Of a stretch of 64,000 nucleotides of DNA, positions 1-64,000 are shown one piece after another (the stretch's first letter is position 1; each line of letters opens with the position of its first letter). A model generated the notes under the pieces. It was given only the letters and a program-made list of their open reading frames with translations, did no database searches and had not been told where the DNA came from. The stretch comes from Flavobacterium daemonense (lineage in GTDB: Bacteria > Bacteroidota > Bacteroidia > Flavobacteriales > Flavobacteriaceae). The DNA lies in contig NZ_VJYD01000004.1 in the NCBI RefSeq assembly GCF_007341385.1, forward strand, positions 310,001 through 374,000, given 5' to 3'. The position numbers and the translations under genes were made by a program.

Positions 1-2432
1 TCGCCCATTAAACGCAAAGCAAATTCGGGTGAGAAAATACAAGTATTTTGTGCCTGATCTTCTTTTAAAATATCGGCTTGAACCGTTCCTCTAACTTGCG
101 ATAATGTTTTGATTTTTATTTCGTTGTAAACATCTAAAGGTAAAACCTCATCTCCGGTAACACCCAAAAGCATTAAACCTAAACCGTTGTTTCCGTCTGG
201 CAAATCGCCTTGGTATTTCGGTCTTTCGATTCCTTTTTCTTTGTATAATTTGTTGATTTTGGCTTCAACTTCTTTTTCTAAATCATTTGCTTTAATGTAA
301 ATCTCACATTGCTGATCGATAGCCGCATTCATAAAGAAGCCTAAAAGCATCGGCGCAGGCCCGTTGATTGTCATACTTACCGAAGTCAATGCATGAACCA
401 AATCGAAACCTGAATATAGTTTTTTGGCATCGTCCAAACAGCAGATTGAAACTCCTGCATTTCCAATTTTTCCGTAAATATCCGGACGTAAATCTGGATC
501 GTTTCCGTATAAAGTTACGCTATCAAAAGCTGTTGAAAGACGTTTTGCAGGCATTCCGGCGCTTACGTAATGAAAACGTTTATTGGTTCTTTCTGGTCCG
601 CCTTCGCCCGCAAACATTCTTGACGGATCTTCGCCTTCTCGTTTAAAAGGATATAATCCAGACGCAAAAGGAAACTCTCCTGGAACATTTTCCTGTAAAT
701 TCCAACGCAAGATATCGCCCCAGCCTTCATATTTAGGTAAAGCAATTTTCGGAATCTGTAAATGTGATAAACTTTCAGAATGCGTTGCAATCTTGATTTC
801 TTTATCACGAACTTTAAATGAGTAAACTGGATTTTTATATTTAGCTACTTTTTCATCCCAATTCAGAATAATTTCCCAATTGTACGGATCTAAGTCCATT
901 TTTACTTTATCGAATTGATTTAGTAAAAGATTTAAAAAGATTCGGTTTTCGTCGTGCTCTTGAATTCCACTTGGTAGAACAGTCGAATCATCAATTCCAG
1001 CTTTATTGATTTGTGGCACTTTTCCAGAAACCGATTCTATCGTTTTGAAAATTCCGTATAATTTCTGCGCTACTTTTTGTTGCGAAATCGCTGTTTCATC
1101 ATAACTTCTATTATTCTCTGCAATTTCAGATAAATAACGTGTTCTGTGTGGCGGAATCACGAAGATTTTTTCGCTCATTTCTTTCGTAATGGTGAAAGTT
1201 GATTTCAAATCTGAAGCCGTTTTTTCAACCACTTTATCCATAATCGCTTTGTAAAGCGTATTCATTCCTGGATCGTTGAACTGTGAAGCGATAGTTCCAA
1301 AAACCGGCATTTCATCAGGATTTTTATCCCAAAGATTATGGTTTCTTTGATATTGTTTTTTTACATCGCGCAAAGCGTCTAAAGCGCCGCGTTTATCAAA
1401 TTTGTTCAATGCCACTAAATCGGCAAAATCAAGCATGTCGATTTTTTCCAATTGTGTTGCAGCTCCAAACTCTGGCGTCATTACATATAAGGATACATCT
1501 GAATGATCCATTATTTCAGTATCGGACTGACCAATTCCTGAAGTTTCCAGAATAATCAAATCGTATTTTGCTGCTTTCAAAACCTGAATCGCTTCGGCTA
1601 CATATTTAGACAAAGCCAAATTCGACTGACGTGTCGCCAGCGAACGCATATATACACGAGGATTATTAATCGCATTCATTCGGATTCTGTCTCCTAAAAG
1701 TGCTCCTCCTGTTTTTCTCTTCGAAGGATCGACAGAAATTAATCCGATTGTCTTCTCAGGAAAATCAATTAAAAAGCGGCGAACCAATTCGTCAACCAAA
1801 GAAGATTTTCCCGCACCGCCCGTTCCAGTAATTCCTAAAACCGGAATTTTTGAACTTGCATTGCTATCGTGGATTTTATCAAAAACAGGTTTTGCAATTT
1901 CCGGGAAATTCTCAGCTGCCGAAATTAAACGCGCAATTGCCGTTGGCACTTTATTTTCGATATGATCGATTTCTCCATTCAATTTATCTCCAATAGGAAA
2001 ATCGGCACGTTGTACCAAATCATTAATCATTCCTTGAAGTCCTAAAGAACGTCCGTCGTCTGGAGAATAAATTCTTGTAATTCCGTATTCATGCAATTCT
2101 GAAATTTCGCTTGGCAGAATTACACCGCCTCCGCCTCCAAAAATCTTAATATGCCCTGCTCCTTTTTCATGAAGCAAATCATACATATATTTAAAGTATT
2201 CATTGTGGCCACCTTGATAAGATGTCATCGCAATCGCATTTGCATCTTCCTGAATTGCGGTATTTACAACTTCTTCAACACTTCGGTCATGACCTAAATG
2301 TATTACTTCAACTCCAGTTGACTGAATTATACGACGCATAATATTGATCGCGGCATCATGTCCGTCAAAAAGCGAAGCTGCAGTGACAATTCTTACTTTA
2401 TTTTTAGGAATATATGGTATTTGTGGTTCCAT
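1..2432 (-). CDS. icmF: Fused acyl-CoA mutase (IcmF-like methylmalonyl/isobutyryl-CoA mutase), C-terminus outside the window
   Basis: About 810 residues are visible, with no stop before the window edge. The order is B12-binding domain, MeaB-type G-protein domain, then mutase domain, which is the IcmF architecture. The B12 domain has the D23-G-H25 cobalt-ligand motif and a Gly-rich FGGGGGV stretch. The GTPase Walker A ([12 protein letters not shown]) has its lysine at residue 209. The mutase part contains the conserved stretch around [16 protein letters not shown]. The enzyme rearranges the carbon skeleton of acyl-CoA thioesters using adenosylcobalamin, and the G-domain protects or loads the cofactor. 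The start ATG at 2432 is the first in frame and leaves the B12 domain complete. The substrate (isobutyryl- or methylmalonyl-CoA) cannot be decided by eye. Family lengths of about 1,100 residues imply roughly 300 residues are missing. Confidence 0.9.
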
Positions 2433-2728
2433 TTTATGAATATGATAATTTTAAGCGACCAATGTACAAATTATTTTAATATTTGATTACGAGAATAGCT
2501 TTATGTTAACAAAAAAATGAAAAATGTTTTTTTTCGATTAGAAAGACATTATTTAAAGATACGCCTCTTAAAGTTAAAGAAAGCTTAAAGACATGGCAAT
2601 TTCGCAACATTTAAATAAAATCTAAAAACGTGTTTCGTGCTCTATGATAGTAATTTAGCATTGTAGAAAGCCCCAAATTTTTACCAAAAACTTACGATTG
2701 AAAAGTAACAACGTAAAAATTTAAAAAA

Positions 2729-4285
2729 ATGAAAACACTATATTCATTCACCGTAATTTTAGGTTTGAGTTTTTTTGTATCATCTTATAACAAAATTGAA
2801 AGCACAAATTTTTTATATACAAAAACTCCAAACACTACCGCCGTCAATATTAACCCCAATGATGACGAAAATGAGATTTCAAATGATTTCTTCAAAAGAT
2901 ATTCTGATTTGAAAAAATATAAATCTGATGTAATGTCATTGTATAAAAACAGATCTTTAGGAACGATTTGGTATGATGAAGATCAAGTAAGTGAATTTGC
3001 AACTGCTTTATATGAAAAAGCTAAAAAAACTGATTTGGTAATTCCTTACCAAAAAGAAATTGATCAGCTATTTGATTCATCTGCTTCAACAAATCTTTCA
3101 AAAACAGACGCAGACATGCTTTTGAGCTCACTATATATTATGTATGCTAAAAAAAGCAATGCTGATACTTCAAAAAAATTGTCTTATGATGCGATGCTGA
3201 AAGACTTTATGAATTACAGCACAATTGAAGAATCTAGCGCTGCTCCCGAAGACAGCAAAGTGACTTTTGATCAATATTATAAACTTCAAGGTGTTTTAAA
3301 ACAATACAAAAAAATCGAAAGATCAAACAAATGGAAACCAATTGTTCCTGCCGAAACTCCTTACAAAGATCTACGTCCTGATGCAGTTTCAAACACCATT
3401 GCGCAAGTTAGAACTCGTTTGTATTTATTAGGAGATTTAAAAACAGATTCTAAAAGCGATGTTTATGATCGTGAATTGATGGATGCTGTGATGAAATACA
3501 AAGTCCGTAACGGATTTAAACCGAACTATATTCTTGCAGAAGAACATATTAAAGAAATGAACGTATCACTTGCAGATAAAATAAAAACTTTAGAATTGAA
3601 TATGGAAAGATGTCGTGCAATTTCGGCTCAAATGGTTGGAAATGACGAATATGTTTTAGTAAATGTTCCTTCATATGAATTGGTTTACGTTAAAAATGGA
3701 AAAGTTGTTTTACGATCTAATGTATTCGTTGGTTCACCTTTAACTAAAACTGCCATTTTTAATGGAGAAATTGATAGAATTGTTTTCAGCCCTTATTGGA
3801 CAGTACCACAAAGTATTGTGCAAAACGAGCTGAAATCTAAAATCGCTGCCGATCCAAATTATCTTGCTGATCATAATATGGAAATGGTTAACGGACAAGT
3901 TAGACAAAAACCGGGTCCAGATAACTCTTTAGGTCTAGTGAAATTTATGTTTCCGAATCCAGATGATATTTACATGCACGATACGCCAGCAAAAACATTG
4001 TTCGATTTTGAAAAAAGAACTTTCAGCCATGGTTGCATCAATGTAAAAATGGCAAAAGAACTTGCTGTCGCAATGCTTAAAGATTATCCAGAATGGACGC
4101 CAGACAAAATAGACAAAGCTATGGCTGGAAAAACAGAAAATAGTTTTAAACTGTCTAAAAAAGTGCCTATCTACATTTGCTACTTTACTTCATTGGTGAA
4201 TGAAAATGGCGAAATTGGTTTCTTCCCTGATGTTTATGAAAAAGACAATGAAATAAATAACCAATTATCTGTTACTTCAAATTAA
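2729..4285 (+). CDS. L,D-transpeptidase (YkuD domain, LdtD/YcbB-like)
   Basis: 518-residue exported protein with a hydrophobic N-terminus. The C-terminal half carries the YkuD catalytic signature: His417, then 15 residues later Ser433-His434-Gly435-Cys436-Ile-Asn, with Cys436 the nucleophile. The region before it (about residues 220-300) resembles the peptidoglycan-binding-like region of the YcbB/LdtD group. Family role: forms 3-3 cross-links in peptidoglycan or attaches proteins to it in the periplasm. It is transcribed alone, divergent from the mutase gene, and ends at a strong terminator at 4308. The exact peptidoglycan reaction is not decidable from sequence. Confidence 0.88.
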   Translation: MKTLYSFTVILGLSFFVSSYNKIESTNFLYTKTPNTTAVNINPNDDENEISNDFFKRYSDLKKYKSDVMSLYKNRSLGTIWYDEDQVSEFATALYEKAKKTDLVIPYQKEIDQLFDSSASTNLSKTDADMLLSSLYIMYAKKSNADTSKKLSYDAMLKDFMNYSTIEESSAAPEDSKVTFDQYYKLQGVLKQYKKIERSNKWKPIVPAETPYKDLRPDAVSNTIAQVRTRLYLLGDLKTDSKSDVYDRELMDAVMKYKVRNGFKPNYILAEEHIKEMNVSLADKIKTLELNMERCRAISAQMVGNDEYVLVNVPSYELVYVKNGKVVLRSNVFVGSPLTKTAIFNGEIDRIVFSPYWTVPQSIVQNELKSKIAADPNYLADHNMEMVNGQVRQKPGPDNSLGLVKFMFPNPDDIYMHDTPAKTLFDFEKRTFSHGCINVKMAKELAVAMLKDYPEWTPDKIDKAMAGKTENSFKLSKKVPIYICYFTSLVNENGEIGFFPDVYEKDNEINNQLSVTSN

Positions 4286-4307
4286 TATTTCAATTACTAG
4301 GAATTGT

Positions 4308-4345
4308 AAATCGGGAATTCATCGTTTTGAATTCCCGATTTTTGA
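4308..4345 (+). terminator. Rho-independent terminator after the L,D-transpeptidase gene
   Basis: Perfect 14-bp stem (4308-4321 with 4328-4341), 6-nt loop, followed by a T-rich tail. Confidence 0.85.
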
Positions 4346-4453
4346 TTTAAAAAAGACCTAAAACACTATTTTTTAGTCTTTTATGCTTAAAATTAACTTC
4401 TATATTTTTTGAAATTTGCATCATAATAATACCACTATTTAATTAAAATAATT

Positions 4454-4825
4454 ATGACAGCAAATAACACCGAAGGACTTACAGCATTCGAAATTAATCT
4501 ATTGGTACAACAAGGAGGCAAATTTGTTCAATTTCCTTATACATCTGGATTGATTAAAAAAATCAAAAATTCAAACATTTACTTTGTGCGTCCTGAGGAA
4601 CATATTTTTAAATACGCTTGGAAACATTTCTTTTCCAATTTGAATCTGAGTCTGCAAACTGCATTTCCAAATACTCCAATTTATATGCTGAAATCGCTAT
4701 ATCTTTTAGCGCAAGGTGGAAAAGACTACACTTTTACAATGTTGGAAAAACTGAACAGAACAAATTTTGTCTATAATTCAAATTTATATGACTTATACGA
4801 CCTAAATAGCCTTCAGGAATTATAA
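4454..4825 (+). CDS. Conserved-looking hypothetical protein
   Basis: 123 residues, soluble, no signal peptide or membrane segment, no motif I recognise. Mixed alpha/beta composition, with aromatic-rich stretches such as HIFKYAWKHFFSNL near residue 60. Coding is supported by codon use like the neighbours, a well-placed ATG after an AT-rich gap, and no competing frame. It lies between a terminator and the Coa1-like gene, so it probably has its own promoter. Function unknown. Confidence 0.65.
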   Translation: MTANNTEGLTAFEINLLVQQGGKFVQFPYTSGLIKKIKNSNIYFVRPEEHIFKYAWKHFFSNLNLSLQTAFPNTPIYMLKSLYLLAQGGKDYTFTMLEKLNRTNFVYNSNLYDLYDLNSLQEL

Positions 4826-4865
4826 CCAAAAATTAAATTGAAATTTATTAAGAAATTCCATATTT

Positions 4866-4873
4866 TAGCTTTG
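4866..4873 (+). promoter_or_regulatory. -7 box of a flavobacterial promoter
   Basis: TAGCTTTG matches TAnnTTTG exactly, 30 bp before the Coa1-like ATG. No good -33 TTG lies at the usual distance. Confidence 0.4.
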
Positions 4874-4903
4874 ATATTCAACCAATTAAAGCAAATATAA
4901 ATT

Positions 4904-5329
4904 ATGGAAGATTCAAACGAATTAATTCAAGACAAAAGAAGCTGGTGGAACCGCAACTGGAAATGGTTTGTTCCAACGGGCTGTGTGAGTCTTATTGTAT
5001 TATTTGCTTTATTTATATTTGGAGTTTTTTTTGAAGTAACTTCGATCATTAAAGATTCTGACGCTTATATCGAATCGATGGAACTTGTTCAACACAATAA
5101 AATTCTTGTTGAAAAACTTGGTTCGCCAATAGAAACTGACGGAATGGTTTCTGGAACGGTCAGCACAACAAACGATGTTAGAAAATGTGATGTTCAAGTA
5201 CCGCTAAAAGGTCCAAAAGGCAAAGCAACGCTGTTTGTTGTTGGCGAAAAAAGAGGAAAATGGAAATACAGCGAAATGTCTGTGTATATTAAAAAAACAG
5301 ATGAGAAAATTGATCTTCTGAAAAAGTAA
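4904..5329 (+). CDS. Coa1-family membrane-anchored protein (cytochrome oxidase assembly factor Coa1-like)
   Basis: 141 residues. A basic, Trp-rich N-terminus (KRSWWNRNWKWFVPTG) is followed by one membrane segment at about residues 27-48. The outer domain has the Coa1-type pattern: an ELVQHNKILVEKLGSPIE helix, then a beta-rich part with GPKGKATLFVVGEKRGKWKY. In mitochondria Coa1 helps assemble cytochrome oxidase. Bacterial relatives share the fold, but their role is mostly inferred, and no oxidase genes are nearby. Monocistronic by layout. Confidence 0.7.
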   Translation: MEDSNELIQDKRSWWNRNWKWFVPTGCVSLIVLFALFIFGVFFEVTSIIKDSDAYIESMELVQHNKILVEKLGSPIETDGMVSGTVSTTNDVRKCDVQVPLKGPKGKATLFVVGEKRGKWKYSEMSVYIKKTDEKIDLLKK

Positions 5330-5419
5330 TTTATGCAGAAATATTTTTTGCTCAAATATTCAAAACTGTAAAGTTTTTTCTAGTTTTCGGCGTACATAAT
5401 TTATTCTACACGTTTCTAA

Positions 5420-5460
5420 AATTTAAAATCTTAGAATCTCAGCACCTAAGAATCTTAAAA
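5420..5460. repeat. CTTAGAA-type degenerate intergenic repeat
   Basis: Run of CTTAGAATCTCAG / CCTAAGAATCTTA words. Related runs lie near 7255, 17200-17347, 18800, 19018-19165, 32128 and 36727. Confidence 0.55.
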
Positions 5461-5501
5461 AAGTTATTTATGAAACAAAATCTTTCTGCTCCCCAAATAA
5501 A

Positions 5502-5536
5502 TTTGTGGCGTTGTTTTTGAATAAGTAGTATTTTTG
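5502..5536 (+). promoter_or_regulatory. Putative flavobacterial promoter of the DUF4197 gene
   Basis: TTTG at 5502-5505 and TATTTTTG (exact TAnnTTTG) at 5529-5536, with a 23-nt spacer at the long end of the usual range. The -7 box overlaps a possible upstream TTG start, which argues for the ATG at 5558 instead. Confidence 0.5.
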
Positions 5537-5557
5537 AAACTTAAACAAAAACCCCAA

Positions 5558-6274
5558 ATGAAAAAGATTTTATTATTCGCCGTTACATTTTCACTCGTTT
5601 CATGTGCAGAAATGCAGCAGACTTTAAATCAGTTGCCACAAATATCATCACAAATTCCTGTTGGAGGTATTGATATTTCGGCTGGATTAAAAGAAGCCTT
5701 AAATAAAGGAATTACACAACAGGTAAGCAAGTTGACTGCGGTTGATGGATTTTATAAAAATGAAGCGGTAAAAATTTTATTGCCTGAAGAATTGCAAAAA
5801 GTAGATGCAACTTTAAGAAAAGTTGGTTTAGGCTCGTTGGCCGATGACGGAATCAAAATGCTGAATCGTGCTGCAGAAGATGCTGTGAAAGAAGCGACTC
5901 CAATATTTGTTTCGGCTGTAAAAAATATGTCGTTTACAGATGCTAAAAATATTTTGCTAGGAAATGACAGCGCTGCAACAACCTACTTGCAAGGAAGCAC
6001 GACAACGGCTTTGTATGGAAAATTTAATCCGGTGATAAAAAATTCATTTGCAAAAGTGGGTGCCGATGTAGTTTGGACAAAGATTATAACGAAATACAAT
6101 ACAATTCCGCTAGTTAAAAAAGTAAATCCAGATTTGACTGATTATACAACGAATCAAGCTTTGTCTGGTGTTTTTAAAATGATTGCTGTTGAAGAAAAAG
6201 AAATCCGAAATAATATCAGTGCAAGAACAACGCCTTTGCTAAAAAGTGTTTTTGCCATGCAAGACGGAAAATAG
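5558..6274 (+). CDS. DUF4197 lipoprotein
   Basis: 238 residues from the ATG at 5558. A longer reading from TTG at 5534 is rejected because it would overlap the promoter box and spoil the signal peptide. The N-terminus is a lipoprotein signal (MKKILLFAVTFSLVSC, lipobox Cys16). The rest is helical, with DUF4197-like segments such as GGIDISAGLKEALNKGI and GSTTTALYGKFNPVI. The family is found in Bacteroidota and Proteobacteria envelopes and has no established function. It is followed by a palindromic repeat and purU on the same strand. Confidence 0.8.
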   Translation: MKKILLFAVTFSLVSCAEMQQTLNQLPQISSQIPVGGIDISAGLKEALNKGITQQVSKLTAVDGFYKNEAVKILLPEELQKVDATLRKVGLGSLADDGIKMLNRAAEDAVKEATPIFVSAVKNMSFTDAKNILLGNDSAATTYLQGSTTTALYGKFNPVIKNSFAKVGADVVWTKIITKYNTIPLVKKVNPDLTDYTTNQALSGVFKMIAVEEKEIRNNISARTTPLLKSVFAMQDGK

Positions 6275-6283
6275 TTTTTTTTA

Positions 6284-6395
6284 ACTGTTTAATCGGTTAA
6301 TCGTTTGATTGTTTAACCGTCAATTCGATTATAAGATTAAAAAATTCTAAGATCAAACGATTAAACAAATCAACGATTAACCGATTAACCAAAAA
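6284..6395. repeat. GTTTAATCG palindromic repeat, copy 1
   Basis: Two imperfect inverted arms built from GTTTAATCGGTTAATCG and its complement flank about 40 bp and end 3 bp before the purU ATG. Related copies lie at 45727, 56523 and 56999. Confidence 0.75.
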
Positions 6396-6397
6396 AG

Positions 6398-7252
6398 ATG
6401 CAAAAAATTACCATTCTTATTCACTGTAAAGACCAAAAGGGAATTATTGCGGCAGTGACTACTTTTATTGCTAAAGTCGAAGGAAATATTACGTATATCG
6501 ATCAACATGTTGATGTTGAGCAAAATGTTTTTTTTATGCGATTGGAATGTGAATTGACCAATCACAAAATTACAATCGATAGCTTTAAAGAAGATTTCGA
6601 CAAAACCCTTGCATCCGACTTTAATATGTCATGGGATTTATACAATCAAGAGCAAAAACCAAAAATGGCCTTGTTTGTTTCTAAGTATGATCATTGCCTT
6701 TTTGACATTTTAGGTCGTTACAGCGCCGGCGAATTAAACGTTGAAATTCCTGTTATTATAAGCAATCACAACGATTTGAGATCTGTTGCGGAACGATTCA
6801 ATATTCCGTATCACTGTGTGCCTTTTACAAAAGATAATAAAGAAGAAGGCGAAGCCAAACAAATTGAGCTTTTACAAAGATATGAGATCAATTTTATCGT
6901 TTTGGCGCGCTATATGCAGATTGTGACTCCAAAATTGATTTCGCTTTACGAGAATAAAATCATCAACATTCACCATTCGTTTTTGCCTGCTTTTCCGGGT
7001 GCAAAACCCTATCATTCGGCTTTTAAGCGCGGTGTAAAAATTATTGGAGCAACAAGCCATTATGTTACCGAAGAATTAGACGAAGGTCCAATCATCGAAC
7101 AGGATATTGCGAGAGTTTCGCATATTCACTCGGTTGAAGATTTTATTATGAAAGGACGCGACTTAGAAAGAATTGTTTTGGCACGAGCTATAAAACTACA
7201 CGCTGAACGTAAAACAATGGTTTACAGTAATAAGACGGTGGTTTTTTCCTAA
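6398..7252 (+). CDS. purU: Formyltetrahydrofolate deformylase
   Basis: 284 residues, the usual length. An N-terminal ACT domain (about 1-80, begins with HCKDQKGIIAAVTTFI) is followed by a formyltransferase-fold hydrolase domain. The catalytic triad is visible as Asn190, His192 (in NIHHSFLPAF) and Asp228 (in EELDEGPI). It hydrolyses 10-formyl-THF to formate and THF, which balances one-carbon pools and can feed formate to purine synthesis. The start follows directly on a palindromic repeat, so the leader RNA may be structured. A moderate terminator follows at 7292. Confidence 0.93.
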   Translation: MQKITILIHCKDQKGIIAAVTTFIAKVEGNITYIDQHVDVEQNVFFMRLECELTNHKITIDSFKEDFDKTLASDFNMSWDLYNQEQKPKMALFVSKYDHCLFDILGRYSAGELNVEIPVIISNHNDLRSVAERFNIPYHCVPFTKDNKEEGEAKQIELLQRYEINFIVLARYMQIVTPKLISLYENKIINIHHSFLPAFPGAKPYHSAFKRGVKIIGATSHYVTEELDEGPIIEQDIARVSHIHSVEDFIMKGRDLERIVLARAIKLHAERKTMVYSNKTVVFS

Positions 7253-7291
7253 TCTTAAAAAAGGTTCTAAGATGCAAAGGAGCAAAGGTTC

Positions 7292-7332
7292 AAAGGTTTT
7301 TGAAAACGAATAAACCGGAAACCTTTTTTTTT
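7292..7332 (+). terminator. Probable terminator of purU
   Basis: AAAGGTTT (7292-7299) pairs with AAACCTTT (7319-7326) and is followed by a T run. Confidence 0.5.
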
Positions 7333-7532
7333 GCAACTCCTTGTCTGAAAACGGCGATTTTTACAGTAGATGTTAATTTTCCATCCAAACATATCTTACT
7401 GACTTTTAAACATTTAACAAGTAATACAAACTAATCATTAACACATTGATAATCATTACTGATTGTTATTATATTTTAGTAATAAAAAATTATTTAATGT
7501 TGCAGAAACCTCAGAAATAGGTTTTTATAAAT
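7333..7532. other. AT-rich intergenic stretch without a recognised gene
   Basis: I see no open frame of note. A weak hairpin (AAACCT/AGGTTT near 7507-7527) lies just before the duplicated unit. Confidence 0.5.
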
Positions 7533-7587
7533 CTTAACTTATGGTCAACAAAGTAATAACAAAACCTTAACAGCAAAAGATTGATAT

Positions 7588-7647
7588 ATGTCGGACATTT
7601 GTAAAGTAATAAACTGGTTATTTATTATTTTGGTTTTGGTTAGTTAA
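7588..7647 (+). CDS. 19-residue hydrophobic micro-protein, copy 1
   Basis: ATG to TAA encodes MSDICKVINWLFIILVLVS. A short polar head is followed by a single hydrophobic helix long enough for a small membrane peptide. Support: the second unit 367 bp downstream keeps the frame, start and stop. Of the three codon changes one is silent (GAC/GAT), one is conservative (Ile/Leu) and one is Lys/Asn. A terminator stem begins 3 bp after the stop. Size and hydrophobicity resemble Ibs-type type I toxins, but this is only a resemblance. The alternative is a non-coding RNA whose sequence happens to be open. Confidence 0.5.
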   Translation: MSDICKVINWLFIILVLVS

Positions 7648-7650
7648 ATG

Positions 7651-7686
7651 ATGCCGGCGTCTTCGAGATGCCGGCATTCTTTTTTT
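7651..7686 (+). terminator. Terminator of micro-ORF unit 1
   Basis: 11-bp stem (7651-7661 with 7667-7677, one G-U), 5-nt loop TTCGA, then a T run. Confidence 0.85.
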
Positions 7687-7748
7687 ATAAAAATTTTGTT
7701 TCAGGTTTCAGGTTTTCTTAGTTTCAAGTTACTTTACTTTGAATACAA

Positions 7749-7881
7749 TTTAACCGCAAAGACCGCAAGGTTTTTTTATGAACTCTTATATAAAGCGCAA
7801 AGTTCGCAAAGCTTTATGTAAAAAACTTTCCTCCCGATAGCTATCGGGATTGCGTAATTCTTAGCGTTCGTTGCGGTTAAA
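7749..7881. repeat. ACCGCAAAG palindrome between the two units
   Basis: TTTAACCGCAAAGACCGC at the left mirrors GCGTTCGTTGCGGTTAAA at the right, imperfectly. Inside lies a CCCGATAGCTATCGGG hairpin. Same family as 8082-8290 and 9137-9330. Confidence 0.7.
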
Positions 7882-7954
7882 AAATACAATCTTTTGAACA
7901 TTAACTTATATCCAACAAAGTAATAACAAGATCTTAACAGCAGTACATTGATAT

Positions 7955-8014
7955 ATGTCGGATCTTTGTAATGTAATAAACTGGTTATTTATTATTTTGG
8001 TTTTGGTTAGTTAA
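7955..8014 (+). CDS. 19-residue hydrophobic micro-protein, copy 2
   Basis: Encodes MSDLCNVINWLFIILVLVS, 17 of 19 residues identical to copy 1. The last 13 codons (VINWLFIILVLVS) are identical at DNA level. The terminator stem starts 3 bp after the stop, as in copy 1. Single predicted membrane helix, no recognisable Shine-Dalgarno, which is normal for this phylum. I found no further copy in the window. Confidence 0.5.
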   Translation: MSDLCNVINWLFIILVLVS

Positions 8015-8017
8015 ACA

Positions 8018-8051
8018 ATGCCGACGTCTTTGAGATGTCGGCATTTTTTTT
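8018..8051 (+). terminator. Terminator of micro-ORF unit 2
   Basis: 11-bp stem (8018-8028 with 8034-8044) with an A-T pair where unit 1 has G-C, loop TTTGA, then eight T. Confidence 0.85.
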
Positions 8052-8081
8052 GTTTCAAGTTGATTTATTTGTTTCAGGTTT

Positions 8082-8290
8082 CTCCCGAGGCTTCGGGATC
8101 AGGTTGCTTTACTTTGAACATAATTTAACCGCAAAGAACGCAAAAGTATTTTTATTTAGGAGGCTATGTATTAAACGCAAAGGTCGCAAAGCTTTGTCTA
8201 AAAAACTTTGCGTACTTTGCGTAATTCTTAGCGTCCTTTGCGGTTAAATTATGTTCAAAGTAAAGCAACCTGATCCCGAAGCCTCGGGAG
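8082..8290. repeat. Long palindrome with 55-bp perfect arms
   Basis: 8082-8136 and 8236-8290 are exact reverse complements, 99 bp apart, and the pairing continues imperfectly inward through CGCAAAG words. The arms include CTCCCGAGGCTTCGGGA, itself a hairpin. An open frame crossing this palindrome (8035-8247) is not considered a gene. Confidence 0.9.
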
Positions 8291-8310
8291 AAACTTGAAA
8301 CAAAAGAATA

Positions 8311-9111
8311 CTAATTTTTTAATCTTTCATGCAGTAATTTGAAGTAAGCAAAAGCCTTTAATAATCGGCTGCCGTGCCAAGAAAACATTTCGCCGTCGAC
8401 GAAAATAGTTTTTGCGTGATGCGTGAATCTTCCTATTTCAAAAGCATCTTCTTCTTTAAAAGGATAAGGTTCTGAGGAAAGAAAAACGATATCTGGATCG
8501 CCTTCTAAACGTAATTTCTTAAGTTCGATTTCAGGATAACGCCCTTTATCTTCGTAGATGTTTTTAAAATGATTCAGTTTTAAAAGTTCGTTTATATAAG
8601 TGTCATTTCCGGCCACCATATACGGATTCTTCCAAATAAAATAGGCCGCTTTTTTGACTTCAATATTCTCAATATACTTTTTGAAATCGCTCAAGGCGAA
8701 AGCCAATTTGTCGTTCCATTTTTGAGCTTCGGTTCGGCAATTGAAGATTTGGCCAAAATCGGAAATCATCTGAAAATTATCTTCAATAGAAACAATATTT
8801 GTAACCCAAACTGGACAAATTTCCTGTAGCTGGTTTACAATCTCCTCGGTATTTTCTTCTTTATTACAGATGATAATATCGGGTTGAAGTAGTTTTATTT
8901 TTTCAAAATGAATTTTCTTTGTCCCACCGACAATCTTTTTGGTAGATTTTAAATGATACGGATGAACGCAAAACTTTGTGATTCCGATGATTTTTTCTTC
9001 TAAACCCAAATCATAAAGCAATTCTGTCTGAGAAGGTACCAAAGAAATAATTCGTTTTGGAGCCGTTTCAAAAGAGTGAACAGTACCAAGTTGGTCTTTT
9101 ATTTGTTTCAT
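8311..9111 (-). CDS. Helical-backbone metal receptor / cobalamin-binding-type protein (BtuF-like), no signal peptide
   Basis: 266 residues with the TroA/BtuF-type pattern: RIISLVPSQTELLYDLGLEEKIIGIT at the N-terminal lobe, QPDIIICNKEENTEEIV, and a C-terminal lobe ending in FSWHGSRLLKAFAYF. This family normally delivers B12 or metal chelates to ABC importers. Here the protein starts directly with the fold, with no signal peptide or lipobox and no upstream in-frame start. No permease or ATPase gene is adjacent. It may act in the cytosol or have lost its transport role. It lies between two long palindromes. Confidence 0.75.
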   Translation of the reverse strand: MKQIKDQLGTVHSFETAPKRIISLVPSQTELLYDLGLEEKIIGITKFCVHPYHLKSTKKIVGGTKKIHFEKIKLLQPDIIICNKEENTEEIVNQLQEICPVWVTNIVSIEDNFQMISDFGQIFNCRTEAQKWNDKLAFALSDFKKYIENIEVKKAAYFIWKNPYMVAGNDTYINELLKLNHFKNIYEDKGRYPEIELKKLRLEGDPDIVFLSSEPYPFKEEDAFEIGRFTHHAKTIFVDGEMFSWHGSRLLKAFAYFKLLHERLKN

Positions 9112-9136
9112 GTTTCTGTTTTATTGGAATGTCAAA

Positions 9137-9330
9137 TTTAACGCAGAGTGCGCTAAGTTTTTTCGCAAAGTTCGCGAAGGCTTATAATTTTAAATAAAAG
9201 TTTTTTAAGTTCTCTAAGCTTAGACAAAGTAAAACTTACACTCTTCTTTGAGAACTTAAAAAACTTTTACAAGACTGTAAATAACTTCTTTGTGCACTTT
9301 GCGAAAAAACTTAGCGCACTCTGCGTTAAA
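9137..9330. repeat. Long palindrome with 35-bp perfect arms
   Basis: 9137-9171 and 9296-9330 are exact reverse complements. The arms contain TTAACGCAGAGTGCGCTAAG and TCGCAAAG, a variant of the 8082-8290 family. Confidence 0.88.
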
Positions 9331-9362
9331 AAATTATGTTCAAAACAAAGCAACTTGAAACT

Positions 9363-10190
9363 TTAAACCTGAAACTTTAAACGAATAATTTCTTCCATTT
9401 CCTGCTGTACTTTCAAAGCTTCTTCTCTAGCCTTTTCAGCAAAATCAGTTCCTTTTGAAGCGTATATAATAGCTCTTGCCGAGTTTACCAACAAACCAAT
9501 TTTATCGTTCATTCCGTATTTACACACTTCAGACAAGCTTCCGCCTTGCGCGCCAATTCCTGGAACTAATAAAAAACTGTCTGGAACAATTTTTCTGATA
9601 TCGGCAAAATATTCGGCTTTTGTTGCGCCTACAACGTACATTAAATTTTCACTGTTTTTCCATGTTTTAGAAGTTTCTAAAACCTGTTTGTACAATTCTG
9701 TTCCGTTTGTATTTAAAGTCTGAAAATCGAAAGCGCCTTCATTAGATGTTAAAGCCAACATTATTGTGTGCTTATTCTCAAAAGCCAAAAAAGGCTCAAC
9801 CGAATCTTTTCCCATATATGGCGCAACCGTAACGCTATCAAAATTCAAATCTTCAAAAAATGCTTTGGCATACATACTTGAAGTATTTCCGATATCACCA
9901 CGTTTTGCATCGGCAATTGTAAAAATTTCAGGATAATTCTCATTGATGTAATTGATCGTTTTTTGCAGCGACATCCAGCCTTTAATTCCGTAAGCTTCAA
10001 AAAAAGCGGTATTTGGTTTGTAACCAACCGTTAAATCGTGAGTCGCATCGATTATCGCTTTATTAAATTCGAAAATTGGGTCTTCAGTTTCTAATAAATG
10101 CGGTGGAAGTTTGCTTAAATCTGGATCTAAACCAACGCATAAAAATGTTTTTTTTTGAAGAATTTGTTCGTGAAGCTGTTGTGTTGTCAT
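9363..10190 (-). CDS. pyrF: Orotidine 5'-phosphate decarboxylase (type 2)
   Basis: 275 residues, the length of the longer type 2 enzymes. The catalytic motif is D94-A-K96-R-G-D99-I (ADAKRGDIG). Other family marks are [13 protein letters not shown] near residue 17 and the phosphate-binding VPGIGAQGG near the C-terminus. It converts OMP to UMP, the last step of de novo pyrimidine synthesis. It is transcribed alone, with a -7 box upstream at 10211. No other pyr gene is in the window. Confidence 0.95.
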
Positions 10191-10210
10191 AGTGTGTTTT
10201 AATAGTGGCG

Positions 10211-10218
10211 CAAAATTA
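10211..10218 (-). promoter_or_regulatory. -7 box upstream of pyrF
   Basis: On the minus strand TAATTTTG fits TAnnTTTG exactly, about 20 bp before the ATG. Confidence 0.45.
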
Positions 10219-10261
10219 CGAATTATAATTGTGAATTGTAAATGGTGAATTGTGAATTGTT

Positions 10262-10304
10262 GTCAGGCTGAGCATCTCGAGACTTTGGGATCGCTCAGGG
10301 TGAC
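10262..10304. repeat. GTCAGGCTGAGC hairpin repeat
   Basis: GTCAGGCTGAGC (10262-10273) mirrors GCTCAGGGTGAC (10293-10304) with mismatches. It follows a run of GTGAATTGT words. Confidence 0.6.
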
Positions 10305-10423
10305 ATCGTAGCTATTTTAGTTTTTTTCTTTTTTCTTGTTTTGGCTTTCGACTTTCGATTAAAACATTGAATTCCTATAACAACTTCTTAAAATTGTGTA
10401 AGAAAAAACGAAGTTGTCTTTTC

Positions 10424-10431
10424 TAATTTTG
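10424..10431 (+). promoter_or_regulatory. -7 box upstream of dps
   Basis: TAATTTTG, exact TAnnTTTG, 26 bp before the ATG. No clear -33 element. Confidence 0.45.
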
Positions 10432-10456
10432 GAAAGAACCCAAAAATCAGACAGTT

Positions 10457-10930
10457 ATGACGCCACATATTGGAATATCGACGAAAAATTTAAAGAAAAG
10501 CACTAGCATATTAGCCACGATTTTATCAAATGAAATGACATTGTACGTGAAAACAAGAAAATTTCATTGGAACATTTCTGGAAACAGTTTTATGGAACTT
10601 CATAAATTGTTTGAGGAACAATACCGAGTTTTAGAAGCTCAAATTGATGAGGTTGCCGAAAGAATCAGCCAACTTGGTGAAAAAACCATTGGAACCATGA
10701 AGGAATTTATTGAGAATTCTACATTAAAAGAATCACCAAAAGAATACGCTTCGCAGAAACATATGCTGGAAGAACTTCTTGAAAATCACGAACAATTAGT
10801 AACCGAATTTCGAGATTATATTCCGGTTTTTGAAAACGAGGCAAATGACGCGGGTTCTGCCGACTTTGTTACGGGACTTTTGCAGGAGCACGAAAAAATG
10901 GCTTGGATTCTGCGCCGCTATCAAGTTTAA
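10457..10930 (+). CDS. dps: Dps-family DNA-protecting ferritin-like protein
   Basis: 157 residues, four-helix ferritin-like. The inter-subunit ferroxidase ligands are spaced as in Dps: His37 (in KFHWN), His49, Glu53, Asp64 and Glu68. Family role: oxidises Fe(II) with peroxide, stores iron in a 12-mer, and shields DNA in stationary phase or oxidative stress. The N-terminal tail is short, with few lysines, so DNA binding cannot be assumed. It opens a run of stress-type genes reaching to 17.1 kb. Confidence 0.92.
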   Translation: MTPHIGISTKNLKKSTSILATILSNEMTLYVKTRKFHWNISGNSFMELHKLFEEQYRVLEAQIDEVAERISQLGEKTIGTMKEFIENSTLKESPKEYASQKHMLEELLENHEQLVTEFRDYIPVFENEANDAGSADFVTGLLQEHEKMAWILRRYQV

Positions 10931-11031
10931 AAATGTGAATTATGCAACGATGCCAGAAATTGATGTAACACACTTTTCTAACTTAAATTGCAATTTTACA
11001 TTACAATAATAACAACAAAAATCTGACTATC

Positions 11032-11217
11032 ATGAATACTACCGAAATAAAAGGAAACTGGAATGAGTTAAAAGGAAAATTAAAACAAAAATACGCAGAT
11101 CTGACTGACGATGATTTGATGTATGCTGAAGGAAAAGAAGACGAAATGTATGGTAAACTTCAGCAAAAACTGGGAAAAACTAAAGAAGAATTTCATCAAA
11201 TCCTTGCAGATTTGTAA
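11032..11217 (+). CDS. CsbD-family stress protein
   Basis: 61 residues. Typical CsbD pattern: an N-terminal IKGNWNELKGKLKQKYADLTDDDL helix pair, then EGKEDEMYGKLQQKLGKTKEE. CsbD-like proteins are small general-stress proteins without a known biochemical activity. It has its own terminator at 11239 and sits 101 bp after dps. Confidence 0.9.
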   Translation: MNTTEIKGNWNELKGKLKQKYADLTDDDLMYAEGKEDEMYGKLQQKLGKTKEEFHQILADL

Positions 11218-11238
11218 AACCTTTGAACTCAATCAGGG

Positions 11239-11275
11239 AATACCGTCTAGTACAAGTATTAGACGGTATTTTTTT
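11239..11275 (+). terminator. Terminator of the csbD-like gene
   Basis: 11-bp perfect stem (11239-11249 with 11260-11270), inner pairing possible, then seven T. Confidence 0.88.
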
Positions 11276-11375
11276 GAAAATTTTATTTACTTTTCTTGCA
11301 ATTTCTGCATTTCTAACAACCGATAAACACAATAACCAAAAATAAATTAAGTATCTTTAACCAAATTTTTATAAA

Positions 11376-11927
11376 ATGAAACTATTTATAAAGTTCGACA
11401 TTAATACCATTTGTTCTCTTTATCTAAAACACAACCTTGACAAACAAAATATTAATTTTACGAGTTTGGGGTTTGGTGAGATCGAGATTGCTGACAACCT
11501 TGATGCTGATGCACTCGAAACTTTAAAAAATAATTTGAGTCCGTGCGGTTTTGAAATCGTAGAGAACCAAAAAAGTGTTTTAGTTCAAAAAATTAAAGAT
11601 GCAATAATTGAACTGGTTTTCATGGAGGACAGCAACAACTATAAAAGTTCTGTTTTTCTGGCTGAGAAGCTTAACCACAGTTATGGCTATTTATCTAACG
11701 TTTTTTCGGAAGTAACCTACTCTTCTATTGAAAATTTTATCATTTTACAAAAAATTGAAAGAGCAAAACAACTCATCATTATCAACGAAATGAGCTTGAC
11801 CGAAATTGCTTTTTTATTAAATTATTCAAGCGTTGCCCACTTGAGCACACAATTTAAGAATACGACCGGAATTACACCGTCGGCCTTTCAGCGAATAATT
11901 AAGAAACGAAGAGAAAATTTAAAATAA
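11376..11927 (+). CDS. AraC-type transcriptional regulator (short)
   Basis: 183 residues. The C-terminal part (about 85-180) is an AraC double helix-turn-helix: ILQKIERAKQLIIINEMSLTEIAFLLNYSSVAHLSTQFKN then TGITPSAFQ. The N-terminal 75 residues are a small alpha/beta unit unlike the usual cupin sensor, and I do not recognise it. It is 21 bp upstream of the response regulator, which is 14 bp upstream of the kinase, so the three form one operon. It probably controls this stress locus. Confidence 0.82.
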   Translation: MKLFIKFDINTICSLYLKHNLDKQNINFTSLGFGEIEIADNLDADALETLKNNLSPCGFEIVENQKSVLVQKIKDAIIELVFMEDSNNYKSSVFLAEKLNHSYGYLSNVFSEVTYSSIENFIILQKIERAKQLIIINEMSLTEIAFLLNYSSVAHLSTQFKNTTGITPSAFQRIIKKRRENLK

Positions 11928-11948
11928 AAACCTAAATACCACACTAAA

Positions 11949-12398
11949 ATGCAAAAAAACGCATTATATATTTTACTGGCTGATGATGATGAAGACGATC
12001 GCCTTTTTTTTAAGGACGCATTTGAAGAAATAAAAATTCAGACAAATGTCGATTTTGTTCACGACGGAATGCAGTTGATGGATCATTTAAACAATCTTGA
12101 CAACAAACTTCCGGATATTTTGTTTCTGGATTTGAACATGCCAAAGAAAACCGGTAAAGAATGTTTGATCGAAATCAAAAAAACAGAGCGCCTCAAAAAC
12201 ATTATTATTGCCATCTATTCAACTTCATCATCTGAAGAAGATATTGAAGACACATTTATTCAAGGTGCCAATATTTACATCAAAAAGCCGAGCGATTTTA
12301 ACACGCTCAAAAAAATAATTAATGAAGTCGTGACCGTAAACTGGCACTATCATACCTCTGGGTTAAACCGTGATAATTTCCTGCTGCGACTAAAATAG
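11949..12398 (+). CDS. Single-domain response regulator (Rcp1/CheY-like)
   Basis: 149 residues, receiver domain only. Acidic cluster ADDDEDD at 11-17, phospho-acceptor Asp61 in FLDLNMPKKTG, and conserved Lys near 113 in YIKKPSD. No output domain follows, so the signal must pass to another protein. It lies directly before the histidine kinase gene, which is the likely partner. Confidence 0.92.
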   Translation: MQKNALYILLADDDEDDRLFFKDAFEEIKIQTNVDFVHDGMQLMDHLNNLDNKLPDILFLDLNMPKKTGKECLIEIKKTERLKNIIIAIYSTSSSEEDIEDTFIQGANIYIKKPSDFNTLKKIINEVVTVNWHYHTSGLNRDNFLLRLK

Positions 12399-12412
12399 TA
12401 TAAGCCTGTCAC

Positions 12413-14197
12413 ATGAAATGGATACCAAATTTTAATTCTTCAAACTCTTTGAGAGTTATTTTTGTAATCGCAGTTTTCATTCTGTTATTTCTTTCATCCA
12501 TTGCTTACAAACACAATCAAGACTTGAATGAGTCGAGTAAGCTTGTGATGCATACTTATGAAATCAACATTCAGCTAGAACGTTTAATGTCGGCGATTAA
12601 AGATGCTGAAACAGGCCAGCGCGGGTATATCATTACTCGCAATGGCCGTTTTTTAGCGCCCTATCTTTACTCGCGCGACAAAGTAAATGCTTCTTTTATT
12701 ACCTTAAAAAAACTGACTGCCGATAATCCGATACAGCAGCAGAATCTCGAAAATTTATTCAAACTGATCATTCAGCGATTTGTCTCTTTTGAAAATTGCC
12801 TGAAATACAGCGATCCCAAAACGTACGATAAACGAAAACTCGACAATCATATGTTTGGCGGCCGAATTTTAATGGAAAATATTCGGTTTCAGGTTGACAA
12901 AATGAATGATATTGAGAAAAAATATCTTGAAAACAGACAAAAAATCTACGATCAAGAAATTTCATTAAGTCCGCTTTTTTCTGTTTCGCTTTTTTTAACT
13001 GCACTAACTTTTATTTTATTGGCTTATAGACAAATCAGCCGCGATTTTGAGCGTTTGAAAGTATTCAATAAAAGACTTTTGATTTCAAGCGGTTTGATGG
13101 CCGAATCTGAAATCATTGGAAAATTCAGCACTTGGCAATGGGATTTGGATGCTAATAAAATTGATTATTCAGACAATCAATACCGAATTTTAGGAGTTGC
13201 GCCCAACTCTTTTGTTCCAGAAAAAGAAACTTTTCTTGATTTTGTACATCCAGATGACAAAGAAGCTGTTGCGGTATCAATGCAGGGAATTATCGAGAAA
13301 AAAAATCTCCCATTTATTTATTACAAAATCATTCGTCGGGATCACGAAATCAGACATTTTAAATCGACTGGAAAATTATTGACCGATCAACAAGGAAGCA
13401 AAATCTTGCTCGGAATCAATTTTGATATCACAGATGAGCATCTTTTAAATATTGAACTTCAAGAACGAAACAGAGAATTGGAAAAAAGCAATAAAGAATT
13501 GGCTTCTTTCAATCACGTTGCGAGTCATGATTTGCAGGAACCGCTCCGCAAAATACAAACCTTTATTTCAAGAGTTTCTGATGCTGATAAAGCTGTCATG
13601 TCTGAAAGCGCACGTGAATATCTTTCTAAAATTGAAAGTTCGGCAAAAAGAATGCGTGTTTTAATTGACGATCTTCTTTTGTTTTCAAGAACCAATACAA
13701 CCAAAAAAGAGTTCATCAAATCGAATTTAAATGAATTGCTTGAAAACGCCGAATCTGATTTAACCGAAATAATTCATGAAAAAAAAGCAGTTATTACAGC
13801 TTCAAAATTGCCAAAATTAGATGTTATTCCGTATCAAATAGAACAGCTTTTCATCAACTTGATTGGAAACTCATTAAAATACAGCCAACCTGACCGAATT
13901 CCGGAAATTATCATTGAAAGCGAAAAAGTACTTTCGGCGAGTTATCCCGATTTATTGGAGCAAAGCATAAAGAAATACCATAAAATCACTTTTTCAGACA
14001 ACGGAATGGGATTTGATCCGCAGTTTAAAGAAACCATTTTTGTTCTTTTTCAGCGTCTGCATTCTAAAACCGATTATCCGGGAACCGGAATTGGTTTAGC
14101 GATCTGCAAAAAAATTGTCGAAAATCATAAAGGTTATATTTTAGCCGACAGCGTTCCAGGAAAAGGTTCTCTGTTTACAGTTTTTCTTCCGGATTAA
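12413..14197 (+). CDS. CHASE3-PAS sensor histidine kinase
   Basis: 594 residues. TM1 (about 12-30), an extracellular CHASE3-type helical domain with KDAETGQRGYIITRNGRFL, TM2 (about 185-205), a PAS domain (about 235-345), a short coiled coil, then HisKA with phospho-acceptor His372 (in FNHVASHDLQEPLRKI) and a HATPase domain with NLIGNSLKYS, DNGMGFDP and GTGIGLAI boxes. It belongs to the phytochrome/CHASE3-type kinases that pair with single-domain regulators like the upstream gene. Ligand unknown. It ends at a terminator at 14217. Confidence 0.93.
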   Translation: MKWIPNFNSSNSLRVIFVIAVFILLFLSSIAYKHNQDLNESSKLVMHTYEINIQLERLMSAIKDAETGQRGYIITRNGRFLAPYLYSRDKVNASFITLKKLTADNPIQQQNLENLFKLIIQRFVSFENCLKYSDPKTYDKRKLDNHMFGGRILMENIRFQVDKMNDIEKKYLENRQKIYDQEISLSPLFSVSLFLTALTFILLAYRQISRDFERLKVFNKRLLISSGLMAESEIIGKFSTWQWDLDANKIDYSDNQYRILGVAPNSFVPEKETFLDFVHPDDKEAVAVSMQGIIEKKNLPFIYYKIIRRDHEIRHFKSTGKLLTDQQGSKILLGINFDITDEHLLNIELQERNRELEKSNKELASFNHVASHDLQEPLRKIQTFISRVSDADKAVMSESAREYLSKIESSAKRMRVLIDDLLLFSRTNTTKKEFIKSNLNELLENAESDLTEIIHEKKAVITASKLPKLDVIPYQIEQLFINLIGNSLKYSQPDRIPEIIIESEKVLSASYPDLLEQSIKKYHKITFSDNGMGFDPQFKETIFVLFQRLHSKTDYPGTGIGLAICKKIVENHKGYILADSVPGKGSLFTVFLPD

Positions 14198-14216
14198 AAA
14201 ATCTGCAAAATCTTAC

Positions 14217-14268
14217 AAAGAGCGTTTACCGCAAATAATCATTTATTTGCAGTAAACGCTCTTTTTTT
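14217..14268 (+). terminator. Terminator of the AraC-regulator-kinase operon
   Basis: 13-bp perfect outer stem (14217-14229 with 14252-14264) with further inner pairing of GCAAATAA and TTATTTGC, then a T run. Confidence 0.88.
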
Positions 14269-14399
14269 TATTCTAAAAAACGCCTTAAAGCCTTTATATA
14301 AACCGATTATGGGAATTATATAACGTTTCTTTTTTATGCTGTAAAGCAAAACAAGTCATTCCTTAGCAACTTTGTAATGTAATACTTTATGAAGTAAAA

Positions 14400-14981
14400 A
14401 TGAAAGCAATGCCCCTTATAAAAGCTGCTATTTTAAAAGTCTTTTTTTTATTGATTGTAACTTCTTTTTCAGCATGCGGAAAAAAAGAACATCAAAAACC
14501 AAATTCTTTTAGAGAGGAAGTTTTTAGCCAAAACAATAAACAGCAAATTGATAAAGAGCAAGTCGAAACTTCTTTTTTTATCGCTGCGGCAAATGTGAGT
14601 AATGCGCTTATTTCAAAAAGTCAATTTGCACAAAAACGTTCCGAAATTCCGATACAGGAATTGAGCAAAAAAATTGAAGAAAATCAAAATCAATTGCTGC
14701 AGAGAATATCAGAAATGGCAAATAAAAAGCTGATTATAATTACTGATATCAATGTAACTCATAAAAGAGATTTATATGAATTGATTGATACTGATGAAAA
14801 CTCGTTCAGTAGAACGTATCTGAATTCCATTTCAGAGTCGTTATCAGAACAGATTAATTTGTTTGAAAAAATTTCATCAGAAACAAATGATGAAAAGATT
14901 TTGAAACTCGTTCTTCAATATTTGCCAGACCAGTATCAGCTTTTAAGGGAAACACAAAGATTAAAAACAGAATTTATTTAA
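14400..14981 (+). CDS. DUF4142-like lipoprotein
   Basis: 193 residues. Lipoprotein signal with lipobox SFSAC. The mature part is helical and follows the DUF4142 outline (SFFIAAANVSNALISKSQFAQ, then long amphipathic helices), a family of ferritin-like envelope proteins found near stress genes. The match is by pattern only and is not strong. It sits 36 bp before the outer-membrane barrel gene, so co-transcription is likely. Confidence 0.65.
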   Translation: MKAMPLIKAAILKVFFLLIVTSFSACGKKEHQKPNSFREEVFSQNNKQQIDKEQVETSFFIAAANVSNALISKSQFAQKRSEIPIQELSKKIEENQNQLLQRISEMANKKLIIITDINVTHKRDLYELIDTDENSFSRTYLNSISESLSEQINLFEKISSETNDEKILKLVLQYLPDQYQLLRETQRLKTEFI

Positions 14982-15017
14982 ACGCCTTAAGATCTATTAT
15001 TAACTAAATTTTTTACT

Positions 15018-15662
15018 ATGAAAATGCACTCAAATTTTTTATGCGCCTTAGCCCTATTTTTCTCAGCTTCATTTGGAATGCTACAAGCTCAAAATAACGA
15101 AAATGTTACTACCGAGTTTGGTGTAAAAGGAGGATTTAACATGTCGAATTTATATAACAATAATGCTGACGACGAAAATATCATATACGGATTTAATGCC
15201 GGTGTTTATGCAACATTGCCAATTTCAGATTTTATTGCAATCCAGCCCGAAATTTTGTTTACAACAAAAGGTGCTGAACTTGAATATAATAATGCCTTTG
15301 TTAGCGGAACCGGAAAATTTAAATTGAATTACATCGAAGTTCCTTTGTTAGTGAGAGTTAATGTTACCAAAAATTTCAACATTCATGCCGGTGGATACGC
15401 ATCGTATCTGGTAAGTTCAAAAGTTTCTGGTGACGGTGATTTCAACTTTGACCAAAATATCAACGAAGATGATCTAAACAGATTTGATGCTGGTTTATCA
15501 GCCGGTGTTGGAGTCGATTTTAGTCCGATAAGTATTGGTTTACGATACAACTATGGATTAACAACGATAGGAAAAGAAAGAACAATTGCAGGAACAACAT
15601 ACACGGTTCCAGATGCTAAAAACAGCAATTTATCATTATACCTTTCGTACAAACTGAATTAG
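15018..15662 (+). CDS. Outer-membrane beta-barrel protein (PorT-like family)
   Basis: 214 residues with signal peptide (ends AQA-like at MLQAQ). Alternating strands begin at GVKGGFNMSNLY, continue through the FIAIQPEILFTTKGAEL and YIEVPLLVRVNVTKNFNIHAGGYASYL repeats, and end in LSLYLSYKLN, as for an outer-membrane barrel. Such barrels in Bacteroidota are mostly of unknown function. Placed in the middle of the stress locus. Confidence 0.82.
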   Translation: MKMHSNFLCALALFFSASFGMLQAQNNENVTTEFGVKGGFNMSNLYNNNADDENIIYGFNAGVYATLPISDFIAIQPEILFTTKGAELEYNNAFVSGTGKFKLNYIEVPLLVRVNVTKNFNIHAGGYASYLVSSKVSGDGDFNFDQNINEDDLNRFDAGLSAGVGVDFSPISIGLRYNYGLTTIGKERTIAGTTYTVPDAKNSNLSLYLSYKLN

Positions 15663-15699
15663 TAAAACGAATTAATTAACCCTCTAAAAAATAAAAACC

Positions 15700-15852
15700 A
15701 TGTCAAATTTATTATATACAATCGCAGTAATATTAGTTATTCTGTGGGCTCTTGGGTTCTTTGTTTACAGCTTCGGAAGCGTTATTCACATTTTATTAGT
15801 GATCGCCATAATTGCTGTATTGCTAAGACTTATTAAAGGAAGAGAAGTTTAA
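15700..15852 (+). CDS. Small membrane protein, lmo0937 family (DUF5670-like)
   Basis: 50 residues: MSNLLYTIAVILVILWALG, then a second hydrophobic stretch with VIHILLVIAIIAVLLRLI and a basic end. Two membrane helices separated by a Ser/Gly turn, the pattern of the lmo0937 family. These tiny proteins are common next to YtxH and CsbD genes. Start ATG at 15700, 37 bp after the barrel gene. Confidence 0.8.
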   Translation: MSNLLYTIAVILVILWALGFFVYSFGSVIHILLVIAIIAVLLRLIKGREV

Positions 15853-15901
15853 AAACAAATTATATTAACAATTACATATTAATCATTAAAAATCAAATAT
15901 T

Positions 15902-16186
15902 ATGAAAGCAAGTAACACCATTTTAGGAATTGTTGGAGCCGCAGCTGCGGGAGCATTATTAGGAGTTTTATTCGCACCAGACAAAGGTTCTGAAACTCGC
16001 AAAAAAATCAAAGATAAATCGAAAGATTACGGAGATAACTTAAAAACAAAATTTGATGGAATTGTTGACACAATCAAATCAAACGGAAAAGAATTGGTAG
16101 ATGAAGGAAAATCAAAATTCAATCAAGTGAAAGATGATTACAATTCATTAAAAGACGAGGCAAAAACTGTAAAATCAAACTACTAG
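15902..16186 (+). CDS. YtxH-domain protein
   Basis: 94 residues. A membrane segment near the N-terminus (ILGIVGAAAAGALLGVLFAPDKG) is followed by a lysine-rich amphipathic helix region, the YtxH layout. The relatives are general-stress membrane proteins of unknown mechanism. 49 bp after the lmo0937-type gene. Confidence 0.88.
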   Translation: MKASNTILGIVGAAAAGALLGVLFAPDKGSETRKKIKDKSKDYGDNLKTKFDGIVDTIKSNGKELVDEGKSKFNQVKDDYNSLKDEAKTVKSNY

Positions 16187-16231
16187 TCGCTAGTACACAG
16201 TGAGATTTTTAAACCATAAATACCTTATATC

Positions 16232-16591
16232 ATGGAACCAAATGCAACAACAAACGAGGATTTAAATCTTTATGAAAAAGCGGAAAATTATGCTAAAACG
16301 AGTTTAGAATTACTCAAACTCAAAACAGTGTGTTCAGTCGCCGATGTGGTATCAACCTTAACATCAAAGATTGCAGTTGGCGTTGTTGTTGCATTTTTTA
16401 CCCTGTTCCTTAATATCGGGATCAGTTTATGGCTCGGAAAAGAACTTGGAGAGTATTACTACGGTTTTTTTATCATGGCGCTTTTTTACTTAATTGTCGC
16501 CATTGTGATTCATAAAACGCATCACAGCTTGATAAAAACACCTATTGGAAATACCATCATCTCCAGTATTTTAAAAGAAGATAAAAACTGA
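16232..16591 (+). CDS. Phage-holin-family (holin superfamily III-like) membrane protein
   Basis: 119 residues. An N-terminal amphipathic helix (LYEKAENYAKTSLELLKLKTV) is followed by two membrane helices at about 45-70 and 78-97. This matches the cytoplasm-facing helix plus hairpin of the holin-X-like proteins found in stress clusters. There are no phage genes around, so a lytic role is unlikely. Confidence 0.75.
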   Translation: MEPNATTNEDLNLYEKAENYAKTSLELLKLKTVCSVADVVSTLTSKIAVGVVVAFFTLFLNIGISLWLGKELGEYYYGFFIMALFYLIVAIVIHKTHHSLIKTPIGNTIISSILKEDKN

Positions 16592-16625
16592 TTTAAACGA
16601 ATTAATAACTAAAAAAGACTACACA

Positions 16626-17003
16626 ATGGAGCCTATTTCAAATATTGGTGAATTAAATCAGCGAATAAAGCTTTTAGAAAATCGTCAGGACGCCGAGTGG
16701 TGTTCTATAAAAGATGAAATTGACGATATAAAAGAGAATTTAAAACCTATAAACCTGATTCGCAATACCGTTGAAGAAATCAACGAAACGATTGGTTTTA
16801 AGAGCCATATGGCGCAGTCTGCCATCAGTATCGGAATTGGATATTTGGCAAAAAGATTCATCGTCGGGAAAGGCGATTCAATGTTTAAAGGGATTTTAGG
16901 CTCAATCGTTCAGCTGGTTGTTACCAATCTGGTTTCGAAACCAAAGCACGAATCATCAGATGCATCTTCAGAAGAAGAAACATCACAATACGAACCATCT
17001 TAA
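16626..17003 (+). CDS. Hypothetical protein of the stress locus
   Basis: 125 residues. N-terminal coiled-coil-like half (LNQRIKLLENRQDAEWCSIKDEIDDIK), a Gly-containing hydrophobic region (SAISIGIGYLAKRFIVG), a second apolar stretch, and an acidic Ser/Glu tail. Probably membrane-associated. Same spacing and strand as the genes before it, so it belongs to the operon. No known function. Confidence 0.72.
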   Translation: MEPISNIGELNQRIKLLENRQDAEWCSIKDEIDDIKENLKPINLIRNTVEEINETIGFKSHMAQSAISIGIGYLAKRFIVGKGDSMFKGILGSIVQLVVTNLVSKPKHESSDASSEEETSQYEPS

Positions 17004-17036
17004 AGAGTAATCTGTTTAACTTAAATTTTATATATC

Positions 17037-17135
17037 ATGGAAAAGTTAAGCCATATCGTAATAAAAAACGGAGTTTACATGTACTCTAATCTATATAAAT
17101 GTTTTGAATACACAAGAGTATTTCTAGGTATCTAA
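17037..17135 (+). CDS. Possible 32-residue small protein at the end of the stress locus
   Basis: ATG at 17037, stop at 17133-17135. The product begins MEKLSHIVIKNGVYMYSN and ends CFEYTRVFLGI. Its gap of 33 bp after the preceding gene and the sequence around its ATG look like those of the genes upstream, and a terminator follows at 17265. Without homologues this is only a candidate. Confidence 0.4.
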   Translation: MEKLSHIVIKNGVYMYSNLYKCFEYTRVFLGI

Positions 17136-17199
17136 CTTGCTTATACGTTTCTTTTTATTTAATCAAACGGTTAAGTGGTTAATACACAATATATTTTAA

Positions 17200-17347
17200 G
17201 GTTCTGAGGGACTAAGGTTCTAAGGGACTAAGGTTTTGTTAAAAGCTGACGCTTTTCTTAACCAAAAAAGGTGCTGTTTCACAAAGTGAAACAGCACCTT
17301 TTTCATTAAAAACCTCAGAACCTTAGTCCCTTAGTCCCTTAGAACCT
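17200..17347. repeat. Palindrome of GGACTAAGG words around a terminator
   Basis: Left arm with GGGACTAAGGTTCTAAGG, right arm with its imperfect reverse complement ending at the stop of the minus-strand gene. CTTAG family. Confidence 0.75.
17265..17303. terminator. Bidirectional terminator between convergent genes
   Basis: Perfect 18-bp stem (17265-17282 with 17286-17303), loop AAA, with A run on one side and T run on the other, so it can stop transcription from both directions. Confidence 0.92.
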
Positions 17348-18679
17348 CTAATTATAATTTTGATAAATCGGCAATTTCAAGCCCACATACAAATTACAGG
17401 CTTTAGAAGTATTTGAAAATAAATTCGAAATCAAAGATCCTGAACCTACAAACAGCGGACCAGCCCTAAAACCTGTTCCTATTTGCGTGCCGCTGTATTC
17501 CATATACGTTACCGGAACATAAAAACTGAATTGTCTGGTTTCATAACGAGGTGTAAAGGTTACCGAACTAGGAAGTGCTGTTCCGTTGATATTTTTTGCA
17601 TTTACTAGACTTAAATCAGTGCTTAGATTTAAGTAAAATTTATTGTCGATATTCCAATCGAAATTCGTGTGAAGCGCTGTTGGCAAATTAGCCTTTACGC
17701 CAGTTCTTGAGGAAACTTTGGTATAATGCTTGTCAAAGAATTCAAAAATATTTTCGGCATTGTCAATATCGTCCTGCGTAACTCTTCCAGCTAAATTATA
17801 AGTGTTTTCGACGATGTTTTTGTAATTGATTTTTCCGATATCTGTTATAGAAGCTGCTGCTTTAAGCTTATATCGGTTTCCAATACAAGTATGGCAATTG
17901 GTGCGGTATTCGTATGTAAACCCCAAATCTAACCCAACGCCAGCTGAAGCGCCACTGAATTTTGGATCATTTCCGTTTTGATAATCATAACTTGCAGCCG
18001 TTCTTAATGTTCCAGTCGAATAATATTCGCTCAACGCCGGATTTGCATTGTTTTTATTGAAAGCAACACTCAAATCATTTCCGTTGATATAACCGTTTAC
18101 GCCAGCCATTAGATATTTTACTGTTAGCCCTCCTTTAATAAAATGATCTTCTTCGTCTAAAAATATTGTGGCATAACTGGCGCCAATTTCTGCCCAAGAA
18201 TTACTCACACCATTTGGGCTTCCGCCTTTAATCAAAAAGCTGTTTGAAACATCGATGTCTTTGTTCATCTCGTCAATAAGTTGTCCATTGACATCAACTA
18301 AGCCTGTAACGCTGCGAACGCGCGTATAAAGTGCAATACTGTGTTGAGGTGTAATATTCATCATAAACGACGGGCCAAGAATATCAAAATTTACATTTCC
18401 TCTGTTGTTCGTCTTGATGTTTTTGCTCGCATCTTTATTGATGTCGTAATTTCCGTCGAGAACCTCGGCAAAATTAAATCCGTACAAATCATTTTGTCCG
18501 GTTGCGCTGGCAGAGAAAATAGTAACATCGGCTCTGTACTTTGAATCCACAATAACCGACGGATTAAATAAAGCCGACTGGATTCCGGCATAATTATCAT
18601 CTCTAAATCCGAAATACGATTGCGATCGCGCATAAAAAAAGCTTCCAAAGAAGCAAAATAATAGTAAAGTTCTCTTCAT
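17348..18679 (-). CDS. Outer-membrane protein, DUF5723-like
   Basis: 443 residues with a signal peptide ending near ARSQS. The N-terminus (GFRDDNYAGIQSALFNPSVIVDS) is the mark of flavobacterial barrel proteins of the DUF5723 group. Regular beta strands follow to the end. It contains one CHTC pair at about residue 265. No function is established. It has its own transcription unit, with the bidirectional terminator at 17265 after it. Confidence 0.78.
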   Translation of the reverse strand: MKRTLLLFCFFGSFFYARSQSYFGFRDDNYAGIQSALFNPSVIVDSKYRADVTIFSASATGQNDLYGFNFAEVLDGNYDINKDASKNIKTNNRGNVNFDILGPSFMMNITPQHSIALYTRVRSVTGLVDVNGQLIDEMNKDIDVSNSFLIKGGSPNGVSNSWAEIGASYATIFLDEEDHFIKGGLTVKYLMAGVNGYINGNDLSVAFNKNNANPALSEYYSTGTLRTAASYDYQNGNDPKFSGASAGVGLDLGFTYEYRTNCHTCIGNRYKLKAAASITDIGKINYKNIVENTYNLAGRVTQDDIDNAENIFEFFDKHYTKVSSRTGVKANLPTALHTNFDWNIDNKFYLNLSTDLSLVNAKNINGTALPSSVTFTPRYETRQFSFYVPVTYMEYSGTQIGTGFRAGPLFVGSGSLISNLFSNTSKACNLYVGLKLPIYQNYN

Positions 18680-18759
18680 AGATTTTTTTTAAGGGGTTGG
18701 TTAGTTGTGCCTTTTTCATTAAAAAGCACACAAATATTAACAAAAAAATGGCAAAAAAA

Positions 18760-18797
18760 AACTTCCCAAATCTAATCGATTTGGGAAGTTTTTTTTA
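18760..18797. terminator. Hairpin with A and T runs upstream of the DUF5723 gene
   Basis: 13-bp stem (18760-18772 with 18778-18790), A run before and T run after, so it could act in both directions. Confidence 0.75.
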
Positions 18798-19169
18798 GAC
18801 GCTAAGATTCTAAGTTGCTAAGATTCCAAGATTTATTTAAAAATATTATTAATCTTACTTAACCACTACATCTTGTAGTAATGCTCTTAATTTAAAATTA
18901 AGAGCTTAAGAAATTTCCTTAAACACACATTAACAGATTTATCTCATAAATTTAACATTGAAATGAAGAAAAAATTAAAAAAATCAAAAATCTAAGAAGG
19001 TTCTTGCAATTTTTTTTAAGATGCTAAGGGACTAAGACGCTAAGATTCTGAGTTTTTATTATCAAAAAAAAAAGCCGAACATGAGTTCGGCTTTTAATAT
19101 ATTTTAAGTTCAAAGAGAAAAACCTTAGAATCTTAGTATCTTAGAATCTCAGCATCTAAGAAGTTTAAG
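18798..19169. repeat. Intergenic stretch with CTTAG repeats and no gene
   Basis: CTAAGATTCTAAG words at 18798-18835 and an inverted pair at 19018-19055 and 19122-19165 around the prfA terminator. The middle part is AT-rich with nothing recognised. Confidence 0.65.
19070..19095 (-). terminator. Terminator of prfA
   Basis: Stem AAAAGCCGAAC / GTTCGGCTTTT with a 4-nt loop, and a long T run on the minus strand. Confidence 0.88.
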
Positions 19170-20246
19170 TTAGTAAACTTCTGAAGCTTCCTTCAATTTC
19201 TCCATATTGTTCACCAACTGTAATTCGGCAACAATTTTTTGGATATCACCATTCATGATGTTTCCTAAATCGTAAAGCGTTAAACCAACACGGTGATCGG
19301 TTACACGACCTTGTGCGTAGTTGTAGGTACGAATCTTAGCCGAACGGTCTCCAGAACTTACTTGAGAACTACGTTTTGTAGCATCTTCTTCCTGTTTTTT
19401 CGCCAATTCCATTTCGTATAAACGAGAACGTAAAACGATCAAGGCTTTATCTTTATTTTTATGCTGCGATTTCTGATCCTGACATTGCGCCACTAATCCA
19501 GTTGGAATGTGCGTTAAACGTACAGCCGATTTCGTAGTATTTACCGATTGTCCTCCAGGTCCTGATGAACAGAAGAAATCTACACGAACCTCGTTCATAT
19601 CGATTTGAACATCAAACTCTTCTGCTTCTGGCAAAACCATAACAGTCGCTGCCGATGTATGCACACGACCTTGCGTTTCAGTTTGCGGAACACGTTGTAC
19701 ACGGTGAACACCCGCTTCAAATTTCAAAGTTCCGTAAACATCCTCTCCCGAAACCTCAAAAATAACCTCTTTGAAACCTCCAGAAGTACCTTCGTTCATA
19801 TCCACCACAGATGTTCTCCATCCTTGTGACTCACAGTATTTAGTATACATTCTAAATAAATCCCCTGCAAAAATACTCGCTTCGTCTCCACCCGTTCCGG
19901 CGCGAATCTCCACCATAACATTTTTAGCATCTTCAGGATCTTTAGGAATCAACATAAATTTGATTTCCTCCTCTAGTTGAGGCAAGCGCTCTTTAGCTTC
20001 GTCAAGCTGCATTTTGGCCATTTCGACCATATCAGCATCGCTTCCGTCAGCAATAATTTCGTTTGCTTCGTCAATATTTGCTAAAACAAGAATGTATTCT
20101 TCTCTCTTTTCAACCAAAGCTTTAATGCTTTTATATTCTTGGTTGAGTTGCACATAACGTTTTTGATCAGCAATAACATCCGGCTGAATAATCAAATCCG
20201 AAATCTCATCAAAACGCTGCTTTACATATTGAAGTCTATCTAACAT
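19170..20246 (-). CDS. prfA: Peptide chain release factor 1
   Basis: 358 residues, normal for RF1. The GGQ motif (residues 231-233, [15 protein letters not shown]) triggers peptide release. The stop-codon reading loop is P187-Q-T189 in [14 protein letters not shown], an RF1-type PxT rather than the RF2 SPF, so it reads UAA and UAG. It acts on the ribosome. Transcribed alone with its own -7 box and terminator. In many Flavobacteria prfA neighbours pyrF. Here they are 9 kb apart, separated by the stress locus. Confidence 0.96.
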
Positions 20247-20270
20247 TTTCTAATTCCTTTTATTGGACTG

Positions 20271-20278
20271 CAAAATTA
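20271..20278 (-). promoter_or_regulatory. -7 box upstream of prfA
   Basis: Minus-strand TAATTTTG, exact TAnnTTTG, 24 bp before the ATG. Confidence 0.45.
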
Positions 20279-20360
20279 CAAAATATTTATTGATTATTCT
20301 AGCGTTGTTTTTTTGGGAATTTTAAGGAGAAATTTTAGTGGAATTAGGATGGTTTTTTGG

Positions 20361-20473
20361 ATCCCGATAGCTATCGGGACTGTCTATTCGCTATATCTTT
20401 TTAGGCAGAATACCATGGTTTATAAGCTCTTTTTCGTTTGCCTAAAAAGGATGCCGCTTCTATCAGGGCTAGA
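20361..20473. repeat. CGCTATATCTTTTT hairpin element, copy 1
   Basis: Begins with ATCCCGATAGCTATCGGG, then CGCTATATCTTTTTAGGC, a variable middle, GCCTAAAAAGGATGCCGC, and ends at ATCAGGGCTAGAAC. The second copy is at 60021. The open frame crossing this element is not a gene. The remaining bases between prfA and 20572 show nothing else. Confidence 0.75.
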
Positions 20474-20571
20474 ACATTTGTTTTCAAAAGAAGTTTTACG
20501 GATTTCCGTAATGCTTTTAAATTCTGAGAAATTACTTTTGAAATCAACAAACCAATAACCTAAACCATATA

Positions 20572-21090
20572 ATGAAAAAGCAACTAACTATACTTTTTTT
20601 ACTTTTTGTAACCTCATTTACTTATTCTCAAAAAAAGAATTCTGAAACCCGCCAATTTATTGAGAATGCAGAAATTACTCAAATTAACAAAGATTGGAAT
20701 GTCAAAGCAGAATTTAAATCAGGAATTGGCGAAATAGTTTCCTTCTTTCCTGTTGAAGCAATTGATTTGAAATCAGACAACAAAATAAAATCATTACAAA
20801 TGGATATGAGTGTAACGTCTCAATTTCTAGGAAAAGGCGGTAATTATTTTAAATCTTCATGGATTGATTTAAGCGAAGTCGATGAATTTATACTATTTAT
20901 TGAAGAATATGTTATTCCAAATCTTAAAGACAAAACTGAAAAAAATCAGTCAGTAACCTACATTTTCAATTCAAGAGAAATAACATTTAGTTTTTATATT
21001 GAAAAAACTTCAAGAAGAATATCAATCTATCTTAAAGATAATGGTGTGACTGATAACGAGCATTATTTTTGGACAGACACAAGTAGGTAA
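20572..21090 (+). CDS. Secreted hypothetical protein with a probable C-terminal frameshift
   Basis: 172 residues with a signal peptide (FLLFVTSFTYSQ). No known domain. The mature part has the same outline as the gene at 21486: a beta-rich start, then a helix such as SEVDEFILFIEEYVIPNL, then beta strands. The frame ends at TGG-ACA-GAC, but the +1 frame just there reads FGQTQVGKIPDLLAMLKQIK and stops at 21130. That tail resembles the LDKEDLPKLLSILEQAK tail of the 21486 product. One extra T in the T5 run at 21066-21070 would explain it. Probably a paralogue of the 21486 gene. Confidence 0.68.
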   Translation: MKKQLTILFLLFVTSFTYSQKKNSETRQFIENAEITQINKDWNVKAEFKSGIGEIVSFFPVEAIDLKSDNKIKSLQMDMSVTSQFLGKGGNYFKSSWIDLSEVDEFILFIEEYVIPNLKDKTEKNQSVTYIFNSREITFSFYIEKTSRRISIYLKDNGVTDNEHYFWTDTSR

Positions 21091-21147
21091 AATTCCAGAT
21101 TTACTTGCGATGTTGAAGCAAATTAAATAATTTTTTAAAAAAGTTTT

Positions 21148-21285
21148 ATGAAATATTTTCCATTGATAATTTTAATTGGAATTAATTCAAATGCACAAGA
21201 TTGTCCAATCAGAATTGGCGACTTTGAAATAAATACTACAAAACCACCTGCTAGCGCGAGTGTCCCGCTCGTGAATACAATCTAA
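21148..21285 (+). pseudogene. Gene fragment cut off by a REP element
   Basis: ATG at 21148 opens a plausible signal peptide (MKYFPLIILIGINSNAQ) and a short mature start (DCPIRIGDFEINTTKPP). The frame then runs straight into the REP hairpin at 21250 and stops at 21285. It starts 17 bp after the restored stop of the preceding gene. No continuation of the coding sequence was seen after the REP pair. Likely the remnant of a third small secreted-protein gene. Confidence 0.5.
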
Positions 21286-21332
21286 ATCAATTTTAAAAAC
21301 TGCACAGGCACTAGCGTGCCGCTCGCGATAGC
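21250..21332. repeat. REP doublet A (inverted pair)
   Basis: Two 24-nt GC-rich units in head-to-head orientation (21250-21273 and 21309-21332, the second with four changes), 35-nt spacer with AATACAATCTAAATCAA. Unit core GCGAGCGTCCCGCTCG-like hairpin. Confidence 0.85.
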
Positions 21333-21485
21333 CGAGAGTTTTGTATTTGGGAAATTTGCTTTACTTGTTCGTTATCGTTCGGGTGGCAAATCCAAAAAAT
21401 CGGTTTAATTTAATCCCAAACCCGTTGTAGTGCCAAGACGTTAGTCGCAAGCAACAAGAAAGTAACCAATAAAAAAAAAAAACAT

Positions 21486-22031
21486 ATGAAATTCACAAAA
21501 AACCTTTGCACAATCCTTTTGTGCATATCGTCTATTACAATCTCTTGTGCACAGACTGATTTAAAAGAAAAAGAAAAAAGTAACGCAGAAAAATTTTCAG
21601 ATAAATCAGGAACTCTAATTCAAAAAGAATTTATTGATGTTGGTGATTTGAAAAAGTGTAAAATTCAAATTGCAAAATTTACAGATTTGGTTAGCAATCA
21701 AAAAACAAGTGCGGTTAGATTTGAATATAGTTATGTAAGTTCGTATTCAAGCGACACAAAACTTGCCTTACTAGATTCTGACGAAATTGATGGCTTAATC
21801 AAATCTTTGAAATTAGTTCAGGAAAAAATTCTTCCAACGACCGCGACAAGCTATACAGAAGTTTCGTTTAGAAGTAGAAGTGGTTTTGAAGCCGGTTGTT
21901 TTTCAAAAAAGAATAGTTGGGATTTTTACATGAAACTCGAAAGATATGATGGAAAATCTTATGTGTTCTTAGATAAAGAAGATTTACCTAAACTGTTATC
22001 AATTTTAGAACAAGCGAAAGCCAGTTTGTAA
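21486..22031 (+). CDS. Secreted hypothetical protein
   Basis: 181 residues with a signal peptide ending near SCAQ (a lipobox-like SISCA is also possible, which would make it a lipoprotein). No known domain. The predicted layout is beta-rich with a helix LDSDEIDGLIKSLKLVQEKI and a C-terminal helix EDLPKLLSILEQAK. Related in outline to the gene at 20572. It lies between REP doublets A and B in the accessory region. Function unknown. Confidence 0.7.
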   Translation: MKFTKNLCTILLCISSITISCAQTDLKEKEKSNAEKFSDKSGTLIQKEFIDVGDLKKCKIQIAKFTDLVSNQKTSAVRFEYSYVSSYSSDTKLALLDSDEIDGLIKSLKLVQEKILPTTATSYTEVSFRSRSGFEAGCFSKKNSWDFYMKLERYDGKSYVFLDKEDLPKLLSILEQAKASL

Positions 22032-22042
22032 AGTTGTTCCCC

Positions 22043-22124
22043 GCTGGCGCGAGCGTCCCGCTCGTGAACACAATCTAAATCAATTCAAAAACTGCACAGG
22101 CACGAGCGAGACGCTCGCGCTAGC
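22043..22124. repeat. REP doublet B (inverted pair)
   Basis: 24-nt units at 22043-22066 (+) and 22101-22124 (-), 34-nt spacer nearly the same as in doublet A. It ends 60 bp before the RAYT gene. Confidence 0.88.
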
Positions 22125-22184
22125 GGACACAAAGTCTTTTCTTACAAATAAAAGTTTTTCTTACATTAGCTCAAAATTTAATAA

Positions 22185-22733
22185 ATGAGCAGAAAATATA
22201 AGTTTGGAGAAAAAACGGGAGCATATTTTATAAGTTTTGCAATTGTTTATTGGATTGATGTTTTTACAAGAGAGGAATATTTTGGAAACATTGTAGAATC
22301 ATTAGATTACTGCAGAAAGAAGAAAGGGATGGAGATTTATGGCTATTGTATTATGCCAAGTCATATTCATTTGATTTTTAGATCTGAAAATGGAGATCCT
22401 TCTGGCCTTATAAGAGATTTCAAAGGTTTCACGTCTAAAAAAATGCTTAAAGTAATTGAAGATAATCCGCAAGAAAGTAGAAAAGAATGGATGCTTTGGA
22501 TGTTTGAAAGAGCTGGAAAGAAAAACAGCAATGTTAAATTCAGACAATTTTGGCAACAAAACAACCAACCTATCGAAATTTGGTCCTTTAAAGTTTTCGA
22601 GCAAAAGTTAAATTATATTCATAATAATCCTCTTGAAACTGGTTTTGTTACCAATCCTGTTGATTGGAAATACAGTTCTGCAAGAAATTATGGTGATAAT
22701 GATCAAACCGTTTTAGAAATTGACATTAATTGA
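22185..22733 (+). CDS. REP-associated tyrosine transposase (RAYT, IS200/IS605 TnpA-like)
   Basis: 182 residues, the right size for a RAYT. The HUH metal-binding motif is H60-I-H62 in IMPSHIHLIF, and the C-terminal motif N143-YIHNNP-149 (Tyr144) with DWKYSSARNYG marks this group. Tyr144 is the likely nucleophile. RAYTs are single-copy, domesticated Y1 transposases that bind and cut REP hairpins. The flanks fit: REP doublet B lies just upstream and a single REP (22747) 13 bp after the stop. All key residues are intact, so it may be active. Confidence 0.88.
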   Translation: MSRKYKFGEKTGAYFISFAIVYWIDVFTREEYFGNIVESLDYCRKKKGMEIYGYCIMPSHIHLIFRSENGDPSGLIRDFKGFTSKKMLKVIEDNPQESRKEWMLWMFERAGKKNSNVKFRQFWQQNNQPIEIWSFKVFEQKLNYIHNNPLETGFVTNPVDWKYSSARNYGDNDQTVLEIDIN

Positions 22734-22746
22734 TCTTCTTTGCGGG

Positions 22747-22770
22747 CACGAGCGAGACGCTCGCGCTAGC
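22747..22770 (-). repeat. Single REP unit C
   Basis: Exact 24-nt unit in minus orientation (CACGAGCGAGACGCTCGCGC then TAGC), 13 bp after the RAYT stop. Confidence 0.88.
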
Positions 22771-22826
22771 AGTCCAGCGTGTACAAACCAATTTTTACGG
22801 ACACAGATTACAAACCATTTAAAATC

Positions 22827-22853
22827 AAAAAGCTACAATATCATGTAGCTTTT
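22827..22853 (+). terminator. Hairpin after the RAYT gene
   Basis: 10-bp stem (22827-22836 with 22844-22853), loop ATATCAT-like, followed by TTTTGTTC. Confidence 0.6.
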
Positions 22854-22970
22854 GTTCTATATTTACATAGCGCAAACCAGCCTTTGCGCACACAGATTGC
22901 AAATCTTTGCAAAAGTGACAAAAGAAATGCACGAACCAAAACCTAATATCCTAAATAAAAACCAAAAACC

Positions 22971-23474
22971 ATGAGCAAATTCACCTCAATTGTAGTTCTG
23001 TTTTTCTTCTTGCCAAATTTCATATTTTGCCAAGCCACAACAGATTTCTCGAATGTAAAAACACCTACGGGCGACGTGAAAATTCCGGGAAGCTGGGAAC
23101 AAATGAACACGACGAACGACTCTGGCCAAACATTTTTAAAAAACAGCGAAGGTGTCATAATTGCCGTTGCTCAAAACCCTAAAAAAGCGTATTCGTTTTT
23201 TAAAAGCAATAAATCAGATTTTGAAAATGTAAAATTATTTTACGTCTGGGATTCTGATTACATGAAAGAAAGCAAATTCAAAACCGATAAAATCAAAGAG
23301 AATTCTAAATCAGAATACATCATCTGGAAATACAATGACGGAAAATTGGATAATGTTTTTCTATTCGGTTCGACTAAAGATAATTTTCTAAATCTGCTCG
23401 TTTGCACGAATGCTTGGGATGAAGATAAAAAGGTGCTTTTTTTGGAAAATCTATATCAATTAAATAAATTATAG
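22971..23474 (+). CDS. Secreted hypothetical protein
   Basis: 167 residues. Signal peptide (VVLFFFLPNFIFCQA). The mature part starts TTDFSNVKTPTGDVKIPGSWEQMN, which reads like a small PsbP/lipoprotein-type beta sandwich (a protein with a GSWEQMN strand followed by FLKNSEGVIIAVAQNP), but I cannot assign a family. Followed by REP unit D. Confidence 0.7.
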   Translation: MSKFTSIVVLFFFLPNFIFCQATTDFSNVKTPTGDVKIPGSWEQMNTTNDSGQTFLKNSEGVIIAVAQNPKKAYSFFKSNKSDFENVKLFYVWDSDYMKESKFKTDKIKENSKSEYIIWKYNDGKLDNVFLFGSTKDNFLNLLVCTNAWDEDKKVLFLENLYQLNKL

Positions 23475-23487
23475 TAAACTTTGTCTC

Positions 23488-23511
23488 GCTAGCGCGAGCG
23501 TCTCGCTCGTG
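23488..23511 (+). repeat. Single REP unit D
   Basis: 24-nt unit in plus orientation, 14 bp after the preceding stop. The base run after it (ACGCAATCCAG) still resembles the doublet spacer. Confidence 0.85.
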
Positions 23512-23554
23512 TACGCAATCCAGAAATTATTCCTTTTAATGACGTTTAAACAAG

Positions 23555-23851
23555 TCATTTAGTGGCTTTCATTTCATCCTCAAACAACAGTTTTAATCCA
23601 ATTTCAAGGAACGTCAATATACTGCCATATTTATCTTTTGTAGCATTAGACAAGCCTTTAGAAGCATTATCAAGAAGAAGAATACTTGCTTCTAGCAAAT
23701 CTGAAACCATTAAATTTAATTCGTTGCTTGCAGGTTCTTCAAACGATTTCATATTTAAATTATCTTTTTCATTTTTTGGTTTCAGCTTAGCAAAATACCC
23801 TTCGCTATACATCAATTCTAACAATTCTACGGCTCTTTCCTTATTTCTCAT
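23555..23851 (-). CDS. Small helical hypothetical protein, divergent from an XRE gene
   Basis: 98 residues, charged and mainly helical (MRNKERAVELLELMYSEGYF, LNLMVSDLLEASILLLDNASKGLS). No motif recognised. A frame of similar length on the opposite strand (23562-23867) has poor composition and is discarded. A good promoter lies 38 bp upstream. Divergent to a small helix-turn-helix gene, so regulation of the pair by that protein is possible. Confidence 0.62.
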   Translation of the reverse strand: MRNKERAVELLELMYSEGYFAKLKPKNEKDNLNMKSFEEPASNELNLMVSDLLEASILLLDNASKGLSNATKDKYGSILTFLEIGLKLLFEDEMKATK

Positions 23852-23888
23852 TTTGAAAATTATATAAGATTTAATTTACAATTAAAGA

Positions 23889-23917
23889 CAAATATATAAT
23901 TTTTCGGTTGAAAACAA
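23889..23917 (-). promoter_or_regulatory. Flavobacterial promoter of the 98-residue protein
   Basis: Read on the minus strand: TTG (23917-23915), 18 nt, TATATTTG (23896-23889), an exact TAnnTTTG. Confidence 0.6.
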
Positions 23918-23969
23918 TCGATTTTTAACAATCACATCAAAACAATCAGTTACTTGTACTTTCATTTCT

Positions 23970-24206
23970 ATGAAAAGAGGAAGAAAAACTGAAATTCCAG
24001 AGGTTGTAAAAAAACTGGGAATCAAGATAAAAGATATAATTAAAACCAAACAACTAAAACCAAGAGATGTCGCTCATGATGCCGAAATGGATGTAGAAAA
24101 CTTAAGAAAATACATGAAAGGCACACAAGAAATGAAAATAAGCACTATGTTTAAAATAGCACAGGCTTTAAAAATTCATCCTAGTGAATTGATTAAGGAT
24201 TTGTAG
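23970..24206 (+). CDS. Small XRE-type helix-turn-helix protein
   Basis: 78 residues. Basic N-terminal tail (MKRGRKTEIPE), then a helix-turn-helix of the Cro/XRE kind: IKDIIKTKQLKPRDVAHDAEMDVENLRKYMKG and STMFKIAQALKIHPSELIKDL. No sensor or catalytic part. Divergent from the 98-residue gene across a 118-bp gap. Probably a local repressor. Confidence 0.82.
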   Translation: MKRGRKTEIPEVVKKLGIKIKDIIKTKQLKPRDVAHDAEMDVENLRKYMKGTQEMKISTMFKIAQALKIHPSELIKDL

Positions 24207-24224
24207 TGTTTTGATTTTTTGCAT

Positions 24225-24300
24225 TCCCTCTCTTGCTTGTGCCTGAACAGTCTCTAAAATTAATCTAGATTGTTTTCACGAGCGGGACGCTCGCGCTAGC
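24225..24300 (-). repeat. REP doublet E (one unit intact, partner decayed)
   Basis: Intact minus-orientation unit at 24277-24300. Read on that strand it is followed by AACAATCTAGATTAA, the doublet spacer, and a decayed partner (CAGGCACAAGCAAG) where the second unit should be. Confidence 0.75.
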
Positions 24301-24474
24301 CGGAGAACATTGCGCAAATTGGGAGATATTTGCACAACATCAACAAAAATCTTTCATAACCGTTTTTTCATAACAAAACAAAACCTACAGTTAATCAATA
24401 CATTATGAATTAATTTATATATTTGATAGTTGCCAAAATCTATTCTTTAATCATTTTTTCTAACTAAACCACTA

Positions 24475-25290
24475 ATGGAAAAACTCATTAAACTTGGCCG
24501 TTTCTTTTATGGAATTGGCGTTGTTGCTTTAGGAATTCATCAACTTATCATCAAAGACTTTCGTTCAGAAATTTTATCTCCATTTCCTGCTTGGGCGCAT
24601 AGCACTAGCATCTTCCCTATTCTTGTCGGAATTGCTTTAATACTTGCAGGAATTATTATTTCTGGAATATTCGCAATTAAATCTATTGACATCAAAAAAG
24701 TCTGTCTTTATTTGGGTTTTGCTTTTCTTGCCAGTGTTATCACATCTCATTTGCCGTATATCATCATGCTCAGCGCCGAAAAAACTCCCGATTTTCAAGT
24801 TTGGATAAATGCGCTCGAAGCATTAACGTATAGTGGCGGAGCATTTGTAATGGCGGGATCATTTCCAAAAAACAACTCTGTTGCGGTCGAAAAGAATTTC
24901 GCTGCATTTTTAGAAAAATTTATTCCGTGCGGTCGTGTTTTTTATTCGATTTTGATGATCGTATTTGGATTGAGCCATTTTGCTTTTGCCAATTTTATCG
25001 CTACCATGGTTCCGAAATGGTTGCCAGCACCAATGTTTTGGACTTATTTTTTTGGCGTGGTCATCGTTGTTTCTGGCGTATCTATTATTTTTAAAATATT
25101 GATAAAACCAATTGCGCTACTTTTTGCACTTACGCTTTTTCTGTTTTTTCTATTCTTTCATATTCCTGATGCCGTTGCAAATCCGTCAGCAGGTGGCGGA
25201 AACGAAATTGTACGTGCAATTGTATGCTTGCTTTTCTGTGGTATTGCGTTAGTAATTGCATTGACAAATGATTGTAAAAAACAGATTTAA
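24475..25290 (+). CDS. Eight-helix DoxX-like membrane protein with internal duplication
   Basis: 271 residues, about eight membrane segments and no signal peptide. Two halves repeat: residues 8-25 (GRFFYGIGVVALGIHQLI) match 153-170 (GRVFYSILMIVFGLSHFA), and both halves end with a helix rich in Gly and Ala. Each half looks like a four-helix DoxX-type unit. DoxX proteins are membrane partners of redox enzymes, but the family link is by pattern. 10 bp before the next gene, so co-transcribed. Confidence 0.7.
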   Translation: MEKLIKLGRFFYGIGVVALGIHQLIIKDFRSEILSPFPAWAHSTSIFPILVGIALILAGIIISGIFAIKSIDIKKVCLYLGFAFLASVITSHLPYIIMLSAEKTPDFQVWINALEALTYSGGAFVMAGSFPKNNSVAVEKNFAAFLEKFIPCGRVFYSILMIVFGLSHFAFANFIATMVPKWLPAPMFWTYFFGVVIVVSGVSIIFKILIKPIALLFALTLFLFFLFFHIPDAVANPSAGGGNEIVRAIVCLLFCGIALVIALTNDCKKQI

Positions 25291-25300
25291 TTTAAATTAT

Positions 25301-25657
25301 ATGAAAAACTTCTTTCTCTATTTCTCAACAATATTTCTCTTTGGCTTTAGCACTAATTTATTGGCACAGACACAACTTGAAATGAATCAAATCGCTATTG
25401 ATAATTTAAAAAAAGCAGACAATAAACTTAATCAGGTATATCAAAATCTAATGAAAAAATTAGATGAAAAAGAGAAAAACTTATTAATCGCAGCGCAGAA
25501 AAACTGGATTAAGTTTAGAGATTCAAAATGCGATTTTGAAAAACAGCAATATGACGGAGGAAGTATTCAGCCATCGATTTATTATACCTGCCTAGCTGAA
25601 TGCACAGAAGATCGAATTAAAGATCTGAAAAGAAATTTAGAAGATTATAACAAGTAA
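25301..25657 (+). CDS. Lysozyme-inhibitor LprI-type (DUF1311) secreted protein
   Basis: 118 residues from the ATG at 25301. An upstream in-frame ATG at 25268 is rejected because it overlaps the previous gene and displaces the signal peptide (FFLYFSTIFLFGFSTNLLAQ). The mature part has the DUF1311/LprI outline: ADNKLNQVYQNLMKKLDE, AAQKNWIKFRDSKCDFE, and a second pair of cysteines (YTCLAEC). Family members are exported; some inhibit lysozyme. Confidence 0.82.
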   Translation: MKNFFLYFSTIFLFGFSTNLLAQTQLEMNQIAIDNLKKADNKLNQVYQNLMKKLDEKEKNLLIAAQKNWIKFRDSKCDFEKQQYDGGSIQPSIYYTCLAECTEDRIKDLKRNLEDYNK

Positions 25658-25670
25658 AAAACAATTTATC

Positions 25671-26165
25671 ATGGAAAATTTCGACTGGACTTCTTTCACA
25701 AAAAAAATAGCGATTAGAGCTAGCTTAAGCGACATTTATAATGCTTGGACAATTGCTGCCGATTTAGAAAAATGGTTTCTAGAGAAAGTGTCTTTTTTTG
25801 ATGCAAATCAGGAATTAATCAGCAAAGATCAAAATGTTTCTGAAGGCGATACGTATGAATGGCTTTGGCATTTGTACAAAGATGCGATGAAAGGAAAAAT
25901 AATTGCTGCAAACGGAAAAGATCATTTGCAATTTACATTTGAAGGCAATTGCCTTGTTGATATTAATTTGAGTGAAAGTAACGGCTACACGATCGTCGAA
26001 CTTCGTCAGCATAATATTCCTACTGATGATTCTTCAAAGCAATATATCAGGCTTGGCTGTTCAAACGGGTGGCATTTTTATTTGACCAATCTTAAATCGG
26101 TTTATGAAGGTGGCTTGGATTTACGTAATAAGGATGAAAATTTGAATCCGATGATTAATAATTAG
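25671..26165 (+). CDS. SRPBCC/AHSA1-type (START-like) protein
   Basis: 164 residues, no signal. Typical AHSA1 start (KKIAIRASLSDIYNAWTIAADLEKWFLE) and a late GCSNGWHFYLTNLKSVYEGG stretch ending in a long helix. The fold forms a hydrophobic pocket; the ligand is unknown. 13 bp after the LprI-type gene, but no obvious functional link. Confidence 0.85.
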   Translation: MENFDWTSFTKKIAIRASLSDIYNAWTIAADLEKWFLEKVSFFDANQELISKDQNVSEGDTYEWLWHLYKDAMKGKIIAANGKDHLQFTFEGNCLVDINLSESNGYTIVELRQHNIPTDDSSKQYIRLGCSNGWHFYLTNLKSVYEGGLDLRNKDENLNPMINN

Positions 26166-26236
26166 GAAATTTTAAAATGTCTATTCATTCGTAATTTATA
26201 TTTTTGGCAAAATAATTAAGAGCTCAAATCTTTTTA

Positions 26237-26740
26237 ATGAAAAACAAATTTATTCGTCGTTCCAAATTAACCAATTGGAATATTATTACTATTAGTTTTT
26301 ATGTCGTGCTTTCTTTTTTCTTGTTGAGTTATGTCTCAATAAACAAAAACTGCCAAGATATACTATTTTTATACGGACTTTTTACACAATTCTTTCTTTA
26401 TAGTTTTCAATATCGAGCACTTCGAAATTTCAATTATTTTTTAATCTGGGTATTAATTGGCGTGCTTCATTTTTGTGCTTTTCTTGCATTTAAAAATTTA
26501 CCAGAAAATGTTTTTGAACAAAGTAACATACACGCTGTTAAAGTATTAAGAAGTACTTTAATCTCGTTATTCCTTTTTCAATTATTACGATTTATAAGTT
26601 TACAAATTCAGAACAAAGAACTAATTATGCCTGCAAAAAACGGCGCAACAGATCTTTATGACAATCGAAAAGGCACAATACTCGATGTAATTTGTTTTTT
26701 TGTGTTTCTAGGCGTAACTGTATTTGCCATGACAATATGA
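26237..26740 (+). CDS. Hypothetical four-helix membrane protein
   Basis: 167 residues. Membrane segments at about 18-36, 43-60, 67-85 and near the C-terminus (145-165), with a soluble loop of about 30 residues before the last. No family recognised. An exact TATTTTTG box lies at 26199-26206, 30 bp before the ATG. Confidence 0.68.
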   Translation: MKNKFIRRSKLTNWNIITISFYVVLSFFLLSYVSINKNCQDILFLYGLFTQFFLYSFQYRALRNFNYFLIWVLIGVLHFCAFLAFKNLPENVFEQSNIHAVKVLRSTLISLFLFQLLRFISLQIQNKELIMPAKNGATDLYDNRKGTILDVICFFVFLGVTVFAMTI

Positions 26741-27074
26741 GGATGAAATTCTGTATCTGATCACTTTTAAAGCCCCAAATTAATTTAAATCCTAAAAAGA
26801 AAACTTTTTGTGACATAACGAAACTTTCAAAACAACACAAGTTATCTCATTAAAAATCAATAACTTTACACTTTCAAGTTAGCATTTCTCCAAAACTTGA
26901 CAACTTACCTACCACATTAAAATAAATCATCGACCCCAAGGAAAATTATGAACCTCAGAAAACTATTTTACATAGTGTTCTGATTATTTCCTGTTTGTCT
27001 TCTCATGCGCTTCGATCAGGAAAAATAGGCTGCGTTTTTAAAACTTTGTATGTAAAACAATTAAATCTACAAAA
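26741..27074. other. Intergenic stretch without a gene
   Basis: No frame of note on either strand apart from a minus frame at 26625-26840, which overlaps the previous gene and has no support. A GATCAGGAAAAATAGGC-type word near 27015 is not explained. Confidence 0.45.
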
Positions 27075-27587
27075 ATGAAAAAATTTATTTTTTTAGTATT
27101 GTTCTTTTCATGCTCCAATAATTTTTATTGCCAAAATCTAACCTTGGATGAATTAATCGATTTAAGAAAATGTGATGTGGCAGAAGTTGAAGAATTTGTT
27201 ACCCAAAAAGACTGGACATTCCTTTCCGCAAATGCGCCTCAACACAACGAAATGGCAAGCGCCACATTTACTTACAATAAAAGTGATACTAATGATTTAG
27301 CCGAAAGTTTTTTGACTTACGCCTATTCTGACACCACAAATCGGCTGAATTTGCAATTTGCGAACAAGGATCAATACAATTCTTATGTAAACCGACTTAA
27401 AATTTTGGGATATGATTTTATAGTATCTAAAGTTCAAAATGATGCTATTATCAAATTGTATCTTGGCAAAGGACTGACTATTGAGCTAACTGTATTTTCA
27501 AAAAATGAAAATAATATCACCACAACAACTTACAATCTATTAATGACCAGTTCAAACGATTATCTGATTTCTTTTGTAGAAAAATAA
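27075..27587 (+). CDS. Secreted hypothetical protein
   Basis: 170 residues. Signal peptide (VLFFSCSNNFYC), possibly a lipoprotein (FFSC). The mature part begins NLTLDELIDLRKCDVAEVEEFVTQKDWTF, a pattern seen in several small flavobacterial envelope proteins whose function is unknown, then a beta-rich domain. Transcribed alone; ends the accessory region. Confidence 0.7.
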   Translation: MKKFIFLVLFFSCSNNFYCQNLTLDELIDLRKCDVAEVEEFVTQKDWTFLSANAPQHNEMASATFTYNKSDTNDLAESFLTYAYSDTTNRLNLQFANKDQYNSYVNRLKILGYDFIVSKVQNDAIIKLYLGKGLTIELTVFSKNENNITTTTYNLLMTSSNDYLISFVEK

Positions 27588-27802
27588 TTTTTTATTCTTC
27601 AAGTTCAGCGCTGTATATTCTGCTCATTTCTTGTGTGTTCCCACAATATTCCAATAAAATAAAACCTTACGGCATTAATCAATATTAGAAACTTTTTCTT
27701 ACTTTTGAAATTATAAAAACCACATTTTCAATAGTATACAATAATAAAAATTGTATTTTTCAGAATCCTTTATAATTCCAAAAACACCAAAAAAAGCAAA
27801 AT

Positions 27803-29713
27803 ATGATTAGAAAATCCGTTTTATCCGTTTTAGTTGTTTTGGCGACACTTTTTATTTCCTGCAAACAGGAGCCAAAAGAAACTCCTGCCCCATTAATTGA
27901 TGTGAAAACTTTCTTCAAAAATGGAGAAAAAAGCTCCTTCAGAATTTCTCCCGATGGAAATTACTTCAGCTATCGTGCCGATTATAAAGGAAAAACCAAC
28001 ATTTTTGTTCAAAAAGTGGGTGAAGAAAAATCGGTTCGCGTGACTAATGACACGCTGAGAAGTATTTTCAACTATTTCTGGAAAGGCGACAGAATTGTGT
28101 ATGCGCAGGATATTGGCGGCGATGAAAATTTTCAGCTTTTTTCGGTTAAAGCAGATGGAACAGATTTAAAAAAATTAACTCCTTTTCCGGGCATCAGAAG
28201 CGATATTACCGACGCACTGATTGACATTAAAGGAAAAGAAAAAGAACTGATTGTACAGATCAACAAACGAGTTAAGGAATATTTTGATCCGTATCTTTTA
28301 AATGTAGAAACTGGAACTTTGACGCTGCTTTATGACAATAAAGAAAATTTTGACGGCTGGGTTACAGACAATAATGGCGTTATTCGCCTTGCTTCAAAAA
28401 CTGACGGTGTAAACATTACATGGAATTACAGAAATTCAGACAAAGAACCTTTTACACCTTTGATTACAACGACTTTCAAAGATATTTTTACGCCTTCGTC
28501 TTTCGATAAAGACAATAAAAATATTTATGCTTTGAGCAACATCGGAAAAGACAAAGTGGTTTTGGTTGAATACGATCCCATTGGCAAAAAAAATGTAAAA
28601 GAACTTTTTGGCGACAGCAAATACGATTTAGACGGCATCAATTACGACAGAAAAAAGCAAACTTTGGTTTCGGTTGATTGGGAAGCTGAAAAACAAGAAA
28701 AACATTTTTTTGATAAAGAATGGGAAGAAATCAACAATAATCTGAAAAAACAAATTGAAGGTTATGAAACAGATATCGTAAGTTATGACGATGCCCGAAC
28801 TAAAGCAATTGTCTGGGCTGGAAATGACAGAACGCCAGGAAAATTCTATTTATATGATTTTAAATCTGCGCAAATCAAAGAAGTTGCAGATCCGTATCCG
28901 TGGATTAAGGAGAACCAAATGAGCCATATCAAACCAATTACGTATAAATCTAGAGACGGTTTGGAAATTCACGGTTATTTGACACTTCCACTCGGAATTG
29001 AACCAAAAAATCTGCCCGTGATTATTAATCCGCATGGCGGACCTTGGGCAAGAGATGGCTGGTATTATAATCCAGAAGTTCAATTTTTGGCCAATCGCGG
29101 TTATGCTGTTTTGCAAATGAATTACAGAGGAAGTACCGGTTACGGAAAGAAATTCTGGGAATTGAGTTTCAAACAATGGGGAAAAACCATGCAGGACGAT
29201 GTTACTGACGGCGCCGAATGGCTGAAAAAAGAAGGTATTGCCGATGAAAACCGAATTGCAATTTATGGAGGAAGCTACGGCGGTTATGCCACACTTGCCG
29301 GAATCACTTTTACTCCAGATTTATACGCAGCAGCTGTTGATTATGTAGGCGTTAGCAATTTGTTTACGTTTATGAATACCATTCCGCCTTACTGGAAACC
29401 ATACTTGGATCAATTTCACGAAATGGTGGGCGATCCTAAAAAAGACAGTTTATTGCTTGCATCATCATCACCAGCTCTGCACGCTGACAAAATTAAAACG
29501 CCGCTTTTTATTGCTCAGGGCGCAAATGACCCAAGAGTAAACAAAGCCGAAAGCGACCAAATGGTTGAAGCGTTAAAAAAACGTGGCGTTGTGGTAGAAT
29601 ATATGGTGAAAAATGATGAAGGACACGGTTTTAGAAATCAAGATAATCGTTTTGATTTTTACTCGGCTATGGAGAAATTCCTTGACAAACATTTGAAACA
29701 GAAAGCAAAATAA
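27803..29713 (+). CDS. S9-family prolyl oligopeptidase-type peptidase (lipoprotein)
   Basis: 636 residues. Lipoprotein signal (LVVLATLFISC). Residues about 40-370 form a beta-propeller-like region; the C-terminal alpha/beta hydrolase carries the triad Ser491 (GGSYGG), Asp576 (GANDPRV) and His608 (EGHGF). Also the family mark INPHGGPWARDGW. It cleaves short peptides, often after proline or with broad exopeptidase activity, in the periplasm or at the cell surface. Monocistronic, terminator at 29738. Confidence 0.92.
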   Translation: MIRKSVLSVLVVLATLFISCKQEPKETPAPLIDVKTFFKNGEKSSFRISPDGNYFSYRADYKGKTNIFVQKVGEEKSVRVTNDTLRSIFNYFWKGDRIVYAQDIGGDENFQLFSVKADGTDLKKLTPFPGIRSDITDALIDIKGKEKELIVQINKRVKEYFDPYLLNVETGTLTLLYDNKENFDGWVTDNNGVIRLASKTDGVNITWNYRNSDKEPFTPLITTTFKDIFTPSSFDKDNKNIYALSNIGKDKVVLVEYDPIGKKNVKELFGDSKYDLDGINYDRKKQTLVSVDWEAEKQEKHFFDKEWEEINNNLKKQIEGYETDIVSYDDARTKAIVWAGNDRTPGKFYLYDFKSAQIKEVADPYPWIKENQMSHIKPITYKSRDGLEIHGYLTLPLGIEPKNLPVIINPHGGPWARDGWYYNPEVQFLANRGYAVLQMNYRGSTGYGKKFWELSFKQWGKTMQDDVTDGAEWLKKEGIADENRIAIYGGSYGGYATLAGITFTPDLYAAAVDYVGVSNLFTFMNTIPPYWKPYLDQFHEMVGDPKKDSLLLASSSPALHADKIKTPLFIAQGANDPRVNKAESDQMVEALKKRGVVVEYMVKNDEGHGFRNQDNRFDFYSAMEKFLDKHLKQKAK

Positions 29714-29737
29714 AACTGAGTTTTATATTAAAAACAA

Positions 29738-29772
29738 AAAAGCTGCAAAGTCGATTTCTTGCAGCTTTTCTG
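29738..29772. terminator. Terminator between convergent genes
   Basis: 11-bp stem AAAAGCTGCAA (29738-29748) / TTGCAGCTTTT (29759-29769), A run and T run on the two sides. Confidence 0.8.
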
Positions 29773-29799
29773 TTTTATAAACATCATTATAAAAATGTC

Positions 29800-30804
29800 T
29801 TATTTTGGTGCATATCGATTATGATCATACAGTTTTTTCTCTGCAATATGTTGCAAAACAAGATTCTTGATTTGATCTTCGTTTAATTTCTGCGTGTATT
29901 TTTTCGCCACCACAATTTCTAGTCGGTTTAATTCGTCTTTTGATAGGTTTTCAAAATAAGAAAGTACCAATTCTTTATCTTCAAGCGCATTGATATCAAG
30001 ATTCGGAATGACTTCTGGTTCTGGCGCAACTACTTTGGCTTTCTTTAAAACATTTATTTTTTCAGTTCTTTCTACAACATTTTGAGATGCAGGTTGAGCG
30101 TTTACTTTGGAAAAAACATTCTTTTTTTCAGGCTCTCGCGAAACAGGCAAATCAGCATAATTCATTTGTGAAACCTCTTTTAAAATATAACCTAAAACCG
30201 CCGCAGAAAGCGCTTTCAGCAAAAACACAACCGCCTCAGTGCCAGGAATAGTTGCAATTTGAAGTGCGGAAAATACGCCAAGCAATATAAGCGAGAAACC
30301 TAGAATTGGGAAAATATCTTTTAAAACAACATCAATAGTTCTGATTCGGATTCCTAACAAAATAGTCGTGATAATCAATCCAATACCCGCAAGTATCAGC
30401 AATATTGCACTCGAAATGGAACTCGATGCAAACGCCATTACTGAATTAATATCTTGCTCACCATCAAGCGCCATATAGATTTGAACTGACTTGAAAACAA
30501 CTAAAGCTACTGAATAAAGTGCAATTAATGAGAGTACTAGATAAACATTTATCAACGAATCGGCTTTTTTGTAGTTCAATATTCGGTTTAAAAATAATTT
30601 AAAAACAAACAAAATTCCCATCCAAACCAAAGTGCTTACGAGAGACAAGCCGTTTGCTGTCAGGCCATGAAACCAAGTTCCATCGACATAAAAAAATAGT
30701 TTATAAATGCCAAAGAGAATGGTAAAACCCGCATAAATAAAAGCAATTAATGCGGTAGTGCTGTAGAATTTTGGTAAACTTGTTTGGGTAGTAGTTTCGC
30801 TCAT
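29800..30804 (-). CDS. Hypothetical membrane protein with cytosolic C-terminal domain
   Basis: 334 residues. Six or so membrane helices (residues about 18-205), then a linker with many charged residues and a helical C-terminal domain (LEDKELVLSYFENLSKDELNRLEIVVAKKYTQ). No family recognised. Divergent from the acyltransferase gene. Confidence 0.7.
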   Translation of the reverse strand: MSETTTQTSLPKFYSTTALIAFIYAGFTILFGIYKLFFYVDGTWFHGLTANGLSLVSTLVWMGILFVFKLFLNRILNYKKADSLINVYLVLSLIALYSVALVVFKSVQIYMALDGEQDINSVMAFASSSISSAILLILAGIGLIITTILLGIRIRTIDVVLKDIFPILGFSLILLGVFSALQIATIPGTEAVVFLLKALSAAVLGYILKEVSQMNYADLPVSREPEKKNVFSKVNAQPASQNVVERTEKINVLKKAKVVAPEPEVIPNLDINALEDKELVLSYFENLSKDELNRLEIVVAKKYTQKLNEDQIKNLVLQHIAEKKLYDHNRYAPK

Positions 30805-30947
30805 AAAAAGTAATGGTTTCTAATTTGGTGATTTGGTTGTTGATTATGCAAATTGGTCTTTAAACCAAAAATATATAAAATTTGATTACAAATCATAAGA
30901 GGATTTTTACTTATTTTTATTTTTTCTATAAAACACAAAAGACAAAA

Positions 30948-32057
30948 ATGATTACCCAAAACCCAACAATTCAACCAACCGACAATTCGACTACTCCAAT
31001 TATAAAAACAAAACAACATTTTGAAATCCTAGACGGTTTAAGAGGCATCGCCGCTTTAGCCATTGTCGTTTTTCATTTTATGGAAATCGTTTATCCTCCA
31101 AAAGAAAATTTCATTGCACATGGATTTTTAGCGGTTGACTTTTTCTTCTGCCTTTCTGGGTTTGTTATTGCTTATGCGTATCATGATCGAATTGGCAAAA
31201 TGACGTTGACTGAATTCTTTAAATTGAGATTAATCCGATTGCATCCTTTGGTTATTTTTGGTTCGATTTTAGGTTTGCTGACTTTTCTTTTTGATCCTTT
31301 CAGCAGTCATTCTGAAACTTATGAAACTGGCAAATTAATCCTAGTAATTGTTAGTTCGCTCCTCCTTATTCCGTTTCCCACAATGGCTGATCGTTATTTC
31401 AATAATTTTGGCTTAAATGCGCCGGCTTGGTCTTTGTTTTGGGAATATATTGCGAATATTTTTTATGCGCTGTTCCTTCATAAACTGAGCCGTCGCGTAC
31501 TCTTTATATTAACCCTTTTTGCTGCAGCAGGAATCTGTTTTATCAGTAATCGCGCGGGCGGTTCACTAATGGGAGGCTGGAGTGGCGAAACCTTTTGGGA
31601 CGGATTTGGCCGTATTTCCTACTCTTTTTTAGCCGGAATGCTTATTTATCGTTCAAACTGGATTATTACGTCAAAACTGGGTTTTGTTGGTTTATCAATA
31701 TTGCTATTATTAGCACTTTTATTGCCTTTTACAAATTGGAATTGGCTAACTGAACCTGTTATCGTATTGCTTTATTTTCCTTTATTAATTGTTTTAGGAG
31801 CCGGAGCGAAACTATCAGAAAGCTTTAGAAAACTATGCATCTTCTTCGGAAAAATATCATATCCGTTATACATGACGCATTATTCCGTAATGTGGATATT
31901 TGCAGGTTATTATGCGAAATACAAACCAGATGCCGGACAACTGACTTTTATTATAATTTTTGGAACGCTACTTCTTCTTGGTTTTGCTTATTTAACAATG
32001 ACTTTTTACGATACGCCAATTAGAAATTATTTAACTGAGAGAAGAAAAAAGGTTTAA
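30948..32057 (+). CDS. Acyltransferase 3 family membrane protein
   Basis: 369 residues from the ATG at 30948. The upstream in-frame ATG at 30882 is less likely, as it adds an unrelated tail before the conserved start. The family signature FEILDGLRGIAALAIVVFHF lies at about residues 24-43, with the catalytic His at its end. About ten membrane helices follow. These enzymes acylate exopolysaccharide, lipid A or peptidoglycan sugars. The substrate is not indicated by neighbours. Confidence 0.88.
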   Translation: MITQNPTIQPTDNSTTPIIKTKQHFEILDGLRGIAALAIVVFHFMEIVYPPKENFIAHGFLAVDFFFCLSGFVIAYAYHDRIGKMTLTEFFKLRLIRLHPLVIFGSILGLLTFLFDPFSSHSETYETGKLILVIVSSLLLIPFPTMADRYFNNFGLNAPAWSLFWEYIANIFYALFLHKLSRRVLFILTLFAAAGICFISNRAGGSLMGGWSGETFWDGFGRISYSFLAGMLIYRSNWIITSKLGFVGLSILLLLALLLPFTNWNWLTEPVIVLLYFPLLIVLGAGAKLSESFRKLCIFFGKISYPLYMTHYSVMWIFAGYYAKYKPDAGQLTFIIIFGTLLLLGFAYLTMTFYDTPIRNYLTERRKKV

Positions 32058-32127
32058 TACTTTTCATTTATGTAAATGTGCATTGTATTATCCTGAGGAA
32101 CAAAGGATGACAAAAAAAGAGTAAAAC

Positions 32128-32160
32128 CTTAGTGTCTTAGTATCTTAGAACCTTAGCAAC
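32128..32160. repeat. CTTAG-type repeat run
   Basis: AACCTTAGTGTCTTAGTATC continuing into CTTAGAACCTTAGC, 50 bp before topB. Confidence 0.6.
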
Positions 32161-32207
32161 TTTCTTATAAAAAATTCCTAATTTCGCTCTCAAATCAAAT
32201 GAAGTAA

Positions 32208-34514
32208 ATGAAGGTCTGTATTGCTGAAAAACCAAGTGTAGCACGTGAAATTGCATCCGTTTTGGGCGCTAATACCAAGCACGACGGATATTATGAAGGC
32301 AACGGTTATGCCGTGACCTACACTTTTGGGCATTTATGTACCTTGAAAGAACCCAACGATTACAAACCACATTGGAAAAGCTGGGATCTCAATAATCTTC
32401 CTATGCTTCCCGAAAAATTTGAAACCAAAGTGGTTCAGAATTCAGGAATACAGAAACAGTTTAAAATCATCAAAACACTTTTCGACAAAGCAGAATTAGT
32501 CATAAACTGCGGGGATGCTGGACAAGAAGGAGAATTGATTCAGCGCTGGGTGATGAACGAAGCGCATTACAAAGGCGAAATAAAACGCTTGTGGATTTCG
32601 TCATTAACGACTGAAGCTATCAAAGAAGGTTTTGATAATTTAAAACCATCTGAAAACTACGATAATTTATTCTACGCTGGATTTTCAAGAGCCATTGGCG
32701 ATTGGCTTCTCGGAATGAATGCAACACGTTTGTACACCGTAAAACATGGCGGCTACAAACAAGTTTTGTCTATAGGACGCGTGCAAACGCCAACATTGGC
32801 AATGGTTGTTGACCGATTTAAAGAAATCGAAAATTTCAAACCACAGCCGTATTGGGAGTTACAGACTTTATATAGAGAAACACTTTTTAGTTATGAAGAA
32901 GGTCGTTTCTTAAACAAAGAAGATGGTGAAATCTTGGCTGAAAAAGTCAAAGAAAGTGATTTCGAAATTGTTTCTGTGGACAAAAAGAACGGAAATGAAT
33001 ACGCACCAAAACTGTTTGACTTGACAGGTTTGCAAGTTTATTGCAATCAAAAATTCGGATTCTCGGCAGAAGAAACGCTTAAAATTGCACAAACATTATA
33101 CGAGCAAAAAGCAATTACGTATCCGAGAGTTGATACGACATTTCTTCCTGGAGATATTTATCCGAAAGTGCAGGGAATTCTGCAAAAACTGACCAATTAT
33201 AGTCATTTGACAGAACCGCTTTTAGGAAAGAAAATTAAAAAATCTCCAAAGGTATTCAACGATAAAAAAGTAACCGATCACCACGCGATAATTCCAACTG
33301 GAATCGAAATTAATTTGCCATACAATCAGCAGCAAGTTTATGATATTATTGTAAAACGTTTTATTGCTGTTTTTTATGATGATTGTTTGGTTGCCAATAC
33401 AACAGTAATAGGAAAAGCAGCCGATGTAACTTTTAAAGCAACAGGAAAAGAGATCCTAAAAAAAGGTTTCAGAATTGTTTTTGAAGATCCGAATGCAAAA
33501 GAAAAAGAACCTGATTTGCTTCCGAGTTTTGTTGTGGGCGAAAAAGGTCCACACGAACCTTCTTTTCTTCAAAAAGAAACGAAACCGCCGAATCATTTTA
33601 CCGAAGCGACTTTACTGCGCGCGATGGAAACCGCCGGAAAACAAGTTGATGACGAAGATTTGCGTGAATTGATGAAAGAAAACGGTATTGGGCGTCCGTC
33701 AACGCGTGCGAATATTATCGAAACGCTTTTTAAACGTCAATATATTATTCGAAATAAAAAACAGGTTTTGCCAACAACTACCGGAATCCAGTTGATTGAT
33801 ACGATTCAGAATGAATTGATAAAATCAGCTGAGCTTACTGGTTCTTGGGAGAAACAATTGAAAGATATTGAAAAAGGAACTTTTACGGCTTCTGCTTTTA
33901 TCAGAAACATGAAACGTATGGTTGAAGCCTTAGTTACAGAAGTCCGAAGCGAAACGAGACACGCTAATATTTCGCATGCCGCTACAATTCAAAAACCTGT
34001 CGCAAAACCAGAAAAAAAGAAAGTTGCTGGAGGAATTTTAGCAGAAACTTGTCCGAAATGCCAAAAAGGGAATCTGATAAAAGGAAAATCGGCTTTTGGA
34101 TGCAGTGAATATAAATCGGGTTGTGATTTTGTGCTTCCTTTTGTTTTTTCAGATAAAAAAATTACTGAAGCTCAATATTTAAGATTGGTTCAAAAAGGTT
34201 CAACGGTAAACATAAAAGGCTTTAAAACCGATGCTGGAACGGTTGAAGGCTTGATTCGTTTTGAAGAAAATTACAAACTCAAATTAGAACCAAAGAAAAC
34301 TGAAGCAAAAAAGGCAACGCAAGAAACATCAGATTCTTTAGTGTGTCCGAAATGTCAAAAAGGAACAATTTTGAAAGGAAAAACAGCTTATGGCTGCGCC
34401 GAATACAAATCGGGTTGTGATTTTAAAGTCACTTTTGATGAGGTTCGAGCTAAACTTAAAGATCAAAAACCTACTAAAGAATTAGTTTATTCTATTTTAC
34501 AGGAAAGCGTTTAA
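32208..34514 (+). CDS. topB: DNA topoisomerase III
   Basis: 768 residues. Toprim domain at the start (CIAEKPSVAREIASVLGA; acidic motif G102-DAGQEGE-109). The active-site Tyr305 is in AITYPRVDTTFLP, and RSIGRVQTPT-type motif SIGRVQTPTLAMV lies near residue 190. Two zinc-ribbon repeats close the protein (about 615-645 and 712-737), each CPKCQKG...GCxEYKSGC. A type IA enzyme that cuts one strand and decatenates DNA. Many Bacteroidota carry plasmid-type topB copies, but the neighbourhood here shows no conjugation genes. Confidence 0.95.
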   Translation: MKVCIAEKPSVAREIASVLGANTKHDGYYEGNGYAVTYTFGHLCTLKEPNDYKPHWKSWDLNNLPMLPEKFETKVVQNSGIQKQFKIIKTLFDKAELVINCGDAGQEGELIQRWVMNEAHYKGEIKRLWISSLTTEAIKEGFDNLKPSENYDNLFYAGFSRAIGDWLLGMNATRLYTVKHGGYKQVLSIGRVQTPTLAMVVDRFKEIENFKPQPYWELQTLYRETLFSYEEGRFLNKEDGEILAEKVKESDFEIVSVDKKNGNEYAPKLFDLTGLQVYCNQKFGFSAEETLKIAQTLYEQKAITYPRVDTTFLPGDIYPKVQGILQKLTNYSHLTEPLLGKKIKKSPKVFNDKKVTDHHAIIPTGIEINLPYNQQQVYDIIVKRFIAVFYDDCLVANTTVIGKAADVTFKATGKEILKKGFRIVFEDPNAKEKEPDLLPSFVVGEKGPHEPSFLQKETKPPNHFTEATLLRAMETAGKQVDDEDLRELMKENGIGRPSTRANIIETLFKRQYIIRNKKQVLPTTTGIQLIDTIQNELIKSAELTGSWEKQLKDIEKGTFTASAFIRNMKRMVEALVTEVRSETRHANISHAATIQKPVAKPEKKKVAGGILAETCPKCQKGNLIKGKSAFGCSEYKSGCDFVLPFVFSDKKITEAQYLRLVQKGSTVNIKGFKTDAGTVEGLIRFEENYKLKLEPKKTEAKKATQETSDSLVCPKCQKGTILKGKTAYGCAEYKSGCDFKVTFDEVRAKLKDQKPTKELVYSILQESV

Positions 34515-34519
34515 GTTTT

Positions 34520-34716
34520 TTTGCCACAGATTAAAAGGATTAGCAAAGATTCTTTATTTTTTCCGCCGCGAATTACACCAATTTTCGCTAATTTTTTTCT
34601 CCCGCAGATTTAGCTGATTTAGGTGATTTTTTCAGCTTCTAATTATAAATTAAATCTGCCATATTTGCTAGATCTGCGGGAGACAAAATCATTTTAATCT
34701 TGTAATCTGTGGCAAA
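34520..34716. repeat. Nested palindrome with TTTGCCACAGATTA arms
   Basis: Outer exact arms at 34520-34533 and 34703-34716; inner exact arms CTCCCGCAGAT (34599-34609) and ATCTGCGGGAG (34672-34682). The middle also carries GATTTAGCTGATTTAGG. No gene here. Confidence 0.8.
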
Positions 34717-34756
34717 CATTTTTTTCATACTTTAGTACAACCAAAACCTATAAATT

Positions 34757-35233
34757 ATGTTTCAGAAAATTATTCTTATCGCACTTATAATCACTTTTGT
34801 TTCTTGCCAGAAAAAAGAATCTGTTGAAAAAGATAAAATCAAAGTTGCCGATTGGCTTATTGGAAACTGGGAAAATACGTCTCCAGAAGGTGTTTTGACT
34901 GAAAACTGGATAAAACTTAACGATAGTACATTTAGCGCTTCTTCATATTTTATAAAAGAAAAAGACACCATTCATTTTGAGAGTATTGTTTTGGCACAGC
35001 TTGGCGAAACGCTTACTTATAAAGCGACAGTAAAAGGACAAAATGATGACAAGCCGGTTTCATTTCCATCGACTTCTGAAACAGCTCAAAAATTGGTTTT
35101 CGAGAATCCAAAACACGATTATCCTCAAAAAATCACGTATACAAAAGGTGCAAATAATACTTTGACTGCTGAAATTTCTGGAAATTTGAATGGGAAGCCG
35201 AGTTCTGAGAAGTTTGTTATGACGAAGAAGTAG
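34757..35233 (+). CDS. DUF6265-type lipoprotein
   Basis: 158 residues. Lipobox VSC at residue 17. The mature part is a small lipocalin-like beta barrel of the DUF6265 outline: ADWLIGNWENTSPEGVLTENW, then the family-like ending FENPKHDYPQKITY. Function unknown. Independent unit. Confidence 0.78.
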   Translation: MFQKIILIALIITFVSCQKKESVEKDKIKVADWLIGNWENTSPEGVLTENWIKLNDSTFSASSYFIKEKDTIHFESIVLAQLGETLTYKATVKGQNDDKPVSFPSTSETAQKLVFENPKHDYPQKITYTKGANNTLTAEISGNLNGKPSSEKFVMTKK

Positions 35234-35266
35234 TTTATAAGTTCTAATTAGTATTAAAATAAAAAT

Positions 35267-36121
35267 ATGAGTTACGATTTATACTTTTTTAAAAGCAAAG
35301 AAAATCAAATAACTACTAACGAAATCGAGGATTATTTATCTCTTAATTTAGTTCCCGAAGAAAACAATCAATGGTTCTTTCAAAATCCTGATACTGAAGT
35401 ATATTATAGTTTTGAAAAAACAGAAAATAAAGATAATTTTGAAAGTTTTGAGACTCTAAATATTTCTTTCAATCTAAATTTTCTTCGCCCAAGTTTTTTC
35501 GGAATTGAGGCATTTGAATTTGTAGAAAAGTTGGTATTAGATCTAGATTTATACGTTCTAAATCCTCAATCTGAAAATGAAGAACCGTACAAACCGACAA
35601 GTACTGAGCTTTATGAAAATTGGAATAAAACAAATCTAAAAGTTAGCTCCGTACATTTTCACGAGCAAAGCAATTATTTAGAAATTGAAAAATCCAATTC
35701 CATTTGGAATTACAACTTTAATCGAAATTCAATTCAGGAAAAGTTAGGAGATTCCTATTTCGTTCCTAAAATGTTCTTTTTCAAAACAAAGAAAAATAAT
35801 GAAGTAATAACCGTTTCTAGTTGGACAGAACATATTCCGAATATTATTCCTTCTGCTGATTATTTTTTATTGACTAAAGTTCAAAAAAAATGGTTCAAGA
35901 CCAAAACCGAAAATGCACTAATTTCAAGAGAGGAATTACTAAATACTTTTGGTGAGTACTTAGAAAATCATGATTTTAAAGGTTGCAAAATAATTCATCC
36001 CGAAAATGCGCAAAAAGTTAAAACGATTTTCAACAATGTAACTTCAAATATTAAACTTGAGAATTTTGCTGAAAGAATGCAAATTGAAAATTTGTTTAAT
36101 GCAAAGCAAGAATTACAATAG
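35267..36121 (+). CDS. Hypothetical protein
   Basis: 284 residues, soluble, no signal. Begins MSYDLYFFKSKENQITTNEIE, a start shared by many uncharacterised Bacteroidota proteins of this size. Rich in Asn, Glu and aromatics. Follows the DUF6265 gene by 33 bp, and the next small lipoprotein by 42 bp. I cannot assign a family. An immunity or sensor role is possible but not shown. Confidence 0.65.
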   Translation: MSYDLYFFKSKENQITTNEIEDYLSLNLVPEENNQWFFQNPDTEVYYSFEKTENKDNFESFETLNISFNLNFLRPSFFGIEAFEFVEKLVLDLDLYVLNPQSENEEPYKPTSTELYENWNKTNLKVSSVHFHEQSNYLEIEKSNSIWNYNFNRNSIQEKLGDSYFVPKMFFFKTKKNNEVITVSSWTEHIPNIIPSADYFLLTKVQKKWFKTKTENALISREELLNTFGEYLENHDFKGCKIIHPENAQKVKTIFNNVTSNIKLENFAERMQIENLFNAKQELQ

Positions 36122-36163
36122 AACGGAAAGACAAATTATCTGAAATTGGACAATCGTAATCAA

Positions 36164-36625
36164 ATGAGAAAAAGCCTCTCTGTTTTTCTAATTCTATTTA
36201 TGCTATTGAGCTGTAATTATAAATCTGAAAATATTATTGATGATATTTTTGATAATTATTCATTTAATTCAACGCTTTCAAACAGTTCCCAAATAATTAT
36301 AAAAGCTTACGATTCAACTGTAACACACAAAAGAAGCAGCGGTGTTGAAGTTTTTATTCCAACAAAGGAATTTAAAACAACAACTAAAAAGCAAATTGAG
36401 GATTTTGACACAATATTTTTGAATGCTGAAAAGACAGGTTATTGTTGTTGTCCGATAAGTTCTTATTCTGTTCATTTTTTTAATCAGAAAGAGCAACTTG
36501 CTTTATTTTATGTTGATACTCTTGAATTCAAAAATAAAATACGAATCTTTGAGAGTAGCTTTCAATATTCATACATTATTGAGAAACAAAAGTGGAAAGA
36601 TTATCTTAATGAACTAGAGAAATAA
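36164..36625 (+). CDS. Small hypothetical lipoprotein
   Basis: 153 residues from the ATG at 36164; an upstream TTG reading only adds a tail before the signal. Lipobox MLLSC. The mature part has a Cys cluster (TGYCCCPISS) near its middle, unusual for a periplasmic protein this small. No family recognised. Confidence 0.65.
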   Translation: MRKSLSVFLILFMLLSCNYKSENIIDDIFDNYSFNSTLSNSSQIIIKAYDSTVTHKRSSGVEVFIPTKEFKTTTKKQIEDFDTIFLNAEKTGYCCCPISSYSVHFFNQKEQLALFYVDTLEFKNKIRIFESSFQYSYIIEKQKWKDYLNELEK

Positions 36626-36726
36626 TCTGCTTTCGAAAAAAAAGAATCAAAGGTTCAAAAATTCTGTAGAGCTGGTCCGAAGCTTCGAGATCAGTCCAGT
36701 TTACACAGAATTATCCGCACCAAATA

Positions 36727-36763
36727 AAAACCTCAGCACCTTAGAACCTTAGCATCTTCAAAG
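36727..36763. repeat. CTTAG-type repeat run
   Basis: AACCTCAGCACCTTAGAACC continuing with TTAGCATCTTC at the end of the MFS gene. Confidence 0.55.
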
Positions 36764-36766
36764 AAA

Positions 36767-37927
36767 CTATTCGTTTTCTCCGATTTTATTCACCATAAAA
36801 ATCATCAGAATACCTAAAAGCGCCATTACCAAAAATGCCCATTTCATGCTAAGATATTCAGAGATGAAACCTACCATTGGCGGTACTAGTAAAAATCCTA
36901 AATAACCAATTGTCGAAATCGAAGTCAATGCAGAACCGCTGCTTAATTTTGAAGATCTTCCGGCAATGCTGAATACTAAAGGAACGACACACGAAACCCC
37001 GAACCCGATTAACATATAACCAAAAATAGTTGGATATGCGTACGGCAGAATAAAACAAATACCAAAACCTACTGTGATTAATATACCGCTGTAAAGCAGG
37101 ATTTTTTTAGTTCCAAATTTCATTACTCCGTAATCGCCAAAAATTCGTCCTAGCGTTACTGCTGTTGCAAAAAACACAAAAGCCGCACTTGTTAATTTTG
37201 GAGAAGCTTTTAGAATATTTTCGAAATAAATTCCGCTCCAATCGTACATTGTGTTTTCGCAAGCCATTGAAACAAAACAAATCAAGGCAAACTTAACTAA
37301 GTTTTTTTCAGGCATTGAAAAGAATTTCTTCTTCACCGGAACTGGCTCATTATGAATACTCATTGGATAAAAACAAGCCGTAAGCGCCATCATAAAAACA
37401 CTTACGCCCAATAAATGGTGCGATGGTGCAACGTGTTGTGTCACCATTACATAACCCAATCCAGCACCTGAGAAAACAGCAATACTCCAAACTGCATGGA
37501 AACGTGTTATAATTGATTTTGGATATAATTTCTGTACTTCAAGAGACTGCGCATTAATGGACAAATTGAAAATATTTCGAGAAGCTCCAAAAATCAACAG
37601 CACAATAACGAGTTGCCAAACAAAAGCAACCAAACCAGGCAAAGCCAAAACGATATTAAACATAACTGCTCCTAAAAGCATGATGTAGCGACTGCTGTAT
37701 TTATTTAAAAGCTTTCCTGTAAAAGGCATTGTAAGCATCAAACCAATTGGAAAAGCAAATAAAACGGCTCCAAATTGCGCTTCGGACAAATGCAATTGTG
37801 CTTGTATGTGCGGAATTCTAGAAACCCAAGACGAATATCCGATTCCAGAGAGAAAGAAAAAAACCGTGTTAGCAATACGATATCCTTTTGGGGTATTTTG
37901 GTACTTTTTTAAGAAAGGTAAAATCAT
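36767..37927 (-). CDS. MFS transporter (YbjJ-like)
   Basis: 386 residues, twelve membrane segments. Typical opening RIANTVFFFLSGIGYSSWVSRIPHIQAQLHLSEAQFG and a charged loop MPFTGKLLNKYSSRYIMLLG between helices 2 and 3 (a variant of MFS motif A). Closest to the fucose/YbjJ-type sugar or drug transporters; the substrate is not visible. A TAATTTTG box is 19 bp upstream of the start. Confidence 0.88.
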   Translation of the reverse strand: MILPFLKKYQNTPKGYRIANTVFFFLSGIGYSSWVSRIPHIQAQLHLSEAQFGAVLFAFPIGLMLTMPFTGKLLNKYSSRYIMLLGAVMFNIVLALPGLVAFVWQLVIVLLIFGASRNIFNLSINAQSLEVQKLYPKSIITRFHAVWSIAVFSGAGLGYVMVTQHVAPSHHLLGVSVFMMALTACFYPMSIHNEPVPVKKKFFSMPEKNLVKFALICFVSMACENTMYDWSGIYFENILKASPKLTSAAFVFFATAVTLGRIFGDYGVMKFGTKKILLYSGILITVGFGICFILPYAYPTIFGYMLIGFGVSCVVPLVFSIAGRSSKLSSGSALTSISTIGYLGFLLVPPMVGFISEYLSMKWAFLVMALLGILMIFMVNKIGENE

Positions 37928-37946
37928 GAAGTCATTTTTCTGACTG

Positions 37947-37954
37947 CAAAATTA
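37947..37954 (-). promoter_or_regulatory. -7 box upstream of the MFS gene
   Basis: Minus-strand TAATTTTG, exact TAnnTTTG. Confidence 0.45.
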
Positions 37955-38110
37955 AGGCTTTTAAAATGAACTTCTTCCTTTTTGCATTGTACTAAATCTT
38001 AAAAAAAATGAAAAACTTCACCAATCTTCTTATTGTTTTATTTTTAATTATTCTAAATAAACTTTAAGTTTGCAACATAATTCTATTTTAATAAACTTAA
38101 ACTTCCTATT

Positions 38111-38836
38111 ATGAAATCGAAAACCTTTAAAACAATTACGTTTATACTTTTAATGTTAGTTGCAAGCCCGAAATTATTTGCACACGCACTTTGGATCGAG
38201 ACAAAAGCAACTGGAGTTAAAGGAAAAGCACAAGAAATTTCAGTTTATTTTGGAGAATTTTCAGAAAACGATATTACAAAAGCAGACAAATGGTTTTCGG
38301 ATCTCAAAGATTTCTCATTAGTTGTTGTTAGTCCGTCAAAAAAGGAAACTACATTGACTGCGAAAGCATCAGACAATAAATATCAAGCGTTTTTTACGCC
38401 AGATGAAGATGGAGTTTATACGATTGTAATGCATCATACCGTTCGAGATGTTTACGGAACAATGAAATTAGATTATAATTCGAGTGCAACTGTAGTTGTT
38501 GGCAATAAAACTACGGGAAATACTATAGAGGCAAATAAAAACCGGATCAGTTTATTTTCTGAAAATGCTGATACAACAAAAAAAGATGCAAAAATAACTG
38601 GGGTTGCTGCTTATGAAGGCGCTTTGGCAAAAAAGACAAAAATCAAAGTAATCGCGCCAAATGGCTGGGAAAAAGAATTATTGACAAACGATAAAGGCGA
38701 ATTCTCCTTTACTCCTATTTGGTCAGGAAATTATATGGTTGAATATGCACACACAGATAAATCGACGGGAGAGCATAATGGTAAAAAATACAATGAAATT
38801 TGGAAGATGGCTACTTATCAGATTACTGTAAAATAA
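38111..38836 (+). CDS. DUF4198 protein, probable metal-uptake accessory
   Basis: 241 residues with a signal peptide (LMLVASPKLFA), start His-rich (AHALWIETKA). The DUF4198/NikM-like outline is clear: SVYFGEFSENDITKADKW, FFTPDEDGVYTIVMHH, and a C-terminal carboxypeptidase-like beta domain (GVAAYEGALAKKTKIKV). Family members lie next to TonB receptors for iron or nickel. Here a siderophore-type receptor follows 320 bp downstream, but a terminator separates the two. A TAAGTTTG box lies at 38065-38072. Confidence 0.85.
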   Translation: MKSKTFKTITFILLMLVASPKLFAHALWIETKATGVKGKAQEISVYFGEFSENDITKADKWFSDLKDFSLVVVSPSKKETTLTAKASDNKYQAFFTPDEDGVYTIVMHHTVRDVYGTMKLDYNSSATVVVGNKTTGNTIEANKNRISLFSENADTTKKDAKITGVAAYEGALAKKTKIKVIAPNGWEKELLTNDKGEFSFTPIWSGNYMVEYAHTDKSTGEHNGKKYNEIWKMATYQITVK

Positions 38837-38872
38837 TAATACCCCTTCATTTTTAAATAAATTAGTCTTAGT

Positions 38873-38905
38873 AAAAAACCTTGTTCGGCAGAGCAAGGTT
38901 TTTTT
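38873..38905 (+). terminator. Terminator of the DUF4198 gene
   Basis: 11-bp stem AAAAAACCTTG (38873-38883) / CAAGGTTTTTT (38894-38904). Confidence 0.85.
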
Positions 38906-38913
38906 GTTTTAAA

Positions 38914-38998
38914 TCATTCTTTTAATTCATTCTTTTAATTCATTCTTTTAATTCATTCTTTTAATTCATTCTTTTAATTCATTCTTTTAATTCATTCT
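38914..38998. repeat. 13-bp tandem repeat, six copies plus a part
   Basis: Unit TCATTCTTTTAAT repeated six times without a change from 38914 to 38991, then a seventh partial copy. Lies about 90 bp upstream of the promoter of the TonB receptor. Confidence 0.95.
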
Positions 38999-39089
38999 AA
39001 ATAAACAAATATACTTTAAAAACCAAAATCTTAAGCAAATCTTAAGATAAAAATAACTTAAGTTTAAGTAAGAAAACCCTTTTGTAAAT

Positions 39090-39121
39090 TTTGTTAAACG
39101 AGAAATGAAGACTTATATTTG
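39090..39121 (+). promoter_or_regulatory. Consensus flavobacterial promoter of the TonB receptor gene
   Basis: TTTG (39090-39093), 20 nt, TATATTTG (39114-39121). Both boxes are exact. The leader is about 35 nt. Confidence 0.75.
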
Positions 39122-39158
39122 CACAGAAAATTATTTTTATTAAATCTAAATAAATCAC

Positions 39159-41387
39159 ATGAAACATAGTTTACTACTTGCTTTATCTTTGATAAGTTTC
39201 GGTGCTTATAGCCAAGAATTTACAAGTGCAGAAAATACCACAACTGTTAGTGATACCGTTAAAAACAAAAAAGGAGAAATCCTAAATGAGGTAATTATTA
39301 CCAAAAACAAAGAGCCAAAACCTGTAACTGCAGTTCGTTCTGGATTAAAACCAATGGATAATCCACAAGCGATACAAGTTATTGGATCTGAAGTTATCGA
39401 GCAACAACAAGCGATCAGATTAAGCGAAGTTCTTAAAAATGCAAATGGTGTATATGTTGGTTCTGCCAGAGGTGGTGCACAGGAATCTTTTTTCTCAAGA
39501 GGTTATGACTTGTCAACTAACAATATGTTCAAAAATGGATTTCGTTACAATGCAGGTTCTATTCCAGATGTTTCAGGTTTAGATAAAGTAGAATTCCTAA
39601 AAGGTGGTTCTGCATTATTATTTGGAAATGTTGCGCCTGGTGGAATCGTGAACCTTGTAACAAAAACGCCTCAATTTAAATCTGGTGGAGAAGTATCAAT
39701 GCAAATAGGAAGTTTTTCTTATTATAAGCCTTCTTTTGATTTTTATGGAGGCCTTACGAAATCAATTGCTTTCAGAATTAATGGTTCTTACGAAAATTCA
39801 GAAAGCTTTAGAGATGTTGTAAAAAATGAGCGTTTGTATGTAAACCCGTCGTTGCTTTTTCTTGTTAGTCCAAAAACGCAAATTACAGTACAAGGGGATT
39901 ATTTAACAGCAGACTGGACTCCAGATTTTGGAACCGGAATCATTGGTACACAAATCCTTGATTTACCTCGTAATGCTTTTTACGGATCGCTTTGGTCTAA
40001 TGGAAATACAAAATCTGCTAGTGCTTCTGCGTTATTAAATCATGATTTTAATAAAAACTGGAAACTTAACTTTAACAGTTCTTATCAAACCTATAATAGA
40101 GCTTCAAAATCTACTGCTCAATTATCTACAATTAAACCTAACGGTGACTGGACAAGACCTTTAGTTCAAAACGAAAACTTAGAACAAATATTAGGTGATC
40201 AATTAAGTCTTCAAGGGAATTTCAATACAGGATCAGTAAAACATCAAATTTTTACAGGTTCAGACTGGGAAAACTCATTTGCAACAGCTTATACTTTTGC
40301 GTTTAATCCTGCAAATTATGACACAATTAATCTTTTCAACTTTGATCCGTCAACGCAAAGAAATGATATTCCTGATGCAAGAACGACTCAAATAGCAAAA
40401 ACAGAAACGAACCGTTTTGGTGTCTATTTTCAGGATTTGATCTCAATTACAGAAAAACTTAAAGTTTTAGCGGGTGTACGTTGGTCTTGGCAAGAAGCTC
40501 AAGTTACGACTTACAAAGAAACTTTGGTAAACGGAAAACAAACTGTAGCTCCAGAAAATTCAGTACCGACAGTTGGTGATAAAAAATTAGATAATGCATT
40601 TTCTCCGAAATTTGGATTGATATACCAACCAAGAAAAGACATTTCTATTTTTGGTAGCTATTCTACTTCATTTACTCCAAACACAGGAACGACTGCAGAT
40701 TTAAAACCAATTGCGCCATCAATTATTGATCAATATGAAGCAGGTGTTAAAACTGATTTCTTAGAAGGAATGTTAAGCACGAATGTTACGGTTTATCAAA
40801 TCGTAAACAGCAATTTGGCTCAAACAGCTGAATTTAAAGCTGACGGAAGCTTAAACACTGACACAAACGTAAAAGTTTTGAGTGGTGAAACTAAAAGTAA
40901 AGGTATCGAAATTGATGTTACTGCAAGACCTATTGAAGGTTTAAATATTATTGCGGGTTACAGCTATAATGACATGCGTTACACTAAAACATCTGGTTTA
41001 AACGGAAGTTTTATTGAAGGTGATCGTCTTGTGAGAACTCCTGCAAACACAGCAAACTTAAGTTTCTTTTACACAGTTTCAGAAGGCTTTTTTAAAGGAG
41101 TATCTTTAGGAGCAATTGGAAATTACATTGGTGACCGTTTAGGTGGATGGAACGATCAATACAGTACAGACACTGTGACGTATCCTGATGGTATCTACCA
41201 CAGAGAAATTCCGTTAAAAGGTTATACTACAATTGATGTTTCAGCTGGTTACACTTGGAAAAAAATCTCAATTTTATGTAAATTATCAAACATTACAAAC
41301 GAGTTAAATTATACTGTTCACGAAAATTATAGTGTGAACCCAATTCCGCCTCGTCAAATCATGACAAGCTTACGTTACAAATTCTAA
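39159..41387 (+). CDS. TonB-dependent siderophore-type receptor
   Basis: 742 residues. Signal peptide, plug domain (about 60-170: KPMDNPQAIQVIGSEVIEQQ, FFSRGYDLSTNNMFKNG, APGGIVNLVTKTP), then a 22-strand barrel ending in an aromatic (LRYKF). Resembles ferric-siderophore receptors of the FhuA/FpvA kind. It lacks the CarboxypepD-like N-terminal domain of SusC proteins. It imports a chelate across the outer membrane with energy from TonB. No Fur-type box was confirmed. A DUF4198 gene lies upstream. Confidence 0.92.
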   Translation: MKHSLLLALSLISFGAYSQEFTSAENTTTVSDTVKNKKGEILNEVIITKNKEPKPVTAVRSGLKPMDNPQAIQVIGSEVIEQQQAIRLSEVLKNANGVYVGSARGGAQESFFSRGYDLSTNNMFKNGFRYNAGSIPDVSGLDKVEFLKGGSALLFGNVAPGGIVNLVTKTPQFKSGGEVSMQIGSFSYYKPSFDFYGGLTKSIAFRINGSYENSESFRDVVKNERLYVNPSLLFLVSPKTQITVQGDYLTADWTPDFGTGIIGTQILDLPRNAFYGSLWSNGNTKSASASALLNHDFNKNWKLNFNSSYQTYNRASKSTAQLSTIKPNGDWTRPLVQNENLEQILGDQLSLQGNFNTGSVKHQIFTGSDWENSFATAYTFAFNPANYDTINLFNFDPSTQRNDIPDARTTQIAKTETNRFGVYFQDLISITEKLKVLAGVRWSWQEAQVTTYKETLVNGKQTVAPENSVPTVGDKKLDNAFSPKFGLIYQPRKDISIFGSYSTSFTPNTGTTADLKPIAPSIIDQYEAGVKTDFLEGMLSTNVTVYQIVNSNLAQTAEFKADGSLNTDTNVKVLSGETKSKGIEIDVTARPIEGLNIIAGYSYNDMRYTKTSGLNGSFIEGDRLVRTPANTANLSFFYTVSEGFFKGVSLGAIGNYIGDRLGGWNDQYSTDTVTYPDGIYHREIPLKGYTTIDVSAGYTWKKISILCKLSNITNELNYTVHENYSVNPIPPRQIMTSLRYKF

Positions 41388-41463
41388 TTTTTTGAATTGG
41401 ATTTTAATTTGTCCAGACTTTTTCTGCTTTGAAAACAAAAAAAGTTTTAATTCAAATTTCATC

Positions 41464-41496
41464 AAAAACCTCATTTAGCAATAAATGAGGTTTTTT
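41464..41496 (+). terminator. Terminator of the TonB receptor gene
   Basis: Perfect 14-bp stem (41464-41477 with 41482-41495), GCAA loop, T run. Confidence 0.92.
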
Positions 41497-41559
41497 GTTT
41501 TTTCTATAAATCACTCATTTTTTAATTACATTTACTCAACAACAATAAAACCAAATTCT

Positions 41560-42873
41560 ATGTCGGATTCCACGAAAAACCAATTAAAAAAAACGCTCGG
41601 ATTAAGCTTTAACATTGCAGTATTAATTGGCGGAACAATTGGAGTCGGGATTTTGCGAACACCTGGATCGATTGCAGAATTATTAAATAATTACTGGCTT
41701 ATTCTTGCTTCGTGGATTTTTGGAGGATTATATGTTTTATTAGGAGCCAATTCCTATGCTGAATTAGCGACAATGCTCCCAAAAGCTGGCGGATCTTATA
41801 ATTATATCAAACGAGCTTTTGGCGAATATGCAGGTTTCTTATCAGGTTGGTATGATTATATCTGCAATGCAATTCCGCCCGCTTTTTATTGTATTGTAAT
41901 AAGCGAATACACGATTATTTTATTCCCAGAATTGGCCAATTATTCGAGTGTAATTTCAATTTCTTTACTGGTGGCTTTTGTATTGCTTCATTTGAGCGGA
42001 GTTAAAAACGGAAGCGTAATTCAGCAAATTACCAGCTTCTTAAAAGTGATTTGTTTTGTCGCTTTGGTTGTGGCTTGTTTTATGTACACTGGAACTGAAA
42101 TTCCGCCAATTAGGACTGATAATACGATCTTTCAAATTGGACTTGTGTTTGGCTTTTTTAAATCCCTGCAATTAATTATAGGGACTTACAATGGCTGGAA
42201 TTCTGTTTGTTTTTTTGCTGAAGAAAATGATGATCCAAACAAAAATATTCCAAAATCATTATACAGCGGCGTTTTAATGGTTGTGGCAATTTATGTTTTA
42301 GTAAACGCTGCCTTTTTTCATGTGTTGCCAATTGAAACTTTGGCAAAATCTAATTTGGCTGCTGCCGATGTTGCCAAGATTCTTTTCGGAGAAAGTGGTG
42401 CTAAAATTGTAACGGTGATTTCTATTTTCTCCTTAATCAGCATTTTGAACGCTTTTATGATGATTCCCCCAAGGATTCTATACGGATTAAGCCGCGATGG
42501 ATTTTTTATCGAAAAAGGAATGCAAGTTAATAAAGGCGGAACACCAATTGTAGCGCTTTTGGTTTCGTCTCTTTTCAGCTTGTTTTTAATTTGTATTGGC
42601 TCGTTCGAGTTTCTGTTTTCATTTGCAGCTTTTATCTCGATTATTGTTTGGGGATTGGCCTATTATTCCCTTTTAAGATTAAGAACCAAAGAACCTGATT
42701 TGCCAAGACCTTATCATTCTTTTTGGTATCCATGGACAACTATAATTGCGATTGTTGCTTCAATTGCATTATTAATTGGATTTATTTATAGCGACCCAAA
42801 AGGTTTTGCAATCATTATCGGATTTACGATTGTTTCTTATCCTTTGTTTTTAGTTTTGAAGAGAAGAAAGTAG
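41560..42873 (+). CDS. APC-superfamily amino-acid permease
   Basis: 437 residues from the ATG at 41560. A longer frame from 41485 begins within the terminator and is rejected. Twelve membrane segments. Typical opening KKTLGLSFNIAVLIGGTIGVGILRTPG, with the APC substrate-binding GGTIGVGI turn, and later AAGGSYNY-like AKAGGSYNYIKRAFGEYAGFL. Imports amino acids or related solutes; the substrate is not defined. Confidence 0.9.
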   Translation: MSDSTKNQLKKTLGLSFNIAVLIGGTIGVGILRTPGSIAELLNNYWLILASWIFGGLYVLLGANSYAELATMLPKAGGSYNYIKRAFGEYAGFLSGWYDYICNAIPPAFYCIVISEYTIILFPELANYSSVISISLLVAFVLLHLSGVKNGSVIQQITSFLKVICFVALVVACFMYTGTEIPPIRTDNTIFQIGLVFGFFKSLQLIIGTYNGWNSVCFFAEENDDPNKNIPKSLYSGVLMVVAIYVLVNAAFFHVLPIETLAKSNLAAADVAKILFGESGAKIVTVISIFSLISILNAFMMIPPRILYGLSRDGFFIEKGMQVNKGGTPIVALLVSSLFSLFLICIGSFEFLFSFAAFISIIVWGLAYYSLLRLRTKEPDLPRPYHSFWYPWTTIIAIVASIALLIGFIYSDPKGFAIIIGFTIVSYPLFLVLKRRK

Positions 42874-42910
42874 CACGTTTTTTATTTTCAGAAGAGAACA
42901 ACACAATCTT

Positions 42911-43009
42911 GTCATTTCGAGGCACGAGAAATCTTCGCGAGAAGCTCGACATAGATTGGTATTTTTCGTTGCGGAATTACTCACGAAGATTCCTCGTTCC
43001 TCGAATGAC
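42911..43009. repeat. GTCATTTCGAGG palindrome
   Basis: GTCATTTCGAGGCACGAGAA at the left mirrors the right arm ending TTCCTCGAATGAC, with few mismatches, about 28 bp each. Confidence 0.78.
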
Positions 43010-43029
43010 AAACTGTATATAAAAACAAC

Positions 43030-43062
43030 AAACCCGACAGGTTTTAAAAACCTGTCGGGTTT
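43030..43062. terminator. AAACCCGACAGGTTT terminator, copy 1
   Basis: Perfect 15-bp stem, 3-nt loop TAA, at the 3' end of valS. Same arms as 46466 and 47091. Confidence 0.85.
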
Positions 43063-43086
43063 GATTTTATAAACTCAGTTTGATTC

Positions 43087-45720
43087 TTATTTCAAACCAG
43101 CCAAACTTTGCTCGATTGTAGCAATTTTCGCTAAAGCATCAGCTTGTTTTTGTTTTTCAATATTAAGAACTTTTTCCGGAGCTCCGTTTACGAATTTCTC
43201 GTTTGAAAGTTTCGCTTCTACTGATTTCAAGAAACCTTTTGTGTAATTCAATTCCTCTGTCAATTTTGCAATTTCAGCTTCAACATCGATATTTCCAGTA
43301 ATCGGAATGAAATATTCATTTGATTTTACACGGAATGACAATGCGCCGTCTACTTTTTCAGAAACATATTCGAATGCTGAAACGTTTCCTAATTTCGTTA
43401 CAACTGAATCGAAATAAGTTGAAACATTTTCGCTGTTGATTCCTTTTAATTCGATAGCATCTTTAAACGGAATATTTTTGTCTTTTCTAATGGTTCTAAT
43501 TCCAGAAATTACCTCAATTGAATTTTCAAAATCAGCAATCAATTTAGCATCAAATGGTTTTAATTCTGGCCAAGTTGAAACGATTAAAGCTTCTTCCGGA
43601 GTTCTGTCAGCAATTAATTGCCAAATTTCTTCCGTCAAGAACGGCATAAATGGGTGAAGCAATTTCAAGTTGCTTTCTAACATTTCGATTGCTTTATCAA
43701 ACGTCGCTTTATCAATTGGCTGTTGATAAGCCGGTTTGATCATTTCTAAGAACCATGAACAGAAATCATCCCAAACCAATTTATAAATTGCCATCAATGA
43801 ATCTGAAATTCTGTATTTCTCAAAATTATCTTCAATATCAACAAGAGTCTGTTGCAACTTCGCTTCGTACCATTCGATTGCCACTTTTGACGATTCTGGC
43901 TGTGCGATTGTTTCTGAAACTTCCCAACCTTTGATCAATTTAAAGGCGTTCCAAATTTTATTCGAAAACGCTTTTCCTTGATTACATAATTCTTCATCAA
44001 ACATAATATCGTTTCCTGCAGAAGCACTTAAAAGCAATCCTACACGAACACCATCGGCACCAAACTTATCGATCAAGTCTAAAGGATCAGGAGAATTTCC
44101 TAATGATTTAGACATTTTACGACGTTGTTTATCACGAACTAAACCTGTCAAATATACGTTTGTAAATGGTTTTTCACCTGCATATTCGTAACCTGCGATA
44201 ATCATTCTGGCAACCCAGAAAAACAAAATATCCGGACCTGTTACCAAGTCATTTGTAGGATAATAATATTTATAATCTGGACTTTCTGGATCCATTATTC
44301 CGCCAAAAACAGACATCGGCCACAACCAAGATGAAAACCAAGTATCTAAAGCATCAACATCTTGTTTTAAGTTGTCGGTTGTTAGTTGTTGGTTGTTGGT
44401 TTTTTCCTTTGCTAATTTTAAAGCATCTTCGATGTTTTCAGCAACTACAAAATCTTCTTTTCCGTCTCCGTAATAATATGCCGGGATTTGTTGTCCCCAC
44501 CATAATTGACGAGAAATATTCCAATCACGGATATTGTTCAACCAATGCGCATAAGTGTTTTCGAAACGTTTTGGATGCAATTTAATATCTCCCGTTTCTA
44601 AAACCGACTTAATTGCTGGCTTTACCAAATCTTCCATTTTCAAGAACCATTGATCCGATAATCTTGGTTCGATTACCGCTTTTGTTCTTTCAGATGTTCC
44701 TACTTTATTTAAATGGATTTCAGTCTTCGCCAAAGCTCCAATTTCTTCTAACTCTTTTGCGATTTCAGTACGAACCACAAAACGGTCTTTTCCTTGATAA
44801 TGCAATCCGAAGCTGTTTAAAGTCGCATCTTCATTAAAAATATCAACGATTTCAAGATTGTGTTTTTCTCCTAGCGTTTTGTCATTCATGTCATGCGCCG
44901 GAGTAACTTTCAAACATCCTGTTCCGAATTCTACATCTACATATTCGTCTTCAATAATTGGAATTACACGACCGCAAATTGGAACGATAGCTTTCTTTCC
45001 TTTTAAATGTGCAAAACGCTCATCATTTGGATTGATACAAATTGCAGTATCTCCAAAAATGGTTTCTGGACGTGTTGTAGCAATCGTCAAGAAATCTTCT
45101 GAACCTTCAATTTTATATTTTAAGAAAAATAGCTTTCCTTGTTGTTCTTCATAAATAACTTCTTCGTCAGAAAGAGTCGTTTTTGCTTCAGGATCCCAGT
45201 TTACCATTCGGTAACCTCTGTAGATTAATCCTTTATTGTATAAATCAACAAACGATTTAATTACAGAAGCTGACATATCAGGATCCATAGTAAATTTAGT
45301 GCGTTCCCAATCGCATGAAGCACCTAGTTTTTTAAGTTGCTCTAAGATTGTTCCGCCATATTTATCGGTCCATTCCCAAGCGTGTTTTAGGAATTCTTCG
45401 CGAGTCAAATCATTTTTATTGATTCCTTCTGCTTTTAATTTAGCAACAACTTTTGCTTCGGTAGCAATAGACGCGTGATCTGTTCCCGGAACCCAGCAAG
45501 CATTGAAGCCTTTTAAACGTGCACGACGAATTAAAACATCTTGAATTGTATTATTCAGCATATGTCCCATGTGCAGGACACCTGTGACGTTTGGCGGCGG
45601 AATTACAATAGTATATGGCGTTCTATGATCTGGCTCTGAATGAAAGTAATTGTTTTTCATCCAGTAATCATACCATTTATTCTCAATCGTCTTAGCGTCA
45701 AATTGTGCTGGAATTGTCAT
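43087..45720 (-). CDS. valS: Valyl-tRNA synthetase
   Basis: 877 residues, class I synthetase. The HIGH motif is H50-MGH-53 in PPPNVTGVLHMGHML; the KMSKS motif is residues 535-539 (RRKMSKSLGN). The editing domain and the C-terminal coiled coil (ELNYTKGFLKSVEAKLSNEKFVNG-type) are present. Charges tRNA-Val. It starts next to the GTTTAATCG palindrome at 45727 and ends at the terminator at 43030. Confidence 0.97.
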   Translation of the reverse strand: MTIPAQFDAKTIENKWYDYWMKNNYFHSEPDHRTPYTIVIPPPNVTGVLHMGHMLNNTIQDVLIRRARLKGFNACWVPGTDHASIATEAKVVAKLKAEGINKNDLTREEFLKHAWEWTDKYGGTILEQLKKLGASCDWERTKFTMDPDMSASVIKSFVDLYNKGLIYRGYRMVNWDPEAKTTLSDEEVIYEEQQGKLFFLKYKIEGSEDFLTIATTRPETIFGDTAICINPNDERFAHLKGKKAIVPICGRVIPIIEDEYVDVEFGTGCLKVTPAHDMNDKTLGEKHNLEIVDIFNEDATLNSFGLHYQGKDRFVVRTEIAKELEEIGALAKTEIHLNKVGTSERTKAVIEPRLSDQWFLKMEDLVKPAIKSVLETGDIKLHPKRFENTYAHWLNNIRDWNISRQLWWGQQIPAYYYGDGKEDFVVAENIEDALKLAKEKTNNQQLTTDNLKQDVDALDTWFSSWLWPMSVFGGIMDPESPDYKYYYPTNDLVTGPDILFFWVARMIIAGYEYAGEKPFTNVYLTGLVRDKQRRKMSKSLGNSPDPLDLIDKFGADGVRVGLLLSASAGNDIMFDEELCNQGKAFSNKIWNAFKLIKGWEVSETIAQPESSKVAIEWYEAKLQQTLVDIEDNFEKYRISDSLMAIYKLVWDDFCSWFLEMIKPAYQQPIDKATFDKAIEMLESNLKLLHPFMPFLTEEIWQLIADRTPEEALIVSTWPELKPFDAKLIADFENSIEVISGIRTIRKDKNIPFKDAIELKGINSENVSTYFDSVVTKLGNVSAFEYVSEKVDGALSFRVKSNEYFIPITGNIDVEAEIAKLTEELNYTKGFLKSVEAKLSNEKFVNGAPEKVLNIEKQKQADALAKIATIEQSLAGLK

Positions 45721-45726
45721 TTATAT

Positions 45727-45872
45727 ATGTTTAATCGTTTATTTGTTTAACCGTTTAATCGGCTTTGATCATTATAATTAAATTGACTTTTTAATTGCTT
45801 TTCTGCTCAATAACAATATTCGTAAAATCAATCCAAACGATTAAACAAATAAACGATTAAACAGTTAAACAA
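45727..45872. repeat. GTTTAATCG palindrome, copy 2
   Basis: GTTTAATCGTTTATTTGTTT at the left is mirrored exactly by the right arm (to 45872). About 65 bp between the arms. Upstream of valS. Confidence 0.85.
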
Positions 45873-45950
45873 AAAATTGGTTCAATTTTTGTAATTATAA
45901 CTGACAGCAAAAGTAAATAATTAAAGACACTATAAAAAGCGAATTATTAA

Positions 45951-45981
45951 TTTGTGTGTTAATTAAAAGAATGTATATTTA
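45951..45981 (+). promoter_or_regulatory. Promoter of the DUF1573 gene
   Basis: TTTG (45951-45954), 19 nt, TATATTTA (45974-45981; one change from TAnnTTTG). Confidence 0.5.
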
Positions 45982-46004
45982 CTTACAATTTAAAATAATT
46001 TCAA

Positions 46005-46385
46005 ATGAAAAATGTTGCCTCATTTATTGCAGTCGTATTGTTTAGCGCAATCGGTTATGCACAAAACGGCCCGAAAATTGAATTTTCGGCTCAGGACAAT
46101 ACGATTGATTATGGAAAAATTTCGAAAGGTGATAATGGAGTCCGCTCTTTTGAATTCACTAATACTGGCGATGCTCCGCTGTTAATTATTGGCGCAGAAT
46201 CAACAGTTAGTTCGATTGTAGTTACTAAGCCAGCCGCTGCTATTGAGCCTGGAAAAAAAGGAAAAATTGATGTAAAATATAATATGGCTTCAGGGCCAAT
46301 TCGTAAAACAATTACCGTTGAAACCAATGCTGTCAATTATCCTGACGGAAGGGTTGCCTTGAAAATCAAAGGTGAAGTTTTATAA
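46005..46385 (+). CDS. DUF1573 secreted protein
   Basis: 126 residues. Signal peptide (FIAVVLFSAIGYAQ), then a single DUF1573 Ig-like domain (NTIDYGKISKGDNGVRSFEFTNTGDAPLLI and AIEPGKKGKIDVKY). Very common in Bacteroidota; function unknown, likely envelope. Own promoter and terminator. Confidence 0.92.
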   Translation: MKNVASFIAVVLFSAIGYAQNGPKIEFSAQDNTIDYGKISKGDNGVRSFEFTNTGDAPLLIIGAESTVSSIVVTKPAAAIEPGKKGKIDVKYNMASGPIRKTITVETNAVNYPDGRVALKIKGEVL

Positions 46386-46406
46386 AAAATTAAAATCTCA
46401 AAATAC

Positions 46407-46441
46407 AAAAAGCCGTTTCTGAATTTAGAAACGGCTTTTTT
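46407..46441 (+). terminator. Terminator of the DUF1573 gene
   Basis: 14-bp stem AAAAAGCCGTTTCT / AGAAACGGCTTTTT, 6-nt loop. Confidence 0.9.
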
Positions 46442-46465
46442 ATTTTTTTAATCGTTATAAGAATT

Positions 46466-46498
46466 AAACCCGACAGGTTTTTGAAACCTGTCGGGTTT
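46466..46498. terminator. AAACCCGACAGGTTT terminator, copy 2
   Basis: 15-bp perfect stem, loop TTG, at the 3' end of the minus-strand lipoprotein gene. Confidence 0.82.
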
Positions 46499-46511
46499 GC
46501 ATCAGAATATC

Positions 46512-46997
46512 TTATTTTTTATCAGCACATTCTGCGCTTTCGAATTTATATTTTACGCGATCAAAATCAATTGGCTTGTCTTTTACTAAATATGTAACTC
46601 CCATTGTAGTCTGCATCTCTCCTTTTCCTAAAATAAGCTGTTTGTCTCGTTTTAAAAACGCCATCGGATTTTTAAAAGTTTTGTTTTTATTGGTTACTTC
46701 AACAAAAGTATAGTCGGCAAATAAAGTATCTCCGTGAAATTCTCCTGCAATTTCTCCAGTCGTTTCTGTAGCTTGCGCCACTCTCATGTTCATATTACCT
46801 GATATTTTTCCGTTTTTCAGCGTATTCAATTTTAAATCAAGAGTATCTTTTTCATAAACTGCTCGATAACATTGCGTGCTTACAACTTTTTCGCCTTCGG
46901 CTTTTGCTGCTTCAATTTCTTTTTGTTTTTCTTCGTTTTTACAGCTTTGCAATCCAATGCAGGTAATAAGCAAACATGATAAGGCTATTTTTTTCAT
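46512..46997 (-). CDS. Hypothetical lipoprotein
   Basis: 161 residues. Lipobox GLQSC. A coiled-coil-like stretch after the Cys (KQKEIEAAKAEGEKVV) and a beta-rich domain (CYRAVYEKDTLDLKLNTLKNGKISGNM). No family recognised. Flanked by two copies of the same terminator palindrome (46466 and 47091). Confidence 0.72.
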   Translation of the reverse strand: MKKIALSCLLITCIGLQSCKNEEKQKEIEAAKAEGEKVVSTQCYRAVYEKDTLDLKLNTLKNGKISGNMNMRVAQATETTGEIAGEFHGDTLFADYTFVEVTNKNKTFKNPMAFLKRDKQLILGKGEMQTTMGVTYLVKDKPIDFDRVKYKFESAECADKK

Positions 46998-47090
46998 AAT
47001 TTGATATTTTATTTGATACGGTTATTTTATAAAATTAAATAAAAAAGAATTCAACAAAAAGTGTTTTGCTAAATATTGATCATAAAAAGT

Positions 47091-47123
47091 AAACCCGACA
47101 GGTTTTTGAAACCTGTCGGGTTT
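47091..47123. terminator. AAACCCGACAGGTTT terminator, copy 3
   Basis: 15-bp perfect stem, loop TTG as in copy 2, at the end of the OmpA-family gene. Confidence 0.82.
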
Positions 47124-47144
47124 ATATAATGTTCCAAATCGTTT

Positions 47145-49286
47145 TTATAATTTCTTAATTACAAACTCAGATCTTCGGTTTAATTCGTGATCTTCTTCTG
47201 AGCAGGCATCATCAGTTTTGCATTTTATAATTGGCACCGATTCACCATAACCTTTAGCCGAAACTCTGCTTGCATTTATTCCCGACTGAATTATGAATTC
47301 TCTGGTAGAATTTGCTCTTTTTTGAGACAATTCTTCATTAAATTTAGCATTTCCTCGCGAGTCTGTATGAGAACCAATTTCGATTACCATTCCCGGATAT
47401 TTGTTCATCAAAGCCACAACTCTGCCTAAAACCACTTTTGATTCTTTTCGGATGTACCACATATTGTAATCAAAATAAATAGGATCGGTTTTGATGACCA
47501 ATCGATCTTTATTGTCTTTTACAACATCTTTTTCCTGTTTTAAAATCTCGGTTTCTTTCTCTTTTTTCTTGATTTGTTCGGCTTTTATTTCGTCATCTTT
47601 GGCTTTTTTAGCCGCTTCATTTAAAGCAATAATCGCTAGTGCTTCTTTTTTCTTCTTTTCTTCCTCTAAAAGAAGTTCTTGTTTTCTTTTGTTTTCAGCA
47701 ATTTGTTTCTCTTCGAGTTTTATTGCTTCTAAAGATTTAAGTGCCAATGAACCATCGTTGGTAACATTCCTAGTTTTATCGATTGTTAATGTTCTAGATT
47801 CATTGGTATATTTTTCTTTAAAAGCAACAATCGTATATGAATTTTCGCAGGCAACTGTAAAACTGAATTTCCCATCGGCCGAAGTTGTAATTGTATTTAA
47901 AGTCTTTTTATCAGCATCTTGAAGCATTACAGTTGCATTTTCTAAAACTAATTTAGTATCAACATCTGTAATTGTTCCGGCGATAAACTGTTTACAATCT
48001 TCAACAATTAAATCTTTTGTTTCTTTAAATTGATAAATATCATCGCTTCCTTTTCCGCCATCACGATTTGATGCAAAAAAACCTTCTTTGGTATTGGCAT
48101 CAATATTAAATGAAAAATCATCCAAATTTGAATTTAAAGGCAAACCGATATTTACTGGTTCTGAATATTCATTTCCTTTAATTTCTGAAACAAAAACGTC
48201 AAGCGATCCGTAACCCAAATGCCCGTCTGAAGAAAAATAAAGTTTATTATCAGAAGACACAAAAGGAAATTGCTCTCTTTTATCCGTATTAATTTCTGGA
48301 CCCAAATTTTTAGGTGTATCAAATGCTCCTTTATTGATGTTTACCGAATAAATATCAAAAGAACCAACAGATCCCGGCATATCCGAAGAAAAATACAGTA
48401 CTTTTTCATCTGCACTTAAAGCTGGATGCTCAACTGAATAATTTGGGCTGTTGAATGGAAGCGACACTATATTTGTCCATTTTCCGTCAACTAATTCGGC
48501 TTTGAAAATCTGCAGATTCGATACTTTTTGATCGTTTGTTTTTCTTGTTTTATTTTTAGAATTATTACGCGTGAAATAAACCGTTTTGCCATCTTTTGTA
48601 AAAACAGCATTTGATTCGTGCATTCCCGTTTTTAATTCTTCTGCAAAATAAGTTACGTTTGGTTCGGGCGCATTTACATCACTTAAAGGAACCGAAACTA
48701 AGTTTAAATACGTTTCATTGTCCCATTTGAATTTCTTGTCGAATAATCCTGGCTTCAATTTAACGGCTGCAAAAACCAAATTGTTTTTATACTTAACCGC
48801 TCCAAACTCCGAATTTGGTGTGTTTATTCCAAGATTTTTTATTTCGAATCGGTTACCAATTGCCGAAACATTCTCAAGCTCTTTCAGCTCTTTTTGAAAA
48901 TAAACAGAATCTTTACTAGTCGTTGAAGACGCATAATATTTTTTCAGTGCTTCATTTGCATCATCATAACTATTTGTTGCTTTTAAAGTTTGAGCGTATC
49001 TAAAATAATATTCGCGATTCAAATCTTTATTATAATTCTTAAGCAGCAATCTGTAATAACGCTGTGCTTTTACTAGATTATTAGTGTAATAATAAGAGTC
49101 TGCCAAGTTTTTAATGACTTCCTGCGAAGGTTTTTCTTCGGCTAATTTTTCATATAAAGTTATGGCTTCGCTATAATAGGTCTTATCAAAAAAGCGTTTG
49201 GCTCTTGCCAATTCTTTATCTTGGGCGTTTATAAATTGTATTGAAAATACGAATATAATAACAAGCAGTTTTTTCATATTTTTCAT
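47145..49286 (-). CDS. OmpA-family protein with TPR and PD40-type repeats (PorE-like, T9SS-linked)
   Basis: About 713 residues from the ATG at 49286; an upstream ATG at 49313 overlaps the PorP gene. Signal peptide, TPR-like start (AKRFFDKTYYSEAITLYEKLA), WD40/PD40 beta-propeller repeats (about 160-430; TYFSSDMPGSVGSFDIYSV-like units), a carboxypeptidase-regulatory Ig-like domain, a charged Lys/Glu linker and a C-terminal OmpA domain (IEIGSHTDSRGNAKFNEELSQKRA). This architecture is that of PorE-type peptidoglycan-binding proteins tied to the type IX secretion system. Last gene of a three-gene minus-strand operon. Confidence 0.88.
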   Translation of the reverse strand: MKNMKKLLVIIFVFSIQFINAQDKELARAKRFFDKTYYSEAITLYEKLAEEKPSQEVIKNLADSYYYTNNLVKAQRYYRLLLKNYNKDLNREYYFRYAQTLKATNSYDDANEALKKYYASSTTSKDSVYFQKELKELENVSAIGNRFEIKNLGINTPNSEFGAVKYKNNLVFAAVKLKPGLFDKKFKWDNETYLNLVSVPLSDVNAPEPNVTYFAEELKTGMHESNAVFTKDGKTVYFTRNNSKNKTRKTNDQKVSNLQIFKAELVDGKWTNIVSLPFNSPNYSVEHPALSADEKVLYFSSDMPGSVGSFDIYSVNINKGAFDTPKNLGPEINTDKREQFPFVSSDNKLYFSSDGHLGYGSLDVFVSEIKGNEYSEPVNIGLPLNSNLDDFSFNIDANTKEGFFASNRDGGKGSDDIYQFKETKDLIVEDCKQFIAGTITDVDTKLVLENATVMLQDADKKTLNTITTSADGKFSFTVACENSYTIVAFKEKYTNESRTLTIDKTRNVTNDGSLALKSLEAIKLEEKQIAENKRKQELLLEEEKKKKEALAIIALNEAAKKAKDDEIKAEQIKKKEKETEILKQEKDVVKDNKDRLVIKTDPIYFDYNMWYIRKESKVVLGRVVALMNKYPGMVIEIGSHTDSRGNAKFNEELSQKRANSTREFIIQSGINASRVSAKGYGESVPIIKCKTDDACSEEDHELNRRSEFVIKKL

Positions 49287-49287
49287 T

Positions 49288-50226
49288 TTAAAAGAATCTA
49301 GGTGATTTATCATATCCTTTTCCTAATAAATCTAAATCGAACAGAAGCATAATTTCATGCGTCCCAGAATTAAACTGACCTAAATTTGAAAGTGTATAAT
49401 CGTAGGCATAACCCACTCTAAGCGATGGCGTAACATTAAAATTAAATAAAGCACTCACCGAATCATCGATTCTATAAGCTGCACCAAATTCGAACTTTTC
49501 GTTGTACAAAACATTTGCAGTCAAATCAATAGACATAGGAGCCGCTTTTACAAATCTTGTCATAAAAGCTGGTTTCAACTTTAAATTATTGTTGATTTGA
49601 AAAACATAACCTCCGGTGAAAAACATATGAATTTCTTCTGCACCAAAAGCATTAACACCTGATTTTTCTTCGATATATTTCGACTTAATTAAATTAGGAG
49701 CCGAAAATCCGACATATAAATTATCTCTAAAATAATAAGCACCAACACCAATATTAGGTTTTGTAGCATTTATGTTTTGCGAAAAAGCAAAATCAGTTGC
49801 AGGATCGCTGAATTTGAACCCGTTGAAGTTTGTCTGCATTGATGACACTCCTGCTTTTAAACCTAGCGATAGTTTATTGTTTCCGCCTAAGTTCAATACA
49901 TAAGCAAAATCAGCATAAATATTATTTTCTTTTTTTGCTCCATCTCCAATATCATCAGAAATAAAGGAAAGACCAACTTCAACTTTTTCAGATAAAGCAG
50001 TATGTCCAAAAAATGTAAATGTCTTTGGCGCTCCTACTGCCCCAACCCATTGTGTTCTATATAGCCCTCCAAAATTCATCATCAAAGGAGTTCCAGTTGC
50101 ATAAGCCGGATTTACCACACTCATATTATACATATAATGCGTGTATTCAGGATCCTGCTGCGCTGAAACAGTCGTAAAGCAAAAGAGAAAAGTTATAAAG
50201 AGTATTATTTTTTTCATTTGAATCAT
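49288..50226 (-). CDS. PorP/SprF-family type IX secretion membrane protein
   Basis: 312 residues from the ATG at 50226 (50217 also possible; the first in-frame start at 50241 is TTG). Signal peptide, then the family opening QDPEYTHYMYNMSVVNPAYATG, strands with GGLYRTQWVGAVGAPKTFTFFGHT, and a barrel to the end. PorP/SprF proteins attach type B-sorted cargo at the cell surface in T9SS. Overlaps or abuts its neighbours on both sides, so operonic with both. Confidence 0.92.
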   Translation of the reverse strand: MIQMKKIILFITFLFCFTTVSAQQDPEYTHYMYNMSVVNPAYATGTPLMMNFGGLYRTQWVGAVGAPKTFTFFGHTALSEKVEVGLSFISDDIGDGAKKENNIYADFAYVLNLGGNNKLSLGLKAGVSSMQTNFNGFKFSDPATDFAFSQNINATKPNIGVGAYYFRDNLYVGFSAPNLIKSKYIEEKSGVNAFGAEEIHMFFTGGYVFQINNNLKLKPAFMTRFVKAAPMSIDLTANVLYNEKFEFGAAYRIDDSVSALFNFNVTPSLRVGYAYDYTLSNLGQFNSGTHEIMLLFDLDLLGKGYDKSPRFF

Positions 50227-50248
50227 TTTAAAATATTGCAAAATGGAA

Positions 50249-52876
50249 TTATCGGTTTAAATAAAGGCGTCCTTGTATTGGCGGTTTATTGCCTTTATTA
50301 AACTGGAGTGTGTAAAAATAAACTCCGTTTGGCGCTATTCCATGAGCAAATCCGTCTGTTTGCCAGTTGGTTCCATCCCAGCCTGCTTTGTCTTTAAATC
50401 CTTCATACATTCTATTTCCATATCTATTGAAAATTTGCAGATAATAGTCCGGAAATAAAAAGTCAATATTAGGTATTACAAAAGTGTCGTTTACGCCATC
50501 ACCATTTGGAGAAAATCCGTCAGGAATAAAAAAGTCAGGCGGAACGACGTCGCAATCTGTTAGTGAAACTACAACTTCAAGACTATCGTAAGAGAGACAA
50601 TTTTCGGTTGTCGAAAAATCAAACCCATAATATTTCTTTTGATCAACTAAAGGCGTTGACGCAGGCAAAAGGTATCCGTTTTTAGGCGCATCATACCAAA
50701 CCACAGACGATGGCACATTTGTATTATTTGATAAATCAGCAATTGTTGGAGCGTTTAAACCACAAAAATTCTGGCCATTTGTATTTAATTCAGGAGCAGG
50801 CGTGTCTCTTATGATAACCTTAAACATTGTTGCTGTCGAAGTACATGATAATGTCGTTTCGGTAACATAGTAGGTTTCACTTTTAAGCACATAAGTATTA
50901 GCGAGGGGCGTTGTCAATGTTGGTGAATTATACCACTTAAACTGTGTTCCGTTTGGTACCAAATTACCAATTGTAGCATTCTCCGACTTACAAAAAGACT
51001 GATCTGACACTGTTGGCGCAACCGGAATCGGATTTATAGAAAATATTGCTGCTGTACCATTTACGGCTATTTCGCAACCCGTAATATTATTTTTCAAATT
51101 AGAAACCGTAATTGTTGTTGAACCCGTATTTGCAAGCAAAGCAGCAGGAATAACAAAACTTGCATTACCGCTCACAGGTTTCAAAACAACCATTTGTACA
51201 GTTGCAACATTTGCACCGGAAAGTGAATATGACACCGTAACATCAGTTAAGGTTCCTAATCCTGAAACTGAAGCCGTAACAGCGCTTCCAAAACATACTG
51301 TTGTGGCTTGTATTCTGACATTTGAAGCGTTAGGTAAAGGATTCACAACAATAGTTCCCTGCACATTGGCGTTATTTGTACAGCCCGAAATTGTATGAGT
51401 AATCTTAACAATTTGAATCGTTCCATTTCCGCTTTGAGCGTTTAGAATGGCTGGTACTGAAAATGTTGCATTTCCGCCAGCAAAAGTGGCTGTCGCGGTT
51501 TGCGATGATGCATTATTGACACCCGAAATATTATAAAGAATGGTATATGTTCCATCTACAATCTTTACAGCATCAGTTATATTAACTGGAGTATCAGTAT
51601 TTTGACAAGTATTTACAGGCGTAATTTTTGCACCTGCCAAATCGGGAATTGGGAATATATTTACAACTTCTGAAAGATTAAAAATGTTTTGGCAAGCTCT
51701 TTCACTATTTGTCGCATAAAGATTTGTAATAACGACATTGTAGCTGCCCACTTTCTGAAAATATTCTGATTTTAATGGAAAAACGAAAACACCATTAATA
51801 AAGTTTCCCGGTAAAGTTTCACTTCCGCCATTTGGACCAGAAACAGTGAATGATACATTGTAATCGCCATTAGGGATTACGGCAGGCCCTTTTGTAATAG
51901 TTGCCGTATAAGTTGCCGTAGGTATTTCGGTTTCGCAGATATTATTGGCGTCGATTTTAAGTTTTGCTCCGGTAAAATCGAGTTTTTGTTCTAAGGTAAT
52001 TCGAACAGTTGTAGCTACATCTGAACATATTGGATTTTTGGATTTAACGGTATAAGTAAAAAAATAATTTCCTAAGCCGCGCGTATTATAAATTCTTTGA
52101 ACATTAACATTATGATCTCCCACAAATGTCAACTCGCCAGTATTATTGACATCTGTCCATGTTCCTCCTGGGTCTTGATTCGAAAGCAAATTATTTAAAT
52201 CATAATCGGTATAACCCGTCAAACCGTCGGTCGCACATAATCCTAAATTAGAACCTTTTCCTGATTTTGGTGCTTTAAAAATTGTTACTACTGCCGTTGA
52301 TGACATTGCGGAACATGTACCTATTGCGGGCATGGTATAAGTGTATTGAAAAGTTCCTTCGGTATCCGTAACATTTATAACTGGATCTACATATTGATTT
52401 GTGGTATCGTTGTGCCACTTCCCGTTTGATTGAGGTCCTAAATATAATCCGTTGAAAGCAGAAAAAAGATTAAACTGTTGCACAGCACTACACACAGAAA
52501 CATTTGGAGAAGTTACTCCAGAATAGCCGCCAATTGTCACAGTAACAATAGCCTCATTATCACGGCAAAGCCCAATTCCATCAACTGTATAAAGATATCT
52601 AAACTTTCCGCTTTGTGTAATCAACTGTGCATTTAAAATTCCCGTATCAGAATCTAAGCCACCAGAACCATCAAGATCTGTCCAAACACCTCCCGAAAGC
52701 GGAGATCCTGTCAATTGCGCAAATAAGTTGATTGTTTTACTGCTCGCCGCCGGAATATCGCAAACCGTCAACGCTCCATCATCACCTGCACATTGCGCGT
52801 AAATAGTATTAGGGATTACCAATAAAAAAAGAAAAAAGAGACTAATTCTTAGGAAATTAATGTAATTTTTGACCAT
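50249..52876 (-). CDS. Large surface protein with a T9SS type B C-terminal sorting domain
   Basis: 875 residues. Signal peptide (FLLVIPNTIYA). Repeated Ig-like modules with Cys-rich joins (PKSGKGSNLGLC, VTVSLTDC-type). The C-terminal 90 residues are the gliding-motility-associated CTD: FFIPDGFSPNGDGVNDTFVI, YYLQIFNRYGNRMYEG, WDGT, PNGVYFYTL. That signal is recognised by PorP/SprF, the next gene, so the two form a cargo/receptor pair. Likely adhesin-like. First gene of the operon. Confidence 0.9.
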   Translation of the reverse strand: MVKNYINFLRISLFFLFLLVIPNTIYAQCAGDDGALTVCDIPAASSKTINLFAQLTGSPLSGGVWTDLDGSGGLDSDTGILNAQLITQSGKFRYLYTVDGIGLCRDNEAIVTVTIGGYSGVTSPNVSVCSAVQQFNLFSAFNGLYLGPQSNGKWHNDTTNQYVDPVINVTDTEGTFQYTYTMPAIGTCSAMSSTAVVTIFKAPKSGKGSNLGLCATDGLTGYTDYDLNNLLSNQDPGGTWTDVNNTGELTFVGDHNVNVQRIYNTRGLGNYFFTYTVKSKNPICSDVATTVRITLEQKLDFTGAKLKIDANNICETEIPTATYTATITKGPAVIPNGDYNVSFTVSGPNGGSETLPGNFINGVFVFPLKSEYFQKVGSYNVVITNLYATNSERACQNIFNLSEVVNIFPIPDLAGAKITPVNTCQNTDTPVNITDAVKIVDGTYTILYNISGVNNASSQTATATFAGGNATFSVPAILNAQSGNGTIQIVKITHTISGCTNNANVQGTIVVNPLPNASNVRIQATTVCFGSAVTASVSGLGTLTDVTVSYSLSGANVATVQMVVLKPVSGNASFVIPAALLANTGSTTITVSNLKNNITGCEIAVNGTAAIFSINPIPVAPTVSDQSFCKSENATIGNLVPNGTQFKWYNSPTLTTPLANTYVLKSETYYVTETTLSCTSTATMFKVIIRDTPAPELNTNGQNFCGLNAPTIADLSNNTNVPSSVVWYDAPKNGYLLPASTPLVDQKKYYGFDFSTTENCLSYDSLEVVVSLTDCDVVPPDFFIPDGFSPNGDGVNDTFVIPNIDFLFPDYYLQIFNRYGNRMYEGFKDKAGWDGTNWQTDGFAHGIAPNGVYFYTLQFNKGNKPPIQGRLYLNR

Positions 52877-53023
52877 AAATTTGTTTTTGGCTAAACATTA
52901 TAATTTGAGGCAATATGAAAAGAATAAAACAATTTAACAATTATTTTATCACAAATTTACACTTGCGTTTCAAAAATAGTGATTCTATTGTTTATGACCC
53001 AAAAAACTTTCTAAAATGTCTTA

Positions 53024-54349
53024 TTAAAGTTCGTCCTCAAGTTTAAATCTAAACTTAAGTATCAAGCTGTTGCGCTCTACTTCAAGCGTTATCCAGACAT
53101 CATCCTCCGATTTTAAAAGATTATTTATTTGCTGCAAAGAATATTTGTATGGAACCGCGTTATTTATGCTGACAATTATATCGCCTTTTTGCAGACCACA
53201 TTTTTCAGCTGCAGAATTTTTACGAATGTTTACAATCTCGTAAACTGGTTTCAATGAAAATTTATATTTGAAATTATCATCTTTTTTGCCTTCATAATTT
53301 ACATCAGATAGTGAATTTGCGACTTGTACAGTCTCTAGATGCACCGTTTCCTGAACCCACTGCAATCCGTTGTGTTGTACCGTTATACCACTTTTATTGT
53401 AAGTAAATGGTTCAGAGAATTTACTATTTTTTTTGAGGTAAAGTTTCTGATTTGCATAATCTAAAACTACTGTAAAGCGTTTTAAAACCTCACCTCCTAT
53501 AGAACCGATACGTCCTGGAACCATCTTCACATTTCGAATGGAAGTGGAATCAGGAAAGGAAACAATCGGGTTTTTAAAATCAAATTCGTCAACAGAAAAT
53601 TTAGCAATTTTAGCACGATGCCCTTCAATATCACCACTAAAGCCTTTTCCTAAAAAGTCGGGGAAATTTTTCTTAGGCAACTTGATTTTATCATTTTGAA
53701 AAATCCAAAAAGCATCACTGTTGCCAATGTCAATGAGCAGTTTGGCGGGAACTTCAACACTATCAACAACAGCTTTTGTTGTAATATAAGGCTTGGATCG
53801 TTCTATAGAAATTGGAATTTCTTTAAATTTTTTATCTAATTTTTCTCTAACCTGATTATTATTCTGATAAACATATACTTTTTTCTTTGCGTAATTGATT
53901 TCAACTAAATTATTTCTGAAAAACTTGTATCCAATAATACCATTTACAGGAATCCCAATATGTGACGACAAATTAAAACTCTGATCTAAAATAATATAAA
54001 CCAAATGATTGCTGGATTTTATTCCATGCGTTTCTAAAATATTGTTAGTCGATTTCAGTCCTTCAATTTCCTCTTCGCTTCCTAAACCTCTCAATTTGAC
54101 TTTTACGACATTATTAAAACTGACTCCCTTTTGCTCTTCCATACTAAACAAAATGGTTTCTTCTACACCTGAATCCAATAGGAAATTCAATTCTACTCCG
54201 TTTACTTTTATCGGAATAAAAACAAGGTTATTTATCAGTTTAAATGGGATTGTGACCTTAGTGGTGTGACCCTGAATCAAAAAATCATCTTGAGCCCAAA
54301 TGTTAAAAGATGCCAAAAGCCCAAAAAACAACATGAAATATTTTTTCAT
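53024..54349 (-). CDS. Two-lobed aspartyl protease with C-terminal PDZ
   Basis: 441 residues from the ATG at 54349 (the ATG at 54364 is also possible). Signal peptide. The first retropepsin-like lobe has D59-S-G (FLLDSGVEET). The second has D207-I-G (LLIDIGNSDAF), a departure from DTG/DSG. A PDZ domain follows (residues about 350-430, with KNSAAEKCGLQKGDIIVSINN). Bacteroidota proteins of this kind are periplasmic proteases. With an altered second site, activity is uncertain. Transcribed alone. Confidence 0.85.
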   Translation of the reverse strand: MKKYFMLFFGLLASFNIWAQDDFLIQGHTTKVTIPFKLINNLVFIPIKVNGVELNFLLDSGVEETILFSMEEQKGVSFNNVVKVKLRGLGSEEEIEGLKSTNNILETHGIKSSNHLVYIILDQSFNLSSHIGIPVNGIIGYKFFRNNLVEINYAKKKVYVYQNNNQVREKLDKKFKEIPISIERSKPYITTKAVVDSVEVPAKLLIDIGNSDAFWIFQNDKIKLPKKNFPDFLGKGFSGDIEGHRAKIAKFSVDEFDFKNPIVSFPDSTSIRNVKMVPGRIGSIGGEVLKRFTVVLDYANQKLYLKKNSKFSEPFTYNKSGITVQHNGLQWVQETVHLETVQVANSLSDVNYEGKKDDNFKYKFSLKPVYEIVNIRKNSAAEKCGLQKGDIIVSINNAVPYKYSLQQINNLLKSEDDVWITLEVERNSLILKFRFKLEDEL

Positions 54350-54472
54350 TGCTAATATTTTCATATAAAATTAATAAAAATATTGATAATTGTTACATTT
54401 CACTAAGACCTCATAATGTTTACGTTAAATTGGAAAAAAAAATGCAAATTTGCACTTCAATAATTTATACTC

Positions 54473-55669
54473 ATGCCAACAATTTCACACAAAGGCAGAA
54501 ACATGCCTGAATCTCCGATACGCAAGCTGGCTCCTTTTGCAGATTTAGCAAAGAAAAAAGGACACAAGGTGTATCACTTAAACATTGGTCAACCGGATAT
54601 CAAGACACCCGAAGTGGCCATCGAGGCGGTAAAAAATATTGATTTAACTCTTATAGAATACAGTCCCTCTGCAGGATATGAAAGCTATAGAAAAAAATTA
54701 GCAAAATTTTACCAGCGCCAAAATGTAAACGTTAACTCAGAAGACATCATTGTAACAACTGGTGGCTCTGAAGCCTTACTTTTTGCACTGGCCACAATTA
54801 CAGATCCAGGAGATGAAATTATTATTCCTGAGCCTTTTTATGCTAATTACCACGCATTTGCATCTTCAACGAGTGCAACTGTAGTGCCTCTCGTTTCTAC
54901 AATCGAAACGGCATTTGCATTGCCAAGCATTGAAGAAGTCGAGAAATTGATTACACCTAAAACAAAAGCCATTCTGATTTGCAATCCTGGAAATCCGACT
55001 GGATATTTATATTCTGAAACAGAAATCAAACAACTGGCAAGCTTGATCAAAAAACATGACTTGTATTTAATTGCTGATGAAGTATATCGTGAATTTCTTT
55101 ATGACGGAGATGATGTGCATTTTTCTGTAATGAATCTTGAAGATGTACAGCAAAATGTCATCATGGTTGATTCTGTTTCAAAACGTTACAGTATGTGTGG
55201 CGCAAGAATTGGCTGTTTGGTTACTAAAAACAAAGAGGTTTTAGCAACAGTAATGAAATTTGCTCAAGCACGTTTAAGTCCGCCAACAATAGAGCAGATT
55301 GCTTGTGAAGCTGCAATTGACACGCCTCAAAGTTATTTTGACGAAGTAATTGCCGAATATAAAGAACGTCGCAACACTTTAATTTCAGAATTAAATAAAA
55401 TCGATGGTGTTATTGTAACGAAGCCAAAAGGTGCTTTCTACTGCATTGTTCAACTGCCAATTGCAGATTCTGATGATTTTGCGCAATGGCTTTTAGAAAG
55501 TTACAATCTAAACGGAGAAACGGTTATGATTGCTCCTGCAAAAGGATTTTATTCAACTCCAGGAATGGGCTTGAATCAAGTTCGAATTGCTTATGTTTTA
55601 AACAAAAAAGATCTAATTACGGCTGTAGGCATTTTAAAAGAAGCTTTGCAGGTGTACAACAATAGATAA
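54473..55669 (+). CDS. PLP-dependent aspartate-type aminotransferase
   Basis: 398 residues, fold-type I class I/II aminotransferase. PLP-lysine Lys237 in VDSVSKRYSMCGARIGCL. Other marks: YSPSAGYESYRKKLAKFYQ near the start, TTGGSEALLFAL, ICNPGNPTG (contacts PLP), and the C-terminal R-containing NQVRIAYV. Most likely an aspartate/aromatic type; the acceptor is not defined. Own terminator at 55691. Confidence 0.92.
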   Translation: MPTISHKGRNMPESPIRKLAPFADLAKKKGHKVYHLNIGQPDIKTPEVAIEAVKNIDLTLIEYSPSAGYESYRKKLAKFYQRQNVNVNSEDIIVTTGGSEALLFALATITDPGDEIIIPEPFYANYHAFASSTSATVVPLVSTIETAFALPSIEEVEKLITPKTKAILICNPGNPTGYLYSETEIKQLASLIKKHDLYLIADEVYREFLYDGDDVHFSVMNLEDVQQNVIMVDSVSKRYSMCGARIGCLVTKNKEVLATVMKFAQARLSPPTIEQIACEAAIDTPQSYFDEVIAEYKERRNTLISELNKIDGVIVTKPKGAFYCIVQLPIADSDDFAQWLLESYNLNGETVMIAPAKGFYSTPGMGLNQVRIAYVLNKKDLITAVGILKEALQVYNNR

Positions 55670-55690
55670 ACAAACTAAACTTAAACTTTC

Positions 55691-55729
55691 AAAAGACAAT
55701 AACTATTTCTGTTATTGTCTTTTGTTTTT
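55691..55729 (+). terminator. Terminator of the aminotransferase gene
   Basis: 13-bp stem AAAAGACAATAAC / GTTATTGTCTTTT with a 7-nt loop. Confidence 0.9.
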
Positions 55730-55853
55730 TGATCAATTTTAAATTATCTACAAAAAGGATCGATTAAATAATAAAAACCATAGAAAAGGTTTCCCATTTA
55801 TTAATTATCTTTACCGCCTTAAAAAGATATACCCATTATAATAGTAGTTTTTA

Positions 55854-56525
55854 ATGATAAACAACGAAGATTTTTTAGACGAAATAGGTGACAGTCATTT
55901 CAGCAGTAATGCAAAAAACCCTCTAAGAGCGGACGCTTTTGACATAACTGATGAAGAAAAAATAGAAAAAATTAAAAAAGATGTTGAAAACATTCTGCAA
56001 ACACTTGGAATGGATTTGACGGATGACAGCATAAAAGGCACTCCAAACCGTGTGGCTAAAATGTTTGTAAAAGAAATTTTTGGTGGTCTAAACCCTGCAA
56101 AGCAGCCAAAAGCTTCGACTTTCGACAATAATTACAAATATGGCGAAATGTTGGTAGAAAAAAACATTACTGTTTATTCTACTTGCGAACACCATTTACT
56201 GCCAATTATCGGGCGCGCTCACGTTGCTTATATTTCAAGCGGAAGAGTTATTGGCTTATCAAAAATGAACCGTATTGTTGAATATTATGCTAAAAGACCT
56301 CAAGTACAAGAGCGTTTAACCATGCAGATTGTTCAAGAACTTCAAAAAGCTTTAGGAACTGAAGACGTAGCTTGCGTTATTGACGCAAAACATCTTTGTG
56401 TAAACTCAAGAGGAATTAAAGATATCGAAAGCAGCACTGTAACATCTGAATTCGGCGGAAAATTCAAAGATCCTCAAACTAAGAGAGAATTTCTTGATTA
56501 CATCAAACTTGAAACACAATTCTAG
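55854..56525 (+). CDS. folE: GTP cyclohydrolase I
   Basis: 223 residues. Zn ligands Cys111 and His114 (TCEHHLLP) and Cys182 (KHLCVNSRG). The family core (VYSTCEHHLLPIIGRAHVAY, IGLSKMNRIVEYYAKRPQVQERLT) is complete. Converts GTP to dihydroneopterin triphosphate, the first step of tetrahydrofolate and pterin synthesis. Ends inside the palindrome at 56523. Confidence 0.96.
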   Translation: MINNEDFLDEIGDSHFSSNAKNPLRADAFDITDEEKIEKIKKDVENILQTLGMDLTDDSIKGTPNRVAKMFVKEIFGGLNPAKQPKASTFDNNYKYGEMLVEKNITVYSTCEHHLLPIIGRAHVAYISSGRVIGLSKMNRIVEYYAKRPQVQERLTMQIVQELQKALGTEDVACVIDAKHLCVNSRGIKDIESSTVTSEFGGKFKDPQTKREFLDYIKLETQF

Positions 56526-56612
56526 TTTAATCGGTAAATCGTTAATTTGTTTAATCGGTTCATTGAACTTATTTTTTCGATTAAACGATTAAACAAATCA
56601 ACAATTAAACAG
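56523..56612. repeat. GTTTAATCG palindrome, copy 3 (left of the four-helix-bundle gene)
   Basis: Left arm GTTTAATCGGTAAATCGTTA and a right arm that mirrors it (CGATTAAACAAATCAAC), separated by about 15-20 bp. Confidence 0.85.
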
Positions 56613-56618
56613 AAAAGA

Positions 56619-56984
56619 ATGTACATTTTTTCATTCGAAAAACTAGAAGTTTGGCAAAATGCTAGAATGTTTATTTTGGATATTTATAAATTAACTAGTA
56701 AATTTCCATCAAATGAATTATTCGGAATAACATCTCAAATAAAAAGAAGTTCATCATCTATTGCAACAAACATTGCAGAAGGAACTTCAAGAAATACAAA
56801 TAAAGATAAAGCACATTTTTTAACGATATCTTATTCATCTGCAATGGAAACTTTGAATCATTTAATTATTTCAAAAGATTTAAATTATGTTTCTGAAGCG
56901 GAATATGTAGAATCTCGTGAAAAAATTGAAAAAATCTGCAATCAGATAAACAGTTTAAAAAAATACTATCTTTCTAAAGAATAA
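56619..56984 (+). CDS. Four-helix-bundle (S23/bAvd-like) protein
   Basis: 121 residues from the ATG at 56619; an upstream start at 56547 lies in the palindrome. The family outline is clear: FEKLEVWQNARMFILDIYKLT, FPSNELFGITSQIKRSSSSIATNIAEGTSR, then SSAMETLNHLIISKD and KICNQINSLKKYY. Such proteins are found as intervening-sequence proteins in some 23S rRNA genes and next to diversity-generating elements, and many lie free in Bacteroidota genomes. Here the gene sits between folE and cysS and is bordered by palindromes on both sides, as if inserted. Confidence 0.9.
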   Translation: MYIFSFEKLEVWQNARMFILDIYKLTSKFPSNELFGITSQIKRSSSSIATNIAEGTSRNTNKDKAHFLTISYSSAMETLNHLIISKDLNYVSEAEYVESREKIEKICNQINSLKKYYLSKE

Positions 56985-56998
56985 GACGAAGTAAATTA

Positions 56999-57058
56999 AA
57001 ACGATCAAACGTTTACACGATTAAACAAATCAACAGTTAAACGATTAAACGGTTAAAC
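56999..57058. repeat. GTTTAATCG repeat, copy 4 (right of the four-helix-bundle gene)
   Basis: Runs of CGATTAAACAAATCAAC and GATTAAACGGTTAAAC in one orientation. Only one half of a palindrome. Ends 9 bp before cysS. Confidence 0.75.
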
Positions 57059-57067
57059 ATTAATTTT

Positions 57068-58546
57068 ATGCCATTATATACAACACAGCCCTTAAAAATA
57101 TACAACTCACTTTCGGGTGAAAAAGAAAATTTCAAACCAATCCATGAAGGAAATGTTGGAATGTATGTTTGCGGTCCAACGGTTTATAGCAATGTGCATT
57201 TAGGAAACGTGAGAACTTTCATGTCTTTTGACATTATTTTCAGATACTTTTTACATCTGGATTACAAAGTTCGCTACGTTCGTAATATTACCGATGTTGG
57301 CCATATTGTAGATGATGTTGACGAGGGTGAAGACAAAATTGCAAAAAAAGCACGATTAGAACAATTAGAACCGATGGAAGTTGTACAGCGCTATACTGTA
57401 GATTTTCACGATATTTTAAAAGCGTTCAACTTTTTACCTCCAAGCATCGAGCCAACTGCAACTGGACATATAATTGAACAGATCGAAATCATCAAAAAAA
57501 TTATCGACAAAGGAATTGGCTATGTTGCCAATGGATCAGTTTATTTTGATGTTGTAAAATATAACGAAACCAATAATTACGGAATTTTGAGCGGTAGAAA
57601 TATCGAAGATATGCTGGCAAATACTCGTGATCTTGATGGACAATCAGATAAAAGAAATCCGCAGGATTTTGCACTTTGGAAAAAAGCAGAACCAGAACAT
57701 ATCATGAGATGGCCTTCACCTTGGAGCGATGGTTTTCCGGGCTGGCACTTAGAATGTACTGCAATGAGTACAAAATACTTAGGCAATCATTTTGATATTC
57801 ACGGTGGCGGAATGGATTTGAAATTCCCACACCACGAATGTGAAATTGCTCAAAACGAAGCTTGCACAGGACAGTCACCAGTAAATTACTGGATGCACGC
57901 CAATATGCTTACTTTAAACGGTAAGAAAATGGCAAAATCTACCGGAAATAATATTTTGCCAGGCGAAATTCTAAGTGGCGACAATACCATTTTAAGCAAA
58001 GCATTTTCTGCATCGGTAACAAGATTTTTCATGCTTCAAGCGCACTACAGAAGTATTTTAGACTTTTCTGATGATGCTATTACAGCAGCCGAAAAAGGTT
58101 ATAAAAGATTAATGGAAGCTCTAGATGCTTTGCCAGCAATCAACGCAGGCAAAACAAGCTCTATTGATTTCAATGCATGGAAACAGTCATGTTATGATGC
58201 AATGAACGACGACTTTAACACGCCAATTTTAATTGCGCAGTTATTTGAAAGCGTTCGCTATATCAATTTGCTTAAAGACGGAAAAGAAACCATTTCTGCC
58301 GAAGATCTAAAAACATTTACAGCCGCAATTAATGCTTTTGTATTTGACGTTTTAGGACTAAGTGATGAAAAAGGTGCTGACAGCAACAACGACAAATTAG
58401 AAGGTGTTGTAAACATGCTTATCGGAATGAGAAATCAAGCCAGAGCCGATAAAAATTTCGCCCTTTCAGATCAAATTCGTGATCAGTTGATCGCTTTAGG
58501 AATTCAGCTGAAGGACGGCAAAGAGGGAACTTCTTTTAGTATCTAA
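57068..58546 (+). CDS. cysS: Cysteinyl-tRNA synthetase
   Basis: 492 residues, class I. HIGH-type motif H44-LGN-47 ([13 protein letters not shown]), KMSKS-type motif K287-MAKS-291 (KKMAKSTGN), zinc ligands in CGPTVY (N-term) and HLECTAMS / [10 protein letters not shown]. Charges tRNA-Cys. The leader runs through palindrome copy 4. Confidence 0.97.
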
Positions 58547-58551
58547 TAAAA

Positions 58552-58642
58552 AGTGTTCAGTAATCAGTTCAAAGTTGACAGATTAAATACTTTAACTGAT
58601 TACTAAATACTGATCACTGAGCACTAACGATCACTGAACACT
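58552..58642. repeat. AGTGTTCAGT palindrome
   Basis: Outer arms AGTGTTCAGT (58552-58561) and ACTGAACACT (58633-58642). Inner arms AGTAATCAGTT (58559-58569) and AACTGATTACT (58594-58604). Confidence 0.8.
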
Positions 58643-58649
58643 AAAAAAT

Positions 58650-58898
58650 ATGTTTTCAAAAATTCTGATATATCCATTTGTAATGCTCGTGCGCTTTTAT
58701 CAAACCGCTATTTCGCCGTTTACACCAGCGTCATGCCGCTTTGAGCCAACATGCTCCAGCTATATGATTGAAGCATTGCAAAAACATGGATTATTTTATG
58801 GAGGATATTTAGGAATCAAACGTATTTTGAGCTGTCATCCGTGGGGAAGAACCGGCTACGATCCTGTTCCAGAAAAGAAATGTTCACACAAACATTAA
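58650..58898 (+). CDS. yidD: Membrane protein insertion efficiency factor
   Basis: 82 residues. Amphipathic N-terminus ([31 protein letters not shown]) with the invariant CRFxPTCS motif and a C-terminal [13 protein letters not shown]. Helps YidC insert membrane proteins. A short gap precedes lgt, so they may share transcription. Confidence 0.95.
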
Positions 58899-58964
58899 CT
58901 TTTTATAAATAGGAACTCTGCTTTAAATATTTATTTTTACAATTAATAAAAAACACAATATTAC

Positions 58965-59897
58965 ATGACACACGCCTTAAACATGGTTTGGAATCCTTCT
59001 GAAGGAATAAATCTGGGATTTTTTATGATTCGTTATTACAGTTTAATGTTCGTAATTGCTTTTGGATTGGGTTGGTTCCTAATGAAAAAGATTTTCGAAC
59101 GCGAAAATGAATCGCTTGACAAACTGGATTCTTTATTTGTTTGGACCGTTTTAGCCACTTTAGCTGGTGCTCGTTTAGGACATGTTTTCTTTTATGACTG
59201 GGAATATTTCAGAAATCATTTGCTTGAAATTTTCTTGCCATTCCGTTTTGAACCAAAATTTGAATTTACAGGATATCAAGGTTTAGCAAGCCATGGAGCA
59301 GCGATTTCAATTATTGTTGCAATGTATTTTTACAGCAAAATGGTTTTAAAACGTCCGTTATTATGGATTTTAGACCGCGTTGTTATTCCAGTTGCTAGTG
59401 GCGCGATATTCGTTCGTTTAGGAAATTTTTTCAATTCTGAAATTATTGGGCACGAAACAACTTCGCCATTCGGAATTCGTTTTTTGCATGATACATTCAG
59501 TAAATCAGAAGCTGCTAACGCAACCCGTATTGCCGATCCAAAAGAAGCATACAACGCAATCGCACATGACCCAAAATTTGCCGATTTATTAGCTCAGGTT
59601 CCTGCAAAACACCCAACACAATTATATGAAGCATTCTGCTATATTTTTGTATTCGCGATTTTATACTTTTTATATTGGAAAACAAATGCAAGACTTAAAT
59701 CTGGATTATTATTCGGATTATTCCTTGTTCTTCTATTCGTAGTACGTTTCATCGTTGAATTTGTAAAAGAAAGCCAAGGTGGTTTTGAAAGCGAGTTAGG
59801 TTATTTTTCAACAGGACAATGGTTAAGCATACCATTTATAATCATCGGTCTTTTCTTTATCATTAGAGCACAAAGAAATCCGCTAGCTACATCATAA
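58965..59897 (+). CDS. lgt: Prolipoprotein diacylglyceryl transferase
   Basis: 310 residues, seven membrane helices. Signature Arg151 with GNFFNSEIIG, and H216-PTQLYEA, as in Lgt. Transfers diacylglycerol from phosphatidylglycerol to the lipobox cysteine of prolipoproteins, the first step in lipoprotein maturation for the many lipoproteins above. Longer than the E. coli enzyme by an insert around residues 175-210. Confidence 0.95.
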   Translation: MTHALNMVWNPSEGINLGFFMIRYYSLMFVIAFGLGWFLMKKIFERENESLDKLDSLFVWTVLATLAGARLGHVFFYDWEYFRNHLLEIFLPFRFEPKFEFTGYQGLASHGAAISIIVAMYFYSKMVLKRPLLWILDRVVIPVASGAIFVRLGNFFNSEIIGHETTSPFGIRFLHDTFSKSEAANATRIADPKEAYNAIAHDPKFADLLAQVPAKHPTQLYEAFCYIFVFAILYFLYWKTNARLKSGLLFGLFLVLLFVVRFIVEFVKESQGGFESELGYFSTGQWLSIPFIIIGLFFIIRAQRNPLATS

Positions 59898-59918
59898 AAA
59901 AAAAAATTAAAAATATAT

Positions 59919-59952
59919 AAACGCCCAATATTAAATTATTGGGCGTTTTTTT
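59919..59952 (+). terminator. Terminator of lgt
   Basis: 12-bp stem AAACGCCCAATA / TATTGGGCGTTT with a 6-nt loop, eight T. Confidence 0.92.
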
Positions 59953-60020
59953 TATATACACATTTCTAAGATTCATATTTGGCTTTAGAAGCAGAAATAA
60001 ATTTTTCCAAAACAACTTTC

Positions 60021-60094
60021 AGTCCCGCTGTCCGCTATATCTTTTTATCCGCAAAAAAGCAGATAAAAAGGATACCGCTCCCATCGGGGCTAGA
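60021..60094. repeat. CGCTATATCTTTTT hairpin element, copy 2
   Basis: Starts AGTCCCGCTGTCCGCTATAT, then a stem with CTTTTTATC and GATAAAAAG, and ends GATACCGCTCCCATCGGGGC. Matches copy 1 at 20361-20473. The rest of the 545-bp gap between lgt and secDF (59953-60391) shows no gene; the frame at 59939-60160 crosses this repeat and is rejected. Confidence 0.72.
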
Positions 60095-60391
60095 ATAGAC
60101 TTTCTTGTTTTCGAAAGACCTTTTAGCAAAACTGCAAAAAAAAACTTAGTATCACGCTAATAAACAAAATTACGCCACAAGCAAATCACTCAAACAAATT
60201 GGCAAAACCCACTCTATGAGCACTTAAAACTTAAATACAGCTTCTTTTCTTGCTTTTGCAAATCTTCATAAAAACTCAAAAAATATCTACTCTTAAAATT
60301 AAATTAGCAATAAAAAAGATCACACTTAAATTTCCAACAAAAAGCTTGGCTTTAAAACCAAAGAAATTCAAAAATCAATTCCTATAAAACA

Positions 60392-60421
60392 AAAAAGATC
60401 CAGCTTTCGCTGGATCTTTTT
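60392..60421 (-). terminator. Terminator of secDF
   Basis: 13-bp stem AAAAAGATCCAGC / GCTGGATCTTTTT with TTTC loop; A run at its left end serves as the T tract for the minus strand. Confidence 0.92.
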
Positions 60422-60442
60422 CTATAGTAACTAAGGTTCTAA

Positions 60443-63415
60443 TTAAGCCTTGTTATGTTTTTCTTCGATTGTATGTTTATCATCTTTAGAAATCGTGTCA
60501 ACCAATACTGGCGTCGCGATAAATAATGAAGAATAAGTACCTACAACAATACCAATTAACATCGCGAAGATAAATCCTCTGATTGATTCACCACCAAAGA
60601 TAAACATCGTTAATAATACGATAATCATCATTAATGAAGTATTCAATGTTCTTGATAATGTAGTGTTAATAGATGCATTTACAATATCTTCAAAACTACC
60701 TTTACGGTTTCCAATGATAAACTCTCTAATTCTATCAAATACAATTACAGTATCGTTCATTGAGTAACCAATTACGGTAAGAATTGCAGCGATAAAGTGC
60801 TGATCCATTTCCATGTGGAAAGGCATGAATTTATAGCATAAAGAGTAGATTCCTAATACAAAGATAACGTCGTGCGCAACAGCTGCAATCGCACCTAATG
60901 AATATTGCCATTTACGGAAAGAGATCATTAAGTATAAGAAGATAACTGCCATAGCACCAAGAACTGCCCAGTATGAGTTAGTTTTGATATCTTCAGAGAT
61001 AGAAGCTCCAACTTTAGAAGCTTGCAATACCCCTACTTTTTTACCATCATAAGAGTTGATGAATTTATCGTAAGTAGTATTTGGGTAGTACTTCTGTAAA
61101 GCTTGATATAATTTTTGGTTTACTTCCTCATCGATAGCAACACCATCTTCTTTAATTTTATATTTAGTTGTAATTTTCAACTGATCATCATCACCTAAAA
61201 CTTTAGCCTCAACTGGAGTTCCAAAAGCAGCCGATAATTCATCTGAAATTACAGTAGCATCGATTGGTTTTTCAAATTTAACTTGGAAAGTTCTACCTCC
61301 AACAAAATCTACACCTTCATCTAATCCGTTAACGAAGAAGATAGAAACTAAACTCACTACAACTACAATTGAAGAGAAGATATAAGTGAATTTTTTGATT
61401 TTAATAAAGTCAAAGTGGAAATTAGTAAACCAGTTTTTAGTAATGTTTGTAGAGAAAGTCAAATCTGCTTTTCCTGCAATATTTCTGTCGATAAAAATTC
61501 TAGCAATAAAAATTGATGTAAACAAAGAAGTTACAATACCAATTAATAATGTTAATGCGAAACCTTTAATTGGTCCTGTTCCAAAAATAAACAAGATAGC
61601 TCCAGTTAAAACGTGAGTTACGTTTGCATCAATAATAGAACGCATTGCACCGTGCCATCCGTAAGAAGTTACAACCGCCTCAGATAAAGATTTACCTTCA
61701 CGCAATTCCTCTTTTGCTCTTTCAAATATAATAATGTTGGCATCTACCGCAGTACCCAATGTTAATACGATACCTGCAATACCTGGCAATGTCAATACAA
61801 AACCAAAACTTGCCATAATTCCGAACAAGAATAGTAAGTTCAATAATAATGCAAGGTTAGCGTACCATCCTGCTTTACCATAATAGAATACCATCCATAA
61901 ACAAACTAATAAAAACCCAATTACAGATGAAATAGTACCTGCATCAATTGCAGCTTGACCTAAAGATGGTCCAACAACAGTTGACTGAATAATATCTGCA
62001 GAAGCTGGTAATTTACCTGCATTTAATACGTTAGCTAAATCTTTAGTTTCTGCTACATCAAAAGAACCCGTAATTTCAGATCTTCCTCCAGCGATTGGTC
62101 CGCTTGTAACTCCAGGAGCAGAATAAACAATATCATCTAAAACAATAGCAATATAACCTTTTTGATTGAAAGCTCTTCCTGTCAATTCTTCCCAAACTTT
62201 CGCACCTTGGCTGTTCATTTGCATAGAAACAGCTGGTTTTCCTAATTGATCAAAAGTATCTTTTGCATCAGTAACAACACCACCGCTCATAGCAGGAACG
62301 TTATCTCTGTTACCTTTTAAAGCATATAATTCTACTGCTTCAACTTCTTTTCCTTTAGCATCTTTTAATGTAGTTGGCTTACTCCAAACAAATTTTGCAT
62401 TGTGTTGGTCAGCACCCAATAAAATTCTGATATCTGCTCTTTTGAAGTAAGCATTAACAGTTGCAGTATCTTTAGGAGCAAAGTATCCTAAAACTGGTCC
62501 ACCACCTTGACCAATCATTTTGTCAAATAATGGATTGTTTCCTTTTTTAGTATCAACAGAATCTTTAGCATCAGTCAATAAAGCATTCAATGAATCTTTA
62601 GCAACAGTTTTAGTTTCAGTTTTCTTAACTTCAGTTTTTTTCAAAGCCTCATTAGAAGCTACTAAGAAGTTTCCGATTTCCTCAATTTTAAAAGTTTCCC
62701 AAAACTCTAATTGAGCTTTTCCACCTAATAATTTTTTGATTCTATCAACATCTTTAGCACCTGGAAGCTCTACTAAGATTCTTCCTGTTTCTCCTAATTT
62801 CTGGATATTTGGCTGTGTTACACCAAATTTGTCGATACGCTCTCTTAATACTTTGTAAGCACTCTCAACAGATTCGTCAACTTTTCTTTTAATTACTTTT
62901 TGAGCTTGCGCATCAGTCATTTGAAAATCAATTCCACCTTCTCCTTGTAAACTTCTGTTTGCAAAAATATCTGGTGAAGCTAATTTTGTAGTTCCGTTTG
63001 AATTTGCTTCAAAAGCTTCGAAGAACTTATTTAAATACGTTTTGTTTCCTTCTAAATTTGCAGTTGCATCAGCTAATGATTTATTAAATACTGGATTTTT
63101 AGAATTATTTGCTAAACCTTTTAAAACGTCTTTAATAGAAATTTGAAGAATTACGTTGATTCCTCCTTCTAAGTCAAGACCTTTATTCAGTTGCTTGTTT
63201 TTTACTTCATTATAAGTAAAATCCGTAAAACCAAGATCAAATACTTTCTCTTTACCAATAGAATCTAAATATTTTAGCTCTTTATCAGGATTATCTCCTG
63301 CAAAAGCTTTAGCCTCACCTTTGACATTATTTGCCACAAAAGTGAATGAAAGTTGGTAAATACTTACCAATGCAAATAGAATTGCGAAAAATTTAATAAG
63401 TCCTTTATTCTGCAT
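60443..63415 (-). CDS. secDF: Fused protein-export membrane protein SecD-SecF
   Basis: 990 residues. SecD part: TM1, the P1 head (GLDLEGGINVILQI and GRILVELPGAKD), then five TMs (GIAGIVLTLGTAVDANIIIFERAKEELR). SecF part from about residue 645 with its own set (GYSMNDTVIVFDRIREF). The two halves each carry the D-x-N/E-type TM motif. Bacteroidota normally have SecD and SecF as one chain. Uses the proton gradient to pull secreted proteins through SecYEG. Own transcription unit. Confidence 0.95.
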   Translation of the reverse strand: MQNKGLIKFFAILFALVSIYQLSFTFVANNVKGEAKAFAGDNPDKELKYLDSIGKEKVFDLGFTDFTYNEVKNKQLNKGLDLEGGINVILQISIKDVLKGLANNSKNPVFNKSLADATANLEGNKTYLNKFFEAFEANSNGTTKLASPDIFANRSLQGEGGIDFQMTDAQAQKVIKRKVDESVESAYKVLRERIDKFGVTQPNIQKLGETGRILVELPGAKDVDRIKKLLGGKAQLEFWETFKIEEIGNFLVASNEALKKTEVKKTETKTVAKDSLNALLTDAKDSVDTKKGNNPLFDKMIGQGGGPVLGYFAPKDTATVNAYFKRADIRILLGADQHNAKFVWSKPTTLKDAKGKEVEAVELYALKGNRDNVPAMSGGVVTDAKDTFDQLGKPAVSMQMNSQGAKVWEELTGRAFNQKGYIAIVLDDIVYSAPGVTSGPIAGGRSEITGSFDVAETKDLANVLNAGKLPASADIIQSTVVGPSLGQAAIDAGTISSVIGFLLVCLWMVFYYGKAGWYANLALLLNLLFLFGIMASFGFVLTLPGIAGIVLTLGTAVDANIIIFERAKEELREGKSLSEAVVTSYGWHGAMRSIIDANVTHVLTGAILFIFGTGPIKGFALTLLIGIVTSLFTSIFIARIFIDRNIAGKADLTFSTNITKNWFTNFHFDFIKIKKFTYIFSSIVVVVSLVSIFFVNGLDEGVDFVGGRTFQVKFEKPIDATVISDELSAAFGTPVEAKVLGDDDQLKITTKYKIKEDGVAIDEEVNQKLYQALQKYYPNTTYDKFINSYDGKKVGVLQASKVGASISEDIKTNSYWAVLGAMAVIFLYLMISFRKWQYSLGAIAAVAHDVIFVLGIYSLCYKFMPFHMEMDQHFIAAILTVIGYSMNDTVIVFDRIREFIIGNRKGSFEDIVNASINTTLSRTLNTSLMMIIVLLTMFIFGGESIRGFIFAMLIGIVVGTYSSLFIATPVLVDTISKDDKHTIEEKHNKA

Positions 63416-63598
63416 TATTACTAAAAATTAATTATGTTTTATTGTTTGTTTTTGGTTCTAAATTCCCTAAAAATAAGCCCTGACATGAGATTTTAAAACT
63501 AAAAAATCGAGATCACGAATTACAACATTTTTTTTAAACCGAGCAAATATATAATTCTCGAAATGATTAAGCAATTTATTTATTAATTAATCTCAAAA

Positions 63599-63624
63599 AA
63601 AAGACTGCAAAAGTGCAGCCTTTT
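63599..63624 (-). terminator. Terminator of mdh
   Basis: Read on the minus strand: AAAAGGCTGCA, 4-nt loop, TGCAGTCTTTT with one G-U pair, then T run. The pairing is only complete on the minus strand, so it works for mdh. Confidence 0.8.
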
Positions 63625-63643
63625 CTTTTTTTTACTGTTTTTA

Positions 63644-64000
63644 TTATACTAAAATCGACTTTAGAGCATCATTCATGTTACGAACTGCATCTGCACTTTT
63701 CGAAAATAATGCCTTCTCCTGGTCGTTTAAATCAATATCTACAATTTCTTCAACCCCGTTTTTACCGATTATACACGGCACTCCAATACAGATATCGCTC
63801 TGTCCATATTCGCCTTCAACAAAAACTGAACAAGCAATCATTTTTTTCTGATCGTTCAAAATACTATCCACTAAATACGCTACAGAAGCTCCTGGAGCAT
63901 ACCAAGCCGATGTCCCCAAAAGACCCGTCAAAGTTGCACCACCAACCATTGTATCGGCAGCTACTTTTTGAAGCACTTCTTCTGAAAGAAATTGCGTAAC
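63644..64000 (-). CDS. mdh: Malate dehydrogenase, C-terminal part (cut by the window edge)
   Basis: About 119 residues of the C-terminal lobe are visible. They include DTMVGGATLTGLLGTSAWYAPGAS, part of the substrate-binding helix region, and ICIGVPCIIGKNGVEEIVDIDL near the end. The match is to the LDH/MDH family, type III MDH of Bacteroidota. It oxidises malate to oxaloacetate in the citric acid cycle. The first two thirds lie outside the window. Confidence 0.93.
   Translation of the reverse strand, partial: VTQFLSEEVLQKVAADTMVGGATLTGLLGTSAWYAPGASVAYLVDSILNDQKKMIACSVFVEGEYGQSDICIGVPCIIGKNGVEEIVDIDLNDQEKALFSKSADAVRNMNDALKSILV

Follow-up and report, generated by a model that had tools for sequence, protein, structure and literature searches.

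Two tandem units in Flavobacterium daemonense are probably small RNA genes with a Pho-box-like promoter array

Type I toxin-antitoxin pairs of the Ibs-Sib kind are arranged in tandem repeats and carry a hydrophobic frame of roughly 19 residues. Three described small RNAs are close to the locus presented here in other respects. FopS and GibS of Bacteroides are short multicopy sRNAs with a conserved seed; the FopS RNAs of ~65 and 70 nt are described as pairing near the start codons of outer-membrane transporter mRNAs (PMC11697453). The sRNA Rfp18 of F. psychrophilum is described as widely conserved within the genus, and its predicted pairing region is the third stem-loop (PMC9723704). EsrL of E. 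coli is reported as a phosphate-induced sRNA with a PhoB site, at which PhoB was not detected by the ChIP-seq of the same paper (PMC10294691). A pair of repeats in the genome of F. daemonense resembles FopS/GibS, from the same phylum, and EsrL, from a different one, as far as these are described in the sources, and it shares its genus with Rfp18. In contrast to FopS, which is described with 14 copies, canonical promoters and induction by bile salts (PMC11697453), the repeat is mostly confined to one syntenic locus with 1–3 copies and a Pho-box-like array, and unlike Rfp18 its predicted RNA has two hairpins. With Ibs-Sib it has in common the tandem repeats and a hydrophobic frame of ~19 residues, but this frame is not conserved. 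No paper recognisable by title or abstract as dealing with a phosphate-controlled sRNA in Flavobacterium was found among the open-access papers listed; the RNA may already have been detected in F. psychrophilum under another name (Rfp1-89 list).

The window, i.e. the 64,000-nt stretch of contig NZ_VJYD01000004.1 (positions 310,001 to 374,000) that was analysed, contains repeat units starting at 7534 and 7901, 367 bp apart and 84% identical over 177 nt. The tandem pair named in the preliminary description is real and has conserved copies in other genomes of the genus. The F. daemonense genome (4.75 Mb) contains exactly two copies by BLASTN. Of 299 genus genomes sampled, 168 match the unit at E≤0.001, and 143 of these do so strongly (E<1e-10). 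The exact core of the unit was found at no fewer than 119 stretches in a scan of named genomes. Among the 80 titles listed its carriers are Flavobacterium, except for [Flexibacter] sp. and some MAGs labelled Bacteroidetes, Flavobacteriaceae or Lentimicrobium. The 119 loci listed, each trimmed to 8 kb at most, hold one exact core in 83 cases, two in 35 and three in 1, these counts being lower bounds; cores of multi-copy loci lie 188–492 bp apart. At least one of purU, up246, btuF-like, pyrF and dps is nearby in 116 of these 119 loci. The usual upstream neighbour is the purU-like gene (Formyl_trans_N and ACT domains), which occupies positions 6398–7252 of the forward strand in the window. The two copies in the genome, the matches in 168 of 299 genomes and the retained neighbours at 116 of 119 loci argue that the pair is not a product of chance.

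Outside the genus, five short BLASTN matches were obtained in 197 genomes of other genera of the family; none has the promoter, and they look like chance matches. The exact core was absent from the viral contigs searched, and no unit match was found among PLSDB plasmids. Three copies, at L118:1662–1825, L128:217–380 and L184:144–307, lack the usual neighbours within their locus and have modified arrays, the L118 copy having a TATCTTTG box. They may represent a second locus; one such unusual copy (L118) occurs in F. agrisoli together with a usual one (L156).

As read from its sequence, each unit has its own predicted promoter and its own predicted intrinsic terminator, all on the forward strand. 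The promoter begins with a Pho-box-like array of hexamers, the putative activator site. In copy 1 (7534–7572) four hexamers are placed exactly 11 bp apart: TTAACT (7534–7539), TCAACA (7545–7550), ATAACA (7556–7561) and TTAACA (7567–7572). In copy 2 (7901–7939) these are TTAACT, CCAACA, ATAACA and TTAACA, starting at 7901, 7912, 7923 and 7934. The array is followed by a 21-nt spacer (7573–7593 in copy 1) and by the -7 element, GACATTTG at 7594–7601 in copy 1 (-12 to -5 of the predicted +1) and GATCTTTG at 7961–7968 in copy 2. The -7 box of the units mostly starts with GA, the consensus being TA. The sigmaA box TAnnTTTG is described as spanning -12 to -5 in F. psychrophilum (PMC9723704); by this measure +1 is predicted to fall on the G of GTAATAAACTGG, which is 7606 in copy 1 and 7973 in copy 2.

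The layout was examined in 95 aligned units found by BLASTN in 70 better-scoring genomes, short HSPs and duplicate loci being left out; like the 26 profile-found units described below, they were chosen without the core pattern. A regular expression with fixed hexamer spacing and a spacer free within 15–25 nt parses 94 of them as TTAAC(T/G)-N5-NNAACA-N5-ATA(A/G)CA-N5-TTAACA, 21 nt, NANNTTTG, 5–6 nt and the TAATAAACTGG core, and the remaining one has a single A>G inside the TAATAAACTGG core. The spacer is exactly 21 nt long in all 94 parsed units. As its bases vary and its length is constant, it behaves as expected for a promoter. Column conservation turns nearly complete at the predicted +1 in the 45 units starting with TTAAC out of 53 non-redundant ones (<80% identity between members), the core in this profile being partly fixed by the search pattern.

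The predicted sRNA of copy 1 (7606–7687, ~82 nt, both ends predicted) is composed of a 5' hairpin (7606–7613/7621–7628), a U/G-rich unpaired stretch (~7629–7648) and a terminator stem (7650–7662/7666–7678) with a T run at 7680–7686. In copy 2 (7973–8050, ends predicted) the 5' hairpin (7973–7980/7988–7995) and the unpaired stretch are followed by a terminator stem at 8017–8029/8033–8045. The fold z values of the two predicted transcripts are -3.9 and -4.1. The terminators proposed initially are borne out: the stems of the two copies, each 13 bp long and placed with its T run after the 19-codon frame discussed below, differ by compensatory changes, and more such changes are seen across relatives, with double compensatory changes in 5 of 14 consensus terminator pairs. 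Among 211 distinct units, which were picked by the core pattern so that the invariance of +2 to +22 is partly built in, all have a stem of 5 bp or more ahead of a T-rich stretch, and it reaches 7 bp or more in 208; their terminator stems have 84 different 5' arms, as counted without a background control. A 5' hairpin that begins at +1 and has 7 bp or more can be formed in 71 of 79 units (53/53 pattern-selected, 18/26 diverged). Covariation in these sequences gives the hairpin modest backing, with a few doubly changed pairs, and the minimum-energy fold of the window copies favours another weak 5' pairing. The unpaired U/G-rich stretch, UUGGUU..GGUUAGUU, is conserved.

More distant members were sought with a sequence-only profile (R1) in 80 of the 156 genus genomes that have no strong BLASTN match. 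It reached E≤0.001 in 60 of these 80 BLASTN-weak or negative genomes, some matches being weak (E to 9e-4). Thirty diverged loci were fetched and four were dropped at contig edges, so that 26 units could be read out of the 60 profile matches. Three hexamers at 11 bp are present in 25 of the 26, and the distance from the last hexamer to TTTG, for which 22–27 nt were allowed, is 25 nt in 23 units and 24 nt in 2. A GGUU..GGUUAG-like stretch is kept in 25 of the 26. Judged by these sequences, the putative array, the predicted start, the U/G stretch, the predicted terminator and mostly the hairpin persist in diverged units. Neither the units nor 20 diverged loci gave a match to an Rfam family at its gathering threshold; in a permissive search the ribosomal L20 leader (RF00558) gave 25.3 and 27 bits at the units, below its gathering score of 58.7. 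A link to Flavo-1, suggested earlier, is unsupported, as Rfam places this family at two other sites of the window and at neither unit. These two Flavo-1 RNAs (RF01705) score above gathering at 20372–20474 and 60017–60095, both on the reverse strand.

The preliminary description centred on ATG-to-TAA frames of 19 codons, and both window copies do contain them: MSDICKVINWLFIILVLVS at 7588–7647, with its ATG in the promoter spacer, and MSDLCNVINWLFIILVLVS at 7955–8014, both on the forward strand. Translation of each unit into a 19-residue membrane peptide, either an Ibs-like type I toxin or a small membrane protein, would agree with the hydrophobic tail and with a frame that is whole in these two copies and in 105 of the 211 distinct units (ATG in 111, tail frame in 153). 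Many of the 211 are, however, near relatives of the window. The 53 non-redundant units have the ATG in 8 cases, the tail frame in 14 and both in 6, and the whole frame is found in none of the 26 diverged units; homologues with a conserved frame are thus lacking beyond near relatives. The ATG lies 18 nt before the predicted +1, inside the variable spacer. Indels of 1–2 nt in TTATTATTTTGG destroy the frame with the nucleotide blocks kept, and units with TTATTA-TTTGG or TTATTA--TTGG have a broken frame together with a retained promoter and terminator. The peptide reading, Ibs-like toxin included, was rejected because of this frame loss and is very improbable; we regard both frames as spurious. 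Of the options offered at first, the small membrane protein loses its ground with the frame and its ATG in the variable spacer, and the toxin-antitoxin pair with the missing conservation of a small hydrophobic ORF; the structured small RNA is supported by the conserved promoter-RNA-terminator anatomy. This predicted anatomy, its wide conservation in the genus, the conserved neighbourhood and the loss of the frame are established at the level of sequence. The case is also a caution: when a short frame is well preserved in two closely similar copies, this may be no more than a side effect of a promoter and an RNA that are themselves conserved.

The likeliest reading, and a probable one, is that each unit is one non-coding sRNA gene of ~80 nt and that the two form a tandem of PhoB-activated, trans-acting sRNAs. 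A PhoB-type response regulator would bind the three or four TTAACA-like direct-repeat hexamers with their 11-bp period. The array ends at -34 and would abut the -33 promoter region, and the bound regulator would recruit RNA polymerase to the weak -7 box (NANNTTTG). Transcription would run from 7606 and 7973 to the intrinsic terminator and give an RNA with a short A-U 5' hairpin, an unpaired U/G-rich stretch as the probable seed, and the terminator. At low phosphate this sRNA would most likely base-pair with mRNAs in trans, its sites probably lying close to start codons.

The choice of regulator follows from promoter comparisons. Direct repeats are typical of the OmpR/PhoB regulator family, and the hexamers at 11 bp in the units are of the kind found before phosphate genes. 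A pattern derived from the units (TAACA three times at 11-bp spacing, one mismatch allowed) was searched in the whole genome. Its 5 matches fall in the two units, in the promoter of a TonB receptor gene and at two other sites. As the reversed pattern matches 8 times, the relaxed pattern shows no enrichment of its own. The receptor gene is divergent from phoB-phoR: a phoB-type gene (Response_reg and Trans_reg_C domains) is followed by a kinase gene and a Porin_O_P gene. Arrays in 30 receptor promoters from related genomes of the genus were scored with a unit-derived matrix; in 26 of them the best array outscored no fewer than 199 of 200 mononucleotide shuffles. Among 1,305 ORF promoters in ~1.7 Mb (about 36% of the genome) the receptor ranks first (23.5), a PhoU_div gene second (21.4) and L349 third (21.0), and only these three exceed the reversed-sequence control; the scan weights were hand-set after the receptor promoters had been seen, and the top rank of the receptor is partly built in. 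The best three scores are 20.4, 19.9 and 19.2 in the reversed-sequence control and 23.5, 23.3 and 22.0 in the reverse-complement one. The gene downstream of PhoU_div encodes a PHO4 phosphate transporter. Porin_O_P, one gene on two overlapping loci, stands at ranks 13–14 (15.8), which is the control level. When all positions of both strands were scanned in ~1.7 Mb with these hand-set weights, L084 being left out, the units came out on top at 27.7 and 27.1, with the receptor at 23.5 and the PhoU_div-PHO4 promoter at 21.4. The register differs: the start of the last hexamer is 31 nt from the start of TTTG in the units, ~29 nt in the PhoU_div promoter and 19 nt in most receptor promoters. The genome gave no match to PhoX, and the pstS and pstB families gave none above the cut-off.

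In F. johnsoniae the TonB receptor of the PhoBR operon, Fjoh_0545, which is equated with the present receptor by position alone, has a value of 8.02 under phosphate depletion and PhoB one of 3.06, both presumably log2 changes; several neighbours of Fjoh_0545 also show a strong rise, which OprP (-1.3, no induction) and PhoR do not (PMC8115612). The likeness of the unit array to those before phosphate genes is supported by the promoter scans. Together with the induction of the F. johnsoniae receptor, the likeness to the receptor and PhoU_div promoters makes PhoB the likely activator, and low phosphate would then be the signal. Control by another regulator of the OmpR/PhoB family would fit the repeats, which are typical of the whole family, and the several high-scoring arrays away from identified phosphate genes (L348, 23.3; L312, 22.0; L311, 21.3). 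We nevertheless consider it rather unlikely, since the phoB-divergent receptor promoter is among just 5 genome-wide matches of the unit-derived pattern and the PhoU_div-PHO4 promoter scores high. The PhoU_div-PHO4 pair (L303:9412–11421, reverse strand), whose promoter has TTAACA-N5-TTAACA and TAATTTTG, is perhaps Pho-controlled. The third-best array among the scanned promoters precedes a 218-aa ORF with no Pfam match (L349:14850–15506).

A complement of the U/G region of the sRNA lies directly before the purU start codon in the window (6374–6395, forward strand), and purU is third among 1,304 start regions in the scanned part of the genome for complementarity to the sRNA. The mean energy over 66 distinct purU start regions is -18.1 kcal/mol, compared with -13.5 kcal/mol for shuffled ones, and 0 of 40 shuffles are as low. 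For up246, btuF, pyrF and dps, start regions and shuffles gave no difference. It is the clade with at least 88% purU identity that produces the purU signal (36 distinct start regions, -22.1 vs -13.6 kcal/mol, 0 of 60 shuffles as low); regions at 80–88% (11) and below 80% identity (19) are no different from shuffles. So are those of six BLASTN-unit-negative genomes, four of which are profile-positive, and 15 further ones chosen as having purU away from the unit, at least one of which (G231) has them linked. As the pairing signal is confined to this clade, purU was rejected as a deep target; the sequences leave it a weak candidate target in the nearest clade. Neither can purU explain the wider conservation, since many unit-bearing genomes lack it. 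By BLASTN a strong unit match and purU (E≤1e-40) are both present in 130 genomes, the unit only in 13, purU only in 10 and neither in 146. This co-occurrence was withdrawn as an effect of BLAST sensitivity, because the profile matched 60 of 80 further genomes at E≤0.001, 52 of them without purU.

The unit often follows purU on the same strand and could on that account be a cis element or the 3' end of that gene, e.g. its transcription terminator. This is highly improbable, since the unit has a promoter layout of its own, purU is more than 1 Mb away from it in G010, and the 13 genomes just mentioned match the unit strongly without purU.

For separate sRNA genes, mRNA pairing is the mechanism that we infer. 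At -16 kcal/mol, 16 start regions and 10 coding windows out of 1,304 are complementary to the sRNA, both numbers exceeding most of 100 shuffles; the start regions of this genome show no greater complementarity than its coding windows. No complementarity excess was seen for the 5' 22 nt of the sRNA or in the receptor and phoB start regions. The complement pattern has 174 matches in 14 genomes, the units themselves included, vs 238 for the reversed pattern, with two genomes slightly above their own reversed-pattern control; in F. daemonense three of the 12 non-self matches stand directly before a start codon in sense. The search for genome-wide targets by this pattern was dropped, there being no start-specific excess. 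The same absence of start-region-specific complementarity genome-wide, and a repeated, unpaired U/G-rich motif kept in diverged units, would suit an RNA that works mainly by binding a protein, e.g. an RbpB-like RRM protein, and not by pairing. There is some chance of this, though a small one; on the other side, the FopS RNAs are described as both binding RbpB and pairing with mRNAs (PMC11697453).

For the pairing sRNA it may be proposed, tentatively and with somewhat less than even confidence, that the units are a genus-wide sRNA family of the Pho regulon whose U/G seed silences metabolic mRNAs at their starts (in the nearest clade that of purU) in phosphate starvation. If true, the phosphate response in Bacteroidota would have a post-transcriptional arm that has so far gone unreported. 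Plant-associated Flavobacterium is studied for phosphorus mobilisation (PMC8115612); the conserved sRNA would likely carry a post-transcriptional side of the phosphate response, and the hexamer array offers a concrete candidate PhoB promoter motif for the genus.

The end of the region 3' of sRNA copy 2 is overlapped by an 82-nt inverted repeat (8063–8309), whose arms are 94% complementary with an 83-nt spacer and contain AACCGCAAAG/CGCAAAG motifs. Within 1.6 Mb of the genome, 32 occurrences of AACCGCAAAG or its complement were counted.
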